Assembly: GCA_030697205.1 (NCBI GenBank)
Contig: JAUYQP010000042.1
Span: 1-64,000 of the forward strand
Reading direction: 5' to 3'
DNA from: Mycobacteriales bacterium
Lineage (GTDB): Bacteria > Actinomycetota > Actinomycetes > Mycobacteriales > SCTD01
Length of the DNA stretch: 64,000 bases
The notes beneath the pieces were generated by a model, which saw only the letters and a list, made by a program, of their open reading frames with translations, had not been told where the DNA came from and did no database searches. Both the position numbers and the translations under genes were made by a program. How positions within the stretch are numbered: the stretch's first letter is position 1; each line of letters opens with the position of its first letter. This document shows, piece by piece, positions 1 through 64,000 of the stretch.

Positions 1-173
1 TCATCGGCGACTTCCGCGACGACGGGGACCGCCCCGGGATCGCCCGGTTCGGCTTCACGCCGCTCTACGTCAGCCACACCGACGTGTACGACGCGGTGGA
101 GCACCTGGTCGCCGTACTGGCCGGTGCGGAGCACCTGGCGCCCGGGTACGCCGAGCGCAACGCCGTCACCTGA
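1..173 (+). CDS. kynU: Kynureninase, C-terminal fragment
   Basis: The reading frame is open from the window edge and ends at the TGA at 171-173, giving the last 56 residues. They include an RFGFTPLY segment followed by a DAVEHLVAVL helix, the usual C-terminal pattern of kynureninase. That PLP enzyme splits kynurenine (or hydroxykynurenine) into anthranilate (or its hydroxy form) and alanine in tryptophan breakdown. The PLP lysine and the start lie outside the window. The assignment is from remembered family pattern over a short stretch. Another fold-type I aminotransferase is the main alternative. Confidence 0.7.
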   Translation, partial: IGDFRDDGDRPGIARFGFTPLYVSHTDVYDAVEHLVAVLAGAEHLAPGYAERNAVT

Positions 174-231
174 GTCGTTGCCAACAAGCTCGCCGGGGCG
201 CATGCTGGCACTCCCCTCCGGAGGAGACGCC

Positions 232-414
232 ATGATGTTCTGGATCATCGTGCTGGCCGTGATCGCGCTGGTGCTGCTCTTCGCCTGGCGGCACGACCAC
301 AAGCGCCGCGGGAGCCTCCGGGGCGTCTCCGACACCTCCAAGCACGTCACGGAGGGCGAGGTCCAGTCGTACTCGCGTCCGCCGCTACCTCCCTATGCAG
401 GCGGCGGCGGCTGA
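232..414 (+). CDS. Small single-pass membrane protein
   Basis: A 60-residue protein starting MMFWIIVLAV. A GGAGGAG ribosome site lies 6 nt before the ATG at 232. Residues 3-18 form one hydrophobic segment, followed by a basic HDHKRR stretch and a polar tail rich in Ser, Pro and Gly, so the C-terminus should be cytoplasmic by the positive-inside rule. It lies between kynU and the convergent sucD and is followed at once by a strong terminator. I do not recognise a family or function. The clear ribosome site and coding-like third-position GC support it as a real gene. Confidence 0.6.
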   Translation: MMFWIIVLAVIALVLLFAWRHDHKRRGSLRGVSDTSKHVTEGEVQSYSRPPLPPYAGGGG

Positions 415-436
415 GAACGACCGGCCGAGGAAGACG

Positions 437-462
437 AAGGCCCCCGGCGAACCGGGGGCCTT
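437..462. terminator. Bidirectional hairpin terminator
   Basis: A perfect 11-bp stem (AAGGCCCCCGG pairing with CCGGGGGCCTT) closes a CGAA loop. It sits between the small membrane protein and the convergent sucD. The A/T-containing ends of the stem let it serve both strands. Confidence 0.8.
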
Positions 463-492
463 CATCTCGACAAGCTCGATGTCCGAGCAGTG

Positions 493-1371
493 TCAGAGGT
501 TGCGCATGATCTCTCGCATCAGCTCAGCGGTCTCGGACGGCGTCTTGCCGACCTTGACGCCGGCGGCCTCGAGGGCCTCCTTCTTCGCCTGAGCGGTGCC
601 CGAGGAGCCGGAGACGATGGCGCCGGCGTGGCCCATGGTCTTGCCCTCAGGGGCGGTGAAGCCTGCGACGTAGCCGACGACCGGCTTGGTCACGTGGGCC
701 TTGATGTAGTCGGCCGCGCGCTCCTCGGCGTCGCCGCCGATCTCGCCGATCATCACGATCGCGACCGTCTCGGGGTCGTTCTGGAACGCCTCGAGGCAGT
801 CGATGTGGGTGGTGCCGATGACCGGGTCGCCACCGATGCCGACGGCCGTGGTGAAGCCGTACTCCCGCAGCTCGAACATCATCTGGTAGGTCAGCGTCCC
901 AGACTTCGAGACCAGGCCGATCTTGCCCGGGGTGGGCGCGATCGTGGCCGGGATGATGCCCGCGTTGGACGCTCCGGGGCTGATCAGGCCGGGGCAGTTC
1001 GGCCCGATGATGCGGGTCGCCTTGCCCTTGTCGACGTTGTACTGCCAGAAGTACGCCGAGTCCTGCACCGGGATGCCCTCGGTGATGACGACGGCCAGGC
1101 CGATGCCCGCGTCGATCGCCTCGATGACAGCGGCCTTGGCGAAGGCCGGCGGCACGAAGACGACGGTGACGTCGGCGCCAGTGGCTGCCATCGCCTCGGC
1201 GACGGTGGCGAAGACGGGGATGCCGTCGACGTCGCTGCCGGCCTTCTTCGGGTTGACGCCACCGACGACGTTGGTGCCCGAGGCGACCATCCGGCGGGTG
1301 TGCTTGGTGCCCTCCGAGCCGGTGATGCCCTGGACGATGACCTTGCTGTCCGCGGTCAAGAAGATGGCCAT
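493..1371 (-). CDS. sucD: Succinyl-CoA synthetase alpha subunit
   Basis: A 292-residue protein, the full family length. It forms the alpha subunit of the TCA-cycle enzyme that interconverts succinyl-CoA and succinate with formation of a nucleoside triphosphate. The N-terminus holds the CoA-binding Rossmann part, with [11 protein letters not shown] near residue 20. The phosphorylated active-site histidine is in [13 protein letters not shown] near residue 240. The ATG at 1371 overlaps the sucC TAA by one base (TAATG), so the two subunits are translationally coupled. Transcription ends at the hairpin at 437-462. Confidence 0.97.
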
Positions 1372-2546
1372 TACGCAGCGCTCCCGTTGGCGAGCTCGGC
1401 GGCCTTGTCGGCCGCCCCGTCCATGGTGTCGACGACCGTCACGAGGGGGTGGGCAGCCTCCGCGAGGATGCGGCGCCCTTCCTCCACGTTGTTGCCGTCC
1501 AGGCGTACGACGAGGGGCTTGCTCGCGCCGTCACCGAGCATGGCGAGGGCCTGCACGATGCCGTCGGCGACCGCGTCGCAGGAGGTGATCCCGCCGAAGA
1601 CGTTGACGAAGACCGACCGGACGTCCTTGTCGGACAGGATGATCTCGAGGCCGTCGGCCATGACCTGCGCCGAGGCGCCGCCGCCGATGTCGAGGAAGTT
1701 GGCGGGCTTGACGCCACCGTGCGCCTCACCGGCGTAGGCGACGACGTCGAGGGTGCTCATGACGAGCCCCGCGCCGTTGCCGATGATGCCGACCTGGCCG
1801 TCGAGCTTGACGTAGTTGAGGTCCTTGGCCTTGGCCCGGCCCTCGAGGTCGTCGTCGGCGACGACGTCGGCGTAGGTCGTGAAGACGTCGCTGTGGCGGA
1901 ACTCCGCGTTGCCGTCGAGGGTGACCTTGCCGTCGAGCGCGAGGATCTGACCCTCGGGGGTGCGGACGAGCGGGTTGACCTCGACGAGCGTGGCCTCCTC
2001 CTCGACGAAGACGACCCAGAGCTTCTGCAGGACCTCGATGACCTGGTCGCGGACGTCGGCGGGGAAGCCGGCGGCGTCGGCGATCTCGGCTGCCTTCGCC
2101 GCGTCGACGCCGACGATCGCGTCGACCGGGACCTTCGCGAGGGCCTCGGGGCGCTCGACCGCGAGCTCCTCGATCTCCATGCCGCCCTCGATCGACGCCA
2201 TCGCGAGGTAGGTGCGGTTGGCGCGGTCGAGCAGGAAGGAGACGTAGTACTCCTTGTCGATGTCCGACGCCTCGGTCACGAGGACCTTGAGGACGGGCAG
2301 GTCCTTGATGACCAGCTTGAGGATGTCGGTGGCGCGCGCCTCCGCCTCGTCGGCCGTGGGGCAGTACTTCACGCCACCGGCCTTCCCGCGGCCGCCGGCC
2401 TTCACCTGCGCCTTGACCATGACGGCCTTGCCGATGCGCTCGGCAGCCGCGCGGGCGTCAGCCGGGTTGTCGACGGTCTCGCCGGCGAACACCGGCACAC
2501 CGTGCTTGGCGAAGAGCTCCTTCGCCTGGTACTCCATGAGGTCCAC
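1371..2546 (-). CDS. sucC: Succinyl-CoA synthetase beta subunit
   Basis: An ATP-grasp subunit of about 391 residues that pairs with Suc[11 protein letters not shown] marks the nucleotide-binding loop, and the C-terminal half holds the ligase CoA domain. The GTG at 2546 gives an N-terminus of (M)[11 protein letters not shown], which matches the usual actinobacterial start. The internal ATG at 2537 is possible, but neither start has a strong ribosome site. The gene is divergent from the CocE-type hydrolase at 2699, with about 150 bp between them for both promoters. sucC-sucD is a two-gene operon here. Confidence 0.96.
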
Positions 2547-2698
2547 GAGGGGTCCTGTCCGTCGGGGTGCCCGTTCGGCAGCCGGGAGCGAGGGTAGCGA
2601 CCCGGCGGGAGGTCCCCGCGCGCGGCCTTCGGAGATCCTGCCCGCAATGGCGCTGCAACAGGCACAGTGGTGACCCACCCCACACCAGGAGCACCCCC

Positions 2699-4678
2699 GT
2701 GCGTCTCGCCCTGCTGCTCTCCGCCGCCGTCCTCACGGCGGGCGTCGCGACGGCCTCCCCCGCCGGCGCGCTCGACGAGTTCACCGTCACCCCCGCGCTC
2801 GTGACGGTCACGGACGGCCCCGCTGACGACCACCAGGTCGACATCGACACCGATCTCTACGTCCCGGTCTCCGCGACCGCGGCGACCCCGCAGCCGGCGA
2901 TGCTCATCACCCACGGCTTCGGGCTGTCGAAGTCCGCGCCCGAGGTCGTGGCGCAGGCCAGCTACTTCGCCCGCCACGGCTACGTCGTGCTGACCTGGAC
3001 CAGCGCCGGTTTCGGCGGCTCGGGCGGCTGCATCACGCTGCACCAGGCCGACTACGACGGGAAGGCCGCGCGGCAGCTCGTCGACGTCCTCGCCGCCCGC
3101 CCTGAGGTACTGAAGGACGCGCGCGGTCCGGTGGTGGGCACGGTCGGCGGCTCCTACGGCGGCGGCGGCCAGCTCGTCCACGCCGGCATCGACGACCGGG
3201 TCCGGGCCGCCGCGCCGGGCCGCACCTGGAACCTCCTGCAGTACTCCCTCTACCCCAACAACTGGGTCAAGCCCGGCGACCCGACCGGCTTCTCCCACCA
3301 GCTCCACGAGCAGGGCGTTTTCAAGGCGCAGTGGACGACGCTGCTCTTCGCCGCGGGCAACACCCAGCCCGTCGGCGGGATCCCCCCGACGGGAGCGATG
3401 AACGGGAACTGCCCCGGCGACAAGCTCTCCTCGGCCGACCCCGTTCTGGTGGCAGGCACCCCCTGCGTCGGCTTCACCGTCGAGGTCTGCGAGGTCTTCG
3501 CGCGCATCGTCGCGACCGGCGACGCCTCCGCCGAGGACCGCGCACTGCTCGGCCGGGCGTCTGCCGCCACCTATGTCCCCGAGCTCGACATCCCGGTCCT
3601 GTTCGTCCAGGGCCAGCGCGACACGCTGTTCAACGTCAACGACGCGCTCGCGACCTACACCGCCCTGAAGGCCCGCGGCAAGACCGTCAAGATGGTCTGG
3701 AACTCCGGCGGGCACGGCGGCTACACCAGCCTGCCCGGCGAGTGCGAGGTCTACGGCGGCGGGACGGGCGGCGAGGGCTTCGCCGGCCTCGAGGGCTGCT
3801 ACCTCACCAGCCGCACGCTGGCCTTCTTCGACAGCGCGCTGCGCGGCAAGGCCGACCCCTTCCCGAGCTTCAGCTGGCACCGCGACTGGACCCCCGAGGC
3901 CACCGGGGCGAGCAACGCCAGCCAGTACGCCGCTGCCGCTGCCTACCCCGCGATGCCCTCGACGACCTTCACGCTCTCGGGGACGGACGCCCTGGTGACC
4001 GCCGGCGCGACCACTGGCAGCGCGATGTTCCTCAACCCGCCCGGCGGCCAGCCCGCGGCCTTCACCGAGACGTCGAACTTCACCGGTGACGGCACCGACC
4101 CGCGCCAGCCCTCCGAGCAGCCGGGCCAGTCGGTGTCGTTCACGTCCGAGCCCTTCGCCACCGACACCGAGTCGGTCGGCGTCCCGTCGGCCACCCTGCG
4201 GCTGTCGCACGTCGCGCCCACCGACCTCGTCATGTTCGGCAAGGTCTACGACGTCGCCCCCGACGGCTCGAGCGAGCTCATCCACCGGCTCATCGCCCCG
4301 GCGCGCATCCCCACTGCGGCGCTCGAGTCGCCCGTCACGATCCAGCTGCTCGGCTTCGCGCACCGCTTCGACGCCGGCCACTCGGTGCGGCTCACCCTGG
4401 CGGCGACCGACATGACGTCGCGCAACAACCTGGTCGCCGACGCGATCACGGTGACGACCGGTCCGGGCTCGACCTTCTCGCTCCCGATGCGCGCCGCCGC
4501 AGCCGCACCCCCGGTCGTGACGCCCCCCGCCGGACCTCCTGCCGTGCCGCCCGCCGCCCCGCCCGCCGCACCGTCTCCGACCCTGCCCAGCACCGGCCTG
4601 CCCGCCACCCTGCCCGCAGCCGCAGCCCTGCTCGTGGTGGCAGGGGTCGCGGTCCGCCGCCGGTTAGCCAGCCACTAG
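2699..4678 (+). CDS. Sortase-anchored CocE/NonD-family hydrolase
   Basis: A 659-residue exported alpha/beta hydrolase of the X-Pro dipeptidyl-peptidase/cocaine-esterase (S15-like) group. A GTG start at 2699 follows an AGGAG site and a signal peptide of about 24 residues. The catalytic serine lies in GGSYGGGGQ, the acid in VQGQRDTLF and the histidine in [11 protein letters not shown]-terminal jelly-roll-like half follows, then a Pro/Ala-rich linker. The end is LPSTG, a hydrophobic segment and RRRLASH, which is a complete cell-wall sorting signal. The enzyme is therefore expected to be covalently bound to peptidoglycan by a sortase not seen in this window. The substrate (ester, amide or peptide) cannot be read from sequence. 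Confidence 0.85.
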
Positions 4679-4746
4679 CCAGGATCAACAGGGGATCTGC
4701 ACGCGACCTGTCGGCGAGTCTCGTGCAGAACGCCTGTTGATCTTGG
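4679..4746. repeat. Long two-tier intergenic palindrome
   Basis: The outer arms are CCAGGATCAACAGG (4679-4692) and CCTGTTGATCTTGG (4733-4746), with one mismatch. An inner stem, TCTGCACG (4696-4703) with CGTGCAGA (4722-4729), lies inside. It fills the gap between the 3' ends of two convergent genes and could act as a terminator for both. The A/T-rich, non-coding character of the arms also resembles a dispersed palindromic repeat. Confidence 0.65.
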
Positions 4747-4782
4747 ATGCGGACGCAGGAGCGGGGCGCGGGGTCGCGGGGG

Positions 4783-5196
4783 TCAGCTAGCGGTCGCGCT
4801 GCCGACGCTCTCGCGGACCCACTCGACGATGGCCTTCGGCGACGCGCCGGCGGTGAAGATCTTGGTGACGCCGGCGGCCTCGAGGACCGGGATGTCGTCC
4901 TCCGGGATGATGCCGCCGCCGAAGACGACCACGTCGTCGGCGCCGCGGGCGCGCAGCAGCTCGACGACGCGGGGCATCAAGGTCAGGTGGGCGCCCGAGA
5001 GGATCGACAGGCCGACGCAGTCCGCGTCCTCCTGGATCGTCGTCTCGACGATCTGCTCCGGCGTCTGGTGCAGCCCGGTGTAGATGACCTCCATGCCGGC
5101 GTCGCGCAGGGCGCGCGCGACGACCTTGGCACCGCGGTCGTGGCCGTCCAGACCGGGCTTCGCGACGACCACGCGGATGCGGGACGTGGTGGTCAT
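4783..5196 (-). CDS. Stand-alone cobalamin-binding domain protein (mutase small component)
   Basis: A 137-residue protein equal to the C-terminal B12-binding domain of methylmalonyl-CoA mutase-type enzymes. [11 protein letters not shown] carries the DxHxxG motif whose histidine is the lower axial cobalt ligand. SILSG and VFGGGIIP supply the SxL and GG motifs that hold the nucleotide tail. A GAGGAGG site lies before the ATG at 5196. It should dock with a separate catalytic mutase subunit to isomerise an acyl-CoA, but no such subunit is in the window. It is divergent from an acyl-CoA carboxylase fusion, which fits a propionate/methylmalonate or other acyl-CoA pathway. Confidence 0.88.
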
Positions 5197-5246
5197 CGGG
5201 GCCTCCTCGACAGCGGTGGTGCCAGCGGTGGGAGAGTACGCGCACT

Positions 5247-6620
5247 GTGACGACCGACTGGCGGGCACCGCTGCTCGAGGGTGCCGCGCGGGTGCCGGTC
5301 CCCTTCGTCGGGCGCGACCCGGGCGGGTGGCCCGGCTACTCCCCGCGGCCCGCCGTCACGGTCTGGCGGCTGGTCTCGGGCCCGGTCGCCGCGGCCTGGG
5401 ACTTCTCGGTCTTCGGCGGCTCCTTCGGCGAGGACGACGCGACCGCGCTGGTCGCCGCCGCCGACCTCGCCCGCACCGAGCGGGTCCCGCTCGTCACCCT
5501 CGTCCGCTCCGGGGGTACCCGGCTGCAGGAGGGGATGGCCGCGCTCGTCGGCATCCCGCGGGCGCGGATCGCGCTGCTCGCCCTGGCCGCCGAGGGCCTG
5601 CCCCACCTGTCGGTCGCCGACGTCCCGACCACCGGCGGCGTCTGGATCTCGGTGGCCTCCGCAGCCGACCTGCGGGTCGCCGTCGAGGGCGCGACCGTCG
5701 GCTTCGCCGGGCCGCGCGTCGTCGAGGCCGTCACCGGCACGCTGCCGCTCGGGGACAGCCACACCGCCGCCTCCGCCCACCGCGCCGGCCTCGTCGACGC
5801 CGTCCTGCCCGGCGAGGACGTCCCCGGCTGGCTCGCCCGCGCGCTCGACGCCCTCTCCCCCGGGACACCCACACCCCTGACCGCTGCGGCCGCGCCGCAC
5901 GAGGTCGAGCAGACCTCGGGGTGGGAGCAGGTACGCCGGGCCCGCGGGCGCTCCGTCGGCGGTCGCGCCCTGCTCGCGGGCCTGCTCACCGGCGCCGTCG
6001 ACCTCTGCGCACCGCGCGGTGACAGCACCGTCGCTGCCGCCGTCGGGCGGGTCGCGGGCCTCGGTGTCGTCGGCGTCGCCCTGGCGTCGGAGGTCGGGGG
6101 CCGGCCGACCCCCGATGGCTACCGGCTGCTCACCCGCGCTGCCCGCTTCGCCGACCGGCTCGGGCTGCCGCTGCTCACCCTCGTCGACACGCCCGGGGCG
6201 GAGCCCGGCACCGAGGCCGAGGAGGGCGGGGTCGCGCCCGCCATGGGCGAGGCGCTCGACGCGGTCCTCACCTGCCGGTCCCCCACGCTGTCGGTGGTGC
6301 ACGGCGAGGGCGGCTCGGGCGGTGCGCTCGCCGCCGCCGCCACCGACGTCGTGCTGCTCACCGACGAGGCCTACTTCGCCGCGATCGGGCCGGAAGGCGC
6401 GTCCGCCGCGCTCCGCCGGCCGCCCGAGGAGTGCGCCGACCTCATGGGCATCACCCCCGCCGACCTGCTGCGGCTCGGCGTCGCCGACGCTGTCCTCGCG
6501 CCCGCTGACGTGGCGGCCGAGGCCGGCCGGCGGCTCGGCCTGCTCGTCGCGGAGGCGCCCGGCGGGCGGGCCGTCGCGCGGCGTACGCGGTGGTCTGCCC
6601 CTGTTCGCGGATCGCTCTGA
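5247..6620 (+). CDS. Fused AccD-AccA carboxyltransferase
   Basis: A 457-residue protein with both carboxyltransferase halves in one chain. The beta-like half has [11 protein letters not shown] and a TTGGV oxyanion stretch. The alpha-like half, from about residue 240, has [26 protein letters not shown] and [11 protein letters not shown], the classic AccA motifs. The N-terminal zinc-ribbon cysteines of bacterial AccD are absent. The predicted reaction moves CO2 from carboxybiotin to an acyl-CoA, giving malonyl-CoA or a homologue. The GTG start at 5247 is 50 bp from the divergent B12-binding gene. The biotin carboxylase and carrier subunits are not in the window. Confidence 0.85.
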
Positions 6621-6629
6621 CGCCAGACA

Positions 6630-6676
6630 GGTGTGCGTTGCGTCACGCGCGGGCAACGGTGTGTGTAGCGTCACGC
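6630..6676 (+). repeat. Two 19-nt direct repeats before a lipase gene
   Basis: GGTGTGCGTTGCGTCACGC at 6630-6648 recurs at 6658-6676 with 17 of 19 bases identical and a 28-bp period. They sit 40-86 bp before the GTG of the downstream lipase. A tandem operator or duplicated promoter part is possible. No clear -35/-10 pair with normal spacing was found inside them. Confidence 0.45.
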
Positions 6677-6715
6677 CCGTAGGACGCCCGAGCACCCGCG
6701 ACCCCGGAGGCTGAC

Positions 6716-7693
6716 GTGCAGGACCCACGGCCCGCGCTGCGGCGCGCCGGGGCGACGACCCGACGCGGCGTCCGCACCGTCTGCAGCCCCGCGGGGCTGC
6801 GCGGCACCGGCACCGAGGTCGCATGGGTCGCCGCGCACGCCGCGATGTACCCGCTCGGCGTGCTGTCGGAGCGCAGTCGCATCACGGTGCGCGAGGAGCT
6901 CGAGCGCTTCAGCCTCGGCGACCTGCCGCCGGCCCAGCGCGGACTGCTCATGGGCGACATCGTCGCCGCGGGCACGCCGATCCTGCTCGTGCACGGCCTG
7001 GTCGACAACCGCTCGATCTTCACGCTGCTGCGCCGTGCGCTGCGCCGCCGCGGCTTCGGCCGGGTCCTGACGGTCAACTACAGCCCCTTCACCCACGACG
7101 TGCGCTCGGCCGCCGCGCGCCTCGCCCGGCTGGTCGAGAAGACCTGCGAGGAGACCGGCTACGAGCGGGTCCACGTCGTCGGGCACTCCCTTGGCGGTGT
7201 CGTCGCGCGCTACTACGTGCAGCGGATGGGCGGCGACGCGCGCGTCCACACCCTCTGCACGCTCGGCTCGCCGCACGCCGGCACCGTCGCGGCCCGGCTG
7301 CTGCCGACCGAGCTGGTCCGCCAGCTGCGGCCCGGGTCGTCGCTGATGACCGAGCTCGCCGAGCCCGCGCCGGGCATCCGGACTCGGTTCGTGTCCTTCT
7401 GGTCCGACCTCGACCAGCTCATCGTCCCCAAGCGCTCCGCCCGCCTCGACCACCCCGACCTGTCGGTCCGCAACGTCCTGCTGCGCGGCGTCGGCCACAT
7501 GTCGCTGCCGATCGACGGCCGGGTCGTCCACGAGATCGCGACGCTGCTCAGCCACCTCGACCACGACGGCGCGACGATCCTGTCGGGGATCACCCCCATC
7601 GAGGCCACCGTGCCGGCCCCGGCGCCCGTTCCGGAGCCGCGCCGCACCCTGGCGGTCCTCGGCCGCCTGCGCCGGGGCACCGCCCCTGCCTGA
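6716..7693 (+). CDS. Alpha/beta-hydrolase, triacylglycerol lipase/esterase type
   Basis: A 325-residue alpha/beta hydrolase. ILLVHGLVDN is the oxyanion HG region. GHSLGGVVARYYV holds the nucleophile serine near residue 165, a FWSDLDQLIVP segment the likely acid, and GVGHMSLP the catalytic histidine. This layout is that of EstA/LipB-like bacterial lipases. No convincing signal peptide or membrane anchor precedes the domain. The basic N-terminal 30 residues are followed by a short apolar segment, so the location is uncertain. The GTG start at 6716 has a CCGGAGG site 5-6 nt upstream. The substrate chain length is not known. Confidence 0.8.
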   Translation: MQDPRPALRRAGATTRRGVRTVCSPAGLRGTGTEVAWVAAHAAMYPLGVLSERSRITVREELERFSLGDLPPAQRGLLMGDIVAAGTPILLVHGLVDNRSIFTLLRRALRRRGFGRVLTVNYSPFTHDVRSAAARLARLVEKTCEETGYERVHVVGHSLGGVVARYYVQRMGGDARVHTLCTLGSPHAGTVAARLLPTELVRQLRPGSSLMTELAEPAPGIRTRFVSFWSDLDQLIVPKRSARLDHPDLSVRNVLLRGVGHMSLPIDGRVVHEIATLLSHLDHDGATILSGITPIEATVPAPAPVPEPRRTLAVLGRLRRGTAPA

Positions 7694-7739
7694 CCGACCC
7701 GCGCGCACCCTCTCCCTCCCGCCCCCATCTTCCCCGGAT

Positions 7740-7866
7740 GTGGCGATCACGCCCGCGGGGCACGCCGCGCATGATCGCCACTTCCCCGCCCCGCAGTCGG
7801 CCGCCCCCGCGGGCCCTTTCAGAGGTGGCGATCACGCCCGCGGGGCACACCGCGCATGATCGCCAC
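7740..7866. repeat. Tandem copies of a 42-nt palindromic element
   Basis: Two copies (7740-7781 and 7825-7866) differ at one of 42 positions. Each has GTGGCGATCAC and ATGATCGCCAC arms around a GC-rich centre, so each can fold into a 10-bp hairpin. They lie in the non-coding gap between the lipase and the M23 peptidase leader, with an 85-bp period. The between-copy sequence is unrelated, so this is duplication of the palindrome and not of the whole stretch. The rest of 7694-7932 holds nothing I can name. Confidence 0.7.
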
Positions 7867-7932
7867 CACCCGCCGAGACCGCTCGGATGATCAAGGAACG
7901 GCCGCGTCCGTCCGCTGAGTAACTAGTCACGT

Positions 7933-8035
7933 CGGGCTACGTGGGCTTGGCCGTCCGGGCTACGTCGTATAACGTCGTGGTAACGACCCGCCCCTCTCCG
8001 GGCGGTCGACGTGCGTCCGGGCCCCGTGAGGGGCC
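7933..8035 (+). promoter_or_regulatory. Promoter with direct repeat and structured leader of the M23 gene
   Basis: CGGGCTACGT occurs at 7933-7942 and again at 7956-7965. A TATAAC -10 box lies at 7968-7973, with TTGGCC at 7947-7952 as a weak -35 (15-nt spacer). The transcript would have a leader of about 95 nt with two hairpins: CGACCCGCCC paired to GGGCGGTCG around 7984-8009, and GGCCCC-GTGA-GGGGCC at 8020-8035. Actinobacterial cell-wall hydrolase genes often carry c-di-AMP (ydaO) riboswitches, but I cannot find that motif's core here. Confidence 0.5.
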
Positions 8036-8075
8036 TGTGCCGTGCCGCCCCGACCCCGACACCGGAGCCGAGACG

Positions 8076-8834
8076 TTGCCCTCCGCACACCCCCCGCTCG
8101 CCCCGCACGACGCCGACGTCCTCACCGACGCAGCGCCTGACGCGGCCACCTCCGCCCACAGCACCGCCCCCGCCGGCCCCCGCCGGACCGTTGCGGTGCC
8201 TGCCGTCCTGCTCGTCGCCGGCACCCTCGCCATGGTCGGCCTCGCCGCCCCGAGCAGCTCCGGCGACGACACCGTCCGCGTCACCGCCGCCGCGCAGACC
8301 AGCACCGTGATCGACCTCGGCGCGGCCACCGCAGGCAAGCGCCTCGACCTGCTCGACGGCCCGCTGCCGGTCGTCGCGCGCCCCGTCAAGAAGGCCGCGC
8401 CGCCGCGGGCCACCCGCACCCGCACCCGCCCGAAGGCCACACCGGTCGAGCGCGCCCGCTACTGCCGCCCCAACGGCGGCGGCATCTCCAGCAACTACGG
8501 CCAGCGCTGGGGCCGCATGCACAAGGGCGTCGACTTCAACGGCTCCTACGGCTCGCCGATCCGAGCGGCCGCGGCCGGCCGCGTCGTCAGCGCGGGCTAC
8601 GACGGCGGCTACGGCAACCTCGTGACCGTCCGCCACAGCGACGGCACTGTCACCGCCTACGCCCACATGAGCAAGATCCTGATCCGCGGTGGCCGGGTCG
8701 ACGCCTGCGACACCCTCGGCTACGTCGGCTCGACCGGCAACAGCACCGGCCCGCACCTGCACTTCGAGGTCCGCGTCGGCGGCGGCACCACGAGCCCGCT
8801 GCGCTGGCTGCGCGCGCACGGCGTCCGCGTCTAA
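8076..8834 (+). CDS. Secreted or membrane-anchored M23 peptidoglycan endopeptidase
   Basis: The start is taken as the TTG at 8076 because a GGAG site lies 8 nt before it; the frame stays open upstream with no better site. The protein is about 252 residues: a Pro/Ala-rich N-terminal tail, one hydrophobic segment (VPAVLLVAGTLAMVGLAA) acting as anchor or signal, a basic Pro-rich linker, then a C-terminal lysostaphin-type domain. HKGVDF gives the first zinc His and Asp, and HLHFEV the HxH pair. It is expected to cut peptide cross-links in peptidoglycan outside the membrane. The long leader suggests post-transcriptional control. Confidence 0.88.
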   Translation: MPSAHPPLAPHDADVLTDAAPDAATSAHSTAPAGPRRTVAVPAVLLVAGTLAMVGLAAPSSSGDDTVRVTAAAQTSTVIDLGAATAGKRLDLLDGPLPVVARPVKKAAPPRATRTRTRPKATPVERARYCRPNGGGISSNYGQRWGRMHKGVDFNGSYGSPIRAAAAGRVVSAGYDGGYGNLVTVRHSDGTVTAYAHMSKILIRGGRVDACDTLGYVGSTGNSTGPHLHFEVRVGGGTTSPLRWLRAHGVRV

Positions 8835-8837
8835 CCG

Positions 8838-11111
8838 CTAGAGCTTCTCCACCGGCGCGTAGCGCAGGAGCAGCCACTTCGCGCCCGTCCCGGCGCCGAA
8901 GTCGACCTCGGCCTGCATCGAGTCGCCGGCTCCGCGCAGCGCCGTGACGGTGCCGAGCCCGAAGGTGTCGTGGGTGACGCGGTCGCCGACGTCCAGCGCC
9001 GGGATCGGCCGCAGGCCCGGGCCGGCGGTGCGACCGCGCGGCGTGCCCATCACCCGTGAGGCCACCGCCGCCATCGCCGGGGCCTGCGCGATGGTCGACT
9101 CCGCGCGCTGCCACTCGACGAGCGCGGCCGGCACCTCGTCGAGGAACCGCGACGCGGGGTTGTAGCGGGTCTGTCCCCACATCGAGCGGGTGGCGGAGCG
9201 CGAGAGGTAGAGCCGCTCGCGCGCGCGGGTGATCCCGACGTACGCCAGCCGTCGCTCCTCCTGCAGCTCGCGCTCGTCGCCGAAGACGCGCTCGTGCGGG
9301 AAGACCCCGTCCTCGAGCCCGGTGAGGAAGACGACGGGGTACTCCAGGCCCTTGGCGGCGTGCAGCGTCATGAGCGTGACGACGCCGTCCCCCTCGCCGG
9401 GGACCGTGTCGGCGTCGGCGACGAGCGAGACCTGCTCGAGGAACTCCTGCACCCCGCCGTCGGGCACCCGCTCGGAGAACTCGCGGGCCACCCCGACGAG
9501 CTCGGAGAGGTTCTCCACCCGCGACTCGTCCTGCGGGTCGACCGACGCGGCGAGCTCGCCGAGGTAGCCGCTGCGGTCGAGCACCGCCTCGAGCACCTCC
9601 GCGGGAGGCATGCCGCCGACCACCAGGGTCCGCAGCTCCTCCATGAGGTCGGCGAAGGCGGTCACCGCGGAGGCGGAGCGGGTCGCGATGCCCGGGACCT
9701 CCTCGCAGCGGGTCAGCGCCTCGTGGAAGCCGATCCGCTCACGGGCCGCGAAGGCGTCGAGGCAGGCCTCGGCGCGGTCGCCGATCCCGCGGCGCGGGGT
9801 GTTGATGATGCGCCGCAGCGACACGACGTCGGCCGGGTTGGCCAGGACGCGGAGGTAGGCCAGGGCGTCCTTGACCTCCTTGCGCTCGTAGAAGCGGACG
9901 CCCCCCACCACGCGGTAGGGCAGGCCCACCCGGATGAAGACCTCCTCGAAGGACCGCGACTGCGCGTTGGTGCGGTAGAAGACCGCGACCTGCGAGGGCT
10001 TGACCTGGTGGTCGTCGGTGAGCCGGTCGACCTCGCCCGCGACGAAGGCGGCCTCGTCGTGCTCGTTGTCCGCGACGTAACCGACGATGCGCTCACCGTC
10101 ACCGGAGTCGGTCCACAGCCGCTTGTCCTTGCGGTCGGGGTTCTTCGCGATGACCGCGTTGGCCGCCGAGAGGATGGTCTGCGTGGAGCGGTAGTTCTGC
10201 TCGAGCAGCACGACGCGGGCGTCGGCGTAGTCCTTCTCGAAGTCCATGATGTTGCGGATGTCGGCGCCCCGGAAGGCGTAGATCGACTGGTCGGCGTCAC
10301 CGACGACGCACAGCTCGGCCGCCCCGAGGTCACCGACCGGCGAGGTCAGCTCACGGACCAGGGTGTACTGCGCGTGGTTGGTGTCCTGGTACTCGTCGAC
10401 GAGGACGTGACGGAAGCGCCGTCGGTAGTGCTCGGCCACGTCGGGGAAGGCCTGCAGCAGCGACACCGTCGTCATGATGAGGTCGTCGAAGTCCATCGCG
10501 TTGGCCTGCCGCAGCCGCGCCTGGTAGCTCGCGTAGACCTCCGCCACCTGCTTCTGCACGACGTTGTCGGCCCGGTCGCGGGCGGTCTCCCAGTCGACCA
10601 GCTCGTTCTTGAGGTCACTGACCTGGTTGCTCAGCTGGCGCGCCGGGAAGCGCTTCGGGTCGAGGTCGAGGTCGCGGCAGACCAGCGTCATGAGGCGCTG
10701 CGAGTCGGACTGGTCGTAGATCGAGAACGACTGCGTGAAGCCGAGCTTCTTGGCCTCGGCGCGCAGGATCCGCACGCACGCGGAGTGGAACGTCGACACC
10801 CACATCGCGAAGGAGCGGCGGCCGACCAGGCCCGAGACCCGCTCCTTCATCTCGCCCGCGGCCTTGTTGGTGAAGGTGATGGCGAGCACCTCGCCGGGCT
10901 GCACCCCGCGGGCGGCCAGCAGGTAGGCGATGCGGGTCGTCAGCACCTTCGTCTTGCCCGAGCCGGCACCGGCGACGACGAGCAGCGGGCTGCCCTCGTG
11001 GACGACGGCCTCGCGCTGCTGCGGGTTGAGGCCCTCCAGCAGGCGGTCGACGGACGGGCCTGCCGGAGCCAGCACGGCAGGTGCGAAGTCGTCGTACGGC
11101 AGGGTGCTCAC
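8838..11111 (-). CDS. pcrA: ATP-dependent DNA helicase PcrA/UvrD
   Basis: An SF1A 3'-5' helicase of 757 residues that acts in nucleotide-excision repair and in clearing replication and recombination blocks. It shows Walker A AGAGSGKT, DEYQDTN (motif II), QNYRST, TLHAAKGLEYPVVF and the YVGITRARERL motif near the end, with all helicase motifs in order. The last 60 residues form the usual Tudor-like C-terminal domain. The GTG at 11111 is chosen because AGGATGGGGG lies upstream at the right distance; an ATG at 11120 and a GTG at 11147 in the same frame lack a good site. Its stop lies 3 nt from the stop of the M23 gene. Confidence 0.96.
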   Translation of the reverse strand: MSTLPYDDFAPAVLAPAGPSVDRLLEGLNPQQREAVVHEGSPLLVVAGAGSGKTKVLTTRIAYLLAARGVQPGEVLAITFTNKAAGEMKERVSGLVGRRSFAMWVSTFHSACVRILRAEAKKLGFTQSFSIYDQSDSQRLMTLVCRDLDLDPKRFPARQLSNQVSDLKNELVDWETARDRADNVVQKQVAEVYASYQARLRQANAMDFDDLIMTTVSLLQAFPDVAEHYRRRFRHVLVDEYQDTNHAQYTLVRELTSPVGDLGAAELCVVGDADQSIYAFRGADIRNIMDFEKDYADARVVLLEQNYRSTQTILSAANAVIAKNPDRKDKRLWTDSGDGERIVGYVADNEHDEAAFVAGEVDRLTDDHQVKPSQVAVFYRTNAQSRSFEEVFIRVGLPYRVVGGVRFYERKEVKDALAYLRVLANPADVVSLRRIINTPRRGIGDRAEACLDAFAARERIGFHEALTRCEEVPGIATRSASAVTAFADLMEELRTLVVGGMPPAEVLEAVLDRSGYLGELAASVDPQDESRVENLSELVGVAREFSERVPDGGVQEFLEQVSLVADADTVPGEGDGVVTLMTLHAAKGLEYPVVFLTGLEDGVFPHERVFGDERELQEERRLAYVGITRARERLYLSRSATRSMWGQTRYNPASRFLDEVPAALVEWQRAESTIAQAPAMAAVASRVMGTPRGRTAGPGLRPIPALDVGDRVTHDTFGLGTVTALRGAGDSMQAEVDFGAGTGAKWLLLRYAPVEKL

Positions 11112-11194
11112 TGCCCCCATCCTAGGTCGCAGGTACGACGGGAGCACGGCCGTCCACAGGCGTTCCTGAGACCTGCACCTGCTACTGTATGCAC

Positions 11195-11449
11195 ATGTCT
11201 CGGCTGACGCACCGGCTGCAGGTGCTGCTCGACGACGACCGCCTGCGCCGGCTCGAGGAGGCCGCAGCCAAGCGGGGCACCTCGGTGGCCACGATCGTGC
11301 GCGAGGCCATCGACGACAAGCTGCCCGCCGGCGACGACGCCCGACGCGCTGCAGCGAGGTACCTCCTGGCGGCGCCGCCCATCGACATCGGCTCCGAGGA
11401 GGACCTCAAGGCGGAGATCGTCTCGTCACTGGACCGGTTCCAGCCCTGA
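11195..11449 (+). CDS. Ribbon-helix-helix antitoxin, VapB type
   Basis: A protein of about 84 residues. The first 45 have a short beta strand (HRLQVLLDD) and two helices with RGTSVATIVREAI, the CopG/Arc ribbon-helix-helix pattern for DNA binding. The C-terminal part should wrap the toxin. A TACTGT hexamer ends 6 nt before the ATG at 11195, which would start a leaderless mRNA there; an in-frame ATG at 11189 is the alternative. The TGA overlaps the ATG of the PIN-domain gene (TGATG), the usual coupling of a toxin-antitoxin pair. Confidence 0.85.
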   Translation: MSRLTHRLQVLLDDDRLRRLEEAAAKRGTSVATIVREAIDDKLPAGDDARRAAARYLLAAPPIDIGSEEDLKAEIVSSLDRFQP

Positions 11450-11877
11450 TGCGGCTGCTCCTCGACACCCCCGTCCTCCTCTACGCCCGGGGCGGGGAGC
11501 ACCCGCTGCGCCAGCCGTGCCAGCAGCTCCTGCAGCAGGTCTCAGCGGGGTTGTTCCTGCCCGAGTGCAGCGTCGAGCTGGTGCAGGAGTTCGCCCACGT
11601 GCTGCTGCGCCGAGGCGTCCCGCCGAGGACGGTGGCGCGCGACGCGCGGGCCGTGCAGACGGCGTGCCGGGTGCACTCCTTCGACGAGGTGGTCCTCGAC
11701 GCGGCGCTCGACCTGGTCGCGCGCGGTGGCGCCCTCGGGATGCGCGACGCCGTCCACGCGGCCACCGCGCTCGTGCACGGGCTCGACGCCGTCGTGACGA
11801 CCGACCGGGCGTTTGCCGCCGTGCCCCGACTCAAGGTGCTCACCCCCGCCCAGGCCTGCGACGCGCTCGGCGCCTGA
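11449..11877 (+). CDS. PIN-domain ribonuclease toxin, VapC type
   Basis: A 142-residue PIN nuclease. The acidic active site is visible: Asp6 in LLLDTPVLLYA, a Glu in VELVQEF near residue 43, Asp in GMRDAVHAA near 99 and Asp in VVTTDRAF near 117. VapC toxins cut tRNA or rRNA to stop translation when the labile antitoxin is lost. The ATG overlaps the antitoxin stop. No inverted repeats or integrase lie beside this pair, so mobility is not shown. Confidence 0.9.
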   Translation: MRLLLDTPVLLYARGGEHPLRQPCQQLLQQVSAGLFLPECSVELVQEFAHVLLRRGVPPRTVARDARAVQTACRVHSFDEVVLDAALDLVARGGALGMRDAVHAATALVHGLDAVVTTDRAFAAVPRLKVLTPAQACDALGA

Positions 11878-11890
11878 GAGGATGCCGCGC

Positions 11891-12607
11891 ATGACCTCTC
11901 CTGACCCCACGGTCGAGCGCGCGCTCGTGATCACCGCCCACCCCGACGACGTCGACTTCGGCGCCGCCGGCACGATCGCGGCCTGGACCGCGCAGGGCAT
12001 CGAGGTGACCTACTGCGTGATCACCGACGGCGACGCCGGCGGCTTCGACCCGGCGGTGCCGCGCAGCGAGATCGGCGGGATCCGCCAGGCCGAGCAGCGC
12101 GCGGCCGCGAAGGAGGTCGGCGTCGAGGACGTCGTCTTCCTCGGCTACCCCGACGGTCGGCTCTACGTCACCCACGAGCTGCGCCGCGACGTCAGCCGCG
12201 TCATCCGCCAGAAGCGCCCACAGCGGGTGCTCACGCAGTCCCCGGAGCGCAACTGGGAGCGGATCTACGCGAGCCACCCCGACCACCTGGTGGCCGGCGA
12301 GGTCGCGATGTGCGCGGTCTACCCCGACGCCCGCAACCCTTTCGCCCACACCGACCTCACCGAGGAGGCCTGGACCGTCGACGAGGTCTGGATCATGGCG
12401 AGCGGCGACCCGAGCGCGACGACCTTCATCGACGTCACCGACACCTTCGACCGCAAGGTCGAGGCGCTGCGCGCCCACGTCAGCCAGACCTCGCACATGG
12501 ACGACCTCTCCGCCCGGATCCGGATGTGGGCGACGGTGACCGCCGAGAAGGCCGGCTTCGAGACCGGGCGGCTCGCCGAGGGCTTCCGCGTGGTCGACAC
12601 CCGGTGA
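11891..12607 (+). CDS. PIG-L family deacetylase (LmbE-like)
   Basis: A 238-residue zinc-dependent amide hydrolase of the LmbE/PIG-L group. ITAHPDDVDFGAAG supplies the AHPDD zinc/catalytic motif near residue 15, and ASHPDHLVAGE the second zinc histidine. Actinobacterial members remove acetyl groups from GlcNAc-inositol in mycothiol synthesis (MshB) or cut mycothiol conjugates (Mca). This one is shorter and closer to the general deacetylases, so I do not give it either role. The start at 11891 has a GAGAGGA site. It overlaps the next gene by 4 nt (GTGA) and heads a three-gene operon. Confidence 0.85.
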   Translation: MTSPDPTVERALVITAHPDDVDFGAAGTIAAWTAQGIEVTYCVITDGDAGGFDPAVPRSEIGGIRQAEQRAAAKEVGVEDVVFLGYPDGRLYVTHELRRDVSRVIRQKRPQRVLTQSPERNWERIYASHPDHLVAGEVAMCAVYPDARNPFAHTDLTEEAWTVDEVWIMASGDPSATTFIDVTDTFDRKVEALRAHVSQTSHMDDLSARIRMWATVTAEKAGFETGRLAEGFRVVDTR

Positions 12608-13023
12608 CCGCCCACGAGGCGGTCCGCACCCTGCACGGGCTCTACACCGAGGCGATGGACGCCGCCGACTGGTCCGCGGTCGGCGAGCTCTTCGCTCGCG
12701 GCCGTCTCACCGGCCCCGACGGCGCGACCGTGGCCGAGGGCGCCGCGGGCGTGCACGGCCTCTACTCCTCGATGGTCCGCCTCCACGACGGGTCCCCGCG
12801 CACCCGCCACGTCACGGCCAACGCCGTCATCGAGGCCGACGGCGACACCGCGACGAGCCGGTCGGCCTTCGTCGTCCACCAGCAGCTCGAGGGCGGCCCG
12901 CTGCAGGCGCTCTGCGCCGGCCGCTACCTCGACCGCTTCGCCTGCACCGACGGCACGTGGTACTTCGTCGAGCGGCAGTTCTTCCTCGACCAGGTCGGCG
13001 ACCTGTCCGGGCACCTGACATGA
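12604..13023 (+). CDS. SnoaL/NTF2-like protein
   Basis: A 139-residue protein with the cone-shaped NTF2-like fold pattern: an N-terminal helix pair (YTEAMDAADWSAVGELFARG), then strands ending in WYFVERQFFLD. Members act as small-molecule hydratases, isomerases or dehydratases, or only bind ligands. No catalytic set can be claimed from sequence. The GTG at 12604 overlaps the upstream TGA and its own TGA overlaps the next ATG, so it is made together with the PIG-L deacetylase and the SDR. Confidence 0.7.
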   Translation: MTAHEAVRTLHGLYTEAMDAADWSAVGELFARGRLTGPDGATVAEGAAGVHGLYSSMVRLHDGSPRTRHVTANAVIEADGDTATSRSAFVVHQQLEGGPLQALCAGRYLDRFACTDGTWYFVERQFFLDQVGDLSGHLT

Positions 13024-13733
13024 GCCGCTTCACGGGCAAGGTCGCCCTGGTCACCGGCGCGGCCAGCGGCATCGGGGCGGCAACCGCAGCGCTGTTCGCG
13101 CGCGAGGGCGCGACCGTGGTCGGCTGGGACCTCGCAGACGCAGAGGGCGTACGCCGCGTCGACGTCACCGACAGCGCTGCGGCCGCCGACGCGGTGCGCG
13201 AGACCGTGCGCGAGCACGGCCGGCTCGACGTCGTGACCAACGTCGCCGGCATGGTCCGGATGCTCAAGGTCGACGACCTCGACCTCGCGCTGTGGCAGCA
13301 GCACCTCGCGCTCAACCTCACCGCGCCGTTCGTCATCACCCAGGCCGCCCTGCCCGCCCTGCGCGAGAGCAAGGGCTGCGTCGTCAACGTCGCGAGCATC
13401 GCCGGCTTGCGCGGCCAGGCCTACACCGCGGCCTACTGCGCAAGCAAGGGCGGCCTCGTGCAGCTCACCAAGTCGATGGCGCTGGAGCTGGCCGCCGATG
13501 GCGTGCGCATCAACGCGGTCTGCCCCGGTGGCGTCGACACCCCGCTGCTGCGCGAGGTCGCGAAGACCTGGCCCGACGACCTGGACCAGGGGCTGCTCGC
13601 CCGGACCTTCTCGGTCATGCCCGGCCTCACCCAGGCCGACGAGGTTGCCCAAGCCGTGGCCTACCTCGCCTCCGACGCGGCCCGCAGCATCACCGGCACG
13701 GCGCTGGTCATCGACCGCGGCTCGGTCTGCTAG
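13020..13733 (+). CDS. Short-chain dehydrogenase/reductase
   Basis: A 237-residue classical SDR. TGAASGIGAA is the NAD(P)-binding glycine motif. NVASIAGLRG gives the active-site serine, and the AAYCASKGG stretch the YxxxK pair. The usual NNAG is replaced by NVAG. PGGVDTPLL and a C-terminal GTALVIDRG complete the family pattern. An Asp (GWDLAD) after the second strand suggests NAD over NADP. It ends the PIG-L/SnoaL/SDR operon. The product and substrate of the operon are unknown. The stop shares CTAG with the convergent gene at 13730. Confidence 0.88.
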   Translation: MSRFTGKVALVTGAASGIGAATAALFAREGATVVGWDLADAEGVRRVDVTDSAAAADAVRETVREHGRLDVVTNVAGMVRMLKVDDLDLALWQQHLALNLTAPFVITQAALPALRESKGCVVNVASIAGLRGQAYTAAYCASKGGLVQLTKSMALELAADGVRINAVCPGGVDTPLLREVAKTWPDDLDQGLLARTFSVMPGLTQADEVAQAVAYLASDAARSITGTALVIDRGSVC

Positions 13734-14170
13734 CGGACCCTCGCCCACGGGGTCACGACCTGGCCGTGCTCCTCCACCGCTGCGCACGGCGCGTCGACGA
13801 CGACGCGGACGCCCTCGACGTCGAGCTCGGTCGGGCCGCGCACCCCCTTGGGCACCGCCAGCGACGCGGTGACCCGACCGGCGGCGTCGGTGACCTTGCG
13901 GTCGTAGGCGCCCCAGCCGTCACCGGTGAGCCCGACGAAGACCTCGACGTCGGAGGCGGCCAGCTCCGCGGGAGTGCCAGCGCCCCGGACGACGTCGACC
14001 ACCAACGAGACGGCGCGGCCGCTGCGCAGCGACGGCGGAGGTCCGGCGAAGCGCACCGTCAGCGTCTCGAGCTGGACGACGTCGCAGCGAGCAGCAGACG
14101 CGGTCCCGGGGACGAGCGCGCCCGCGAGCAGGGCGAGGCACGTCGTACGACGCACGACTCTGCTGGGCAT
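13730..14170 (-). CDS. Small exported beta-rich protein of unknown function
   Basis: A 146-residue protein with a clear signal peptide (MPSRVVRRTT then LALLAGALVPGTASA). The mature part has an Ig-like run of strands (SGRAVSLVVDV, AYDRKVTDAAGRVTASLAV) typical of bacterial Ig-like adhesive or structural domains. Two cysteines (ARCDVV near the mature start and APCAAV near the end) could form a disulfide. No enzyme motif is seen. The stop codon shares CTAG with the convergent SDR. The multi-pass membrane protein at 14205-14531 lies just upstream on the same strand. Confidence 0.65.
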   Translation of the reverse strand: MPSRVVRRTTCLALLAGALVPGTASAARCDVVQLETLTVRFAGPPPSLRSGRAVSLVVDVVRGAGTPAELAASDVEVFVGLTGDGWGAYDRKVTDAAGRVTASLAVPKGVRGPTELDVEGVRVVVDAPCAAVEEHGQVVTPWARVR

Positions 14171-14204
14171 GCCTCGTTGTTCGACGTCGGTCGCCCGTGC
14201 CCTG

Positions 14205-14531
14205 CTACTCGTGGCGACCGGCACGGCCGCCGACCAGCTGCTCCGTGCCCTCGAGCAGCCAGAGCACGCCGGGGGCCGCCCAGGTGAGGACCACCGGCAG
14301 CAGCCCCACCGGCCACGGAAGCCCCGTCTTCGCGACCAGGGCGTAGGTGGCGAGCAGGCCGAGCGGTGCGGTCGCGAGCGTGACGGCGCCCCACCGGGTC
14401 GCGGAGAAGCCGCGCCGCTCCGCCATGCCGACAGCCACGACGAACGGCACGACGGTGAGGCCGGCGACGGCAAGGAGCAGCACAGCGACGATCGCGGTGA
14501 AGGCGGTCGCGGACGCGAGCAGGTCGAGCAC
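14205..14531 (-). CDS. Small polytopic membrane protein
   Basis: A 108-residue protein with three hydrophobic segments: about residues 6-35, 47-67 and 71-93. Short basic loops separate them. A GTG start at 14531 has an AGGGTGG site upstream. No family is recognised. It may be co-transcribed with the exported protein at 13730-14170, 34 nt downstream, and is divergent from the M28 peptidase at 14634. Confidence 0.6.
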   Translation of the reverse strand: MLDLLASATAFTAIVAVLLLAVAGLTVVPFVVAVGMAERRGFSATRWGAVTLATAPLGLLATYALVAKTGLPWPVGLLPVVLTWAAPGVLWLLEGTEQLVGGRAGRHE

Positions 14532-14633
14532 GTCGCCACCCTAGGGCTCCCGAGCCGTGACGCACGGCACGGCAGGAGGTGGCGCCGACACGGCGAAGAC
14601 CTCAGGCAAGCCCTCTCCCGTCAGGAGCACGTC

Positions 14634-15587
14634 GTGCGCAGGCAGGTCCTCGCTCTGGTCACCGCCGCCGCGGTGACCGTCCCGCTCGCGCTGTCCGCGA
14701 CCGCCGCGCCGAAGAAGGCCCCGACCTTCCGCGACTACCCCAAGCCCCCGGTCACCGGCAAGCAGATCGCCGACCGGGCGATCTCCTTCAGCGAGGAGTT
14801 CGCGCTGCGGGTGACCGGGACCCCGACGCAGCTGCTCGCCACGGACGACCTCGTCGCGGAGCTGGAGTCGCTCGGCCTGACCGTGCAGGTGGAGACCTAC
14901 AACGGCGTCCTGCAGGCGGTCACCGCGACCAAGAAGGGCACGTCCAAGCCCGACGAGCTCGTCGTCATGGGCGGCCACTTCGACGTGCTGCCCCAGTCGG
15001 TGCAGGGCGTCTACGACAACGGCTCGGGCACAGCGATGGTGCTGGCGCTCGCCCGCTCCTTCGCGAAGGTGAAGACCCAGCGCACGATGGTCTTCAGCCT
15101 CTACAACGGCGAGGAGGAGGGCGCGCTCGCCTCCGAAGAGCAGGCCAAGGCCTACGCCGCCGCCGGCCGCAAGGTGAAGGCCTACCTCGGCTTCGACATG
15201 GTCGGGATCGCCTGGCCGCTCGGCAAAGCCGCGACCGACGACAACTGCCTGTGCATGTGGCGCGGCGCCCGCGACCCGCAGTTCGACCAGCTGCTCGCCG
15301 AGGTCACCCACGGCTTCCTCAAGATGCCCAAGGGCAAGCGCACCGTGAGCATCGAGGGCCGCAACGTCCGCAACAGCGACGAGGCGTCGTGGGCCTCGGC
15401 CGGCTTCCGCACCCTGCGCTGGGCCGGGATGCGCACCGCCTCGGACTACCCGCAGTACCACCTGCCCGAGGACACCGCGGCGACCATCGACGAGGTCGCG
15501 GGCGGGCGCCAGTTCTTCGAAGCCGGCCTGCGCAACACCCTGCTGTCGGCCTACTACACCGCCGCCGCGATCGACTCCGGCCGCTGA
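14634..15587 (+). CDS. Secreted M28 zinc aminopeptidase
   Basis: A 317-residue exported metallopeptidase. A signal peptide (MRRQVLALVTAAAVTVPLALSA) follows a GTG start with AGGAG 6 nt upstream. The M28 metal and catalytic residues are all present: GGHFDV (His, general-base Asp), VYDNGSG (bridging Asp), NGEEEGALAS (Glu pair), GFDMVG (Asp) and QYHLPEDT (His). The protein should release N-terminal amino acids from peptides outside the cell. The TGA at 15585-15587 overlaps the probable CTG start of the next gene, a combination noted separately. Confidence 0.88.
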   Translation: MRRQVLALVTAAAVTVPLALSATAAPKKAPTFRDYPKPPVTGKQIADRAISFSEEFALRVTGTPTQLLATDDLVAELESLGLTVQVETYNGVLQAVTATKKGTSKPDELVVMGGHFDVLPQSVQGVYDNGSGTAMVLALARSFAKVKTQRTMVFSLYNGEEEGALASEEQAKAYAAAGRKVKAYLGFDMVGIAWPLGKAATDDNCLCMWRGARDPQFDQLLAEVTHGFLKMPKGKRTVSIEGRNVRNSDEASWASAGFRTLRWAGMRTASDYPQYHLPEDTAATIDEVAGGRQFFEAGLRNTLLSAYYTAAAIDSGR

Positions 15588-16234
15588 CGACCGCCGCGTC
15601 CCGGCCCGCCGCGGGCGGGGGCCGCTGGGTCACCACCACCCCTGAGCGGTTGGCCCGCTGGCTCGACGGCTTCGCCGAGCGGCACGGCGAGGTGACCGTC
15701 GACGTCGGGCCCTCGGTGGTCCGGCTCACCGCTGCCGACGGGGCGGTCGCCGAGGTCGAGGTCCCCTTCCCACCCCTGGTGGGTGATGCCCTCGCCGACC
15801 TGGTCGCCCACACCACAGAGGTACGACGTACCGGCGTGCTGCTGGTGCGCCTCGGGGGCTACGCCGTCGGCGTCTTCGAGGGCCCGCGCCTGGTCGCGTC
15901 GAAGGTCGGGTCGCGCCAGGTCCACGGCCGGTCCGCCGCCGGCGGCTGGTCGCAGCAGCGCTTCGCCCGCCGCCGCGAGGGGCAGTCGGCGGTCGCCCTG
16001 CAGGCCGCGGCCGACACCGCGGCTCGCGTCCTGCTGCCGCAGCAGCTCGACGGGCTGGTGCTCGGCGGCGACCGCGGCGCCGTCGAGGCGGTGCTCGAGG
16101 ACCGGCGGCTCGCGCCGCTGCGGCCGCTCGTGACGGGCCGGCTGCTCGACGTCCCCGACCCGCGGCTGAAGGTGCTCGAATCCGCGCCGTTTCGCCAGGT
16201 CTGGATCCGCGTGGTCGACCCGCCTGCGGGGTAG
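15584..16234 (+). CDS. acVLRF1-family peptidyl-tRNA hydrolase
   Basis: A protein of about 216 residues of the actinobacterial VLRF1 family. VLRF1/Vms1 proteins release nascent chains from stalled 60S-type ribosome complexes. The central stretch GSRQVHGRSAAGGWSQQRF includes the RSAAGGWSQQRF segment typical of the VLRF1 catalytic loop, including its conserved glutamine, and is followed by ARRREGQ. The frame contains no ATG, GTG or TTG between the upstream end of similarity and GGGRW. The only sensible start is a CTG at 15584, overlapping the M28 TGA as CTGA and giving (M)TTAASRPAAGGGRW. That matches the N-terminal length I expect for the family. Confidence 0.78.
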   Translation: MTTAASRPAAGGGRWVTTTPERLARWLDGFAERHGEVTVDVGPSVVRLTAADGAVAEVEVPFPPLVGDALADLVAHTTEVRRTGVLLVRLGGYAVGVFEGPRLVASKVGSRQVHGRSAAGGWSQQRFARRREGQSAVALQAAADTAARVLLPQQLDGLVLGGDRGAVEAVLEDRRLAPLRPLVTGRLLDVPDPRLKVLESAPFRQVWIRVVDPPAG

Positions 16235-16243
16235 GCCCCCGTC

Positions 16244-16549
16244 GTGACGATCGAGGACACGACCTCCGACCTGGTGCTGCCGACCTTCGCGGTGCTGGCG
16301 CGCTTCCTGCAGCCGGCCGCCACGGCCGACGAGGCGGTGGCTGCCGTGGCGGAGCTGCTGCGCTCCCACGACGAGCCGGTCCACGAGATCTCGGTGGAGC
16401 GACAGGAGACCGAGGGCGAGTGGATGGTCGTCGCCCGCTTCGTGCTCGTGTCGATCGACGCGGGCACGGCGGTCGCGGGGTTGTCCGAGACGCTGACCGC
16501 CACGGGCACGCCGCCCGACGAGGTGTGGGCCGCGCAACAGGTGTCGTGA
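16244..16549 (+). CDS. Conserved small acidic protein of unknown function
   Basis: A 101-residue acidic protein. Two helices (residues 13-25 and 27-45) are followed by strands (VHEISVERQETEGEWMVVARFVL, broken here only for description) and a last helix. It has no cysteines, signal or membrane segment, so it is probably cytoplasmic. The fold pattern resembles small ACT-like or dodecin-like alpha/beta proteins, but I cannot assign it. It follows the acVLRF1 gene by 9 nt and starts with GTG at 16244, so the two are probably co-expressed. Confidence 0.55.
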   Translation: MTIEDTTSDLVLPTFAVLARFLQPAATADEAVAAVAELLRSHDEPVHEISVERQETEGEWMVVARFVLVSIDAGTAVAGLSETLTATGTPPDEVWAAQQVS

Positions 16550-16586
16550 GGCAGGAGCCGCGCCCGCCACGACGAAGTCCTCGGCC

Positions 16587-18281
16587 ATGCGCTCGCTCCG
16601 TCGTACCCGCTCTGCCCTGCTCATCGCTGCCGTCGCCCTCACCGGGCTGCTGGCCGTCCCCGGCGAGGCCGCCGACGCGCCCGCCGGCGCGGACTACAGC
16701 GAGACCTACATCGCGACGCCCGACGGCGAGAGCCTGCACGCCGAGGTCATGCGCCCGAAGGGCGTGAAGGGCAAGACGCCGGTCATCCTCGTCGTCAGCC
16801 CCTACCTGCACCGCGCGCCCACGGACAAGACCAGCGCCAAGGGCCCGACGCCGCGATTCTTCGACTTCATCGAGGGCGCTCGCGTCTTCGCACGCGGCTA
16901 CGCCGTCGTCCAGGTCAGCCTGCGCGGTAGCGGCGGCTCGAGCGGCTGCCTCGACATCCTCGGCCCCGGTGAGCAGACCGACGTCGTCACCGCGGTGCAG
17001 TGGGCCGCCACGCAGCCGTGGTCGACCGGCAAGGTCGGGATGTACGGCAAGAGCTACGACGCCAACACCGGCATGGTCGGCGCGGCGCTTCGCCCCAAGG
17101 GCCTCGCGGCCGTCGTCGCGCAGCAGGTCGTCCCGGACCGCTACCGCGGCTCCTACAACGACCGCGTGCGCTTCCTGCAGTCGCTCGCCTACCCGGCGGT
17201 GAGCTACGGCTCCGCGGCTGAGCTCGGCTGGTCGGTCCAGGAGGACCCGGAGTACATCGTCAACTCCAGCGCCCACAGCGCCGACTGCCAGGTGGGCCTC
17301 GTCGAGCACTACGGCGACGACGTCAACAGCGCCTTCTGGAAGGCCCGCGACTTCGTGGCCAAGGCCAAGGGCTCGAAGGTGCCGACCTTCATGACCGTGG
17401 GCTACGTCGACAGCAACACCAACGTCGGTGGCGGCGCAGTCGACTACTTCAACGCCCTCGCCGGCCCGAAGCGGCTGTGGATCGGGTGGTGGGACCACGT
17501 CCGCGGCAACGACATGGTCGCCGACGAGCTCGCAATGGGCCGCGACCGGTTCTTCGACGAGGTCATGCGCTTCTACGACCTGCACCTGCGCGGCATCGCC
17601 CCGAAGGTCAAGGACCCGGTCGTCGTCGCGCAGACCAGCACCGGCACCTGGACCAGCGAGAAGACCTGGCCGCCGTCGGATGCGAAGGTGCTGACCGGCT
17701 CGCTGAAGGCCGGCTCCTACGTCGACGACGGCACCAACGTCGGCTCGCAGGACTCCGCGGCGGGCCCCGGCGGCTCGGGCGCGCTCGGTGAGGAGCAGAC
17801 AGGTGCCGGCGCGTGGACCTTCTCCGCTCCGCTGACGCGCACCGCCCGCCTCGCCGGCGTCCCCTCGGCCTCCCTGAAGCTCGCGCCGCTCGTGCCCCGT
17901 ACCAACGTCGCCATCAACGTCTACGACGTCGCACCCGACGGTTCCGCCACGATGGTGACCCGAGGCGCCGCGCTCGTCGACGCCGCCGGCGAGAAGGCGA
18001 TCCGGCTGTTCCCGACCGACTGGACCTTCGCCAAGGGCCACCGGGTCGGCGTGCTCGTGTCGGGCGCCAACGCCGAGGCCTACGTCCACGTCCCGACCCA
18101 GACCCCGGTCGACGTCGAGGGCGGCACGGTCCGGCTGCCCTGGCTGTCATCGGCCTCGCGGACCAGAGCCCAGGGCACCGACAACCCGCGGCTGCGCGAG
18201 TACCTCGACGCGGCGCCGTTCACCGTCGCCGCGTCCGTCATCGCCGCCGGCACCGACCCCGCCTTCCCGCTCCCCCGCTGA
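16587..18281 (+). CDS. Secreted S15/CocE-type hydrolase
   Basis: A 564-residue exported alpha/beta hydrolase of the Xaa-Pro dipeptidyl-peptidase/CocE group. The signal peptide (MRSLRRTRSALLIAAVALTG) ends near residue 29. The nucleophile serine is in MYGKSYDANTG near residue 157, the acid in VGYVDSNTN and the histidine in WWDHVRGND. The C-terminal beta-sandwich domain (RLAGVPSASLKLAPL onward) is as in CocE. Unlike the homologue at 2699-4678 there is no sorting signal, so it should be freely secreted. A hairpin terminator follows at 18327-18351. Confidence 0.87.
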   Translation: MRSLRRTRSALLIAAVALTGLLAVPGEAADAPAGADYSETYIATPDGESLHAEVMRPKGVKGKTPVILVVSPYLHRAPTDKTSAKGPTPRFFDFIEGARVFARGYAVVQVSLRGSGGSSGCLDILGPGEQTDVVTAVQWAATQPWSTGKVGMYGKSYDANTGMVGAALRPKGLAAVVAQQVVPDRYRGSYNDRVRFLQSLAYPAVSYGSAAELGWSVQEDPEYIVNSSAHSADCQVGLVEHYGDDVNSAFWKARDFVAKAKGSKVPTFMTVGYVDSNTNVGGGAVDYFNALAGPKRLWIGWWDHVRGNDMVADELAMGRDRFFDEVMRFYDLHLRGIAPKVKDPVVVAQTSTGTWTSEKTWPPSDAKVLTGSLKAGSYVDDGTNVGSQDSAAGPGGSGALGEEQTGAGAWTFSAPLTRTARLAGVPSASLKLAPLVPRTNVAINVYDVAPDGSATMVTRGAALVDAAGEKAIRLFPTDWTFAKGHRVGVLVSGANAEAYVHVPTQTPVDVEGGTVRLPWLSSASRTRAQGTDNPRLREYLDAAPFTVAASVIAAGTDPAFPLPR

Positions 18282-18326
18282 CCCACGGGCCCTGCTCGGC
18301 AGGAGATCTGGCGGCGAAGGCGAAAC

Positions 18327-18351
18327 CCGGACGCAACCCCCCTGCGTCCGG
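18327..18351 (+). terminator. Hairpin terminator after the S15 hydrolase
   Basis: CCGGACGCA (18327-18335) pairs perfectly with TGCGTCCGG (18343-18351) around a C-rich 7-nt loop. It lies 46 nt past the hydrolase stop and just before the start of a broken gene. Confidence 0.6.
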
Positions 18352-18361
18352 AAGGCCCCCC

Positions 18362-19507
18362 GTGCAGCGTCTGCGCGTCGCCCTGCTCGCCACCGCCCTC
18401 ACCGCCGCGCTCACCAGCGCCGCTGCCTGACCGCAACGGCGACTTCACCGCGACTTACACCTGCAACATCCCCGGCTCGGTGCTCCCGACCGCCGAGGGG
18501 CAGCCGCTGCGCCAGGCCCGCGCGTCGATCTACGGCCACGGTCTGCTCGGCAGCCAGGGCGAGGTCAACAGCTCCCACGTCGCCCGCTTCGGCGACGACG
18601 CCGCGATCCTGTTCTGCGCCACCGACTGGTACGGCATGGCGTCGGGCGACGTCCCCAACGTCGCGACCTTCCTCAACGACATGAGCCTGTTCCCGACGCT
18701 GCCCGACCGCGTGCAGAGGGGATGCTCGCCCACCTCTTCCTCGCCCGGCTCCTCAAGGACCCGCGCGGCTTCGCGAGCGACCCTGCCTTCCAGGCGGGCA
18801 GCCAGTCGCTGCACCGCACGGGCGAGGTCTACTACGACGGCAACAGCCAGGGCGGCATCATCGGCGGCGCCCTGATGGCGGTCGCGCAGGACATCACCCG
18901 CGGCGTCCTCGGCGTGCCCGGCATGAACTACTCGACGCTGCTCGACCGCTCCGTCGACTTCGCCGACTACGAGGCCGTCTTCAACGCCTCCTACCCGAGC
19001 GAGCTCGAGCGGCAGCTGGTCTTCGGCCTCATCCAGATGCTCTGGGACCGCGGCGAGGCCAACGGCTACGCCGCCCACATCAGCGCCGACCCGCTGCCCG
19101 GCACGCCGCGGCACGAGGTCCTGCTGCAGGTCGGCTTCGGCGACCACCAGGTGGCCAACCTCGCCGCCGAGGTCATGGCCCGGACCATCGGTGCGGCCAC
19201 CAACGAGGGCTTCCTCGCGCCCGGCCGGCACTGGGGCGTCGAGCCCACCTGGGGGCTGCCGCTCTTCTCCGGCAGCCACGCGGGCAGCGCGCTCGTCTAC
19301 TTCGACAGCGGCAGCCCGACGCCGCCCAACACCAACACGCCGCCCTTCGACGGCGCCGACCCCCACGAGCACCCGCGCCGCGGCCTCGACGCCCGCGCGC
19401 AGAAGTCGGCGTTCCTGCGCCCCGGCGGTCTCGTCGTCGACACCTGCGAGGGCCTGCCCTGCCGGGCCGACCCGGCCGAGGTAAACGTCTCGCAGCCGCG
19501 CTACTAG
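18362..19507 (+). pseudogene. Broken secreted esterase-like gene
   Basis: A GTG at 18362 after GGAAGG begins a normal signal peptide (MQRLRVALLATALTAALTSA) that stops at 18428. The body continues in the next frame (DRNGDFTATYTCNIPG ... IYGHGLLGSQGE ... FCATDWYGMASGDVPN) to about 18715. It then returns to the first frame (MLAHLFLARLLKDPRG ... YYDGNSQGGIIGG ... CRADPAEV) and ends at 19507. The second shift looks like loss of one base in CAGAGGGG. At the first, an N-terminal domain that I recall from homologues seems to be missing. The DGNSQGGII motif is a hydrolase-type nucleophile elbow. The gene probably makes no active enzyme. Confidence 0.75.
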
Positions 19508-20313
19508 ATGCGGGCGTCGACCCGCAGGTCGCTGGTGCACCAGCCGCAGCGGGTCGCCGCGGCCGGGACGTCGAAGGCGCAGTGCGGGCAGGCGACGAGC
19601 TCGGTCGCTCTGAAAGGCGTGGCAGAGCCAGGTACGCCGGAGGGCGCGGCCCCCGCCGCGGCCGTGACGCCGGGCGCGCTCGCGCGCCCGGCGCCGTCGG
19701 TGAGGTCCACGACCGGGTCCGTCACGAACTCCCCCGCCGGGTCCGTCGACGACTCCTGTACGGACGCCGCCGCCATCGCAGCGGACGTGCCGGACAGCAC
19801 GACCGACCCGGCACCGTTGACCGAGCCGGCGGCCATCCGGGTCGGCAGCGGCGCGAAGAGCGGGTCCGCGTCGAAGTGCACCCGGTCGCCGTCCGCCTGC
19901 GCGTCGTCGGTGAGCTCGGCGCCGGAGGTCGCGTCGTCGATGTCGACGGCGCTCACCTCCGCGACCCGCTGGACCTCGCCGTCCGCGGTCACCACCTCGG
20001 CGACCTGCGGCCCGGCCGAGGACGCGTCGAGCGCGTCCGTCGCGTCGTGCTCGCCGGTGACCGCCGCGGCAGCGGCTCGACGGCGCAGGCCCATGAGCGG
20101 CTTGATGACTCCGACGAGCGAGATGACGGCGACGGTGACGAGGGCGATGAGGGCCTTGAGGAGCCCGTCGAACTCCCACTCGCCCCGGAAGGCCGCCTGA
20201 CCGGCGTCGGTGGCCTGCGCGACGACGGCGGTGAAGGCGGCGCCGATGGAGAGGCCGACACCGACCTCCGCGACGCTGCTCCCCACGATGAAGCTCTTCA
20301 GGTCCTGCAGCAC
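19504..20313 (-). CDS. MscL-family mechanosensitive channel-like protein with zinc ribbon
   Basis: A 269-residue protein. The first 80 residues resemble MscL: LQDLKSFIVGSSVAEVGVG amphipathic start, GLSIGAAFTAVVAQ as TM1, and LIALVTVAVISLVGVIKPL as TM2. A linker of about 140 residues rich in Ala, Asp, Ser and Thr follows. The protein ends in CPHCAFDVPAAATRCGWC, a four-cysteine zinc ribbon seen at the C-terminus of some actinobacterial MscL proteins, though usually after a short linker. The GTG at 20313 has GGAGGA 6 nt upstream. MscL opens under membrane tension to release solutes. The stop shares CTAG with the broken gene at 19507. Confidence 0.7.
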   Translation of the reverse strand: MLQDLKSFIVGSSVAEVGVGLSIGAAFTAVVAQATDAGQAAFRGEWEFDGLLKALIALVTVAVISLVGVIKPLMGLRRRAAAAAVTGEHDATDALDASSAGPQVAEVVTADGEVQRVAEVSAVDIDDATSGAELTDDAQADGDRVHFDADPLFAPLPTRMAAGSVNGAGSVVLSGTSAAMAAASVQESSTDPAGEFVTDPVVDLTDGAGRASAPGVTAAAGAAPSGVPGSATPFRATELVACPHCAFDVPAAATRCGWCTSDLRVDARI

Positions 20314-20460
20314 GGCATGTCCTCCCAAACGACGGTCACCCGGCGGTCACGGGACGACGTAGCGCCGATCATGGCCTCCGGGACGCCGGCTCCGCCATAG
20401 TCCGGACCCGGTCATTTCGGAGGGTTCTGCCCTGGTCGGTCCGTCCGGTCAGCGGCCCTT

Positions 20461-20497
20461 GAGTACGGCTAACAAGCCGGATGCAATGGATCCAACC
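20461..20497 (+). repeat. Left terminal inverted repeat
   Basis: It begins GAGTACGGCTAACAAGCC. Its first 22 bases match the complement of the right end at 21 positions. Similarity then continues, with a 1-nt gap, through GGATCCAAC. The stretch also contains its own small dyad (CGGCT/AAGCCG). Confidence 0.7.
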
Positions 20498-20618
20498 GCG
20501 CCGCATCCCTGGCCTTCCTCTCGGGCCACACCGGCAAAATCTTGGGAGCGAGCTTGGCCCGAGGTGCGTCTCGTCACCGGAGCTACGTGCCGCTACCCGT
20601 CGCCCTCTTCGGCGGAAC

Positions 20619-20831
20619 TCACCAGTCCACGCCCTCTTCACCTGCGTAGGCGCTGAGGTCCTCAGACCACTCCCGCTCGGCAACGGGCACGTGATCAGCT
20701 GGGATCTCGGAGCCGTCTCCCTGAGGGATGTCGGCCTCCGTCGCGCCCGCGTCTATGTAGCGGACGGAGGGCTTCTTCCGCGGAGACTCCGAGTGCCACG
20801 CGGTGACGACCACGGCCAGGGCAAGAATCAC
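20619..20831 (-). CDS. Small membrane ORF inside the element, start uncertain
   Basis: From a GTG at 20831 this gives 70 residues: an N-terminal hydrophobic segment (MILALAVVVTAW) and an acidic soluble tail ending AYAGEEGVDW. The frame is open far upstream (through the end of hepT), with ALRKYVAEVLPLV adding to the hydrophobic part, but has no ATG, GTG or TTG near hepT. GAGG lies about 11 nt before the chosen GTG. It is downstream of hepT on the same strand and may be a third gene of the module. It could equally be a truncated gene. No family recognised. Confidence 0.4.
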   Translation of the reverse strand: MILALAVVVTAWHSESPRKKPSVRYIDAGATEADIPQGDGSEIPADHVPVAEREWSEDLSAYAGEEGVDW

Positions 20832-20949
20832 GAGGGGAAGTACCTCAGCAACGTACTTCCGCAGCGCCCGACGCCACGCCGGCGACCGTGAAGACGTGCC
20901 GCTCTGAACGGTGGCAGGCCAGCCCTCCTCGCGGCTCGTCGACAGGGTG

Positions 20950-21288
20950 TTACCCGCCTGGCGGAAGCCGATCCAGAAGTCGCCGCACCGCAACTTCGAG
21001 CGGCTCGAGATCGTGTTCGACGGCTCCGGTGACGTGGCCGTGGTTCGTGTCGAAGTACCGGTGGGCGAGGCGGTCACGCATGCGGGCGATGTCGCTCCAG
21101 GGGTGGGCCGGCTCGGTGTCGAGGAGCTCTGCAGAAATCGCCTTGATGGCCTCTCCGATCTCGATGAGCCGGACTCGGACAGCATCGAAGACAAGGCCGT
21201 CGGAGAGCCCACCGCGTGCCACGTGGCTCCGGATGGCGTCGATGGCATCAAGGATGTCCCGCAGCCTCTCGCCGTCGCGGCGGCTCAC
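20950..21288 (-). CDS. hepT: HEPN-domain toxin HepT (DUF86)
   Basis: A 112-residue all-helical HEPN protein. The RDRLAHRYFD segment near residue 74 is the Rx4HxY motif of HEPN ribonucleases. IEIGEAIKAIS and LLDRLPP also fit the DUF86 family. HepT toxins cleave RNA and are neutralised when the partner MNT protein adds AMP groups to the tyrosine of this motif. The ATG overlaps the TGA of the XRE-MNT gene by 4 nt (ATGA), so the antitoxin is made first. It lies inside the element at 20461-21892. Confidence 0.9.
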   Translation of the reverse strand: MSRRDGERLRDILDAIDAIRSHVARGGLSDGLVFDAVRVRLIEIGEAIKAISAELLDTEPAHPWSDIARMRDRLAHRYFDTNHGHVTGAVEHDLEPLEVAVRRLLDRLPPGG

Positions 21289-21800
21289 AGCGCGACCGCA
21301 TCGGCAAGGGCCTCGTCCCGCACCCGTGGCTTCAGGCTGCTGACCGGCGCGAGGTCGACGTTGACCTTGAGGATGCGCTCAAGGGTGCCCTCGAGAGCCA
21401 GGACCGCGAACAGGCTGGTCTGCTCGGGAAGGTCGACGAGCAGGTCCACGTCGCTGTCGGGACCGTCCTCTCCGCGGGCCACGCTGCCGAACACCCGCAG
21501 GTTGCTGGCTCCCGCGTCCCGGACCGCCTCGAGCAGGGCCTTGCGGTGCCGCCGCAAGCGCCGACCGAGTGGCGTGTCGGGCAGGCCGCGGACCGCGGGG
21601 TCGCGCCGTTCCAAGCCAAGGGTGAGCTCGTGACCTGTTGCCGCGACGAGCCGCGCCAGCGTCGGGACCGCCGGCTGCCGCTTGTCGGCTTCGTACTCGC
21701 TCACCACGCTCTGGGTCACACCAGCCCGCGCGGCGAGCTCGGACTGCGACAGGCCAGCACGCCGACGCGCCTCTCGCAAGAGCTCACCCGTCGACCCCAC
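21285..21800 (-). CDS. XRE-MNT fusion antitoxin
   Basis: A 171-residue protein with two parts. Residues 1-65 are an XRE helix-turn-helix (LSQSELAARAGVTQSVVSEYE). Residues 95-170 are a minimal nucleotidyltransferase: FGSVARGEDGPDSDVDLLVDL contains the GSx10DxD catalytic motif, intact. It is predicted to AMPylate and silence HepT and to repress its own promoter through the XRE domain. The GTG start at 21800 is 7 nt after a TAGGCT hexamer (21808-21813), the same arrangement as guaA. No ribosome site is seen, so a leaderless mRNA is likely. Confidence 0.88.
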   Translation of the reverse strand: MGSTGELLREARRRAGLSQSELAARAGVTQSVVSEYEADKRQPAVPTLARLVAATGHELTLGLERRDPAVRGLPDTPLGRRLRRHRKALLEAVRDAGASNLRVFGSVARGEDGPDSDVDLLVDLPEQTSLFAVLALEGTLERILKVNVDLAPVSSLKPRVRDEALADAVAL

Positions 21801-21856
21801 GGTGCAGAGCCTATCGCGTTTTGCCGATAAGCAGCTAGGTGCCGTGATCAGCCGGT

Positions 21857-21892
21857 AGTTGGACCCAAATATCCGGCTTGTGAGCCGTACTC
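21857..21892 (-). repeat. Right terminal inverted repeat
   Basis: Read on the minus strand it begins GAGTACGGCTCACAAGCC, then GGAT and GGGTCCAAC, the inverted partner of 20461-20497. The last bases contribute two letters of the SDR stop codon. Confidence 0.7.
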
Positions 21893-22700
21893 AGCGGCGC
21901 TTGAGCGAGGGGTGCTGGCGCACGAGCAGCGGCATCAGCAACCCGTGCGGGACGACCTTGGACAGCACCGAGCTGGCGCGGTTGCCGAGCCCGGGGATCA
22001 CGACCGCCTTGCCCGCCGCCATCCCGTCGACCCCGGCGCGGGCGACGTCGGTGGCGCTGACGTAGAGGACCTTGGGTAGCGCGCCCTCGAACTGCTCCTG
22101 CGTCCAACCGGTCGCGGCGGCGAACTCCGTGTCGACCGGTCCGGGGCACAGCGCCGTCGCGGTCACCCCGGTGCCGCGGAGCTCTGCGCCGACCGCCCGG
22201 GTGTAGCTGAGGACGAAGGCCTTGCCGGCGGCGTAGCCCGCCTGACCGGGCAGCGGCTGCATGGCGGCGGTCGAGGCGACGTTGAGCACCGCGCCGCGGC
22301 CGCGCTCGACCATGCCCGGCAGCAGCAGGCTGCAGAGGTGGACGACCGCCTCGACGTCGACCTTGAGCATCCCGAGCTCGCGCTCCGGGTCGCTCTCGTG
22401 CACCGGCCCCGACGTCGACAGCCCGGCGTTGTTGACGAGCACCACAGGCTCGAGGCCGCGGGCTGCCACCTCGGCGACCACGTGCCGCCGAGCCTCAACA
22501 TCGGAGAGGTCGGCCCGCACGACCTCGACGCGGACCCCCGTGAAGGTCGCAGCGAGCTCGCGCAGTCGCTCCTCCCGACGGGCCACGAGGGTGACTCCGT
22601 GGCCGCGCGCGACGAGCTCCTTCGCGATCTCCACACCGATGCCGGCGGAGGCCCCCGTGACGATCGCGGTCCGGTCAGGGGCGGGTGCAGGGAGCGGCAT
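21891..22700 (-). CDS. Short-chain dehydrogenase/reductase (YdfG/DltE-like)
   Basis: A 269-residue classical SDR. It shows TGASAGIG as cofactor motif, RREERL (NADP-favouring Arg), VNNAGLSTSG, NVASTAAMQP with the active serine and the GYAAGKAF Y-x3-K pair. CPGPVDTEF follows. The C-terminal 40 residues (VVPHGLLMPLLVRQHPSLKRR) are an amphipathic tail common in the DltE-like group. The ATG at 22700 follows AGGGTG. The stop codon straddles the right end of the element at 20461-21892. The displaced sequence on the far side also reads TGA in frame, so the insertion left the protein unchanged. Confidence 0.85.
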   Translation of the reverse strand: MPLPAPAPDRTAIVTGASAGIGVEIAKELVARGHGVTLVARREERLRELAATFTGVRVEVVRADLSDVEARRHVVAEVAARGLEPVVLVNNAGLSTSGPVHESDPERELGMLKVDVEAVVHLCSLLLPGMVERGRGAVLNVASTAAMQPLPGQAGYAAGKAFVLSYTRAVGAELRGTGVTATALCPGPVDTEFAAATGWTQEQFEGALPKVLYVSATDVARAGVDGMAAGKAVVIPGLGNRASSVLSKVVPHGLLMPLLVRQHPSLKRR

Positions 22701-22723
22701 GGCCCGCACCCTACGACCCGCCG

Positions 22724-23230
22724 GTGTTGACTGGCACGGTGCTGATCCGCGCCGCCCGCCGCGACGATGTCGAGGAGGTCGTCCGCCTCGTCCATACCGC
22801 GTACCGAGGCAAGGGCGACAGCGCCGGCTGGACGACGGAGGCGGACCTGCTCGACGGTCAGCGCACCGACGCCGAGGAAGTCACCGCCGCCCTCCCGCAC
22901 CTGCACGTCGCAGAGCGCGACGGCGTACTCCTGGGGTGCTGCGTCCTCGACCAGGACTGTCACTTCGGGATGTTCGCGGTGCTCCCCGGCCAGCAGGCAG
23001 GTGGCATCGGGAGCGCGATTCTGGCCCACGCCGAGCAGCTGGCCCGTGACTGGGGGCACGACCGCGTCGAGATGCACGTCCTGAGGCAGCGCCACGAGTT
23101 GCTGGCGTTCTACGCCCGCCGCGGCTACTCGCCGACCGGTGACACCAGCCCGTTCCCCTACGGCGACGAGCGCTTCGGGCTGCCGCGCCGCGAGGACCTC
23201 GAGTTCGTGGTTTTGCGCAAGCCGCTCTGA
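22724..23230 (+). CDS. GNAT-family N-acetyltransferase
   Basis: A protein of about 168 residues with the GNAT fold: IRAARRDDVEEVVRLVHTAYRG at the N-terminus, FGMFAVLPGQQAGGIGSAIL as the acetyl-CoA pyrophosphate loop (Q/RxxGxG/A form) near residue 85, and LLAFYARRGYSPTG as motif B. The substrate is unknown; the arginine-rich VLRQRHELLAFY stretch fits small amine or amino-acid acceptors. The start could be GTG 22724, TTG 22727 or GTG 22739. No strong ribosome site is present at any of them. It is divergent from the SDR. Confidence 0.8.
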   Translation: MLTGTVLIRAARRDDVEEVVRLVHTAYRGKGDSAGWTTEADLLDGQRTDAEEVTAALPHLHVAERDGVLLGCCVLDQDCHFGMFAVLPGQQAGGIGSAILAHAEQLARDWGHDRVEMHVLRQRHELLAFYARRGYSPTGDTSPFPYGDERFGLPRREDLEFVVLRKPL

Positions 23231-23231
23231 C

Positions 23232-23504
23232 TCAGCCGCGCAGGTAGAACGCCGCTCCCGTGTCACCGGAGCGCGCGTCGAGGACCTGCGCGGCGACGCG
23301 CTCAGCAGCGACCGGGCCGAGGAACACCGTGACGTCGTGGTCGACCACGACGAGGTCCTCCGGCCCGGGCGCATCGGCGAGCTCCATGGCCAGCGCGGGG
23401 TGGTCGTCGCGCTGCGCGATGCGCAGGCCCGCGCCGTCCGGGAGCTGGGCACCGTCGATCAACTCGGCGATCATGGTCGCGGCCTGGTCGGTGAGACGAA
23501 GCAT
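23232..23504 (-). CDS. HesB/IscA-fold protein lacking cysteines
   Basis: A 90-residue protein that follows the HesB/IscA pattern: MLRLTDQAATMIAELI, GLRIAQRD, then LVVVDHDVTVFLGPVAAERV. A-type iron-sulfur carriers bind clusters through three cysteines; here there is no cysteine at all, so cluster binding by the usual route is not possible. A GGAGG site precedes the ATG at 23504. It lies downstream of the M14 carboxypeptidase but is separated by a hairpin. Role unknown. Confidence 0.65.
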   Translation of the reverse strand: MLRLTDQAATMIAELIDGAQLPDGAGLRIAQRDDHPALAMELADAPGPEDLVVVDHDVTVFLGPVAAERVAAQVLDARSGDTGAAFYLRG

Positions 23505-23529
23505 GCGGGAGCCTCCTGACAGGGTCGGA

Positions 23530-23549
23530 GGTGGGGGGTCCCCCCCACC
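23530..23549 (-). terminator. Palindromic hairpin after the M14 gene
   Basis: GGTGGGGGG and CCCCCCACC face each other with a 2-nt gap (a stem of 8 with a 4-nt loop in practice). A second small hairpin (CCGCCG/CGGCGG) lies beside it toward the M14 gene. Together they probably end transcription before the HesB-like gene. Confidence 0.5.
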
Positions 23550-23590
23550 ATGGACCCCCGCCGCGCTCGGCGGTCAAGGCCCCAAGAGGA

Positions 23591-25456
23591 TTACTTCGCG
23601 AGCATGTTCTGCAGCAGCGTGTAGCCGGTGTAGGTCACGGCGTAGCTCTGCAGCCCGTAGGGGTGGTAGTGCTCCTCGGTCGGCTGCGGCAGCAGCGCGC
23701 CCAGGAAGCGGACCTTGCCCTTGCCGAGCTTCTTCTCGCCGTAGATCGTGCGCCCTTCGCCGTTGGTGCCGGCCGTGACGCCACCACCGGCCTCCCAGAC
23801 CGACTGCGCGACGGTCCAGTTGGGCGCGGTGTTCTGGCTGAAGGCGAAGCCGATCGGGACGGTGTCGAAGGTCTGGCTGGCCACTCCGCGCAGGCCCTTG
23901 TTGAGCGCCATCGTGCGGTCGGTGAAGTCGACGAAGCCGACGTAGCGCGCGTTGACCTCGACGTCGTCGGCCGCTACGAGGCCGAGGTCGGCGAGCACCG
24001 GCGCTGCGGCGTCGGTGACCACGAGCGTCCCGCCGCCGCTGACGAAGGACTTCAGCGCCTTGACCCACGCGGAGCGCGAGCCCTTCTCCGGCATCGCGCT
24101 GTCGGCGAGCACGACGGTCTGGAAGCCCGAGAGCTTGGTCTTGCCGGCCAGCACGTCGGGCACCCGCACCTTCGCGAGGTCACGCGAGGCGTACTTGTTG
24201 AGGTCGCTGAAGAAGCGCATCCGGCTGACGGAGTAGGGCTTCTGCGGCAGGTCCTCGCCATCCCCGCGCTCGTAGCCCTCGCCGTCCTTGGAGGTGACGA
24301 CCGCAGGGTCGAAGACGTACGCCGCCTTCGTGCCGACCGGGTAGGTGAACTTCTTGACGTCGACGGCCTGCCGGAACATCTCGAAGTTGATGGCCCGGAT
24401 GCTGTCGGTCCAGACCTGGTTGCGCACCGGGTCGTAGGTGAGGAAGTTGCCCGCCACGGTCTTGCCCAGCGTCAGCTCGGTCGCGAAGCCATACCCGTCG
24501 GTCGCGCCGACGGTGTTGTAGTAGTCGATGAGCGAGCCCGACGCGGAGTAGCCGAGCATGTCGTAGAGAGTGCCCCAGTGGTAGGGGCCGACGTCCAGAC
24601 CGCTCGCGGTCCCGACCTGGGCCGTCTGCTGCAGCACGGGGTACTGCGACATCGACTCGGTGATGCCGTCTGCGAAGCGCGCCAGCGTCTCGGACTTCTG
24701 GTAGTCGAACTGTCCGACGATCTGCAGCCCCGCCGCGGCGTAGGTGTCGTTGAGCTGGCCGTGGTTGTCGGTGCCGAGGTACCAGCCCTTCTCCGACAGC
24801 AGCCGCTTGGTGATGCCCTGCGACTCGGTCTCCTGCAGGGTGCCGTTGCCCTTGTCGATCCAGCCCTGCACCGGGAAGTTGCGGTTGAGGTCACGACCGC
24901 TCGCGTTACCGCGGGTCCAGGACAGGCCGGCACCGGGCGAGCCGGCGATGTCGCCGTCGACCCACCCGTCGGGGTTGGGGAAGACGAAGTGGATGACGTA
25001 GCGGTCGAGGACCTGGCCGACCCACTTCTCATCGCCGAGGAAGCGCTCGTCGAGCATGTCCTCCATCGCACGGGCCGCGCCCTCACGGGCACCGATCTCG
25101 TCGCCGTGGATCGAGGAGACGACGAGCAGCTTGCGCTTCGGGCCCTTCTTGGTCTCATCGGTCAGCAGCACGTCGTAGACCGGGTGGCCCTCCTTGGACG
25201 TGCCGACCGTGGTCACCTGCACCTGCGCCGGGTGGGCGGCCTCCAGCGCCTTGATGCCGCACTCGAAGTCGGCGAAGCGCAGCCAGCCGACGGACACCAT
25301 CGGCTCGGAGAAGACCCGGCCGTCTGGGCTCGGGACGCCGAGCTCGCACCCCATCGGGACGCTCTTCGGCGCCGCGGGGGCTGAGGCGGTGGCGGTGCCC
25401 GCCGCCACGACAGCGGCGAGCAGCGGCAGGGCGAGCAAGGCAGGGCGACGGCGCAT
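23591..25456 (-). CDS. Secreted M14 zinc carboxypeptidase with extra C-terminal domain
   Basis: A 621-residue exported protein. The signal peptide is MRRRPALLALPLLAAVVAAG. The M14 domain (about residues 50-350) has SSIHGDEIGARE (HxxE zinc pair), a DLNRNFP substrate-binding stretch, TDNHGQ (third zinc His) and ATELTLGKT (catalytic Glu). Residues 430-620 form a second domain with SGFQTVVLADSAMP and SGGGTLVVTDAAA, resembling a class I glutamine-amidotransferase-like or ThuA-like fold without an obvious catalytic cysteine. It should remove C-terminal amino acids outside the cell. The substrate preference is not clear. Confidence 0.88.
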   Translation of the reverse strand: MRRRPALLALPLLAAVVAAGTATASAPAAPKSVPMGCELGVPSPDGRVFSEPMVSVGWLRFADFECGIKALEAAHPAQVQVTTVGTSKEGHPVYDVLLTDETKKGPKRKLLVVSSIHGDEIGAREGAARAMEDMLDERFLGDEKWVGQVLDRYVIHFVFPNPDGWVDGDIAGSPGAGLSWTRGNASGRDLNRNFPVQGWIDKGNGTLQETESQGITKRLLSEKGWYLGTDNHGQLNDTYAAAGLQIVGQFDYQKSETLARFADGITESMSQYPVLQQTAQVGTASGLDVGPYHWGTLYDMLGYSASGSLIDYYNTVGATDGYGFATELTLGKTVAGNFLTYDPVRNQVWTDSIRAINFEMFRQAVDVKKFTYPVGTKAAYVFDPAVVTSKDGEGYERGDGEDLPQKPYSVSRMRFFSDLNKYASRDLAKVRVPDVLAGKTKLSGFQTVVLADSAMPEKGSRSAWVKALKSFVSGGGTLVVTDAAAPVLADLGLVAADDVEVNARYVGFVDFTDRTMALNKGLRGVASQTFDTVPIGFAFSQNTAPNWTVAQSVWEAGGGVTAGTNGEGRTIYGEKKLGKGKVRFLGALLPQPTEEHYHPYGLQSYAVTYTGYTLLQNMLAK

Positions 25457-25495
25457 GACGAGTGTTTCGTCGTAGGACGGGTGACTCCTGCTTGG

Positions 25496-27784
25496 TCAGA
25501 CCATCTCTGAGCGGGAGCGCCTGCGCAGCAGCAGGGCGATCGGCAGCAGGAGGAGCAGCGCTGCGGCGGGGGGTGCCCAGCCGGTCGCCGGCAGGGCACC
25601 GACGGGCGCCCGGGTCGGAGCCGCGGTCAGGCCGGTGAAGACCGACTCGGGGGCCGGCCCCATCGGCACGCCCCGCGGGCCGGCGGCGAAGGTGAGCATC
25701 GCGCGCGACGGCGTGCGCTCTGCCGGCTGCCTCGTCCAGTCGCAGACCCCCTGCGGGAAGGCCGCCCGCAGCCGCTCCCACTGCCCCGCGACGAAGGGAA
25801 ACGACCCGTAGCCGGTCGCCGGCGGGGTCGCGGGCAGTGGGGTGACCTCGCAGCGGACGTTGTCGTGGGTGGTCGGCCCGCCGGCCGCGATGCGCGGGGA
25901 CCCGTAGTGGGGGAAGGCGGCCTCGCACACCGTCAGGTCCTCGACCGGGGGGGCGTTGCCGACGTCGAGGTAGCAGCGGTCGGTCACGTCGGTGGGCTTG
26001 CCGCGGGCCACCTTGTCGGCCAGCGACCCCGCAGCCGTGTCCGCCTCGACAGCGGCGAGCCAGCGGTCCATCGCGAGGAAGGCCTCCTCGGCGATCGCGG
26101 GCGGCAGGACGATCGACGTCGGGAAGGTCCAGATGACGTGGTTGTCGGCGTCGCCGGTGGCCAGCACGATCCGCTCGCGCATCTCGTAGGAGTGGAAGTC
26201 GGTGTGGATCTCGTTGTTGCTGGTGCCACGCAGGTCGAGCACGGCGACCTCGTCCATCCGCCGGAAGTCGTTGACCAGACCGGTGGAGTAGGCGATGTCG
26301 ACGGCACCGGGGTCGGCGTCGGACCGGCCCTCGACGAACTCCCAGTCGATCGACTTCGTGCCGATCTTCTCGTTGAGGTCGACGAACTGCTCCGGCGTGA
26401 TGACGCCCTCCTGCAGGGCCACCAGGCCGTACTGCACGCCGCGGTTGTTGTAGATGTTGCGGGCGAAGCCGCGGCCGATCTTCTTCTCGACGTCGGTCCA
26501 GACGCTGCGGTCCCGCAGGCCCCACAGGTTGACCTCGAAGTCGCTGGAGGTGCACCGCACGCCCTCCGGGTTGGTCGCCGGGTCGTAGACCTGCTCGGCG
26601 GGCACGGCACAGTCGTGCTGCGGGTCGCCGTTGGCGCCGAAGAGCGCCTCCCACGCGAGGCACGAGCTCGAGGTCTGGTACCCGGTCACGGCGGCGCGCT
26701 GCGGCACGACCGGCCACAGCTGCGGCGAGACGGTGGCGAAGTAGTTGTTGAACAGCACGCAGTCACCGACCTCCATGCGCACCGTCCAGGTGTCGGGGTA
26801 GCTGCAGTTCGGCTGGATCCCCTGCAGCAGACCGGGGTACGCCGAGGCGATGCGGTGCTGCTGGATCGAGGCACCGGAGCACCCGTCACCCATCGTGTAG
26901 CGGATCGGCCCGCCGTACTGCTCGACGATCCGCTCGCGAAGCAGGTACATCGTCTCTGCCGAGAGGACCTGGTTGCTGTTGTTGCCGTTGACGTTGAGCG
27001 AGTTGGTCGCGACGCCGAAGCCGCGGGAGAGGGCCTTCGGGTCCAGCGTCGACAGGGGGGCGGCCTGCCGGCGGTCGCCGTCGCTGCTCGCGCCGAACTT
27101 CCACAGCAGCTTGCGGTTCCAGCCCCGCTGCGGCTCGCGCGCCGTCCACGGCTTCGCCGGGTCGTAGAGCACCGAGAAGCTGTAGATGCCGCGGTCGCTG
27201 GTGCCCTTCTCGGTGCGCACGATGTAGGGGACGGACACGCCCTCGTCGGTCGTCGTCGTGTCGACGTCGGACGGCGGCGACTCGGGGTCGTAGGGGGCGA
27301 GGCTGTCGCTGCCGGTCGGCTTGTAGGAGAAGGCGTAGACCGTCGGGGCGTTGCACGCGGCGTCGGTCGGCGCGCCGAGGCCGTTGCTCTCGGTCTCGCA
27401 CAGCCACGGCTGCAGGTGCGGGCCAGAGAAGACCGGGCCCTCCTTGGAGAAGACCGTCAGCTCGAGGCGTGCCGTGCCCGTGCCGGGGAGCGTGACCTCC
27501 AGCGTGCTTCGTCCGACGGCCAGACCGGTAACGAGCCCGAGGGTGCGCCCGCCCGGTCCTTCGCCGAAGGCGTTGGTGACGTCACGGCCGCCCACCTCGG
27601 CGACCAGGTCGTCGCGGTCGGCCCCCCGCGGGAGGACGACCTCCACCAGCGCGTCGCCGTCGGTGACCTGGTCCGCCCGGCTCGACAGCACGAGCAGCTC
27701 GACGGGGTCTCCTGCTGCGGCCTGGCCCGATGCCACCGGTGAGAGCACAGCCACGAGAGCGATCAGGGCGAGAGCTCGGCGCAC
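25496..27784 (-). CDS. LPATG-anchored DUF6351 protein
   Basis: A 762-residue exported protein. After a signal peptide (MRRALALIALVAVLSPVASG) come ELLVLSSRADQVTDGDALVEV and an Ig-like N-terminal domain, which I recall as the start of DUF6351. The middle is an alpha/beta hydrolase-like region: MGDGCSGASIQQH is a plausible nucleophile elbow and NEIHTDFHSYEMRE a plausible histidine segment. The end is LPATG, a Leu-rich segment and RRRSRSEMV, a complete sorting signal. An extracellular esterase or depolymerase is likely by fold, but the substrate is unknown. It is the second wall-anchored protein in this window. Confidence 0.75.
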   Translation of the reverse strand: MRRALALIALVAVLSPVASGQAAAGDPVELLVLSSRADQVTDGDALVEVVLPRGADRDDLVAEVGGRDVTNAFGEGPGGRTLGLVTGLAVGRSTLEVTLPGTGTARLELTVFSKEGPVFSGPHLQPWLCETESNGLGAPTDAACNAPTVYAFSYKPTGSDSLAPYDPESPPSDVDTTTTDEGVSVPYIVRTEKGTSDRGIYSFSVLYDPAKPWTAREPQRGWNRKLLWKFGASSDGDRRQAAPLSTLDPKALSRGFGVATNSLNVNGNNSNQVLSAETMYLLRERIVEQYGGPIRYTMGDGCSGASIQQHRIASAYPGLLQGIQPNCSYPDTWTVRMEVGDCVLFNNYFATVSPQLWPVVPQRAAVTGYQTSSSCLAWEALFGANGDPQHDCAVPAEQVYDPATNPEGVRCTSSDFEVNLWGLRDRSVWTDVEKKIGRGFARNIYNNRGVQYGLVALQEGVITPEQFVDLNEKIGTKSIDWEFVEGRSDADPGAVDIAYSTGLVNDFRRMDEVAVLDLRGTSNNEIHTDFHSYEMRERIVLATGDADNHVIWTFPTSIVLPPAIAEEAFLAMDRWLAAVEADTAAGSLADKVARGKPTDVTDRCYLDVGNAPPVEDLTVCEAAFPHYGSPRIAAGGPTTHDNVRCEVTPLPATPPATGYGSFPFVAGQWERLRAAFPQGVCDWTRQPAERTPSRAMLTFAAGPRGVPMGPAPESVFTGLTAAPTRAPVGALPATGWAPPAAALLLLLPIALLLRRRSRSEMV

Positions 27785-27874
27785 GGTGGCCTCCTCGGGT
27801 CGGGACTGCGGCGTCCCGGCCCGTCAGTGTTTCGCTGGCGCGTCGCCGAGTCCTTCTCCGCGCTGCGGACTCGA

Positions 27875-27902
27875 CTGACTGTATGAGAAGTCATACAGTC
27901 AG
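27875..27902. promoter_or_regulatory. Perfect 12-bp inverted-repeat operator before XRE gene A
   Basis: CTGACTGTATGA and TCATACAGTCAG flank a GAAG spacer with no mismatch. A TACAGT hexamer (27894-27899) in the right arm ends 7 nt before the ATG at 27907, so the palindrome covers the likely -10 box. This is the expected site for autorepression by the XRE protein. Confidence 0.75.
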
Positions 27903-27906
27903 TGAC

Positions 27907-28215
27907 ATGGGGAGCCCGTCCGTCGCCGTCGGCCAGCTGCTGCGCGTCAGCCGACTCAGCGTCAGCGAGCTCGCTCGACGCTCCGGGGTGTCGCGCGCCT
28001 CGGTGAGCGAGTACGTCCACGGGCACCGCCAGCCCCGACTCGGCCAGCTCGAGCGACTCGCGGCGGCAGCGGGGCGCCAGGCCGACGTCACGTTCCCGCG
28101 GGCATGGGATGCCCGCAAGCGCGAGCTGGAGGACGTCCTCGAGCTGGCGGACGCGCTCCCGCTGCGACGACAGCCCGCCCGCACCCGCACCTGGGCCGAG
28201 ATCACCGGGAGATGA
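27907..28215 (+). CDS. XRE-family regulator of module A (putative antitoxin)
   Basis: A 102-residue protein. Residues 9-58 are an XRE helix-turn-helix (RLSVSELARRSGVSRASVSEY then VHGHRQPRLGQLERLA). The rest is a helical, Arg-rich tail. The ATG at 27907 directly follows the palindrome at 27875-27902, with no ribosome site, so the mRNA is probably leaderless; an upstream in-frame ATG at 27880 would lie inside the operator. The stop overlaps the ATG of the nucleotidyltransferase gene (ATGA). By gene order it should be an antitoxin and repressor. Confidence 0.75.
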   Translation: MGSPSVAVGQLLRVSRLSVSELARRSGVSRASVSEYVHGHRQPRLGQLERLAAAAGRQADVTFPRAWDARKRELEDVLELADALPLRRQPARTRTWAEITGR

Positions 28216-28793
28216 GCGACCTCGGCTTGGTCGCCAAGGTGCTCCTCCTCCACGACGCCCTCGACGCCGGAGCGGTGCCGCACGCGTTCGGCGGCGCACT
28301 CGCCCTCGCCCTCCACGTCGAGCAGCCGCGCGGCACGGCCGACATCGACGTCAACATCAGCGTGCCGACCGAGCAGGCCGCGGACGTGCTCCGGCTCTTG
28401 CCTGCCGAGGTGGAGCACGGCGCGTCCTCGGTCGCGCGGATCCACGCCGACGGGCAGGTGCGGCTCTGGTGGGGGCGCACGCCCCTCGACCTGTTCTTCC
28501 CACAGCACCTGCTGCACCAGGTCGTGGCTGGACGCGTGCTCACCATGCCGCTCGGCAGCGGCGCGATCCCGGTGCTCAGCGCCATCGACCTGACGATCTT
28601 CAAGGCGCTCTTCGACCGCACGAAGGACTGGGCCGACATCGAGGAGATGCTCGCCTTCGGCTCCCCTGACGTCACCGAGGCTCTTGCCTGGCTGACCGAG
28701 ATCGTGGGCGCAGACGACCCGCGGGTCGCCCGGCTCGCCACCCTGCGCCCGTCACCGACGGTCGGCGACTGGGACTCCCACACCCGACGCTGA
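28212..28793 (+). CDS. Nucleotidyltransferase-fold protein of module A (putative toxin)
   Basis: A 193-residue protein. HAFGGALALALHVEQ followed by GTADIDVNISVP gives the GG and DxD signature of the nucleotidyltransferase fold, in the form typical of AbiEii/MenT-like and related enzymes. TPLDLFFPQ may bring the third acidic residue, and SAIDLTIFKALFDRTKDW forms the conserved C-terminal helix region. It is translated from an ATG overlapping the XRE stop. A paralogue lies at 30946-31479. Members of this fold transfer nucleotides to tRNA or protein. The target here is unknown, and toxin activity is inferred only from the operon layout. Confidence 0.72.
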   Translation: MSDLGLVAKVLLLHDALDAGAVPHAFGGALALALHVEQPRGTADIDVNISVPTEQAADVLRLLPAEVEHGASSVARIHADGQVRLWWGRTPLDLFFPQHLLHQVVAGRVLTMPLGSGAIPVLSAIDLTIFKALFDRTKDWADIEEMLAFGSPDVTEALAWLTEIVGADDPRVARLATLRPSPTVGDWDSHTRR

Positions 28794-28961
28794 AGGCCTC
28801 GGGCACCGCGGCGAGTTGTCCCTGTGTTGCGAATCGACTTCCATCTGTGGTCACCCGGGTGCTGAGCGCCTTCACCCGGCTGAGCCCGGGGCGACATGTC
28901 CGCCCTTCCGATGCTGTGGGGGCGACGGACTCCCGTCGACCCCGAAGCGATCGGATCCCGC

Positions 28962-29459
28962 ATGAGCCCGAAGCCAGACGCACCACCTCACGCCGCTCCG
29001 CCCCGACACCGGACACGCCGACAGGCCGTGACCGCCCTGACCGCCGCGCTGTGCCTGGCGGTCCCGGCCACGGCAGCGCTGGCCAGCCCGGCCGTCGCCT
29101 CAACGGGCCCCTCCTCAGCGGCGGGCTCCTACCTCGTCCGCGCCGAGGCCGGTCAGCTCGGGGCCGTCTCGGACGCGCTCCGCAAGAGCGGCGCAGACCT
29201 CGGTCAGCGGCTCGCGCTCATCAACACCGTGGTCGCCACGCTGCCCGAGGGCGGCGCCGACGCGCTCCTGCGGGACAGCCGGGTCACCTCGGTGACACCC
29301 AACGCCGCCGTCTCGCTCCTCGGGAACAACCGCGACACCGTGGCCGCCGACACCGTGGCCGCCGGCACCTACGACGCCGTCGCCGACGCCGACTCGCTGC
29401 TCAGCAGCCAGGACCGGCGAGTTCACCGTCCTTGGGCCGACCGAGTTGTGACCAGCTGA
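28962..29459 (+). pseudogene. Truncated S8 serine protease (signal and propeptide only)
   Basis: The ATG at 28962 begins a 165-residue product: basic N-terminus, signal segment (ALTAALCLAVPATAALASPA), then an I9-type propeptide (SYLVRAEAGQLGAVSDAL ... DSRVTSVTPNAAVSLL). The frame ends soon after SLLSSQ, where homologous subtilases continue into the catalytic domain. The last 15 codons (DRRVHRPWADRVVTS) look unrelated. No D-H-S catalytic sequence follows. The break lies 26 nt before the left guaA-like repeat at 29485, so the missing part may have been lost in the event that made that junction. Confidence 0.7.
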
Positions 29460-29484
29460 CACCGCGACACTGCGGGCCGGCCTC

Positions 29485-29531
29485 ACTCCCCCTCGATAGT
29501 GCCCGGGGCTTGCTCGTCACATCGAGCACGA
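29485..29531 (-). repeat. Diverged guaA 3'-end copy (att-like, distal)
   Basis: It matches 31537-31585 except for a few substitutions and one missing C in the GGCGG stretch. On the minus strand it still reads VVLDVTSKP, then (in the shifted frame) PGTIEGE and a TGA, against [16 protein letters not shown] and TAA in guaA. Confidence 0.72.
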
Positions 29532-29619
29532 CCGCAGACCCGGCGCTGAGGCCCTTGGTCCTGGCGATCGAGGACCGTCGGCCCTGGAAGCAGGGCCGCA
29601 GCATCGCGACGCTCGTCGC

Positions 29620-30558
29620 ATGCCGCTACCCCTCGCCCACGAGACCTGGTTCGTCGACCACCCTGACTCGTTCCCGCTGGACTGGTCGGCGCTCGTACGG
29701 CCAGCCGTCCTGGTGGGCGTCGCCCTGGCGGTCGGGGTCGCCGTGGTCTGGCGCATCGTCGCCCGTCGACTCCCCCAGCCCGAGCTCGCCCCGCTCGCGC
29801 GTCTGGGTCGGTGGGCGGACTGGGCCCCGCGGCTGCTCGCCCTCCACCTCGGGGCGAGCCTGCTGCTGCTGACGCTGCGCGGATCGGTCCTCGACCCGGG
29901 TGTGCACGTCCCGGACACCGCCCTGGGCACGGCACTGCTCGTGCCCCAGGCGGTCGCCGGGGTGCTGCTCCTCATCGGCCGGAGGGTGCAGCTCGCGGCA
30001 GCTGCCGTCGTCGCTGCCGGTCCGGTCCTGCTCGCACTCGAGGGCGTCCAGGCCCTGCTCATCTCTGCTGTCCTCGTCGGCATCGCCTGCTTCCTGCTCG
30101 CCGTGCCGCCCGGCAGCGGCCACTACGGCCGCACCCGACTGGACCACGACCGGCTGCGGGTCGGCGTCCTGGCCCTTCGGATCGGCGGAGCCGTGACGCT
30201 GGTGACGCTCGCGGTCGTCGAGAAGCTCGCCAACCCGGAGATGGCCGGCGCGATGCTCGCGCAGGAGCCGGTGCTGGACCTGCTCTCCCCGCTCGGCGTG
30301 AGCACGGACGCCTTCGCGCTGGTCGCAGGGTGCGTCGAGGTGCTCTTCGCGCTGTTGCTGCTCTCGGGAGCCCTGCCGCAGGTGGTGGCCCTCGTCGCGG
30401 CCGTGCCGTTCACGGCCACCCTCGCCGTCTTCGGCACGACGGAACTCATCGGGCACCTGCCCGTCTACGGCGTGCTTCTCACCCTGCTCCTGCTCGGGAG
30501 TCGGACCGACACCTCCGTCGAGGTGTCCCGCCTGCGTGGGCCGCTCGTGGACGCCTGA
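29620..30558 (+). CDS. Polytopic membrane protein, possibly DoxX-like
   Basis: A 312-residue protein with about eight hydrophobic segments. It starts MPLPLAHETWFVD, and HETWFVD-type openings recur in actinobacterial membrane proteins that I remember. The middle region (RVGVLALRIGGAVTLVTLAVVEKLANP, split here at 20) and later segments resemble the four-helix DoxX/SURF4 pattern. No catalytic residues or cofactor site can be named. It is cargo of the guaA island, lying before module B, and has no visible ribosome site at the ATG. Function unknown. Confidence 0.6.
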   Translation: MPLPLAHETWFVDHPDSFPLDWSALVRPAVLVGVALAVGVAVVWRIVARRLPQPELAPLARLGRWADWAPRLLALHLGASLLLLTLRGSVLDPGVHVPDTALGTALLVPQAVAGVLLLIGRRVQLAAAAVVAAGPVLLALEGVQALLISAVLVGIACFLLAVPPGSGHYGRTRLDHDRLRVGVLALRIGGAVTLVTLAVVEKLANPEMAGAMLAQEPVLDLLSPLGVSTDAFALVAGCVEVLFALLLLSGALPQVVALVAAVPFTATLAVFGTTELIGHLPVYGVLLTLLLLGSRTDTSVEVSRLRGPLVDA

Positions 30559-30625
30559 CGTCGTCGACGGCCAGCGCGCACCCTGCTGTCACGCAGGACC
30601 GTGCGATAGCCGATAAGATAACGAC

Positions 30626-30949
30626 ATGCCGTCACCCGAGGCCGCCGCCGCGACGCTGCTCCGGCGCGCTCGCCGGCGGCGCGACTGGACGCAGGCGGAG
30701 CTGGCGCGCCGGGCGGGCATGCCGGCGAGCCAGTTGTGCGCCTACGAGACCTCGACCAAGCAGCCCAGCGCCGCGACACTCGCCCGGCTCCTCGCCATCG
30801 CAGGAGTCACCCTCGGGGCGGTCGAGCCACGCGTCGAGCGACTGCGTCAGGCCGCAGAGCTGGTGGACGTCCTCGGTCTCCTCGAGGTCGTTCCCCTCCG
30901 CGCGCCAGGCGCACTGACTGCCCCGCCGTTCTCGGAGCTCGTCAGGTGA
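30626..30949 (+). CDS. XRE-family regulator of module B (putative antitoxin)
   Basis: A 107-residue protein. Residues 9-60 are an XRE domain (RDWTQAELARRAGMPASQL then CAYETSTKQPSAATLARLL). A helical tail of about 45 residues follows and may bind the partner protein. A TAAGAT hexamer (30614-30619) ends 6 nt before the ATG, with CGATAGCCGATAAGAT just around it, so a leaderless autoregulated mRNA is likely. The TGA overlaps the GTG of the nucleotidyltransferase (GTGA). It is the counterpart of 27907-28215. Confidence 0.75.
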   Translation: MPSPEAAAATLLRRARRRRDWTQAELARRAGMPASQLCAYETSTKQPSAATLARLLAIAGVTLGAVEPRVERLRQAAELVDVLGLLEVVPLRAPGALTAPPFSELVR

Positions 30950-31479
30950 CGACCTTCGTCGACAAGATCGAGCTCGTTCACGAGGCACTGACGCAGGTGC
31001 CCCACGCGTTCGGGGGTGCGCTCGCGCTGGCCTATCACGTGGAGTCGCCCCGGGCCACAGCCGACATCGACCTCAACATCTCGCTCCCGGTCACTGCGGC
31101 CGCAATGGTGCTCGCGTCGTTGCCTTCCGGGGTGACCTGGACCGAGGCCGACGTCACCGCCATCGAGCGCGACGGACAGGTCCGCGTCCTGTGGGACGCC
31201 ACGCCGCTCGACCTGTTCTTCCCGCAGGACGCCCTGCACGACGTCGTCGCCTCGCGGGTGCTCGAGGTGCCCTTCCGAGGTCGCACGATCCCCGTCATCT
31301 CCGCGACGGACCTCACCATCTTCAAGGCGCTCTTCAACCGCCCCAAGGACTGGGTCGACATCGCCGAGATGCTGGCCTACGGCAACGTCGACGCCGACGA
31401 CGCGCTCCAGTGGCTGCAGCGCCTGCTCGGGCCGAAGGACGCGAGGGCGGAGCGCCTCGCAGAGCTCGTCGCTCCCTAG
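30946..31479 (+). CDS. Nucleotidyltransferase-fold protein of module B (putative toxin)
   Basis: A 177-residue paralogue of 28212-28793. Shared blocks are PHAFGGALALA, HVE-PR-TADID-NIS, TPLDLFFPQ and LTIFKALF with KDW-DI-EMLA; more than half of aligned positions agree by eye. GG and DxD, the nucleotidyltransferase signature, are intact. It starts at a GTG overlapping the XRE stop. Its closest known relatives in idea are AbiEii/MenT toxins, but pairing with a small XRE protein and not an AbiEi/COG5340 antitoxin sets it apart. The target is unknown. Confidence 0.72.
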   Translation: MTTFVDKIELVHEALTQVPHAFGGALALAYHVESPRATADIDLNISLPVTAAAMVLASLPSGVTWTEADVTAIERDGQVRVLWDATPLDLFFPQDALHDVVASRVLEVPFRGRTIPVISATDLTIFKALFNRPKDWVDIAEMLAYGNVDADDALQWLQRLLGPKDARAERLAELVAP

Positions 31480-31534
31480 GACGCTCCGCGCCCTGGATGT
31501 CGGCCCCGGACGTCCGCCCTGAGTGCGCGGCCGC

Positions 31535-33097
<1,563 letters not shown>

Positions 33098-33202
33098 CTC
33101 CCCGAGCCTACCGAGCGGGCCCGCCTGCCCCGGAAAGCAGGACCAGGCAGGTACGACGACGACGGTGCGTTTCACCGGTGTATGACCCGATGTGACGGAG
33201 AC

Positions 33203-33231
33203 TGGACCTATTGGTCACCTTCCTGTTAGAT
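33203..33231 (+). promoter_or_regulatory. Possible promoter of the large secreted protein gene
   Basis: TGGACC (33203-33208) and TTAGAT (33226-33231) are separated by 17 nt. A start point near 33238 would give a leader of about 50 nt to the GGAG site at 33278 and GTG at 33289. The -35 match is weak. Confidence 0.35.
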
Positions 33232-33288
33232 CGCCGTCACCTCAGGTCTCTGGCTACCCAGCCGACCCCAGCACCCCGGAGCGCACTC

Positions 33289-35646
33289 GTGCGGTTGCGT
33301 CGCGTCGTCCTGTCCACCTGCGCCCTCGCCCTCGTGGCCGCCCCGACCGCGGTGGCCCTCGTCGGCAGCGGGAGCCCGCCCCCGACGGCGTTCTCGCCGG
33401 CGCTCGTCCTCAACGACGGCACCGGCCAGACCACCGGCGGAGCAGAGCCGTCGATCGAGGTGGACAGCTTCGGCAACGTCTACGTCTCCGCACCGGTCGG
33501 GGTCCCGACCGGCGGCTGCCCCTTCTGGGAGGTCGACGCCGACGCCGCGACCTACGACTACCGCGGCACGATCGACGTCGACCACTTCTCGGTCGGCGGC
33601 GGTGACTGCGACATCTCGCTGACCGACAACCGGGCCGTCGGCGCGACGCACGACACCGCCTCCATCACGAGCCTGTCGCTGGCCAACCTCACGTCCAACC
33701 GGACGAGCGACGGCGGCGAGACCTTCGAGACGGTCGCTAACCCCGCGAGCCAGCAGGTCTTCGGCGTCGACCGGCAGTGGCAGGCCAGCGACCGCTCGCT
33801 CGGCCGCCACTACCTCACCGTGCACGACCTCGCCACGGTCAACATCCAGACGTCGGTGTCCATCGACGGCGGTTACCAGTACCTCCAGAACACCCCGGTC
33901 ATCGACCCCACCGTGACCCCGCAGGCCCTCTCGACGGGCCTGTCGATCCGGGGAATCTCGGGCAGCAACAGCTTCGGCACGACGGTGGTCAACGAGCAGA
34001 GCCACAAGCTCTACGTGCCGTTCGTCGCGCCGCTCGGCTCGACCTTCGAGCTCAACACCGTCTACCTCGCCGAGGGCGACCCTTGCGCGACCCTGCCCTG
34101 CACGCCGGGTGGCCCCGCCGGGCCGATCACCTGGACGACCCACAAGGTCTTCGAGACCGACCTCACCAACAACCTGGGCCTCGGCTTCCCCGCCATCGCG
34201 ATCGACGCCGGCGGCACCGTCCACCTCGCGTGGAGCGGTGACGGCTCGCAGGCCGCGAGCGCCGGCTCCGGCCAGGACGCCAACCGCATCTTCGTGACCC
34301 ACTCCCGTCCCGGTGACGTGTCCGCCGGCTCGTGGTCTGCGCCGCTGGCCGTCGACTCCGGCACCGGCAACGCCAACGTCTTCCCGTGGCTCGTCGCCGG
34401 CTCGGCCGGCAAGGCCGGTGTCGCGTGGTACTCCTCGACGCTCGGCACCTGTGTCGGCGCCAACGGCCCCACCGCCGACGTCAACGACGACTGCAAGAAC
34501 GTCTGGGACGTCTCCTACGCCGCCACCCAGGACGCCGACGCTGCTGCGCCGGTGTGGGAGGTCAGCACGGTCTCGGCCGCGCCCATCCACCGCGGGGCGA
34601 TCTGCACCGGTGGTCTGTCCTGCCCCGCCGGGACCCGCACGCTGCTCGACTTCTTCGACGTGGCGGTGGACGCCGCGGGCCGACCCAACTTCGCCTACAA
34701 CAGCGACACCCGGGTCCGCGGCACCGCCGACATCCACTACACGCGCCAGTGCTCGGGGACGACCTTGACCGGTCTCGAGCTGGCCGGCCCCTGCGGCTCC
34801 GTCGTCGTCGACCCGACCGGCACGGCCACACCGACGCCGACCGGCACGGTCTGCCCGGGTCGTGGTGCGGGCTTCGTCGACAAGGCCGGTGACGCCACCG
34901 AGGTCCTCGCGACCGGCGAGACCCCGCTGCCCAACGACCCGGCCGTCGACCTGCTCGACGGCTCGGTGTCCTGGAACGACACGACGAAGACCGCGGCCTT
35001 CCGGATGCGGGTCGCAGACCTCACCGCGGACCCGCTCGCCGGCGACGCCTACTTCCGCTGGCAGGTCAGCTTCCCGGACGACCCGACCGCCTACAGCCTG
35101 TCCGCGACCCGCTACGTCAACGGAACTCCCCCGGAGTTCGACCTGTTTTCCCAGGCCACCGGAGTGACGTCCCAGGTCCTCACCGGGTCCTTCGACCCCG
35201 CGACCGGCATCGTCGAGATCCTGCTGCCGAGCAGCAAGTACGTCGCTGCGCGCACCGGCAACACCGCCCTCACTGGCACGCGTGTCGTGACGATCACCAC
35301 GGTGCTCGCACAGCGGCTGCTCGTCGCCGCCACCGTCACCGCTGACACCGCCACGACGGTGTGCAGCGCGCCGCTGGCCCAGCCGGCCGTGGTGACCACG
35401 TCCTCGCCCACCCCGACGGCGACGGCGACGGCGACCGCGACCGCCACGGCGACGGCCACCGCCACGGCCACCGCCACGGCCACGGCCACACCCACCGAGA
35501 CGGTGACCCCGTCACCGACCTGCACCCCCAAGGACGAGGGCGGCAAGGGCAACGACAAGTGCAAGGACAAGGACAACGCCAACGGGCCCGACAGCCCGCC
35601 CGGTGACAACCGCGGCCCGGGTGGCGACGGGCGCCACACCGACTGA
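33289..35646 (+). CDS. Large secreted protein with sialidase-like propeller and Thr/Ala tail
   Basis: A 785-residue exported protein (GTG with GGAG 7 nt upstream; signal RLRRVVLSTCALALVAAPTA). Residues 30-500 have repeated strand blocks with Asp-rich turns (AEPSIEVDSFGNVYVSA, GFPAIAIDAGGTVHLAWSG, NVFPWLVAGSAGKAGVAWY), typical of BNR/sialidase-like beta-propellers. A beta-sandwich of about 200 residues follows, then a Thr-Ala repeat, and a charged Lys/Asp-rich end (DEGGKGNDKCKDKDN). There is no sorting signal. Enzyme activity is not shown: no clear sialidase Arg triad or nucleophile Tyr could be identified. It may bind glycans or the cell surface. Confidence 0.68.
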   Translation: MRLRRVVLSTCALALVAAPTAVALVGSGSPPPTAFSPALVLNDGTGQTTGGAEPSIEVDSFGNVYVSAPVGVPTGGCPFWEVDADAATYDYRGTIDVDHFSVGGGDCDISLTDNRAVGATHDTASITSLSLANLTSNRTSDGGETFETVANPASQQVFGVDRQWQASDRSLGRHYLTVHDLATVNIQTSVSIDGGYQYLQNTPVIDPTVTPQALSTGLSIRGISGSNSFGTTVVNEQSHKLYVPFVAPLGSTFELNTVYLAEGDPCATLPCTPGGPAGPITWTTHKVFETDLTNNLGLGFPAIAIDAGGTVHLAWSGDGSQAASAGSGQDANRIFVTHSRPGDVSAGSWSAPLAVDSGTGNANVFPWLVAGSAGKAGVAWYSSTLGTCVGANGPTADVNDDCKNVWDVSYAATQDADAAAPVWEVSTVSAAPIHRGAICTGGLSCPAGTRTLLDFFDVAVDAAGRPNFAYNSDTRVRGTADIHYTRQCSGTTLTGLELAGPCGSVVVDPTGTATPTPTGTVCPGRGAGFVDKAGDATEVLATGETPLPNDPAVDLLDGSVSWNDTTKTAAFRMRVADLTADPLAGDAYFRWQVSFPDDPTAYSLSATRYVNGTPPEFDLFSQATGVTSQVLTGSFDPATGIVEILLPSSKYVAARTGNTALTGTRVVTITTVLAQRLLVAATVTADTATTVCSAPLAQPAVVTTSSPTPTATATATATATATATATATATATATPTETVTPSPTCTPKDEGGKGNDKCKDKDNANGPDSPPGDNRGPGGDGRHTD
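35416..35490 (+). repeat. Thr-Ala coding microsatellite
   Basis: About a dozen six-base units of the type ACGGCG/ACCGCC/ACGGCC encode alternating Thr and Ala in the linker of the secreted protein. Such runs change length by slippage in multiples of 6 nt and so stay in frame. Confidence 0.75.
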
Positions 35647-35692
35647 CGTCGCACCGCTGTCGTCCGACGGACGCCCGCGCAGCCCGCGCTCC

Positions 35693-36330
35693 ATGACCCC
35701 GGAGCTCGCGGCCGTGCGGGCGTCCGTCGTCGCGGGCTGGCGGCTCGACGCGACCCACCGGCCAGGGGGTGCCCAAGCCCGACCTCGGTGACGTCGCCGT
35801 GCACGCCACGGGCCTACCTGCCGCGCAGTGGAACGGCGGTCACGTCACCGGTCCGCATCCTCGGGTCGACCACGTCGAGCAGTTCTTCACCACCCGGTCC
35901 CTGCCGTGGGGCGTGCTCGTGCCCGCCGAGCTCCAGCTGCGCCCTTGGGGCTGGTCCACCTGCGCGAGCAGGAGCTCATGACCGGGGCCCTGCCGTCACG
36001 CCGCCCACGTGGCCGGGCGGCGTGACGGTGCGCCTCGACGCCCCCGCGACCGACATCGCGGCCGTGCAGGCTGCGGCGTTCGACGGGGGCGTCCCCGTCG
36101 CACCGCCCAGGTCGTCCGGGCAGGTGCGTCCGCGGGCGTCTACGGCGTCGCCGTCGTCGACGGCGCGCGCCGCCGCGGTCTCGGGGCAGCCCTGGCACCG
36201 CCCAGGACGGCACGGCGGGGGACGGCAGGCAGACGCACGCGAACTCCTCGTAGCTGGTGTGCGTCAGGGTTCTACGCCCACCCTGCGAGCCCTGCCGCCG
36301 GCCGGGGTGACCCCGGCTACGAGCGGGCGT
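35693..36330 (+). pseudogene. Decayed GNAT-like acetyltransferase gene
   Basis: Pieces of one protein lie in different frames: MTPELAAVRASVVAGWRLDA from 35693; then [20 protein letters not shown] and VEQFFTTRSLPWGV from about 35775; then VTVRLDAPATDIAAVQAAAF near 36021; and VYGVAVVDGARRRGLGAALA near 36140. The last has the acetyl-CoA-binding RRRGLGAAL of GNAT enzymes. At least three frame changes separate them. The 670 bp between the secreted protein and the gene ending at 36317 hold nothing else recognisable. Confidence 0.6.
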
Positions 36331-38251
36331 TGAGGCTCGTAGCGGCGTACTTGCCCGCGAGCCCGGCGTAGGTGACCTTGACGGCCTGGCCGGGCTTGAG
36401 GCCGCTGACCTTGGCGACGCCCTTCGCGTCGGTCTTCGCGGTCTTCTTCACCGAGCCCTGCGCGAAGGTGACGGTCTGCCCGGCGACGGCCTTCTTGTCG
36501 TCGTCGAGCAGGGTCGCGGTGACCGCACCCTTGGCGCCCTTCGCGGACAGCACCGTCTTCTCGACGGCGACCGTGAAGGGCACCGAGAGCGCGGACTTGT
36601 CGAACGCCCCGGCACCGGCGAAGGCAGCGGTCATCGTGGTTGCACCGGCAGTGGCCCGCACGGTCATGGCGACGCGCGCGACGCCGTCGGTACCGGTCGT
36701 GACGGTGGCCGTGGTGCCCGGCAGCGCCAGCGTGACCTTCTGCCCGGCGACCGGCTTCCCGGCGCTGTCGGCCAGCTTCACGGCCAGCTTCGCCACGTCA
36801 CCGAACTGCGCCTTGGTGGCGCCGAGGTTCGTCAGCGTCGTCGGCGACGTGAAGCACGCGTTGTCCCCGACCGTCCACGTCTCGGCGGGCGTCGCTGCCG
36901 CGGCGTTGTCCTTCGCCGTCGTGTCCACCGTGAAGCTGGCGGCGAGGTACTGCGCCGACGCCCGCCCGAGGACCGCAGTCAGCGTCTTGCCGGCGTCGAA
37001 CTCGCCCGCCGTCGCCTTCGTCAGCTCAGCAGTCGGGATGGCCATGATGACGGTGCTGTTGGTGGCGTCGTACGTCACCTTCAGCGTCGACGTGACGGCA
37101 GTGCCGTCCACCGAGAGGCGGGTCGGTGGGTTCAGCTTGACCGGAAGCGGGGCGGTCACGCTCGCGAGGCCCTCGTGCACCGCCGTGATCTGCGCGGGGT
37201 CGTAGGCGGTGCCGACGATCTGCACCAGCTTCTTGCCGGCGGTGAACAGGGTGGAGAAGGTGTGGCCCGGCGCCTCGGCCGGGCGCTTCCCGAGCTTGTC
37301 GACCTTGAGGAACGCCTTCGTGGTCTCAGGTGTCGACTGCAGCGTCAGGCCGAGGAGGTCCAGGTCAGGGTCGTTCGCCTCGGAAACGACGGAAGGGGCA
37401 TCGCCCTTGGCGTCGGCGAAGGTGAAGCAGCCGGCGCGCGGCAGACCTGCCGCAGCTGCGGGCGGCGCACCCGACGGGGTCGGGCTGGCGGAGCCGGACG
37501 GGGATGCGGTGGCGGTCGGGGAGGCGGACCCGGAGGGCGAAGCGCTCGCGGTCGGCGTGGCCGAGGCGCTCGGGGTACCGGTCGCACTGCCGGACGGGGC
37601 AGGCGCAGGTGCACCGCCGGCCATCTCGCAGGCCGTGCCGATCGTCGTGGTGAGCTTGGTGGGCGCGTCGTCGTAGCGCGTGACCGGGAGCCCGTCGACC
37701 TGGTTGCTGGTGTAGGCGTTGAGCCCCGTCGCGGACTGGCCCGCCACCGGCTTGCCAACGGACTTGGCGAGCTCGGTGAGCTTGCCGGTGATCGTGACCG
37801 TCTTGGACTTCACGTCGTAGGTCGCGGTGGCCGCGCCGTTCGGCGTGTCGCTCGTGAAGTTGAGGATGGCCGCCGTCACGTCGAGCTCCACCCCGAGGGG
37901 CTTGATGCGATCGGCGTAGGCCAGCATCTCCTGCCCCGCGAGAGTGAACTCGAGGCCGAACTCGTCACCTGCGTCACTCGAGGAGTCGCCGAGCCCGTCG
38001 GTGGTGATGCGGATCACGAAGCTGTCGCCGACCGTGCCCACGGCAGCGGCGGTGATGTCCATCTGCGCGTCCTCGGTGAGGGGGATGCCCGCCTGCCCGG
38101 TGGTCGAGTCGCCCTTGGGGTCGGTCCACGCCGGGCAGGCGTCGGCGCTGGCCGTGCCGATCCAGGCGGTGAGACCGACGGTGGCGACGAGCGTTGCGGC
38201 ACCCGTCATGGCGACGGTGCGGCGGGCGGCAAGACGGCCGGACAGTGTCAC
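36317..38251 (-). CDS. Secreted multi-domain protein with Ig-like C-terminus
   Basis: A 644-residue exported protein. The GTG at 38251 has AGGAG 6 nt upstream, and a signal peptide runs to about residue 34 (ASADACPAW). Two similar beta-rich domains each start with a cysteine-bearing stretch (ACPAWTDPKGDSTTG and GCFTFADAKGDAPSV). A Ser/Thr/Pro/Ala linker (residues 235-285) separates them. The last 200 residues hold two Ig-like repeats (VAGQKVTLALPGTTA, VAGQTVTFAQGSVKK) of the Big family. No enzyme motif is seen. It is probably a surface or matrix protein. Confidence 0.65.
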   Translation of the reverse strand: MTLSGRLAARRTVAMTGAATLVATVGLTAWIGTASADACPAWTDPKGDSTTGQAGIPLTEDAQMDITAAAVGTVGDSFVIRITTDGLGDSSSDAGDEFGLEFTLAGQEMLAYADRIKPLGVELDVTAAILNFTSDTPNGAATATYDVKSKTVTITGKLTELAKSVGKPVAGQSATGLNAYTSNQVDGLPVTRYDDAPTKLTTTIGTACEMAGGAPAPAPSGSATGTPSASATPTASASPSGSASPTATASPSGSASPTPSGAPPAAAAGLPRAGCFTFADAKGDAPSVVSEANDPDLDLLGLTLQSTPETTKAFLKVDKLGKRPAEAPGHTFSTLFTAGKKLVQIVGTAYDPAQITAVHEGLASVTAPLPVKLNPPTRLSVDGTAVTSTLKVTYDATNSTVIMAIPTAELTKATAGEFDAGKTLTAVLGRASAQYLAASFTVDTTAKDNAAAATPAETWTVGDNACFTSPTTLTNLGATKAQFGDVAKLAVKLADSAGKPVAGQKVTLALPGTTATVTTGTDGVARVAMTVRATAGATTMTAAFAGAGAFDKSALSVPFTVAVEKTVLSAKGAKGAVTATLLDDDKKAVAGQTVTFAQGSVKKTAKTDAKGVAKVSGLKPGQAVKVTYAGLAGKYAATSLNARS

Positions 38252-38350
38252 GGGTGCTCCTAGGTAGCGGGCTGGGTTTCCGCGGGGTGTTGACCTGCCT
38301 GATTCGACGCCGACGCGGCGACTCCTGCCCGGCCATCTAGCCGGGACAGC

Positions 38351-38386
38351 ATCGAGGGCGCCGCACCTGAGTGCGACGCCCTCGAT
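38351..38386. other. Extended hairpin in a divergent promoter region
   Basis: ATCGAGGGCG pairs with CGCCCTCGAT, and inside it CGCAC-CTGA-GTGCG forms a second stem. It lies 100 bp upstream of one gene start and 160 bp upstream of the other. It could be a terminator-like block between divergent transcripts or a regulatory structure. The rest of 38252-38514 holds nothing I can name. Confidence 0.5.
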
Positions 38387-38514
38387 GGGACACAGTCGGT
38401 GGCCCCCCGACCTCCGACCGTCCGTGCGGGAGCGCCGCCCCCGCAGCGCCTCCGCAATATTTGTCCCATGCGCGGGCACCGGGGGACAGTGATCTGTCGG
38501 GATCCCGACAGGCA

Positions 38515-38547
38515 GGAAAAAGTACGCCGATGTCGTACTCCTCCTGC
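38515..38547 (+). promoter_or_regulatory. GGAA-N15-CGTA promoter of S8 protease 1
   Basis: GGAA at 38515-38518 and CGTA at 38534-38537 are 15 nt apart, the form of many ECF-sigma promoters. The same arrangement is found before the paralogous gene at 40201. The start codon follows after only 10 nt (CTCCTCCTGC), so the transcript should begin at or near the ATG. Confidence 0.5.
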
Positions 38548-40158
38548 ATGCGACTGCTCTCCCCTCGGATCGCCCTGCTGGTCGCGGCCGGCGTCCTCGC
38601 CGTGCCGGCCCTGTCGACGCTGCAGTCCGCGTCGGCGGCTCCTACGCGGCCGGGCGACGACGCGGTCGTCATCGCGGTCATCGACAGCGGCTTCTCGCCG
38701 TACCACCTGGACTACCGGGCCACCCAGATGCCGCAGGCCAAAACCGCCAGCAAGGCCGACGACCTGCCGCTGACCAAAGCGCCGCACACCTGGCTCAAGG
38801 GGTTCCCGAAGCCCGGTGAGTTCGAGAGCTACATGGCCACGCGCCTGACACTGCCGAAGAACCCCAAGGCCGACATGGCCGCCTTGCAGAAGAGCGATGC
38901 GGACGCCTGGGGGGACCTCGAGCGCAGCACGGCGGCGGCGCTCAACTACACGTGGATGCCGGGCACCAAGGTCATCGGTGCGATGTCCTTCGCGTCGAGC
39001 ACCCCACTGGTCTACGGCACCGGCGGCCCGGAGCACGGGATGGGCACCTCGAGCGTCTCGGTCGGCAACATCTACGGCTCCTGCCCGGAGTGCCTGCTGG
39101 TCTTCTTGCAGGCCGGTGCGGGCCCCGACTACGAAGCGGCGCTGTCCTGGGCCATGGCCCAGCCGTGGATCGACGCGGTGAGCAACAGCTACGGCATCTC
39201 GACCGCGCCCGTCGTGCGCGACCGCGTCTACAACGGCTCCGACGTGCCGCTGATGAAGAAGGCGACCGAGCGCGGCCAGACCGTCTTCTTCAGCGCCGGC
39301 AACGGCGTCACCAACGACTTCATCACCCCCAACGGCACCCTGCTGTCGTCGCAGGAGGGCCCCGACTGGATCGTCACGGTCGGCGCCACCGACAAGGACG
39401 ACGTCGACTACACCGGCTCGGGCAAGCCCGCCGACGTCGCGAGCATCGGCGGGCTCTACCCCTCGGCCATCAACGCCAAGGACACCAGCGGCTCAGGGCT
39501 GTTCGGAGGTACGTCGAACGCCACCCCTGTGGTCGCCGGCACCTACGGGCGGGCGCTCTGGCTCGCCCGCCAGGCGCTGTCCGGCCCCTCGCGCGTGCAG
39601 GGCGCCGGCGTCATCGCGAGCGGCGGCAAGGTCGCCTGCGGTCCGGCCCGCAAGGACTGCGAGCTGCGCGACGGGCGGCTGACCCGCGCGGAGCTGCAGA
39701 ACCGGCTCTTCCTCGGCGCGACCCCGACCACCGGCGGCTTCGCGGGCCGCCGCACCATCCCGGGTTCCGTGCTCGGCCTTGTGCCCGTGCCCGCCCCGGT
39801 CGGCGGCATGGCGATCCCCTTCGTGACGACCCCGCCAATCGCCGACACCCGGATGGCCTCGGAGGGCTACGGCACCTACCGCGGCAAGATCGACGGCCCC
39901 GCGACGTGGAAGGCGGAGTTCGACAGCCGGCTGTGGGACGTCCTGCGCGGCACGAAGCCCTCACCCACCCGCCCGGCCGGTGAGACAGAGTGGTTCCGCG
40001 TCGACTCCGAGTGCCGCCAGCACATCTGGGGCTCCTGGACGCAGGGCGCCTACGTCGACGACGCCACGACCCCTCTGCCCTCGCCCGACCCGATGTGGCC
40101 GACCCGCACCCTCATCCAGACCGCCTGCCCCGCACTGGTCGCCCCACCGGAGTCCTGA
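38548..40158 (+). CDS. Secreted S8-like serine protease 1
   Basis: A 536-residue exported subtilase. The signal peptide is MRLLSPRIALLVAAGVLAVP. The catalytic triad is in order: Asp in AVIDSGFSPYHLDY (near residue 40), His in EHGMGTSSVS, and Ser in GGTSNATPVVAGTYGRAL. The oxyanion Asn is in SAGNG. There is a long insertion between Asp and His. No separate I9 propeptide is present. The ATG at 38548 is chosen for match with the paralogue; an ATG at 38530 in frame would lie inside the promoter. The next gene is a tandem duplicate. Confidence 0.82.
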   Translation: MRLLSPRIALLVAAGVLAVPALSTLQSASAAPTRPGDDAVVIAVIDSGFSPYHLDYRATQMPQAKTASKADDLPLTKAPHTWLKGFPKPGEFESYMATRLTLPKNPKADMAALQKSDADAWGDLERSTAAALNYTWMPGTKVIGAMSFASSTPLVYGTGGPEHGMGTSSVSVGNIYGSCPECLLVFLQAGAGPDYEAALSWAMAQPWIDAVSNSYGISTAPVVRDRVYNGSDVPLMKKATERGQTVFFSAGNGVTNDFITPNGTLLSSQEGPDWIVTVGATDKDDVDYTGSGKPADVASIGGLYPSAINAKDTSGSGLFGGTSNATPVVAGTYGRALWLARQALSGPSRVQGAGVIASGGKVACGPARKDCELRDGRLTRAELQNRLFLGATPTTGGFAGRRTIPGSVLGLVPVPAPVGGMAIPFVTTPPIADTRMASEGYGTYRGKIDGPATWKAEFDSRLWDVLRGTKPSPTRPAGETEWFRVDSECRQHIWGSWTQGAYVDDATTPLPSPDPMWPTRTLIQTACPALVAPPES

Positions 40159-40166
40159 CGCCGGCA

Positions 40167-40200
40167 GGAAGTGCGCGTTGCGCGTCGTATTCCTCCTCTC
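40167..40200 (+). promoter_or_regulatory. GGAA-N15-CGTA promoter of S8 protease 2
   Basis: GGAA (40167-40170) and CGTA (40186-40189) repeat the spacing seen at 38515-38537 and are followed by TTCCTCCTCTC and the ATG. It lies in the 42-nt gap between the two proteases, so the second gene can be transcribed on its own. Confidence 0.5.
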
Positions 40201-41751
40201 ATGCGCCTGCGCTCGCTCCTGACCGTCGCCACCGCTGCCGTCGTCGCCGTCCCCGGCCTGGCCGCGCTCGACACCGCCGATGCCGCGCCGACCCGCGGGG
40301 TCGAGGACATGGTTGTCGTCGCCGTGCTCGACAGCGGCATGTCGCCCTACCACCTCGACTACCGCGCGTCGGAGATGCCGCAGGCCAAGACGGCCTCGAA
40401 GGCTGACGACCTGCCGCTGTCGAAGGCGCCGCACACCTGGGTGGAGGGCTTCCCGTCGACGACGAGCTTCGCCTCCTACGGCGCCACGAGGCTCACCCTC
40501 GACACCGAGCCGACGGCGCGGATGGACGCGTTGCAGCAGGAGGACGCCGACGCGTGGGACGAGCTGCAGACCTCCGAGGTCGGCAAGCCGCTGCACTACA
40601 CGTGGTTCCCCGGCACGAAGGTGATCGGCGCGGTGTCCTTCTCCGACACCAAGCCGCTCGTCTACGGGACTGGCGGTGGCGAGCACGGCCAGGGCACGAG
40701 CAGCGTCTCGGTCGGCAACCGCTTCGGCAGCTGCCCGGAGTGCCTGCTCGTCTTCCTGCAGACCCCGGACGCTGCCTCCTACGAGGCTGGCATCCAGTGG
40801 GCGCAGAAGCAGCCGTGGATCGACGCGATCAGCGTCTCGCTCGGCATCAACGCGAGCGGCGTCGTGCGCGACCGCATCTACGAGGGCAGTGACGTGCAGC
40901 TCGCCCGGCAGGCGGTCGAGCGCGGGCAGACCGCGTTCTTCTCCGGCGGCAACGGCCTCGAGAACGCCTTCGTCGCCCCGCAGTCCACCCTGCTCAACTC
41001 GCAGAACGGCCCCGACTGGGCGGTCACCGTCGGGGCGATCGACCCCTCCGGAAACAACTTCTCGGGCAACGGCAAGCCGACCGAGATCGCGAGCCTGGGC
41101 CTCGGCTACCCCTCGTCGTACACCAGCACCACCATCAGCAACGGCGGTGACTTCAGCGGCACCTCCAACGCGACACCGGTCATCGCCGGGACCTACGCCC
41201 GCGCTCTCTGGAAGGCCCGCACCGCCCTCGCCGGCGCGTCGCGGGTGCAGTCGAAGGGCGTCATCGCCAAGGGACCCAAGCTCGCCTGCGGCGCGGCCCG
41301 GCGCGGCTGCGAGCTCGGCGACGGGGTCCTGACCCAGCCAGAGCTGCTCGAGCGTCTCTACAAGGGCGCGACCCCCACTGACAAGGGCACGACTCCCTTG
41401 GCCGTGGCCGGCCTCGGCTCGATCGGGGCGCCGCACGTCGCCGACGAGCGCTTCGCCTCCGAGGGCCACGGCGTCTACTGGGCCCGCGAGCGCGGCGAGG
41501 ACAAGTGGCAGCAGGAGTTCGACGACCGGCTGTGGGGCGTGCTCCGTGGCGTGAAGGCCGCGCCCGAGCGGCCCGCTGGCGAGGTCGAGTGGTTCCGCGT
41601 CGAGTCCTACTGCCGCCAGGAGTACTGGGGCCGCTGGAAGCTCGGCGCCTTCCGTGACGCCAACTCGACGCCGCTGCCCGCCGCCGACCCGGACTACCCG
41701 ACCCGCAGCGCCCTGCTCGAGACCTGCCCCTCACGGAGCAACGACGGCTGA
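40201..41751 (+). CDS. Secreted S8-like serine protease 2
   Basis: A 516-residue paralogue of the protease just upstream; they align along their whole length. The signal peptide is MRLRSLLTVATAAVVAVPG. Asp lies in VAVLDSGMSPYHLDY, His in EHGQGTSSVS, oxyanion Asn in SGGNGLEN and Ser in GTSNATPVIAGTYARALW. Two cysteines in SCPECLL and others near the C-terminus are conserved between the two copies and may form disulfides. The substrate is unknown. Transcription runs toward guaB3, whose stop lies 4 nt away on the other strand. Confidence 0.82.
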   Translation: MRLRSLLTVATAAVVAVPGLAALDTADAAPTRGVEDMVVVAVLDSGMSPYHLDYRASEMPQAKTASKADDLPLSKAPHTWVEGFPSTTSFASYGATRLTLDTEPTARMDALQQEDADAWDELQTSEVGKPLHYTWFPGTKVIGAVSFSDTKPLVYGTGGGEHGQGTSSVSVGNRFGSCPECLLVFLQTPDAASYEAGIQWAQKQPWIDAISVSLGINASGVVRDRIYEGSDVQLARQAVERGQTAFFSGGNGLENAFVAPQSTLLNSQNGPDWAVTVGAIDPSGNNFSGNGKPTEIASLGLGYPSSYTSTTISNGGDFSGTSNATPVIAGTYARALWKARTALAGASRVQSKGVIAKGPKLACGAARRGCELGDGVLTQPELLERLYKGATPTDKGTTPLAVAGLGSIGAPHVADERFASEGHGVYWARERGEDKWQQEFDDRLWGVLRGVKAAPERPAGEVEWFRVESYCRQEYWGRWKLGAFRDANSTPLPAADPDYPTRSALLETCPSRSNDG

Positions 41752-41754
41752 CCG

Positions 41755-42902
41755 CTAGCGGGCGCGGCCCTTGGTCGTGAAGGCCGGCGCCACCATGACC
41801 TCGACCTTCTGGAACTCCTTGAGCGAGGAGTAGCCGGTCATGGCCATCGCCTTGCGCAGCGCGCCGAAGAGGTTGGTCGTGCCGTCGTCGGTGCGGGCCG
41901 GCCCGAGCAGGATCTCCTCCAGCGTGCCGACTTGGCCGACCTCCACGCGGGTACCGCGCGGCAGCTGCGGGTGAGTCGAGGCGTGGCCCCAGTGGAAGCC
42001 GCGGCCCGGCGCCTCGGTGGCCTTGGCGAGCGGCGCGGCCATCATCACCGCGTCGGCGCCGCACGCGACGGCCTTCGCGACGTCGCCACCGGTGGACATG
42101 CCGCCGGCTGCGATGACGTGGACGTAGCGGCCACCGGACTCGTCGAGGTAGTCGCGCCGCGCACCGGCCGCGTCGGCGATCGCCGTCGCCATGGGTACGC
42201 CGAGGCCGAGCACGCCGCGCGTCGTGTTGGCCTGGCCCGGGCCGACCCCGACGATGACGCCGGCCGCGCCAGTGCGCATGAGGTGCAGCGCGGACTGGTA
42301 GGTCGCGCAGCCGCCGACGATGACCGGCACGTCGAGCTCGGCGATGAAGCGCTTGAGGTTGAGCGGCTCCGAGCGGCTGCTGACGTGCTCGGCCGAGACC
42401 ACGGTGCCCTGGATGACGAAGATGTCCACGCCGCTGTCGAGCACGGTCTGCGCGTGCTGGACGGTGCGCTGCGGGGTCAGGCTGCCCGCGACCACGACGC
42501 CGGAGTCACGGATCTCCTTGACGCGCGCGGTGATGAGGTCGGGCTCGATGGGCTTGCTGTAGAGCTCGCGCATCCGGTCGGCGACCGCGACGCCCTCCGG
42601 CAGCTCGGCCAGCTCGGCCAGCAACGGCTCCGGGTCGTCGTACCTGGTCCAGAGGCCCTCGAGGTCGAGCACCGCGAGCCCGCCGAGGCGGCCGATCGCC
42701 ACCGCCGTCGCGGGCGACACCACGCCGTCCATCGGCGCGGCGACGAGCGGCAGCTCGAAGCGGTAGGCGTCGATCTCCCAGGCCAGGCTGACGTCCTCGG
42801 GGTCGCGGGTGCGCCGCGAGGGGACGATGGCGATGTCGTCGAAGCCGTAGGCCCGACGGCCGGACTTGCCGATCCCGATCTCGACCGTGTCACTGGTGGC
42901 CA

Positions 42903-42903
<1 letters not shown>
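41755..42903 (-). CDS. guaB3: GuaB3-type IMP dehydrogenase-family protein
   Basis: A 382-residue TIM-barrel protein of the actinobacterial GuaB3 group, shorter than GuaB because it lacks CBS domains. PLVAAPMDGVVSP, VGVGPGQANTTRG and VIAAGGMSTGGDVAKA follow the IMPDH/GMP-reductase pattern. The catalytic Cys of IMPDH (SxCxTR loop) is replaced by GQANTT, so normal IMP oxidation is unlikely. Mycobacterial GuaB3 is likewise not an active IMPDH. The ATG overlaps the guaB stop by one base, so the two proteins are coupled. Confidence 0.85.
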
Positions 42904-44887
<1,984 letters not shown>

Positions 44888-44893
44888 CCCACC

Positions 44894-44922
44894 GGCCTTC
44901 CCGTCGTACGACGAGAAGGGCC
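44894..44922. terminator. Hairpin between convergent genes
   Basis: The centre CGTCG-TA-CGACG is perfect, and GGCC with flanking TTC/GAA extends it with small bulges. It lies between the ends of the DUF5319 gene and bldM. Confidence 0.55.
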
Positions 44923-44924
44923 TG

Positions 44925-45554
44925 CTAGCTGACGAGACCGCGGCGGAAGCCGAGCGCGACCGCCTGAGCCCGGTCGTTGACGCCGAGCTTGCGGAACAGC
45001 CGGCGGGCGTGGGTCTTGATGGTGTCCTCGGACAGGTAGAGCTCGCGGCCGATCTGGTTGTTGCTCTTGCCCTGGCTCATGCCGGTGAGGACCTGCAGCT
45101 CGCGCTCGGTGAGCTGCGCGCCGGGCGGGGCCTGGCGGGTCACCTCGCGGGAGGCCAGGGCGCGGCGCAGGGACGGCTCGACGAGGTCGATGCCGGCGAG
45201 GGCGTGCGCGACGGCCGCGCACAGCTCCTCGTGGCTGACGTCCTTGAGGAGGTAGCCCCGGGCGCCGTGGCTGACGGCGGCGGCGACCTGGTCGCGGTCG
45301 TCGGCGGCGGTCAGCATGATCACCTTGGCCTCCGGGTGCTGCTGCACGAGGCGGCGGGTGGCCTCGAGGCCGCCGAGGCCGGGCATCCGGACGTCCATGA
45401 GGACGAGGTCGGGGTGCTCGTGGGGGTAGCGCGCGAGGACCTCCTCGCCGCTCGCCGCGGTCTCGACCTTGTCGACGCCGGGGACGGCCGCGACGAACTG
45501 CCGCAGCCCCTCCCGCACGATGCGGTGGTCGTCGCAGATGAGAACGGTGGTCAC
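44925..45554 (-). CDS. bldM: BldM-type response regulator
   Basis: A 209-residue NarL/LuxR-family regulator. The receiver has Asp8-Asp9, Asp54 in LVLMDVRMPG and Lys in YLLKDV, so the phosphate pocket looks intact. The C-terminal helix-turn-helix is ELQVLTGMSQGKSNNQIG then LYLSEDTIKTHARRLFRKLG. Length, sequence and position (guaB, DUF5319, then this gene, with whiD nearby) match Streptomyces BldM, which controls aerial-hypha and sporulation genes. Unlike the orphan BldM of Streptomyces, its ATG overlaps the end of a kinase-like gene (ATGA). I infer orthology from synteny and motifs. Confidence 0.8.
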   Translation of the reverse strand: MTTVLICDDHRIVREGLRQFVAAVPGVDKVETAASGEEVLARYPHEHPDLVLMDVRMPGLGGLEATRRLVQQHPEAKVIMLTAADDRDQVAAAVSHGARGYLLKDVSHEELCAAVAHALAGIDLVEPSLRRALASREVTRQAPPGAQLTERELQVLTGMSQGKSNNQIGRELYLSEDTIKTHARRLFRKLGVNDRAQAVALGFRRGLVS

Positions 45555-46594
45555 GTGGTCGCCTTCGGTCGGGTGGTGCGTGAGGGGGTGTCGCCGGCGG
45601 GAACGGCGCTGCGGACGGGCAGGAGCCGGGGGGCTGGGGAGAGCAGCCGCATGTGGCCGCTGCCTGGCTGCAGGACGGCACCGACGGCCTCGGCCCGGCG
45701 GCGCCAGCGAGAGGTGTCGAAGCTGCCGTCGGGGCTACCGTCGAGGTTTCCGTGGACCTCCACGGCGGGTCCGTCGGAGGTGACGACGCTGCGGACCCGC
45801 ACCGGGCCGGCGCCCGTGGCCGCCACGGCCTGGACGAGCCGGAAGGCCGTCGTTGAGACCGCGTGCGGGAGCGCGCTCAGGACCGCCTCGTCGAGGTCGA
45901 GCTCGAGGGCGGGCGCACCTGCGTCGACAAGGCGGGCCGACAGCTCGGTGAGGGCCCCGGCGAGGTCGTCGGCGGCGCGCGGGCGCAGCTGCCACAGGGT
46001 GCGGCGGATCTCGACGAGGGCGTCCTGGACGGAGTCGCGCACGAGCGCGACCGAGCCGTGGGGGTCACCGGCCCGGACGGCGGCGTCGGCGGCGTAGCGG
46101 GCGACCACGAGCGACTGGACCGCGCCGTCGTGCAGCGCGTCGGCGAGGGCGTCGCGGTCGGCCTCGGCGTCACAGACGAGCTGGAGGCCGAGGGGGTCCG
46201 CGGTGGGGCGACGGCCGACTGACAGGGCGAGCCCGAGGACGCCGGCCGCGGCGCGCAGCACGGCGAGGTGCGAGGGCCTGGCTCCGTGCAGGACGAGCAC
46301 CGCCTGCTCGCGTCCGCTGTGCACGACGGGGACCTCGTGCGGCGGGCCGGACGTCGTGAGCGGAGCGGCGGAGCGGCGGAGCGGGACGGCGTGGACGACC
46401 TCACCGGCGAGGGCGATCACCGCGCCGTCGGGGCCGGGGCCGCGCAGCACGGCGCTACGCAGCCCCAGCGCCTCGACGAGCAGCGCGAGGGCGTCCGGGA
46501 GCGCGGTCTGGCCGAGGTCGGCGAGCAGCCCGGCCACCTGGCCGAGGACCACGGCGCCGTCGTGGCCGGCTGTGCTCGCCGGTCGTCGCTCCAC
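45551..46594 (-). CDS. Degenerate histidine-kinase-like partner of BldM
   Basis: A 347-residue protein. Residues 20-125 look like a GAF-type sensor. Then LADALHDGAVQSLVVARY keeps the HisKA_3 phospho-accepting histidine (near 155) and DALVEIRRTLWQLRP the following helix. The ATPase part is reduced: the N-box Asn is lost in FRLVQAVAATGAG, and no DxGxG or GxG glycine box remains. It should not autophosphorylate by itself. There is no membrane segment. The GTG at 46594 has AGGAGG 5 nt upstream. It is translated just before bldM with a 4-nt overlap. Confidence 0.7.
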   Translation of the reverse strand: MERRPASTAGHDGAVVLGQVAGLLADLGQTALPDALALLVEALGLRSAVLRGPGPDGAVIALAGEVVHAVPLRRSAAPLTTSGPPHEVPVVHSGREQAVLVLHGARPSHLAVLRAAAGVLGLALSVGRRPTADPLGLQLVCDAEADRDALADALHDGAVQSLVVARYAADAAVRAGDPHGSVALVRDSVQDALVEIRRTLWQLRPRAADDLAGALTELSARLVDAGAPALELDLDEAVLSALPHAVSTTAFRLVQAVAATGAGPVRVRSVVTSDGPAVEVHGNLDGSPDGSFDTSRWRRRAEAVGAVLQPGSGHMRLLSPAPRLLPVRSAVPAGDTPSRTTRPKATT

Positions 46595-46740
46595 GCGCAC
46601 CTCCTGCCCTCGCTGTCACCACGTCACCACGTCGTCGGCACGGTGCCGTCGATGTGGTGAAGCATCGGCAGCATCGGCGCCCGACGTGAGCGTGACGCGT
46701 GCGCGTGATCAGCGCCTGACCCCTTAGGGCCACTCCTCCC

Positions 46741-46782
46741 TCACCCACCCGGGTGGGTGAGGGGGCTCACCCGGGTGGGTGA
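46741..46782. promoter_or_regulatory. Two TCACCC/GGGTGA palindromes, possible BldM site
   Basis: TCACCCACCCGGGTGGGTGA (46741-46760) is a perfect palindrome. TCACCCGGGTGGGTGA (46767-46782) has the same half-sites 4 nt apart. They share a 14-nt direct repeat at a 22-bp period. They lie 150-190 bp upstream of the kinase-bldM operon. From memory, the Streptomyces BldM homodimer site is a 16-bp palindrome with TCAC...GTGA halves, which the second copy fits. A terminator for the TPR gene is the alternative. Confidence 0.55.
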
Positions 46783-46801
46783 CAGCCCGATCAGGGCGTG
46801 C

Positions 46802-47725
46802 TCAGCCCCCGAGAAGGGCGTCGACGTCCGGGCGGGCGAGCCACTCGGCGCGCACCCCGGGCGGCAGCTCACCGGCGATGGTGAGCACCGCGGAGCGGGC
46901 CGCGGCGAGGCTCTTGTCGCTCTCCAGCGGGTCGTCCTCGGCGACGAGGGCGCCCAGCAGCGCGCGCGAGCGCCAGACCAGCGGCAGGCAGCCGAGCGAC
47001 TCCGCCAGCGTCGCGGCGCGGCGCAGCGTCGTCACGCACTCCTCGTCACCGACGCTGACCTGCGCCAGACCGAGCAGCAGCAGGCCCTTGGCCACGTGGC
47101 GCGGCGCGCGGGCGCCCTCCGCGCGGTCGACGGCGGCCTGCGCCTCCGGGACGGCGTCCTCGACCCGGCCCTCGAGCAGCGCGAGCTCGGCGGTGGCCCA
47201 GCCGAGGCGGACCCGCTGGCGCCACCACTCGTCGGAGCGGGGCGGGACGAGCAGGGCGGCCTGCGCGAGGCGGGCCGACGCCTCCTCGGGGTCCTCGAGG
47301 CCGATGGCGTCGGACGCGAGGCCGAGCAGCGCGTCGAAGGCCGCCTCCCCGGTGCCGTCGGAGAGCGCGAGCGCCTCGGTGTCGGCGTCGCGGGCGACCG
47401 CGTGGCGGCCGAGCTGGCGGTGGACGCTCGCGATCGTGGCGCCGGCCAGCGAGGAGAACAGGCGGTGCTCGGCGGGCGAGGACTCGTCGCGACCGGACTC
47501 CACGAGCGGTGACAGCACGGTGAGCGCGACGCCGTAGCGCCCCGCCGCACCCAGCGCGACCCCGAGCAGCCACGCGGCGGCGGCGACCTCCGCGCTGCGG
47601 CCCTGCGACTGCGCGAGCACGACGGCCTGCTCGAGGGTGCCGACGGCCGCAGCCGGCTTGCCGTGGAAGGCGGCGTGCTCGCCGGTCGCGAGCAGGCTCG
47701 CGAGGTCCGTGCCTGGTGCGGTCAC
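46802..47725 (-). CDS. TPR-like helical repeat protein
   Basis: A 307-residue protein made of paired helices with the TPR spacing (KPAAAVGTLEQAVVLAQSQG, then AAAAWLLGVALGAAGRYGVA and further repeats with alanine at the packing positions). No other domain, signal or membrane segment is seen. Such proteins are scaffolds or regulators. Its place beside the bldM/whiD block suggests, but does not show, a link to development. The GTG at 47725 has GAGGAG 8 nt upstream. Confidence 0.65.
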   Translation of the reverse strand: MTAPGTDLASLLATGEHAAFHGKPAAAVGTLEQAVVLAQSQGRSAEVAAAAWLLGVALGAAGRYGVALTVLSPLVESGRDESSPAEHRLFSSLAGATIASVHRQLGRHAVARDADTEALALSDGTGEAAFDALLGLASDAIGLEDPEEASARLAQAALLVPPRSDEWWRQRVRLGWATAELALLEGRVEDAVPEAQAAVDRAEGARAPRHVAKGLLLLGLAQVSVGDEECVTTLRRAATLAESLGCLPLVWRSRALLGALVAEDDPLESDKSLAAARSAVLTIAGELPPGVRAEWLARPDVDALLGG

Positions 47726-47783
47726 CGCGGTTGCTCCTCACGAGGGGTCTGGTCGCGGGGACGCTAGCGGTCGGTCCCGCGGC

Positions 47784-48758
47784 TCACGCCCCCAGGGCCT
47801 GCTCGACCAGCGCGACGGCGCTCTTGAGGTCGTCGGCCCGCGTCACCCGCGCCGGCAGCTCAGCACCGACCCAGCCGGGACCCCCGACGACCACAGCGGT
47901 CGCGGGCCGGGTCGTGGGGAGCCGCTCCAGCACGGCCGGGTCCGCGGTGCTCGCGAGCTGGCTCCACAGGAACAGCGCGGCGGGACCAGTACGTCGTACG
48001 GCGGCGGCGAGCGCGTCCGCAGGCATGGCGGCACCGAGGGTGCGCGAGACGTGCCCGCGCTCGGCGAGCGCGGCTCCGAGGACGTGCAGAGGCAGCGCGT
48101 GCTGGTCGTCGGGGGCGCAGGCGAGCAGCACCGGTCGGGCACCCTCCTGCCGGTCCGGCACGATCTCCCGCAGGGCGGTCGTCACGCAGTCCGACAGCAG
48201 GTGCTCGACCTCGACGCCCTGACCGGTCGCGGCCCAGCGGGCTCCAACCGCGGCGAGCACGGGACGCAGCACGTCGTCCCAGGTCGCAGTGACGCCCCGC
48301 CGGGCCAGCTCGGCGCGGACCGCCTCGGTGACGGCCGGGCCGTCGAGCGCCATCGCCGCCCGACCGAGCCCGCGCACTGCGGCCTCCGCGCCGGGCAGCG
48401 GGAGCACCCTGCCGCCGCCGGCGGGCGCCTGCAGCCGGCCGTCACGGGTCGGGAGCGGCGCGGTGTCGCGGCCGCTGACGAGCGGCTCGACCTCGAGGGC
48501 CGCCTGGGCCGCGGACGCGGGCGGGACCCCCTGCAAGGTCAGCCGCCGCATGGTCTGCAGCCGGGCGACGTCACGAGGGCTGTAGCGGCGGTGCGCACCG
48601 GCGGCGTGGCCGGTCGGGCCGAGGCCGTAGCGCCGGTCCCAGGTGCGCAGCGTCGCGGGAGCCACCCCCAGTCGGTGGGCGACCGCGGCGACGCTGAGGG
48701 GCGCCTCGGGGAGGTCGGGTGTCGGCACGTCGTCCGCACGCGCCCCGGTGGTCCCCAT
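47784..48758 (-). CDS. MerR-family regulator with cobalamin-type sensor domain
   Basis: A 324-residue protein. Residues 20-90 are a MerR helix-turn-helix (LSVAAVAHRLGVAPATLRTW then DRRYGLGPT). The C-terminal 200 residues fit the CarH/LitR layout: a four-helix part with RWAATGQGVEVEHLLSD (the Trp...Glu-His motif that covers the upper face of B12) and a Rossmann part with CAPDDQHALPLHVLGAAL, whose His is in the axial-ligand position although the following Gly of DxHxxG is absent. It may sense B12 and light or be a B12-free derivative. Start ATG 48758, or GTG 48764. It is divergent from whiD. Confidence 0.75.
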   Translation of the reverse strand: MGTTGARADDVPTPDLPEAPLSVAAVAHRLGVAPATLRTWDRRYGLGPTGHAAGAHRRYSPRDVARLQTMRRLTLQGVPPASAAQAALEVEPLVSGRDTAPLPTRDGRLQAPAGGGRVLPLPGAEAAVRGLGRAAMALDGPAVTEAVRAELARRGVTATWDDVLRPVLAAVGARWAATGQGVEVEHLLSDCVTTALREIVPDRQEGARPVLLACAPDDQHALPLHVLGAALAERGHVSRTLGAAMPADALAAAVRRTGPAALFLWSQLASTADPAVLERLPTTRPATAVVVGGPGWVGAELPARVTRADDLKSAVALVEQALGA

Positions 48759-48789
48759 GGGCACCAGGGTGGGCGATCCCGGCGCGCGT

Positions 48790-48864
48790 CACAACTCGGG
48801 GCTGTGACCACGCTCGCACAACTCGTGACCCGAAAGAGTTGAACAACTTACGACGCGGTACTAG
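48790..48864 (+). promoter_or_regulatory. Shared operator/promoter region of merR-like gene and whiD
   Basis: CACAACTCG occurs at 48790-48798 and 48817-48825 (27-bp period). Each is followed by GTGACC, after different gaps. GAGTTG at 48836-48841 makes an inverted repeat with the second copy. A TACTAG -10 box at 48859-48864 faces whiD. CarH-type regulators bind short direct repeats, so control by the divergent MerR protein is plausible. Confidence 0.5.
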
Positions 48865-48916
48865 GTTCGTGTCAGCACCTGGGCCTGACCCCCCAACTCT
48901 CCCCCGAGGACTCGCC

Positions 48917-49213
48917 ATGACCGATGTGAGCCGCCTGCCCGTCCCGATCACGGAGAACTGGGAGTGGCAGCTGCTCGGCTCCTGCCGCGGCGCCGACGGG
49001 GAGCTGTTCTTCCACCCCGAGGGCGAGCGCGGCCCGCGGCGCGCCAACCGCGAGGCCGCGGCCAAGGCCGTGTGCCGCACCTGCCCGGTCGTCCTGCAGT
49101 GCCGGGAGCACGCCCTGAGCGCGCGCGAGCCCTACGGCGTGTGGGGCGGGCTCTCCGAGCACGACCGTGAGGCGATCCTCTACGGCCCCGCGGCCCAGGC
49201 CGCGTCCGCCTGA
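48917..49213 (+). CDS. whiD: WhiB-family iron-sulfur regulator, WhiD/WhiB3 type
   Basis: A 98-residue WhiB-like protein. Cys23, Cys53, Cys56 and Cys62 (C-x29-C-x2-C-x5-C) bind the [4Fe-4S] cluster, and GVWGGLSE is the turn that contacts sigma factor region 4. The N-terminal NWEWQLLGSCRG and FFHPEGERGPRR parts match WhiB3 of mycobacteria and WhiD of Streptomyces, where it is needed for spore maturation and lies beside bldM. GAGGA precedes the ATG by 9 nt. A strong terminator follows. Confidence 0.87.
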   Translation: MTDVSRLPVPITENWEWQLLGSCRGADGELFFHPEGERGPRRANREAAAKAVCRTCPVVLQCREHALSAREPYGVWGGLSEHDREAILYGPAAQAASA

Positions 49214-49248
49214 GCCCCCACCTACCAGCCGCGACTGACCCCGCGGGG

Positions 49249-49287
49249 CCGGACCGGGCGCACCTGACCCCTCGGTGCCCGGTCCGG
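49249..49287 (+). terminator. Terminator after whiD
   Basis: CCGGACCGGGC (49249-49259) pairs perfectly with GCCCGGTCCGG (49277-49287), with extra pairing of CAC/GTG inside. It lies 36 nt after the whiD stop. Confidence 0.7.
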
Positions 49288-49404
49288 TGCCCGGCGGGCC
49301 CGTTCCGACTCAAGCGCCAGGCGAGATCTCCCGATCACCGAGGTGGGCGGACACCGCGCAGGGCACTTCGGGGCCCGGTTCCTGACGTATCGTCAGCAGA
49401 CGCC

Positions 49405-49432
49405 CTGCTCTGCCGGTCCCCCGGCAGAGCAG
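49405..49432 (+). other. Perfect 12-bp hairpin in the leader of the M15 gene
   Basis: CTGCTCTGCCGG and CCGGCAGAGCAG flank a TCCC loop, 32 nt before the GTG at 49464. It may be a terminator for upstream transcription or a regulatory leader hairpin. Confidence 0.55.
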
Positions 49433-49463
49433 CTTGTCGAACCGACCCAGCCGGAGGCCCGCG

Positions 49464-50693
49464 GTGCGCTCGTCCGGTCCGCGCTCACGGGCCCGTCGTC
49501 CGGTCGCGCTCCCGGCACTGACCTGCCTGCTCGCGCTGTCGGCCGCCGCCTGCTCCAGCGACGCCCCCGAGGCCCGCTCCGCAGCAGCCGCCCCCGAGCA
49601 GACCGCCAAGGCCGCCACGGGTGCCCCCGCAGCCGCCACTGCCGGGACCCGCGGCCGCCCGGGAGTCACCCTCAAGCCGCTCACCACCCGCTACCGCGCC
49701 GACGTGCTCGTCACCGGCCCCGCGACCTTCTCCACGGCCACCACCGCCCGTCTCACGAAGCTCGCCCGCGCCAGCATCACCTTCCGGTCCGGCAAGGTCC
49801 GCATGGACGGCCACCAGGTCGACGCCGTCGCGGTCGACCCGGCGCGCTACCGCGCCTTCACCGCACAGGGCACCGCCGAGGCGACCGCGGTGTGGCAGTC
49901 GATCGCCCGCGGTGAGGCCGTGACCTCCCACGAGCTCGCGACGGGCCTGAAGCTCGCGCTGGGCAAGGACCTGCGGGCCGCCCCGAGCGGTGCGGGCAAG
50001 AGCACGTCGTTGCGCCTCGGCGCCCTCGCGACCACAGGCGTCCCCGGCACCGACCTGCTCCTCGACGACGCGACCGGCAAGGCCCTCGGGCTCAAGGAGC
50101 GCACCGGCATGCTGCTGTCGGCCGGGCCAGGCGTCGACCCGGTGACGCTCGCGTCGAAGGTGCGCGCCATCACGGGCACGGGCGCCTCGGTCGACCTGCT
50201 CACCGCCCCCGCCGCCAACCCGGTCGCGTTCCTGTCCGGCAGCCGCGCCGCCAAGGCCTTCGGCGCCTTCTCCTACCGCTACTTCCCCGACGGCACGATC
50301 CAGCCCGACGCCGCCTGGGTCCGCAACAACATCGTGAGCGCCACCGTGCCGATCTTCGGCCGGGTGACCTGCCACCGACTCATGGTGGAGCAGCTGCGCG
50401 GCGCCCTGCAGGACATCGTCGAGGCCGGCCTCGCCGGCTCGCTCACCACCTACGACGGCTGCTACGTCCCGCGCTTCATCGAGCGCAACCCCGAGAACTC
50501 CATCTCGCTGCACACCTGGGGCATCGCGATCGACCTCGACGCCGCCACCAACTACCGCGGCATCACCGGCACGATGGACCCCAAGGTCGTGCAGATCTTC
50601 AAGTCCTGGGGCTTCCGCTGGGGCGGCGACTGGTCCTACACCGACCCGATGCACTTCGAGCTCGGCGCGCTGCTCAGCTCCCCGCGCCGCTAG
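49464..50693 (+). CDS. Lipoprotein-like M15 D-Ala-D-Ala carboxypeptidase
   Basis: A 409-residue protein. The GTG at 49464 has GGAGG 7 nt upstream. The N-terminus is Arg-rich, then LTCLLALSAAAC, a likely lipobox with lipid on the cysteine. Residues 60-240 are a domain of unknown function. The C-terminal 150 residues have the VanY/M15 zinc pattern: SLHTWGIAIDLD (His and Asp) and MHFEL (His). It should trim peptidoglycan stem peptides at the outer face of the membrane. The stop shares CTAG with the convergent S8 protease at 50690. Confidence 0.82.
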   Translation: MRSSGPRSRARRPVALPALTCLLALSAAACSSDAPEARSAAAAPEQTAKAATGAPAAATAGTRGRPGVTLKPLTTRYRADVLVTGPATFSTATTARLTKLARASITFRSGKVRMDGHQVDAVAVDPARYRAFTAQGTAEATAVWQSIARGEAVTSHELATGLKLALGKDLRAAPSGAGKSTSLRLGALATTGVPGTDLLLDDATGKALGLKERTGMLLSAGPGVDPVTLASKVRAITGTGASVDLLTAPAANPVAFLSGSRAAKAFGAFSYRYFPDGTIQPDAAWVRNNIVSATVPIFGRVTCHRLMVEQLRGALQDIVEAGLAGSLTTYDGCYVPRFIERNPENSISLHTWGIAIDLDAATNYRGITGTMDPKVVQIFKSWGFRWGGDWSYTDPMHFELGALLSSPRR

Positions 50694-51898
50694 CCGACCG
50701 CCCGCGCCGCGTCGAGCAGGCCGGCGCCGGTGCCGTCGTCGCGGCCCTTCTTGCCCAGGTCCTTCGCGGTCGTGACCAGCCGCTGCTCGAGCTGCGCCGG
50801 CGTGAGGCCTGGGGTCCGCGCGAGCACCAGCGCGGCGACCCCCGCGACCAGCGGCGCCGCGAACGACGTCCCCGACCCCGACGCCCAGCCGTAGTCACCG
50901 GCGCCCTCGCGGTCCAGCACGAGCACGTCCTGCCCCGGCGCCACCAGGTCCACATGCGGGCCGTACGACGAGAAGAACGCCCGTCCCCCCGACCGGTCCG
51001 TCGCCCCCACCGCGATGACCCCGTCGCAGGCCGCGGGGTAGTTGGTCGGGTTGTCGACGGTGGCGTCGTTGCCCGTCGCGGCGACCACGGCGACGCCCGC
51101 GTCCGCGGCGTAGTCGACGGCGTAGGCGTAGACGCCGGGGCAGCGGCCGGCGCCCGGGCCGCCGAGGCTGAGGTTGAGGACCAACGCTCCGGCGTCGGTC
51201 GCGTCGACCATGCCCACCGCCGCGGTGCACGCGCTGCCGACGCCGTCGTGGTCGAGCACCCGCTCCGCGAGGATCGTCGCGCCCCACGACGCCCCGGCCA
51301 GGCCGGTGCGGTCGTTGCTGCGGGCGGCGATCACACCGGCGACGGCGGTGCCGTGGCCCTGCTCGTCCGAGGGGTCGGCGTCACCGTCGACGAAGTCGCC
51401 ACCCGCCCGCACCTTGCCGGTGAGGTCCGGGTGAGACGGGTCGACGCCGGAGTCGAGCACCGCGACGAGCACGCCGCCGGTCGTGCGGTCCCAGGCCTTC
51501 GGGACCCGGGTCGCGGTCAGGGCCCACTGCTGGCGGAACAGCGGGTCGTTGGGGCTCCGGCTCGCGCGGGTCCCGAGGTCGCGCTCGGCGAAGCGGACAC
51601 CCGGCGCGGCCTGCAGGGTCGCGATCGCGGCCGGCACGTCGGCGGCCGTCGGGAGCACCAGCGGGCGCAGGCCGAGCTGCGGGCTGCCGGGGTAGGCCCG
51701 GGCGCCGGGCAGCGCGGGCAGCCGCGCGCCGGGCGCGAGGCCGACGAGCACGGTGCGGTCGAGCAGCTGGACGTCCGGGCAGGGCAGGTCGTGCACCGGC
51801 ACCGGCGGCACCGCCAGCGCGCCCGGAGCCGCCAGGCCCGCCGCGAGCGCCGCCACGAGCACGCCGACCCACGCCGTCGTACGCCCTCGAGCCCTCAT
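50690..51898 (-). CDS. Secreted S8 serine protease, mycosin-like
   Basis: A 402-residue exported subtilase. The signal peptide (MRARGRTTAWVGVLVAALAA) follows an ATG at 51898 with AGGGGC upstream. A propeptide-like part runs to about residue 120. The triad is Asp in LVAVLDSGVDPSHPDL, His in EQGHGTAVAGVIA and Ser in GSGTSFAAPLVAGVAALVL, with oxyanion Asn in AATGND. The end lacks the membrane helix of true mycosins, and no ESX genes are near, so a general extracellular protease is more likely. Confidence 0.87.
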   Translation of the reverse strand: MRARGRTTAWVGVLVAALAAGLAAPGALAVPPVPVHDLPCPDVQLLDRTVLVGLAPGARLPALPGARAYPGSPQLGLRPLVLPTAADVPAAIATLQAAPGVRFAERDLGTRASRSPNDPLFRQQWALTATRVPKAWDRTTGGVLVAVLDSGVDPSHPDLTGKVRAGGDFVDGDADPSDEQGHGTAVAGVIAARSNDRTGLAGASWGATILAERVLDHDGVGSACTAAVGMVDATDAGALVLNLSLGGPGAGRCPGVYAYAVDYAADAGVAVVAATGNDATVDNPTNYPAACDGVIAVGATDRSGGRAFFSSYGPHVDLVAPGQDVLVLDREGAGDYGWASGSGTSFAAPLVAGVAALVLARTPGLTPAQLEQRLVTTAKDLGKKGRDDGTGAGLLDAARAVG

Positions 51899-51973
51899 GC
51901 CCCTGGTCTTCGACGCTGCTGCTCCCACACCTGCCGAGAGCCCGCGGCCGACCCCTGGGTTCACCCCTCCTCC

Positions 51974-52036
51974 GCGAATGGGGATCCCCATGGGCACGTC
52001 GGGGGCTCTGGTCGCACAACGGGGATCCCCATTCGC
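51974..52036. repeat. Intergenic inverted repeat built of GGGGATCCCC units
   Basis: GCGAATGGGGATCCCC (51974-51989) and GGGGATCCCCATTCGC (52021-52036) are perfect inverted copies with a 31-nt loop. Each arm holds its own palindrome, GGGGATCCCC. It lies in the gap between the S8 start and the groEL terminator. Overall size is like the palindromes at 4679 and 7740. Confidence 0.65.
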
Positions 52037-52080
52037 CGGGGCGGGCGGGGCGGGGCGGGCGGGGCGGGTACCGGACGCGG

Positions 52081-52117
52081 CGGAGCCGGTGACCCCACGT
52101 GGGGGTCACCGGCTCCG
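52081..52117 (-). terminator. Terminator of the groES-groEL operon
   Basis: A perfect 16-bp stem (CGGAGCCGGTGACCCC with GGGGTCACCGGCTCCG) around a 5-nt loop, 18 nt after the groEL stop. Confidence 0.85.
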
Positions 52118-52134
52118 GTGCGAGCGGGTGGTGC

Positions 52135-53790
<1,656 letters not shown>

Positions 53791-53812
53791 CTAGGGGTGG
53801 TGCTCATGACGA

Positions 53813-53841
53813 CGCCCCGGCCCCGTGAGGGAACCGGGGCG
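53813..53841 (-). other. Hairpin between groES and groEL
   Basis: CGCCCCGG and CCGGGGCG form an 8-bp stem around a 13-nt loop, just after the groES stop. It may act as a partial terminator or RNA-processing site that sets the groES to groEL ratio. Confidence 0.55.
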
Positions 53842-53857
53842 CCGTGAAGACGTGCTG

Positions 53858-54163
53858 CTAGCCCTCGATGACGGCGAGGACGTCGCGGGCGGAGAGCACG
53901 AGGTACTCCTCGCCGGCGTACTTGACCTCGGTGCCGCCGTACTTGCTGTAAAGGACCTTGTCGCCGACCTTGACGTCGAGCGGGACGCGGTTGCCGTCCT
54001 CGAAGCGACCCGGGCCGACAGCCAGGACGGTGCCCTCCTGGGGCTTCTCCTTGGCGGTGTCCGGGATGACGATGCCGGAGGCCGTCGTGGTCTCGGCCTC
54101 GTTGGCCTGGACGACGATGCGGTCCTCGAGCGGCTTGATGGCGACCTTGGTAAGGGTGGTCAC
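53858..54163 (-). CDS. groES: 10-kDa co-chaperonin
   Basis: A 101-residue co-chaperonin of full length that caps the GroEL ring. [11 protein letters not shown] is the first strand, [18 protein letters not shown] the mobile loop region, and [13 protein letters not shown]-type sequence the rest of the barrel. The GTG at 54163 has AGGAGG 9 nt upstream. It is first in the operon with groEL and is controlled by the CIRCE element upstream. Confidence 0.97.
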
Positions 54164-54243
54164 GATGCCGTGCCTCCTGTGACGTGGCGGGTGGTGGTGA
54201 CCTCAGCTGCCTGCCGTCGCGGGGATCAGGTGCCTCAGTGCTG

Positions 54244-54270
54244 TTGGCACTCTAACCCCACGAGTGCCAA
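54244..54270. promoter_or_regulatory. CIRCE operator (HrcA) over the groES promoter
   Basis: TTGGCACTC-N9-GAGTGCCAA is a perfect inverted repeat of the CIRCE type. On the minus strand TTGAGT (54273-54278) and TTAGAG (54250-54255) with a 17-nt spacer form the promoter, so HrcA binding would block it. The -35 box overlaps the stop codon region of the EAL gene. Confidence 0.9.
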
Positions 54271-54274
54271 CGAC

Positions 54275-55753
54275 TCAAGCCGGGTGCCCCAGCGGAGCGG
54301 GTACGGCGTAGAGGTAGCCCTGCCCGAGGTCCACGCCGACCTCACGCAGCGCCTCGTGCTCCGACCGGCGCTCGACCCCCTCGGCGACGACGACCGCGCC
54401 GGTGCGGTGGGCGAAGGACGTGAGCGCGCCGGCGAGCTCGCGACGGGAGGGGTCGGTGTCGATGCCCGACACCAGGCTCATGTCGAGCTTGATGACGTCG
54501 GGGGCGAGCCGCACGACGTGGCGCAGCGAGGCGTAGCCGGCACCCGCGTCGTCGACGGCCAGCCGGAGCCCGGCCCGCCGGTGCGGCTCGAGCGCGGCGC
54601 CGAGCTCGGCGTAGTCGCGGACGGCCTCGTGCTCGCTCACCTCGACGACCACCTGCGACAGCGGCAGCCCGTCGAGCAGCCCCGGCAGCGCGCCCGAGGT
54701 GATGGTCGCGGCGGAGAGGTTGACCGAGACATCCACGCCGGGGCGGAGAGCCTGCAGTCCGCCGCGCGCCGCGGCCACCTCGAGCTCGACGCCGAGCCCC
54801 GCGGCCGTGGCCTCGCGGAACCACACGTCCGGCGGCCGGCCGTCGTCGAAGCGGCTCAGCGCCTCGAGGAAGCCCCGACCCTCGCCCCCGATGGGGACGG
54901 CCGCTTGGAAGACCATCCGCGGCCCACCCGCGGCGAGCACCGCTGCGACCGCTCGGGACGTCGACGTGGCCCGGCGCTCGCTCGCGATCTCCCGCTCGAG
55001 CAGCCGGACGACGGATCGGGCGACGATCCTCAGGAGGTCGACGGCCCGCTCGTCGAGGTCCGGCCGCACCTCGTGCGTGGCTGCGCAGACGGTGCCGTAG
55101 AGCGAGCCGTCCGACAGCTCGACCGGCACCCCGAGGTAGGTCCGCACCCCCGACTGCGCGAGGGCGGGGAGATCGGCCGCGTCCGGGTGCGCGCGGACGT
55201 CGGGGACGAGGGCCGGCAGGCGACCCGAGGCGATCCGGGCGCACAGCGTGGCAGTGAGCGGCTCCACCTGCCCCCGCGTCGCGCCCTCGGCGGTGACGAG
55301 TGACCGCAGGACCCGCTGGTCACCCACGAACCGGCTGAGGAAGGCGGCCGACACCCGAAGACGCTCGCGCACGAAGTCCAGCAGGTCGTCGATCTCGGCA
55401 TCGATGTCGGTGCGGTCCGTGGCCCGACCGAGGCCGGCCGCCTCCACCAGCGCCGCGACGGAGACCGCGACCAGCCGCACGAGGTCCTCGTCGTGGACTG
55501 GTCCGCCCACTGCCGACAGCCGACCGAGCTCGTGCCCAGCAGCGCCCGGCAGGGCGACGCTGACGGCGTCGCCAGCAGGGGTCCAGGCCGACCCGGTCGG
55601 CGGCGCGTGCGGGCCGGTCGCCGCAGCGACCCGACCGTTGGCGGTGACTACCCAGGTGCGGACCCGGGTGCGGGCAGCCAGCAGGGCGAGCAGGGTGGCC
55701 ACCGGCTCGCCCAGGGATCGGACGAGCGGAACGACCTGCCCGTCCGTGGACAT
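54275..55753 (-). CDS. GAF-EAL c-di-GMP phosphodiesterase
   Basis: A 492-residue cytoplasmic protein. Residues 100-260 are a GAF sensor (SAAFLSRFVGDQRVLRSL, TYLGVPVELSDGSLYGTVC). The EAL domain occupies 275-490 with EALSRF (metal Glu), SVNLSA (Asn), VEVSEHE (Glu), AVDDAGAGYASL (Asp pair), IKLDMSLV (Lys) and VAEGVE (Glu), so all catalytic residues are present. It should hydrolyse c-di-GMP, a signal that controls development in actinomycetes. The ATG at 55753 has GAGGAGG 6 nt upstream. The groES promoter overlaps its 3' end. Confidence 0.88.
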   Translation of the reverse strand: MSTDGQVVPLVRSLGEPVATLLALLAARTRVRTWVVTANGRVAAATGPHAPPTGSAWTPAGDAVSVALPGAAGHELGRLSAVGGPVHDEDLVRLVAVSVAALVEAAGLGRATDRTDIDAEIDDLLDFVRERLRVSAAFLSRFVGDQRVLRSLVTAEGATRGQVEPLTATLCARIASGRLPALVPDVRAHPDAADLPALAQSGVRTYLGVPVELSDGSLYGTVCAATHEVRPDLDERAVDLLRIVARSVVRLLEREIASERRATSTSRAVAAVLAAGGPRMVFQAAVPIGGEGRGFLEALSRFDDGRPPDVWFREATAAGLGVELEVAAARGGLQALRPGVDVSVNLSAATITSGALPGLLDGLPLSQVVVEVSEHEAVRDYAELGAALEPHRRAGLRLAVDDAGAGYASLRHVVRLAPDVIKLDMSLVSGIDTDPSRRELAGALTSFAHRTGAVVVAEGVERRSEHEALREVGVDLGQGYLYAVPAPLGHPA

Positions 55754-55865
55754 CGCGACCTCCTCGTGACCCCAATGATCACGATGCCCTACTGCGGGCG
55801 GTGGACATACGGCCGAAAGGGTGACGATCCGATCGGGACCGCCGACCGGTCGGATGGACGGGTCG

Positions 55866-56111
55866 TCACGGCAGCGCGTCGAAGTCCCATGCGTGGGCTC
55901 GTTCGACGGCGTCGACCGGCCGCGGCTCGGTCCAGACCGGGGCGATGGGCCAGCGGGTGATGAGCACGACCCGGTCCTCGCTGCGGAAGACCTCCGCGGT
56001 GCTCGCCCCCGCCTCCAGCGCGTCGGGCACGACGACCCCCCGGACCCAGGCGACGGCCTCGTCGGTGCGCCCGGCGACGCACCGCGCCTCCCACATCCGC
56101 GCGACCGTCAT
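55866..56111 (-). CDS. Small ABM-like protein after tsaD
   Basis: An 81-residue protein: [20 protein letters not shown], then strand-helix-strand with [15 protein letters not shown] and an aromatic end. The pattern fits the dimeric alpha-beta barrel (antibiotic biosynthesis monooxygenase-like) fold, as in many small actinobacterial proteins. No active site can be named. The ATG overlaps the tsaD stop by 4 nt, so it is the last gene of the tsaB-rimI-tsaD operon. Confidence 0.6.
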
Positions 56112-57139
56112 CCGCCCAGGCCCGCCGTCACGAGCGTCACCGGCATCGAGGAGTCGGCCGGGAGGTCGAGCGGGCTCGGCGCACGACCCGCCGCCACCAG
56201 CCGCGACCCGAGCGCCGCCACCATCGCGCCGTTGTCGGTGCACAGCCCCGGCCGCGGGACGCGCAGGACGATGCCCGCGGCGTCGCAGCGCTGCTGGGCG
56301 AGCGCGCGCAGCCGGCTGTTGGCCGCCACCCCGCCGCCGATGAGCAGGTGCTCGACGCCGGTGTCGCGGCAGGCCGCCACCGCCTTGGTGGTGAGCACGT
56401 CGACGACGGCCTCCTGGAACGACGCGCACACGTCGGCGACGGGCACCTCGCCCTCGTGGGCCTCGAGCCAGCGGGCGACGGCGGTCTTCAGCCCGGAGAA
56501 GGAGACGTCGTAGGCGCCCTGCACCTTGCCGCGAGGGAAGGCGATCGCCGCCGGGTCGCCCTCGCGGGCAGCCCGGTCGACCGCGGGGCCGCCGGGGAAG
56601 CCGAGGCCGAGCAGCCGGGCGACCTTGTCGAAGGCCTCTCCCGCAGCGTCGTCGACGGTCTGCCCCAGCGGGGTGAGGTCGTGGGTGACGTCGTCGACGC
56701 GCAGCAGACTGGAGTGGCCGCCGGAGACGAGCAGCGCGAGCGCCGGCTCGGGCAGCGGGCCGTGCTCGAGCACGTCGACCGCGACGTGCGCGGCGAGGTG
56801 GTTGACGCCGTACAGCGGGACGTCGAGGGCGAGGCTGTAGGCCTTGGCAGCGGCGACCCCGACGAGCAGGGCACCGGCCAGCCCCGGACCGGCGGTGACC
56901 GCGATCGCGTCGAGGTCGGTGAGCGCGACGCCGGCGTCGGCCAGGGCCCGGCGCACGGTCGGGACCATCGCCTCGACGTGGGCGCGGCTCGCGACCTCGG
57001 GCACGACCCCGCCGAAGCGGGCGTGCTCGTCCACGCTGCTCGCGACCGCGTCGGCGAGCAGCGTCGTGCCCCGCACGATCCCGATGCCGGTCTCGTCGCA
57101 GGAGGTCTCGATGCCGAGGACCAGCGGCTCGTCAGCCAC
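56108..57139 (-). CDS. tsaD: tRNA threonylcarbamoyladenosine transferase subunit TsaD
   Basis: A 343-residue ASKHA-fold protein that moves threonylcarbamoyl to A37 of ANN-reading tRNAs, with TsaB and Tsa[13 protein letters not shown] starts it, [10 protein letters not shown] gives the HxxxH metal motif, SGGHSSL and FSGLKTAVA follow, and [11 protein letters not shown] closes the nucleotide site. The GTG at 57139 lies inside the end of rimI (8-nt overlap). Confidence 0.96.
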
Positions 57140-57572
57140 GCTGCATCACCCACGCGTCGGTGCCCGAGGGCTGGTAGTAGCCACGACGGACGCCGGTACG
57201 CCGGAAGCCGTGCCGTGCGTAGAGGCGCTGCGCCGGCTCGTTGTCGGCCCGCACCTCCAGGGCGACGGGCGCCTTGCGACGGCGGTCGGCTTCCGCCAGC
57301 AGGTCCTGCAGCAGCAGCGCCCCGATCCCCCTGCCCTGGTGCGACGGGGCCACCGCGACGGTCTGCACGAAGGCCTCGTCGGGGTAGTCGCACAGCCCGG
57401 CGTAGCCCACGACCGACCCCTGGTCCTGCGCCACGACGTAGTGGCGGGTGTCGACCTGGCCGAGCTCGGACCAGAAGGCCCGCGCGCTCCAGCGCTCGTC
57501 GGGGTAGACGACCTGCTCGATCGGCAGCACCTCGTCGAGGTGCCACCACCGCATCCGGGTGAGGGTCGTCAT
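57132..57572 (-). CDS. rimI: Ribosomal-protein-alanine N-acetyltransferase RimI
   Basis: A 146-residue GNAT enzyme. [20 protein letters not shown] is the acetyl-CoA loop near residue 75, and [19 protein letters not shown] the C-terminal motif with the conserved Asn and Tyr. RimI acetylates the N-terminal alanine of ribosomal protein S18. Placement between tsaB and tsaD is typical. It overlaps both neighbours by a few bases. Confidence 0.92.
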
Positions 57573-58282
57573 GCCGTCACCCGCTTGGGGGCTGCGGGCT
57601 GCTCGGCGTCGGGGCGGCGCAGGTAGAGCGGGGTGAGCGGCTCGCTCGGGGCGCCCGCGACGACCCGCACGGCCGCGAGCAGGACGACCGCGTCGGCGCT
57701 GGGGTAGCGGTCGTCGTCGGAGACGTCGAACCCCTCGAAGGCGTCGCGGTGCAGCAGCGCGCCGTCGCCGACGACCCTGCCGGCCGCGTCGGGCTGCGGC
57801 CAGGACGTCTCGCGCAGCCGTCGCGACAGCTCGGCCGGCGCGAGCACCGACGGGCCGGCGAGGCGCTCGCCGTCCTCGTCGTACTCCGCCCAGTAGACCT
57901 CGCGGCGGCGTGCGTCGGTGACCACGAGCCGGCGGCCCGGGTCCTCGGTCCAGGCCCCGACGGCGTCGAGGCTGCAGGCGCCGTAGGCCGGGATGCCGAG
58001 CGCATCGGCCATGGTCGCCGCGGTGACGACCCCGACGCGCAGCCCCGTGAAGGGCCCCGGCCCGAGGCCCACCGCGACCGCGGCGAGGTCGCGCGGCCGC
58101 ACCCCGCGCCGACCCAGCAGCTCGTGGACGCCGGTGGCGAGCAGCTCACCGTGGCGCTTGGCGTCGACCCGCTGCCAGGTGGCCGAGTCGACCCAGCGCG
58201 CCCCGCCGGCGCCGTCGGGCTCGAGCTCGACCAGCGCCGCGGAGACCGCCGGGGTCGAGGTGTCGAGCCCGAGGACGAGCAC
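57569..58282 (-). CDS. tsaB: tRNA threonylcarbamoyladenosine biosynthesis protein TsaB
   Basis: A 237-residue scaffold of the t6A complex. LVLGLDTSTPAVSAALVE starts it and VAVGLGPGPFTGLRVGV is the conserved central loop. It activates TsaD but has no catalytic HxxxH. tsaE, often just upstream, is not here; a lipoprotein and an acyl-CoA ligase precede it instead. The GTG at 58282 has no strong ribosome site and starts 4 nt before the end of the lipoprotein gene region, suggesting re-initiation. Confidence 0.93.
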   Translation of the reverse strand: MLVLGLDTSTPAVSAALVELEPDGAGGARWVDSATWQRVDAKRHGELLATGVHELLGRRGVRPRDLAAVAVGLGPGPFTGLRVGVVTAATMADALGIPAYGACSLDAVGAWTEDPGRRLVVTDARRREVYWAEYDEDGERLAGPSVLAPAELSRRLRETSWPQPDAAGRVVGDGALLHRDAFEGFDVSDDDRYPSADAVVLLAAVRVVAGAPSEPLTPLYLRRPDAEQPAAPKRVTA

Positions 58283-58285
58283 GGC

Positions 58286-58857
58286 TCAGCCGGCGGCGGG
58301 CGGGAGGGCCTCGGAGGTCGAGCCGACGGTGGCGAACCACCGCGAGGGTGCCTGCGTGGTCACCGTGACGTCGAAGGACTTCGGCGCGGGCTGGAAGACG
58401 TCATCGCTGACCGACAGCTCCGACGTCGAGCCCTCCTCGAAGCACGACATCGTCAGCTCGGCCAGCGAGTCGGGCACGGTCGCGACCTCGAGGAAGGTGG
58501 CGCCGTTGCACGCCGCGGTGACCTCGAGCCGGCCGCCCTTGGGCACGGTCACCCGGAAGGTCTGGGTGGTCAGGGTCGGGTCGGCGTCGTTGCCGCCGCG
58601 CGCGAGGTCACCGGCCTCGGCCTCGAGGGTGACGGCCGCGATCTCCGCGGAGGTGGCGGGATAGCGGCCCTTCGGCACCTCGGGCTTGGCCGTGACCTGG
58701 TTGGGGACGCAGCGCTCGGGGATCTCGGTCGCGTTGACGAACTGATCGCAGTCGTCGTCACCCGACGTCGCGAGGGCAGTCGGCTCCGGGGTGGTGGGGT
58801 CCTCGCTGCTGCAGGCGGTGAGCAGCAGCGGGAGGGCAAGCAGGAGGGGGGCGAGCC

Positions 58858-58861
<4 letters not shown>
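58286..58861 (-). CDS. Lipoprotein of unknown function
   Basis: A 191-residue exported lipoprotein. The TTG at 58861 overlaps the TGA of the ligase gene (TTGA), with AAGGAG 8 nt upstream. LRLAPLLLALPLLLTAC is a signal peptide with lipobox LTAC. After a short Thr/Pro linker the mature part has beta strands with four cysteines (DDDCDQF, ERCVPN, AACNGA, MSCFEE), which could form two disulfides. No family is recognised. Confidence 0.75.
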
Positions 58862-60396
<1,535 letters not shown>

Positions 60397-60448
60397 GTCA
60401 CTCCTCGTTCGGTGCGGGTCAGGGCGAATCTAGGGCTCACGGTCGGGG

Positions 60449-61177
60449 TCAGGCCACGCCGAGGTAGGCCTGCTTGACGTAGGGGTCGGCGGCGATCTGG
60501 GCCGTCGGGCCCTCGCGGGCCACCCGGCCGTGCTCGAGGACGATCACCCGCTCGGCGCACCGGAACGCGAAGGACACGTCCTGTTCGACGAGCAGCATCG
60601 TGGTGCCCGACTCCTGGATGCTCTGGATGCCGGCGATGATCGCTTCCTTGACGCCCACCGACAGCCCGAGTGTGGGCTCGTCGAGGAGCAGCAGGGTCGG
60701 GCGCCCCATGAGCGAACGGCCGATCGCGCACTGCTGCTGCTCACCGCCGGACAGGGTGCCGGCCGTCTGCCCGGCGCGCTCCTTCAGCTTGGGGAACAGC
60801 GCGTAGACGCGCTCGAGGTCCTCGGCCCGGGTGTTGGGCTGCTTGCGCAGCCGCCGCGCACCGAGTTCGAGGTTGTCGCGGATGGTGAGCCCCGGGAACA
60901 GCCGGCGACGCTCGGGCGTGTGGACCAGCCCGGACATGACGACGTCGTAGGGCCTCTTCGCGAGCGGGCGGCCGTCGAACTCCACGCTGCCGGTGCAGGT
61001 GTTGAGCCGGGACAGCGCGCGCAGCAGGGTGGTCTTGCCCGCACCGTTGGGCCCGACGACGGCCACGGTCTCGCCCCTGTCGACGTGGAAGGACACGCCG
61101 TCGAGGACCTGCGCCTTGCCGAACGACACCTTGAGGTCCTTCACCTCCAGCACGCGCTCACGCAGTCCGTCACTCAC
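60449..61177 (-). CDS. livF: Branched-chain amino acid ABC transporter ATPase LivF
   Basis: A 242-residue ABC ATPase. Walker A VVGPNGAGKTTLL, signature LSGGEQQQCAIG, Walker B LLLLDEPTLGL and a switch His in LVEQDVS-type position (Gln here, as in many LivF). LivF works with LivG, LivM and LivH and a binding protein to bring in branched-chain amino acids or related amides and acids. The GTG overlaps the livG end by 8 nt. Confidence 0.9.
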   Translation of the reverse strand: MSDGLRERVLEVKDLKVSFGKAQVLDGVSFHVDRGETVAVVGPNGAGKTTLLRALSRLNTCTGSVEFDGRPLAKRPYDVVMSGLVHTPERRRLFPGLTIRDNLELGARRLRKQPNTRAEDLERVYALFPKLKERAGQTAGTLSGGEQQQCAIGRSLMGRPTLLLLDEPTLGLSVGVKEAIIAGIQSIQESGTTMLLVEQDVSFAFRCAERVIVLEHGRVAREGPTAQIAADPYVKQAYLGVA

Positions 61178-61925
61178 CGTCGGTGCCCTCCGTGCTGTCA
61201 GAGTTGGCGTCGGGGTCGCCGCCGAGGTAGGCGCGCACGACGGCGGGGTCGCGCAGGACGACCTCGGGCTCGCCGTCGGCGATGACCCGGCCCTGGTCCA
61301 TCGCGATGACCCTGTCGACGAGCGCCAGCAGCGAGCCGATCTTGTGCTCGACGATGACCAGGGTGACGCCGTCGTCCTTGAGCTGGCGGATCGTGTCGGA
61401 CAGGACCCCGATCTCGTTGGTCGACAGGCCTGCGAAGGGCTCGTCGAGCAGCAGCAGCTCCGGGCCGGTGGCCAGCGCCCGGGCCATCTCGAGGCGCTTG
61501 AGGTCGCCCTCGGACAGCTGGGAGCTCGGGGACGCGGCGCGGTGCGCGAGCCCCACCCGCTGCAGCACCGCCATGGCCTCGGCCTTCACGTCGCCCTTGG
61601 TGCGGCGCACGATGAGCGGGACCATGACGTTGGCCAGCACCGGCAAGTCCGGGAACGGCTTGACGATCTGGAAGGTGCGGGCAACGCCGTTGCCGACCAC
61701 CTTGTGACGCGGCAGCTTGAGCAGGCTCTTGCCGCGCAGCCGGACGTCACCGCTGGTCGGCTTGTCGAACCCGGTGAGGCAGTTGAACAGCGTCGTCTTG
61801 CCGGCGCCGTTGGCGCCGATCAGGCCAACCGCTGAGCCCTGCTCCACGGAGAAGCTGACCTCGTTGACCGCGGTCAGACCCCCGAAGCGGCGGGTGACGG
61901 CCTGGGCCTCGAGCAACGCGGTCAT
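61170..61925 (-). CDS. livG: Branched-chain amino acid ABC transporter ATPase LivG
   Basis: A 251-residue ABC ATPase. Walker A LIGANGAGKTTLFN, a signature of the LivG type (LSEGDLKRLEMARAL), Walker B LLLLDEPFAGL and VIVEHKIG with the switch His. It forms the second nucleotide-binding subunit. The ATG at 61925 overlaps the livM stop by 4 nt (ATGA). Confidence 0.9.
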   Translation of the reverse strand: MTALLEAQAVTRRFGGLTAVNEVSFSVEQGSAVGLIGANGAGKTTLFNCLTGFDKPTSGDVRLRGKSLLKLPRHKVVGNGVARTFQIVKPFPDLPVLANVMVPLIVRRTKGDVKAEAMAVLQRVGLAHRAASPSSQLSEGDLKRLEMARALATGPELLLLDEPFAGLSTNEIGVLSDTIRQLKDDGVTLVIVEHKIGSLLALVDRVIAMDQGRVIADGEPEVVLRDPAVVRAYLGGDPDANSDSTEGTDGE

Positions 61926-63070
61926 GGTGACTCCGTCAGGGCTGCGCCCGCGGCGCGGGACGGGCTGCCGCGGCCGGACAACCGCTGCAGGAGCGGAGGG
62001 ACGAGTCCGCGCGGCGCCACGATGAGCACCACGATGAGCAGCAGCGCGAAGCTCCCGAGCTTGAGCTCCGGGTGCTCGACGAAGACGTCGGACGCCCGGT
62101 CCAGGTAGTAGTTCTGGAGCAGGATCACGGCGTAGGCCCCCAATGCCGGCCCGATGATCGAGCCCGCGCCCCCGAAGGCCGCGATGATGATGATGAGCAG
62201 GCTGAGGTCGACGCCGAGCAGGTCGAGCGCCACAGTGCCGCGGATCTGGGCGTAGATGCCGCCGCCGAAGCCGGCGCAGGCTGCCGAGAGCACGAAGGCC
62301 GCGAGCTTGTAGCGGGTCAGGGGCACACCGGCCGCCTCCGCCGCGAGCTCGTCCTGCTGGATCGAGCGCAGCACGAGGCCCCGCTTGCCGTATCCGAGCA
62401 GCATCAGCCCACCGACGACGAGCACCATGGCGACGAGCGCCACGAAGTAGCTGACGTAGATGTACTGGTCGAAGCCGCCCTTGCCGGCGTAGGTCAGCGG
62501 GCCGAGCACGAGCTTCGCCAGCCCCTCCCCGACCGGTCCGGTAACGGCGCCGTCCTGCACGTTCTTCACGCCGGCGATGCCGTCCTCGCCGCCGAGCTGC
62601 TCCTTGTAGATGAAGGTGAACTGCACCAGGGCGCCGGCGACCGACAGCGTGGCGAGCGCGAGGTAGGGGCCCTTGAGCCGCAGACAGGGGACGCCGATCG
62701 CGACGCCGAGTGCGGCAGCCGTGCCGACGCCAGCCAGCAGCGCGACCTCGTTGGGCACGTCGGGCTGGTACTTGCTGAACAGCGCCACGGTGTAGGCGCC
62801 GGTGCCGATGAAGGCGGCGTGGCCGAAGTTCACCTGGCCGGTGTAGCCGGACAGGATGTCCCAGCTGGCCGCGAACATCACGAAGACCGTCGCGACCGAG
62901 ATCGCCTGCAGCAGCGTGGTGTTCGCGACGAACCGCGGCAGGTAGAGGAGCACGACGGGGATGAGCAGCAGCAGGACCACGTTGGGCGTGGGACGCAGCC
63001 GTCGGCTGCTGCCTGCGGGAGCCCGGCGGGGGGCGTCCGCAGCGGGGGCGGCCTGCTCCGTCGTCGTCAC
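61922..63070 (-). CDS. livM: Branched-chain amino acid ABC transporter permease LivM
   Basis: A 382-residue membrane protein with about ten hydrophobic segments. SGYTGQVNFGHAAFIGTGAY is the conserved LivM stretch and AAFGGAGSIIGPALGAY the coupling-side loop. The GTG at 63070 overlaps the livH stop by 4 nt (GTGA). The basic first 30 residues are cytoplasmic. It pairs with LivH to form the channel. Confidence 0.9.
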   Translation of the reverse strand: MTTTEQAAPAADAPRRAPAGSSRRLRPTPNVVLLLLIPVVLLYLPRFVANTTLLQAISVATVFVMFAASWDILSGYTGQVNFGHAAFIGTGAYTVALFSKYQPDVPNEVALLAGVGTAAALGVAIGVPCLRLKGPYLALATLSVAGALVQFTFIYKEQLGGEDGIAGVKNVQDGAVTGPVGEGLAKLVLGPLTYAGKGGFDQYIYVSYFVALVAMVLVVGGLMLLGYGKRGLVLRSIQQDELAAEAAGVPLTRYKLAAFVLSAACAGFGGGIYAQIRGTVALDLLGVDLSLLIIIIAAFGGAGSIIGPALGAYAVILLQNYYLDRASDVFVEHPELKLGSFALLLIVVLIVAPRGLVPPLLQRLSGRGSPSRAAGAALTESP

Positions 63071-63918
63071 CTGGCCACCTTCCCCAGCAGGCCCTGCGGC
63101 CGGAGCACGAGGGTCGCGAGGATGACGGCCACCGTCACGAGGCCGATCTTGATCCCGCCGTCCTTGACGTTGAAGGCGACGAAGCGGTCGAGGAAGCCGA
63201 TCACCACGGAGGCGAGCACCGTGCCCTGGATGCTGCCGAGACCGCCGAGGATCACGATCGCGAAGGCCTGGGTGAGCGGCAGCAGCCACATCGTCGGCGT
63301 GAGGACGCCGTAGGGGGCCACGAGCACGCCGGCGAGGCCGGCGAGCCCGGCGCCGATCGCGAGGACGTAGAGGGTCACGCGCTCGGGGCGCACCCCGACG
63401 AGCACCGCCGCCTCCTCGTCCTCGGCGACCGCCCGGACCATGCGACCCGCGGGCGAGCGGGTGAGGACGAGGAGCACGACCACGATGGTCACGAGAGCGG
63501 CGACGCCGGCGAGCAGCTCGGTCTGGCGCAGGCCCACGCCGAGCACGCTCACCCGGCCGTCGACGAAGCCTGGCAGCTGGCGCTCGAGCCCGCCGTAGAA
63601 GAACTGCACTGCCGACTGCACGAGGATCGCGACCGCCAGCGTGGCGATGAGGACGGCGACCTCCTGGTGGCGGATGGGCGCGATGACCAGCCGGTCCAGC
63701 AGCACCCCGGCGACCATCGCCGCGGCGACGCCCACCAGCGCGGCGAGGAGCAGCGGTGCGCCCGCGTCCGACGCGGCGTAGGCGCTGTACGCGCCGATCA
63801 TGAAGAACGAGCCGTGCGCGAGGTTGACGATCCCGCCTACGCCGTAGACGAGGGAGAACCCGAGGGCGACCAGCGCGATGGTGGCGCTGGTGAGTGCTCC
63901 TTGGACGAGGACGTCCAC
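63067..63918 (-). CDS. livH: Branched-chain amino acid ABC transporter permease LivH
   Basis: A 283-residue membrane protein with about eight hydrophobic segments. GFSLVYGVGGIVNLAHGSFF and FAIVILGGLGSIQGTVLAS are the LivH consensus stretches. The GTG at 63918 has AAGGAGG close upstream. It is the first liv gene of this strand seen here; the binding protein gene, if present, lies past the window edge. Confidence 0.9.
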   Translation of the reverse strand: MDVLVQGALTSATIALVALGFSLVYGVGGIVNLAHGSFFMIGAYSAYAASDAGAPLLLAALVGVAAAMVAGVLLDRLVIAPIRHQEVAVLIATLAVAILVQSAVQFFYGGLERQLPGFVDGRVSVLGVGLRQTELLAGVAALVTIVVVLLVLTRSPAGRMVRAVAEDEEAAVLVGVRPERVTLYVLAIGAGLAGLAGVLVAPYGVLTPTMWLLPLTQAFAIVILGGLGSIQGTVLASVVIGFLDRFVAFNVKDGGIKIGLVTVAVILATLVLRPQGLLGKVAR

Positions 63919-63957
63919 GTGCCTCCTTCTGGAGTCCGGCGAGAGGGGCGCGGAGCG

Positions 63958-64000
63958 GGTCCGACGGCGCGGCGCTCAGCAGAGCGCCCGCCGCCGGACC
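63958..64000 (-). other. Long hairpin upstream of livH
   Basis: Outer arms GGTCCGACGGCG and CGCCGCCGGACC (11 of 12 paired) enclose GGCGCTC-AGCA-GAGCGCC. It lies 40 nt before livH at the window edge. Hairpins between a livK-type binding-protein gene and livHMGF commonly lower downstream expression, which fits here, but the upstream gene is not visible. Confidence 0.5.

Follow-up and report, generated by a model that had tools for sequence, protein, structure and literature searches.

A HepT/XRE-MNT toxin-antitoxin pair carried by a probable transposase-less transposon with sister units in a Frankiaceae genome

How does a toxin-antitoxin (TA) pair come to lie between inverted repeats when no transposase gene accompanies it? 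The question is raised by one locus in the window, the whole 64,000-nucleotide stretch of DNA analysed here, in which positions 20460-21893 most probably (probability roughly 0.88) represent a 1,434-bp non-autonomous transposon with passenger genes, of the kind called a mobile insertion cassette or MITE. The locus comprises the following features (window coordinates).

20452..20459, no strand: left target-site duplication copy GCGGCCCT, immediately adjoining the left end and matching 21894-21901 at 7 of 8 positions
20460..20493, plus strand: left terminal inverted repeat, A-type end TGAGTACGGCTAACAAGCCGGATGCAATGGATCC (end model R1, 41.6 bits, E 3.5e-10)
20619..20948, minus strand: small ORF with one hydrophobic stretch, part of the cargo (ORF list)
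20950..21288, minus strand: hepT-like toxin gene, 112 aa, RX4HXY intact (RDRLAHRY) (Pfam PF01934, E 5.5e-18)
21285..21800, minus strand: XRE-MNT antitoxin gene, 171 aa, N-terminal HTH plus nucleotidyltransferase, GSX10DXD intact GSVARGEDGPDSDVD (Pfam HTH_3 1.2e-13, NTP_transf_2 1.5e-13)
21861..21893, minus strand: right terminal inverted repeat, B-type end TGAGTACGGCTCACAAGCCGGATATTTGGGTCC (end model, 35.1 bits, E 3.9e-8)
21891..21893, minus strand: TGA stop of the SDR gene, provided by the unit's end
21891..22709, minus strand: flanking SDR (short-chain dehydrogenase) gene, outside the unit, its 3' end being the insertion point (Pfam PF00106, 3.6e-44)
21894..21901, no strand: right target-site duplication copy GCGGCGCT, the final bases of the SDR coding sequence

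The unit is bounded by 23-nt inverted ends that are identical at 22 of 23 positions (TGAGTACGGCTAACAAGCCGGAT at 20460-20482, plus strand, and TGAGTACGGCTCACAAGCCGGAT at 21871-21893, minus strand). Their similarity reaches 37 nt at 81% in the longest extension, and the conserved block of the end sequence, TGAGTACGGCTNACAAGCCGGAT, runs to about 33 nt. The inverted ends described in an earlier note on this DNA are real, but the unit spans one base more on each side than the 20461-21892 given there. With up to three mismatches allowed, the two ends are the sole matches both in the 64-kb window (0 of 100 in shuffled controls) and in the 4.02-Mb genome. A direct repeat, CAGCGGC(C/G)CTTGAG, is identical at 13 of 14 positions and overlaps the ends on both sides; once the TGAG...CTCA ends are left out, 8 bp of it remain, GCGGC(C/G)CT, with 7 of 8 positions identical (the target repeat is also written TCAGCGGCSCTTGAG). 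The 10-bp direct repeat reported earlier, AGCGGC(C/G)CTT, is likewise present, but the duplication itself measures 8-9 bp and the rest consists of bases common to the ends. As originally described, the cargo is an XRE-MNT/HepT pair with a small membrane ORF, and neither the ORF list nor Pfam revealed a transposase gene inside the unit.

Units with the same ends occur in a second genome of the same family, the Frankiaceae MAG JAENVS01 (G003), in which a pattern search of 24 family genomes recovered four inverted pairs.

G003:C42:48463-48672, 210 bp: C42 unit, a near-empty hairpin MITE
G003:C35:53826-54104, 279 bp: C35 unit, a near-empty hairpin MITE
G003:C1:103353-103559, 207 bp: C1 unit, a near-empty hairpin MITE
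G003:C24:43321-44132, 812 bp: C24 unit, carrying a 137-aa response-regulator receiver protein

The same ends around other cargo, proposed beforehand as a supporting result, are thus present in the four G003 units, whose cargo is either the response regulator or not recognisable. The C42, C35 and C1 units contain no recognisable gene and fold as long hairpins with nested palindromes, and those of C1 and C42 share interior sequence beyond the ends. Palindromes beginning CGTACGGATCAA, nested in the C35 and C24 units, hint at a second small repeat family in G003. A 37-position end model, built from the ten ends themselves, recovered exactly ten ends in five inverted pairs from the 24 family genomes (E ≤6e-8 versus 0.02 for the next match). 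The ends of the family can be written TGAGTACGGCNNACAAGCCGGAT; CGGC-NN-ACAAGCCGGA is common to all ten ends, together with a second block near GGGTCC, and the inner dyad CGGC..GCCG is unchanged in 10 of 10, which fits selection on pairing or on sequence alike. From GGAT to the end of the GGGTCC block, the distance is 11 nt at one end and 10 nt at the other in every one of the five units, which therefore have a constant polarity. Among 84,980 genomes, an exact 18-mer of the end gave six matches and was paired only in the Frankiaceae MAG contig JAENVS010000042.1. The other five matches (Alphaproteobacteria, Carboxydothermus, Neisseriales, TM6 and a proteobacterium) have no second end, and their number is about that expected by chance according to a rough estimate.

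The flanks of the units carry target duplications of graded quality, identical at 8/8 positions for C35, 8/9 for C1, 7/8 for the window unit and 6/8 for C42, with no clear duplication for C24 (4/8). When the pairing of flanks was permuted, the observed score was reached by 1 of 120 arrangements, the true pairing, and a flank pair with at most one mismatch arose at random window positions at a frequency of 0.0023. A search with the joined flanks of the four G003 units against congeners of G003 located the C35 site unoccupied in G011, where GAACTCAGGCGCCGACGAG occurs once and not twice as it does around the unit in G003, the C1 site without the unit in G011, G008 and G014, and the C42 site without the unit in G011. 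For the window unit itself, the family genomes yielded no empty allele, because the left gene (19504-20328) has no family homologue and the SDR orthologues are otherwise flanked, adjoining different genes in other genera. The earlier expectation of an empty site is accordingly borne out at three of the four sister-unit sites, one with a single repeat copy, but not at the window site. The left-neighbour protein (19504-20328, minus strand) has a possible MscL-like start (NCBIfam E 9e-4), and the 23 other genomes of the family lack a homologue of it. Taken with the ends and the sister units, the duplications and empty sister sites show that units of this kind have moved, most probably by transposition.

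Several other origins have to be weighed against these data. It is extremely improbable that the ends are a transcription terminator pair around an ordinary chromosomal TA operon: although each end includes a stem of 4-5 bp, and the right one directly follows a gene, a scan gave no terminator-like site at either end, unrelated interiors are enclosed by the same ends, and the ends are absent at orthologous sister-species sites. Neither of the outcomes that had been held to speak against a transposition event, colinearity in all relatives or ends that are merely a terminator pair, was encountered. Elements of the REP/REPIN type, mobilised by a RAYT (Y1 HuH) enzyme, or further kinds of gene-end hairpin repeat would share with these units a GTAC-preceded hairpin in each end, the inverted pairing and the location at gene 3' ends. 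However, the ends are always paired, never solo or arrayed, in the 24 family genomes, two of the units carry genes, and duplications are present against an empty site, whereas Y1 transposition produces no target duplication, which makes such an origin very improbable. The location at gene 3' ends could also be read as the trace of a tyrosine or serine recombinase that integrated a circular cassette at a fixed attachment core, the direct repeats being attL and attR. The 12-16 bp direct repeats, CTCA/TGAG included, and the hyphenated dyad CGGC-N6-GCCG in each end would suit this scenario. Yet the repeat varies by site (GCGGCSCT, GGCGCCGA, GGCGGCCG) and agrees with the empty site at each place, as expected of a target duplication, both ends are the same sequence inverted, as a transposase requires, and a recombinase gene is absent from all five units; site-specific integration is accordingly improbable, and a non-autonomous transposon is the preferred reading.

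For such a transposon, the enzyme would have to come from elsewhere. The family's features are those usual for elements moved by DDE transposases: two conserved blocks within inverted ends of about 33 nt, a duplication of 8-9 bp and a target close to a palindrome. The unit may have been inserted by a transposase that acted in trans on its ends, in all likelihood the DDE enzyme of an insertion sequence whose own 33-nt ends match, and that made a staggered cut of 8-9 bp at a CTCA-N8 target, so that N8 was duplicated. The target resembles the unit's TGAG/CTCA ends, and a stop would thereby be rebuilt at TGA, leaving the neighbouring gene unharmed. The same ends around a transposase, the other context anticipated in the earlier note, did not come to light: searches of the window genome (G000) and G003, both of which are draft assemblies, and of 22 other family, 399 order and 297 class genomes gave no transposase or insertion sequence with these ends. 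Outside the family, the order-wide pattern search gave just 3-mismatch matches with no obvious inverted pair, and the class-wide end-model search returned the window ends alone. No plasmid matched the C42 MITE, one end alone or the unit as a whole, and phages gave weak matches to the MITE interior alone. In viral contigs the 18-mer had no match, and a looser pattern gave four single chance-level matches with no second end. An IS256-type parent (PF00872) was rejected, with four matches in G000, of which just one is an intact element and is bounded by different ends (GTCCCCTGGAGTGG...), and no match in G003. In the light of these negative searches, we infer mobilisation in trans by an insertion sequence that has been lost, was not assembled or was not sampled.

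The genes for the HepT-like toxin and the XRE-MNT antitoxin overlap by 4 nt. A PF01934 toxin with RX4HXY lies beside a PF01909 antitoxin with GSX10DXD, and these two motifs define the adenylylating HEPN/MNT class (PMC7641770). The pair resembles the HepT/MntA type VII TA system (PMC7641770) in its PF01934/PF01909 composition, its overlapping genes with the antitoxin first and its RX4HXY and GSX10DXD motifs, but the window antitoxin has an extra N-terminal HTH. The NCBIfam MntA/HepT equivalog scores are 40.8 and 23.9 bits, below cut-offs of 60 bits each, which are a naming threshold and not a defining trait; because of these scores the pair is, judging from its sequence, a divergent member of the HepT/MntA class. 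The cargo would thus be a type VII XRE-MntA/HepT pair, in which the HTH-MNT protein probably acts as regulator of the operon and probably inactivates the HepT RNase through adenylylation, which in the HepT/MntA class falls on the HepT tyrosine. No strong operator dyad with arms of at least 6 nt was detected upstream of the XRE-MNT gene. The small ORF at 20619-20948 has no Pfam match and no homologue among the other 23 family genomes. If active, as TA biology suggests, the pair would penalise loss of the unit and could thereby stabilise it.

Related TA loci are present in both host genomes. Two other recognisable HepT copies in the window genome, on G000:C47 and G000:C10, appear frameshifted, for which draft-assembly errors are possible. 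The former is a HepT remnant (G000:C47:46498-46819) with 76% DNA identity to the window hepT, frameshifted and with no adjoining MNT gene, and the latter (G000:C10:3345-4132) includes a second XRE-MNT gene, 57% identical, with an apparently frameshifted hepT. An intact XRE-MNT/HepT pair is located at G003:C24:12.4-13.2 kb. The suggestion that a MITE-like unit explains the scattered TA copies does not hold, as the G000:C10 locus, the G003:C24 pair and the HepT remnant on G000:C47 all lack such ends; the vehicle therefore did not spread them.

Among known systems, the unit is functionally a mobile insertion cassette (MIC), with ends and cargo that are new. It has two inverted terminal repeats, a passenger, a target duplication and no transposase gene, as in MIC231A1 and mic-qnrD (PMC3913671), and empty alleles are available for its sister units. 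MIC231A1 of Bacillus cereus is mobilised in trans by the IS231A transposase (PMC3913671), a mode of movement that we infer for the window unit as well. A parent insertion sequence with matching ends is known for MIC231A1 and not for mic-qnrD, and is not strictly required of a MIC. The window unit differs from these MICs (PMC3913671) in its unrelated ends and type VII TA cargo, and the duplication of mic-qnrD is 2 bp (PMC3913671), whereas that of the window family is 8-9 bp at CTCA-N8. TIMEs and mosaics of Tn3 origin (PMC4133298) likewise combine miniature elements with larger non-autonomous cargo relatives that have common ends. However, TIMEs have 38-bp Tn3-type ends, 5-6 bp duplications and AT-rich targets (PMC4133298), in contrast to the TGAG ends, 8-9 bp duplications and GC-rich targets of the window family, and TIME mosaics hold cargo between two units (PMC4133298), whereas here it lies inside one unit. 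A Tn3-family derivative (TIME) was rejected on account of the 8-9 bp duplication and the ends beginning TGAG. A HepT/MntA pair also lies within TnSod9, a Shewanella Tn3-family transposon of the Tn21 subgroup (PMC7157771), but TnSod9 has its own tnpA and tnpR (PMC7157771), while the window unit has no transposase or resolvase gene and encodes an antitoxin in which XRE and MNT are fused. The open-licence papers searched gave no description of a TA pair carried by a unit that lacks a transposase. The window unit is a well-bounded case in which a transposase-less unit has a TA pair as its main cargo, and its sister units show the vehicle without that pair. It makes testable the movement of TA modules between chromosomal sites without plasmids or phages, as well as the question of whether an addiction module protects a small non-autonomous element from loss.

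In three of the five units (window, C35 and C1), the neighbouring gene runs in frame into the TGA that starts the unit's right end, and the unit's own TGAG rebuilds the neighbour's stop. The SDR protein ends in ...RQHPSLKRR* and its G028 orthologue in ...RQHPALRAR*, a match from which it follows that the stop position is ancestral, and the empty C35 allele has a native stop at the equivalent position. The C42 unit lies 11 bp past a stop codon, and the C24 unit is not at a stop. With a site CTCA-N8, a unit end CTCA and a duplicated N8, the gene end is therefore rebuilt exactly, and such stop-restoring insertion shows how a unit can adjoin a gene end without damage. Selection against harmful insertions would by itself account for the stop-site bias at these five sites, and a true preference of insertion for stops is possible. 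A bolder and rather doubtful proposal is that the family depends on an undescribed transposase favouring CTCA-N8, TGA stops included, with TGAG ends that restore the stop exactly. If true, harmless insertion at gene ends would be built in, and here it would be spreading a self-stabilising TA module. As a separate observation, the right flank of the C42 unit (near 48673), in the stop region of a lysine/alanine-rich gene, contains an 11-bp tandem repeat, TGACCCGACGY, as after an earlier insertion or slip.

Follow-up and report, generated by a model that had tools for sequence, protein, structure and literature searches.

The window analysed here is a stretch of 64,000 nucleotides whose host lineage is an uncultured branch of soil actinobacteria, and it carries on its reverse strand a bldM gene and, directly upstream of it, a gene for a degenerate histidine kinase that we will call the partner. 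The features of this pair and of its upstream region are the following:

44925..45554, minus strand: bldM orthologue, a NarL/FixJ response regulator of 209 aa (Pfam Response_reg and GerE; pocket from alignment; model pLDDT 87; conserved locus)
45551..45554, minus strand: GTGA overlap of the partner stop TGA with the bldM start GTG (from the sequence; overlap kept in relatives)
45551..46600, minus strand: partner, a degenerate HisKA_3 histidine kinase of 349 aa (Pfam HisKA_3 only; model pLDDT 86; DHp and CA homology to canonical HisKA_3 kinases)
45623..45964, minus strand: catalytic-domain remnant of the partner, residues 213-326, in which N box, G1, G2 and ATP lid are missing (fold match to the VraS CA domain; alignment and hhalign)
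45986..46195, minus strand: DHp two-helix hairpin of the partner, residues 136-205 (HisKA_3 match 149-209; model helices 136-176 and 183-205; H157, D158 and Q162 invariant)
46205..46573, minus strand: N-terminal domain of the partner with a predicted GAF fold, residues 10-132 (structure match 4g3v, Z 12.2, rmsd 2.9 over 118 residues)
46741..46760, no strand assigned: a second palindrome, perfect over 20 bp, TCACCCACCCGGGTGGGTGA, adjoining the predicted operator (from the sequence)
46767..46782, minus strand: predicted BldM operator TCACCCACCCGGGTGA, with a match to the Group I consensus in each half-site, ~170 bp upstream of the partner

The gene pair

The regulator is a BldM orthologue, as the first-pass annotation had recognised, and neighbourhood comparison links its locus to whiB and guaB in the order groEL-whiB-MerR/B12-TPR-[partner]-bldM-DUF5319-guaB. 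Streptomyces BldM is the textbook orphan developmental regulator, with an intact receiver pocket that is seemingly unused. It shares with the window BldM the regulator family, this whiB/guaB linkage and a recognition region, SEDT(I/V)KTHARRLF(R/K)K, that is nearly unchanged between the two, and its operator consensus has a match upstream of the window pair, but it is encoded without a partner gene and has Val at position T+1, whereas the window BldM has a partner gene, a permissive Ala at T+1 (A83) and, as read from the alignment, a complete pocket (D8, D9, D54, T82 and K104). A small residue at T+1 leaves the phosphorylation site accessible, whereas the Val of Streptomyces BldM may stand in the way of its phosphorylation (PMC12632262). 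Streptomyces BldM is not phosphorylated in vitro, and its D54A version complements (PMC4125116, PMC12632262).

The 4-nt overlap with a HisKA_3-type gene that had been noted earlier was confirmed as the GTGA at 45551..45554. The true start of the partner is likely GTG 46594, which fits better than 46600 because an AGGAGG ribosome-binding site sits five bases upstream of it. No paralogue of the partner was detectable in the host genome. Adjoining the pair, a conserved block at 46802-49213 encodes a TPR protein, a MerR/B12-binding regulator and a divergent whiB, and two guaB-type genes lie in tandem downstream (41755-44600), an arrangement kept in most relatives.

In the Pfam search, HisKA_3 was the sole match of the partner (E 6e-7, residues 149-209), and HATPase did not match the window protein even at E<=1. 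Comparison of its profile with that of ten canonical HisKA_3 kinases aligned the whole DHp and CA region (residues 139-330, E 2e-17), and in the AlphaFold model residues 204-325 match the CA domain of VraS (Z 11.0). At the position of the N box, EALxNxxKHA, the window partner reads VQAVAATGAG in this comparison, DxGxG is replaced by HGNLDG and the lid is missing; intact boxes were also sought by Pfam and alignment and none was found in the window partner, which bears out the earlier proposal that the N and G boxes were lost. As the DHp and CA regions can be aligned throughout while these boxes are replaced or deleted, the partner is, judged from its sequence, a former GAF-HisKA_3 kinase that has lost its ATP site. 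The phospho-accepting His157 is kept, as had also been claimed, within an HDxxxQ motif (HDGAVQ, residues 157-162) of the DHp hairpin. No membrane segment was seen in the model, and a PDB search with the partner sequence gave no match; Foldseek with the model returned, with modest scores, CpxA, DesK-DesR complexes, ChpT (4fmt) and a phosphotransferase (4qpk).

Among the relatives of the partner the N box is absent from every His-bearing member, and G1, G2 and the lid are absent from nearly all, the window included. The least degenerate are those of family f97 (L203, L204, L205), which have no N box but keep a DDG resembling G1 and a C-terminal end rich in GT; the N-box Asn is retained in one His-less partner (L047). 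Pfam matched GAF in two relatives. This domain is absent in genus g6, where matches begin near residue 131, and in family f97 (L044, L204, L205), so that the DHp with the CA remnant is the common core. Ligand sensing, one of the roles suggested by the first-pass annotation, has the predicted GAF fold as its one basis, and a domain missing in one genus and one other family does not belong to the conserved core.

Predicted operator upstream of the pair

The published consensus for Streptomyces BldM Group I operators is TCACcCgnncGgGTGA (PMC4125116). Both half-sites of TCACCCACCCGGGTGA match it and its four middle bases fit less well; the last base of the match, position 46782, is where the interval singled out by the first-pass annotation ended. 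This match upstream of the partner suggests autoregulation, in which BldM would probably control its own two-gene operon through the predicted operator. Sites of this type, with 0-1 mismatch, were found upstream of the partner in six other loci (L027, L029, L030, L031, L034 and L039) and, at this stringency, not in the remaining partner-bearing ones. In most Geodermatophilaceae, whose bldM locus showed no MerR or TPR gene, a BldM-type site still lies ~160-300 bp upstream of bldM; it may serve more than bldM because the divergent whiB is close by. Apart from these positions, sites of this type are nearly absent from the loci of both groups.

In the whole 4.0-Mb genome we counted seven perfect BldM-type sites, while the reversed control pattern had none. 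The six others (G000 C17:25398, C57:2169, C11:94899, C10:113568, C13:73062 and C45:91052) are mostly intergenic and include one upstream of a NarL-type regulator gene beside an hpf-like gene, one upstream of csrA and one between leuA and a metalloprotease gene. They could mark a possible BldM regulon.

Distribution of the partner and state of the BldM receiver

In each of the 26 relatives L025-L050 the partner gene immediately precedes bldM, so the two genes are linked and not scattered, as the first-pass annotation had supposed, and this consistent position rules out a chance or random association. The partner occurs in six families of the class, that of the window and five more. In the family of the window 19 of the 24 genomes have it, and every genome with a recognisable bldM has a partner that overlaps it; the other five are all drafts and their lack of a partner is probably due to assembly gaps, because a recognisable bldM is missing from them as well. 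Outside the partner-bearing families, in Streptomyces among others, bldM has no partner gene next to it. The His-bearing group comprises 22 loci with that of the window, and in all of them the two genes overlap, 17 times by 4 nt, four times by 1 nt and once by 23 nt; in the His-less loci the arrangement varies between an overlap of 23 nt and a gap of 15 nt. The partner protein evolves several-fold faster than BldM, with dN/dS values (0.23-0.70) that indicate purifying selection, also in the His-less family (0.31-0.36).

The H, D and Q of HDxxxQ are invariant in the 22 readable His-bearing partners, which are ~30-50% identical to that of the window, while the five partners of family f100 (L046-L050) have all lost both the His and the Gln. 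The receiver of BldM follows the same division. All 22 BldM proteins of the His-bearing group, a count that includes two loci with the partner cut by a contig end, have D8, D9, D54, T/S82, K104, His10 and Ala at T+1, and two further BldM proteins beyond these present the same full pocket, His10 and Ala. Where the partner is His-less, all five BldM proteins have Gly at T+1, some have lost T82 or D54 and four of the five retain His10; BldM proteins with a full pocket and no partner have V, M, L or Q at T+1 (12 of 12), Val being the residue of Streptomyces. As these sequences are related and provide only 2-3 independent contrasts, all in the same direction, with so few pairs that 0.05 is unreachable, we regard the apparent joint change of the partner active site and the BldM receiver as a consistent pattern and not as a significant correlation. 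In Geodermatophilaceae (L067-L100, L102-L104) BldM is a pseudo-receiver (DER, Asp54 changed to Gly and Lys to Trp) which has Ala at T+1 and yet lacks the D, T and K of the pocket, so the T+1 residue alone is not diagnostic.

Possible activity and origin of the pair

In HisKA_3 proteins such as NarX, DxxxQ is required for phosphatase activity, with the Gln, whose counterpart in DesK is Gln193, positioning a water molecule, and the NarX His is itself dispensable for this activity (PMC3510030, PMC5231405). The HDxxxQ of the partner has the DxxxQ expected of a phosphatase of the NarX/DesK type, and its invariant His points equally to phosphotransfer, given that a phosphatase could dispense with it. 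Both the invariant motif and the condition of the receiver in BldM strengthen the earlier suggestion of either activity. Starting from what is read directly in the DNA (the gene pair, the loss of ATP motifs, the invariant HDxxxQ, the complete pocket and the operator motif), we give an even chance to the proposal that the partner is a kinase-derived phosphatase or histidine phosphotransferase acting on Asp54 of BldM, and not a kinase. Its DHp dimer, with H-D-xxx-Q as the active site, would dock on the BldM receiver and remove or exchange the phosphoryl group of Asp54, with the GAF domain, where present, serving as the input for a putative ligand, and BldM would in turn regulate the operon that encodes both. 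The phosphate would come from another kinase or from a small-molecule donor; for all other HisKA_3 kinases that the genome search revealed, a NarL-type regulator is encoded no more than ~5 kb away, which leaves no obvious donor for BldM. The fast evolution of the partner and the non-universal GAF domain count against this proposal.

Degenerate kinases with comparable arrangements are known. The alphaproteobacterial PhyT/PhyP are kinases with a degenerate ATPase and a functional His, encoded at the locus of their target regulator, and in Spo0B and ChpT a degenerate catalytic domain accompanies a DHp dimer (PMC5898713). The partner resembles PhyT/PhyP in its degenerate ATPase domain and in the place of its gene, but those are membrane-anchored HWE/HisKA_2 proteins that target PhyR, whereas the partner is of the HisKA_3 type and lies beside a NarL-type regulator. 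With Spo0B, ChpT and PhyT it has in common, by sequence and predicted fold alone, a DHp and a catalytic domain without ATP motifs; Spo0B and ChpT were not retrieved by a sequence search from the partner, and ChpT appears in the fold search. Neither Spo0B nor ChpT is known as the partner of a NarL-type regulator. DesK and NarX have the same HisKA_3 DHp with HDxxxQ, and structures of DesK and DesK-DesR match the partner model, but their ATP sites work and those motifs are lost in the partner. The partner would seem to join the degenerate kinases that act on a neighbouring regulator, which in this case is BldM. We found no description of a BldM partner in open-access papers.

It is rather unlikely, in our judgement, that the partner functions as a phosphorelay transmitter in the manner of Spo0B or ChpT, with His157 taking phosphate over from a kinase or receiver upstream and handing it on to BldM, which would thereby be activated. 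The His invariant in 22 of 22 readable partners, the DHp and remnant CA architecture, the model matches to 4fmt and 4qpk and the reduction of the protein to these two domains in one genus would all suit such a role, but no free receiver or donor kinase was identified and the Gln of DxxxQ, which is not known as a requirement for phosphotransfer, is equally invariant. We give a slightly lower probability to a non-catalytic binding partner that would bind BldM or let it go depending on a ligand of the GAF domain, and in which the active-site residues are leftovers. The purifying selection on the His-less family and the persistence of BldM His10 in four of its five members would agree with mere binding, which would not account for an HDxxxQ that stays invariant elsewhere despite the divergence of most of the partner, nor for the different T+1 residues of BldM in the His-bearing and His-less groups. 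That the partner is a dying kinase gene without a function of its own, retained through translational coupling to bldM, seems improbable: its fast evolution, the loss of GAF in several lineages and the probable loss of the whole gene in others could be taken in this sense, but the dN/dS values hold over long distances, the active site is invariant and the gene occurs in six families. Finally, a kinase with an unrecognised ATP site is hardly credible, as the DDG and GT-rich end of family f97 and the predicted CA-type fold are set against the missing N box of all His-bearing members and the missing G1, G2 and lid of nearly all, the window included.

In a tree built from genes of the neighbourhood, the His-less species (97) fall together with the partnerless L053, L054 and L056 (100), and this group joins Geodermatophilaceae/Nakamurella (100); the BldM tree again places the His-less species with L053, L054 and L056 (97/89). 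A single clade of partner-bearing species, with one gain and no loss, was rejected by the neighbour-gene tree (p-AU 6e-5). When other regulators served to root the BldM tree, the root fell among the partner-bearing species but on very long branches, and for this reason it was not used. The presence of a homologous gene in the same position on either side of the split fits one gain of the partner followed by at least three losses, with the His gone first in one branch; two separate gains, such as by transfer, or an older origin would also be possible.

The idea that the pair may show how the orphan form arose is supported in one lineage, that of the species with His-less partners that are sister to partnerless species, and orphan BldM probably arose by partner loss at least once among the sampled lineages; Streptomyces BldM may or may not have followed this route, as both a double gain and a single gain with several losses are possible. 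This one lineage suggests a stepwise course in which the kinase would first lose its ATP site and keep HDxxxQ, the His and Gln of the partner would then be lost while the BldM pocket decays, and finally the partner would disappear and T+1 become bulky. That BldM once belonged, or in this clade still belongs, as regulator to a true phospho-signalling pair, with the sampled species displaying the steps towards the orphan, is a tentative view to which we assign somewhat less than an even probability. The clade with BldM partners offers a direct way to test former phospho-control of BldM and, more generally, a route to testing how response regulators become independent of phosphorylation.

WhiI is the heterodimer partner of BldM in Streptomyces. 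The host genome (G000) encodes a second BldM-like regulator (C13:274448-275059; L132 1495-2187, minus strand), flanked by murB and a rarD-like gene and 53% identical to the window BldM, with a similar gene in G006 (L194). It is a candidate for a heterodimer partner like WhiI, but with its Asp intact.
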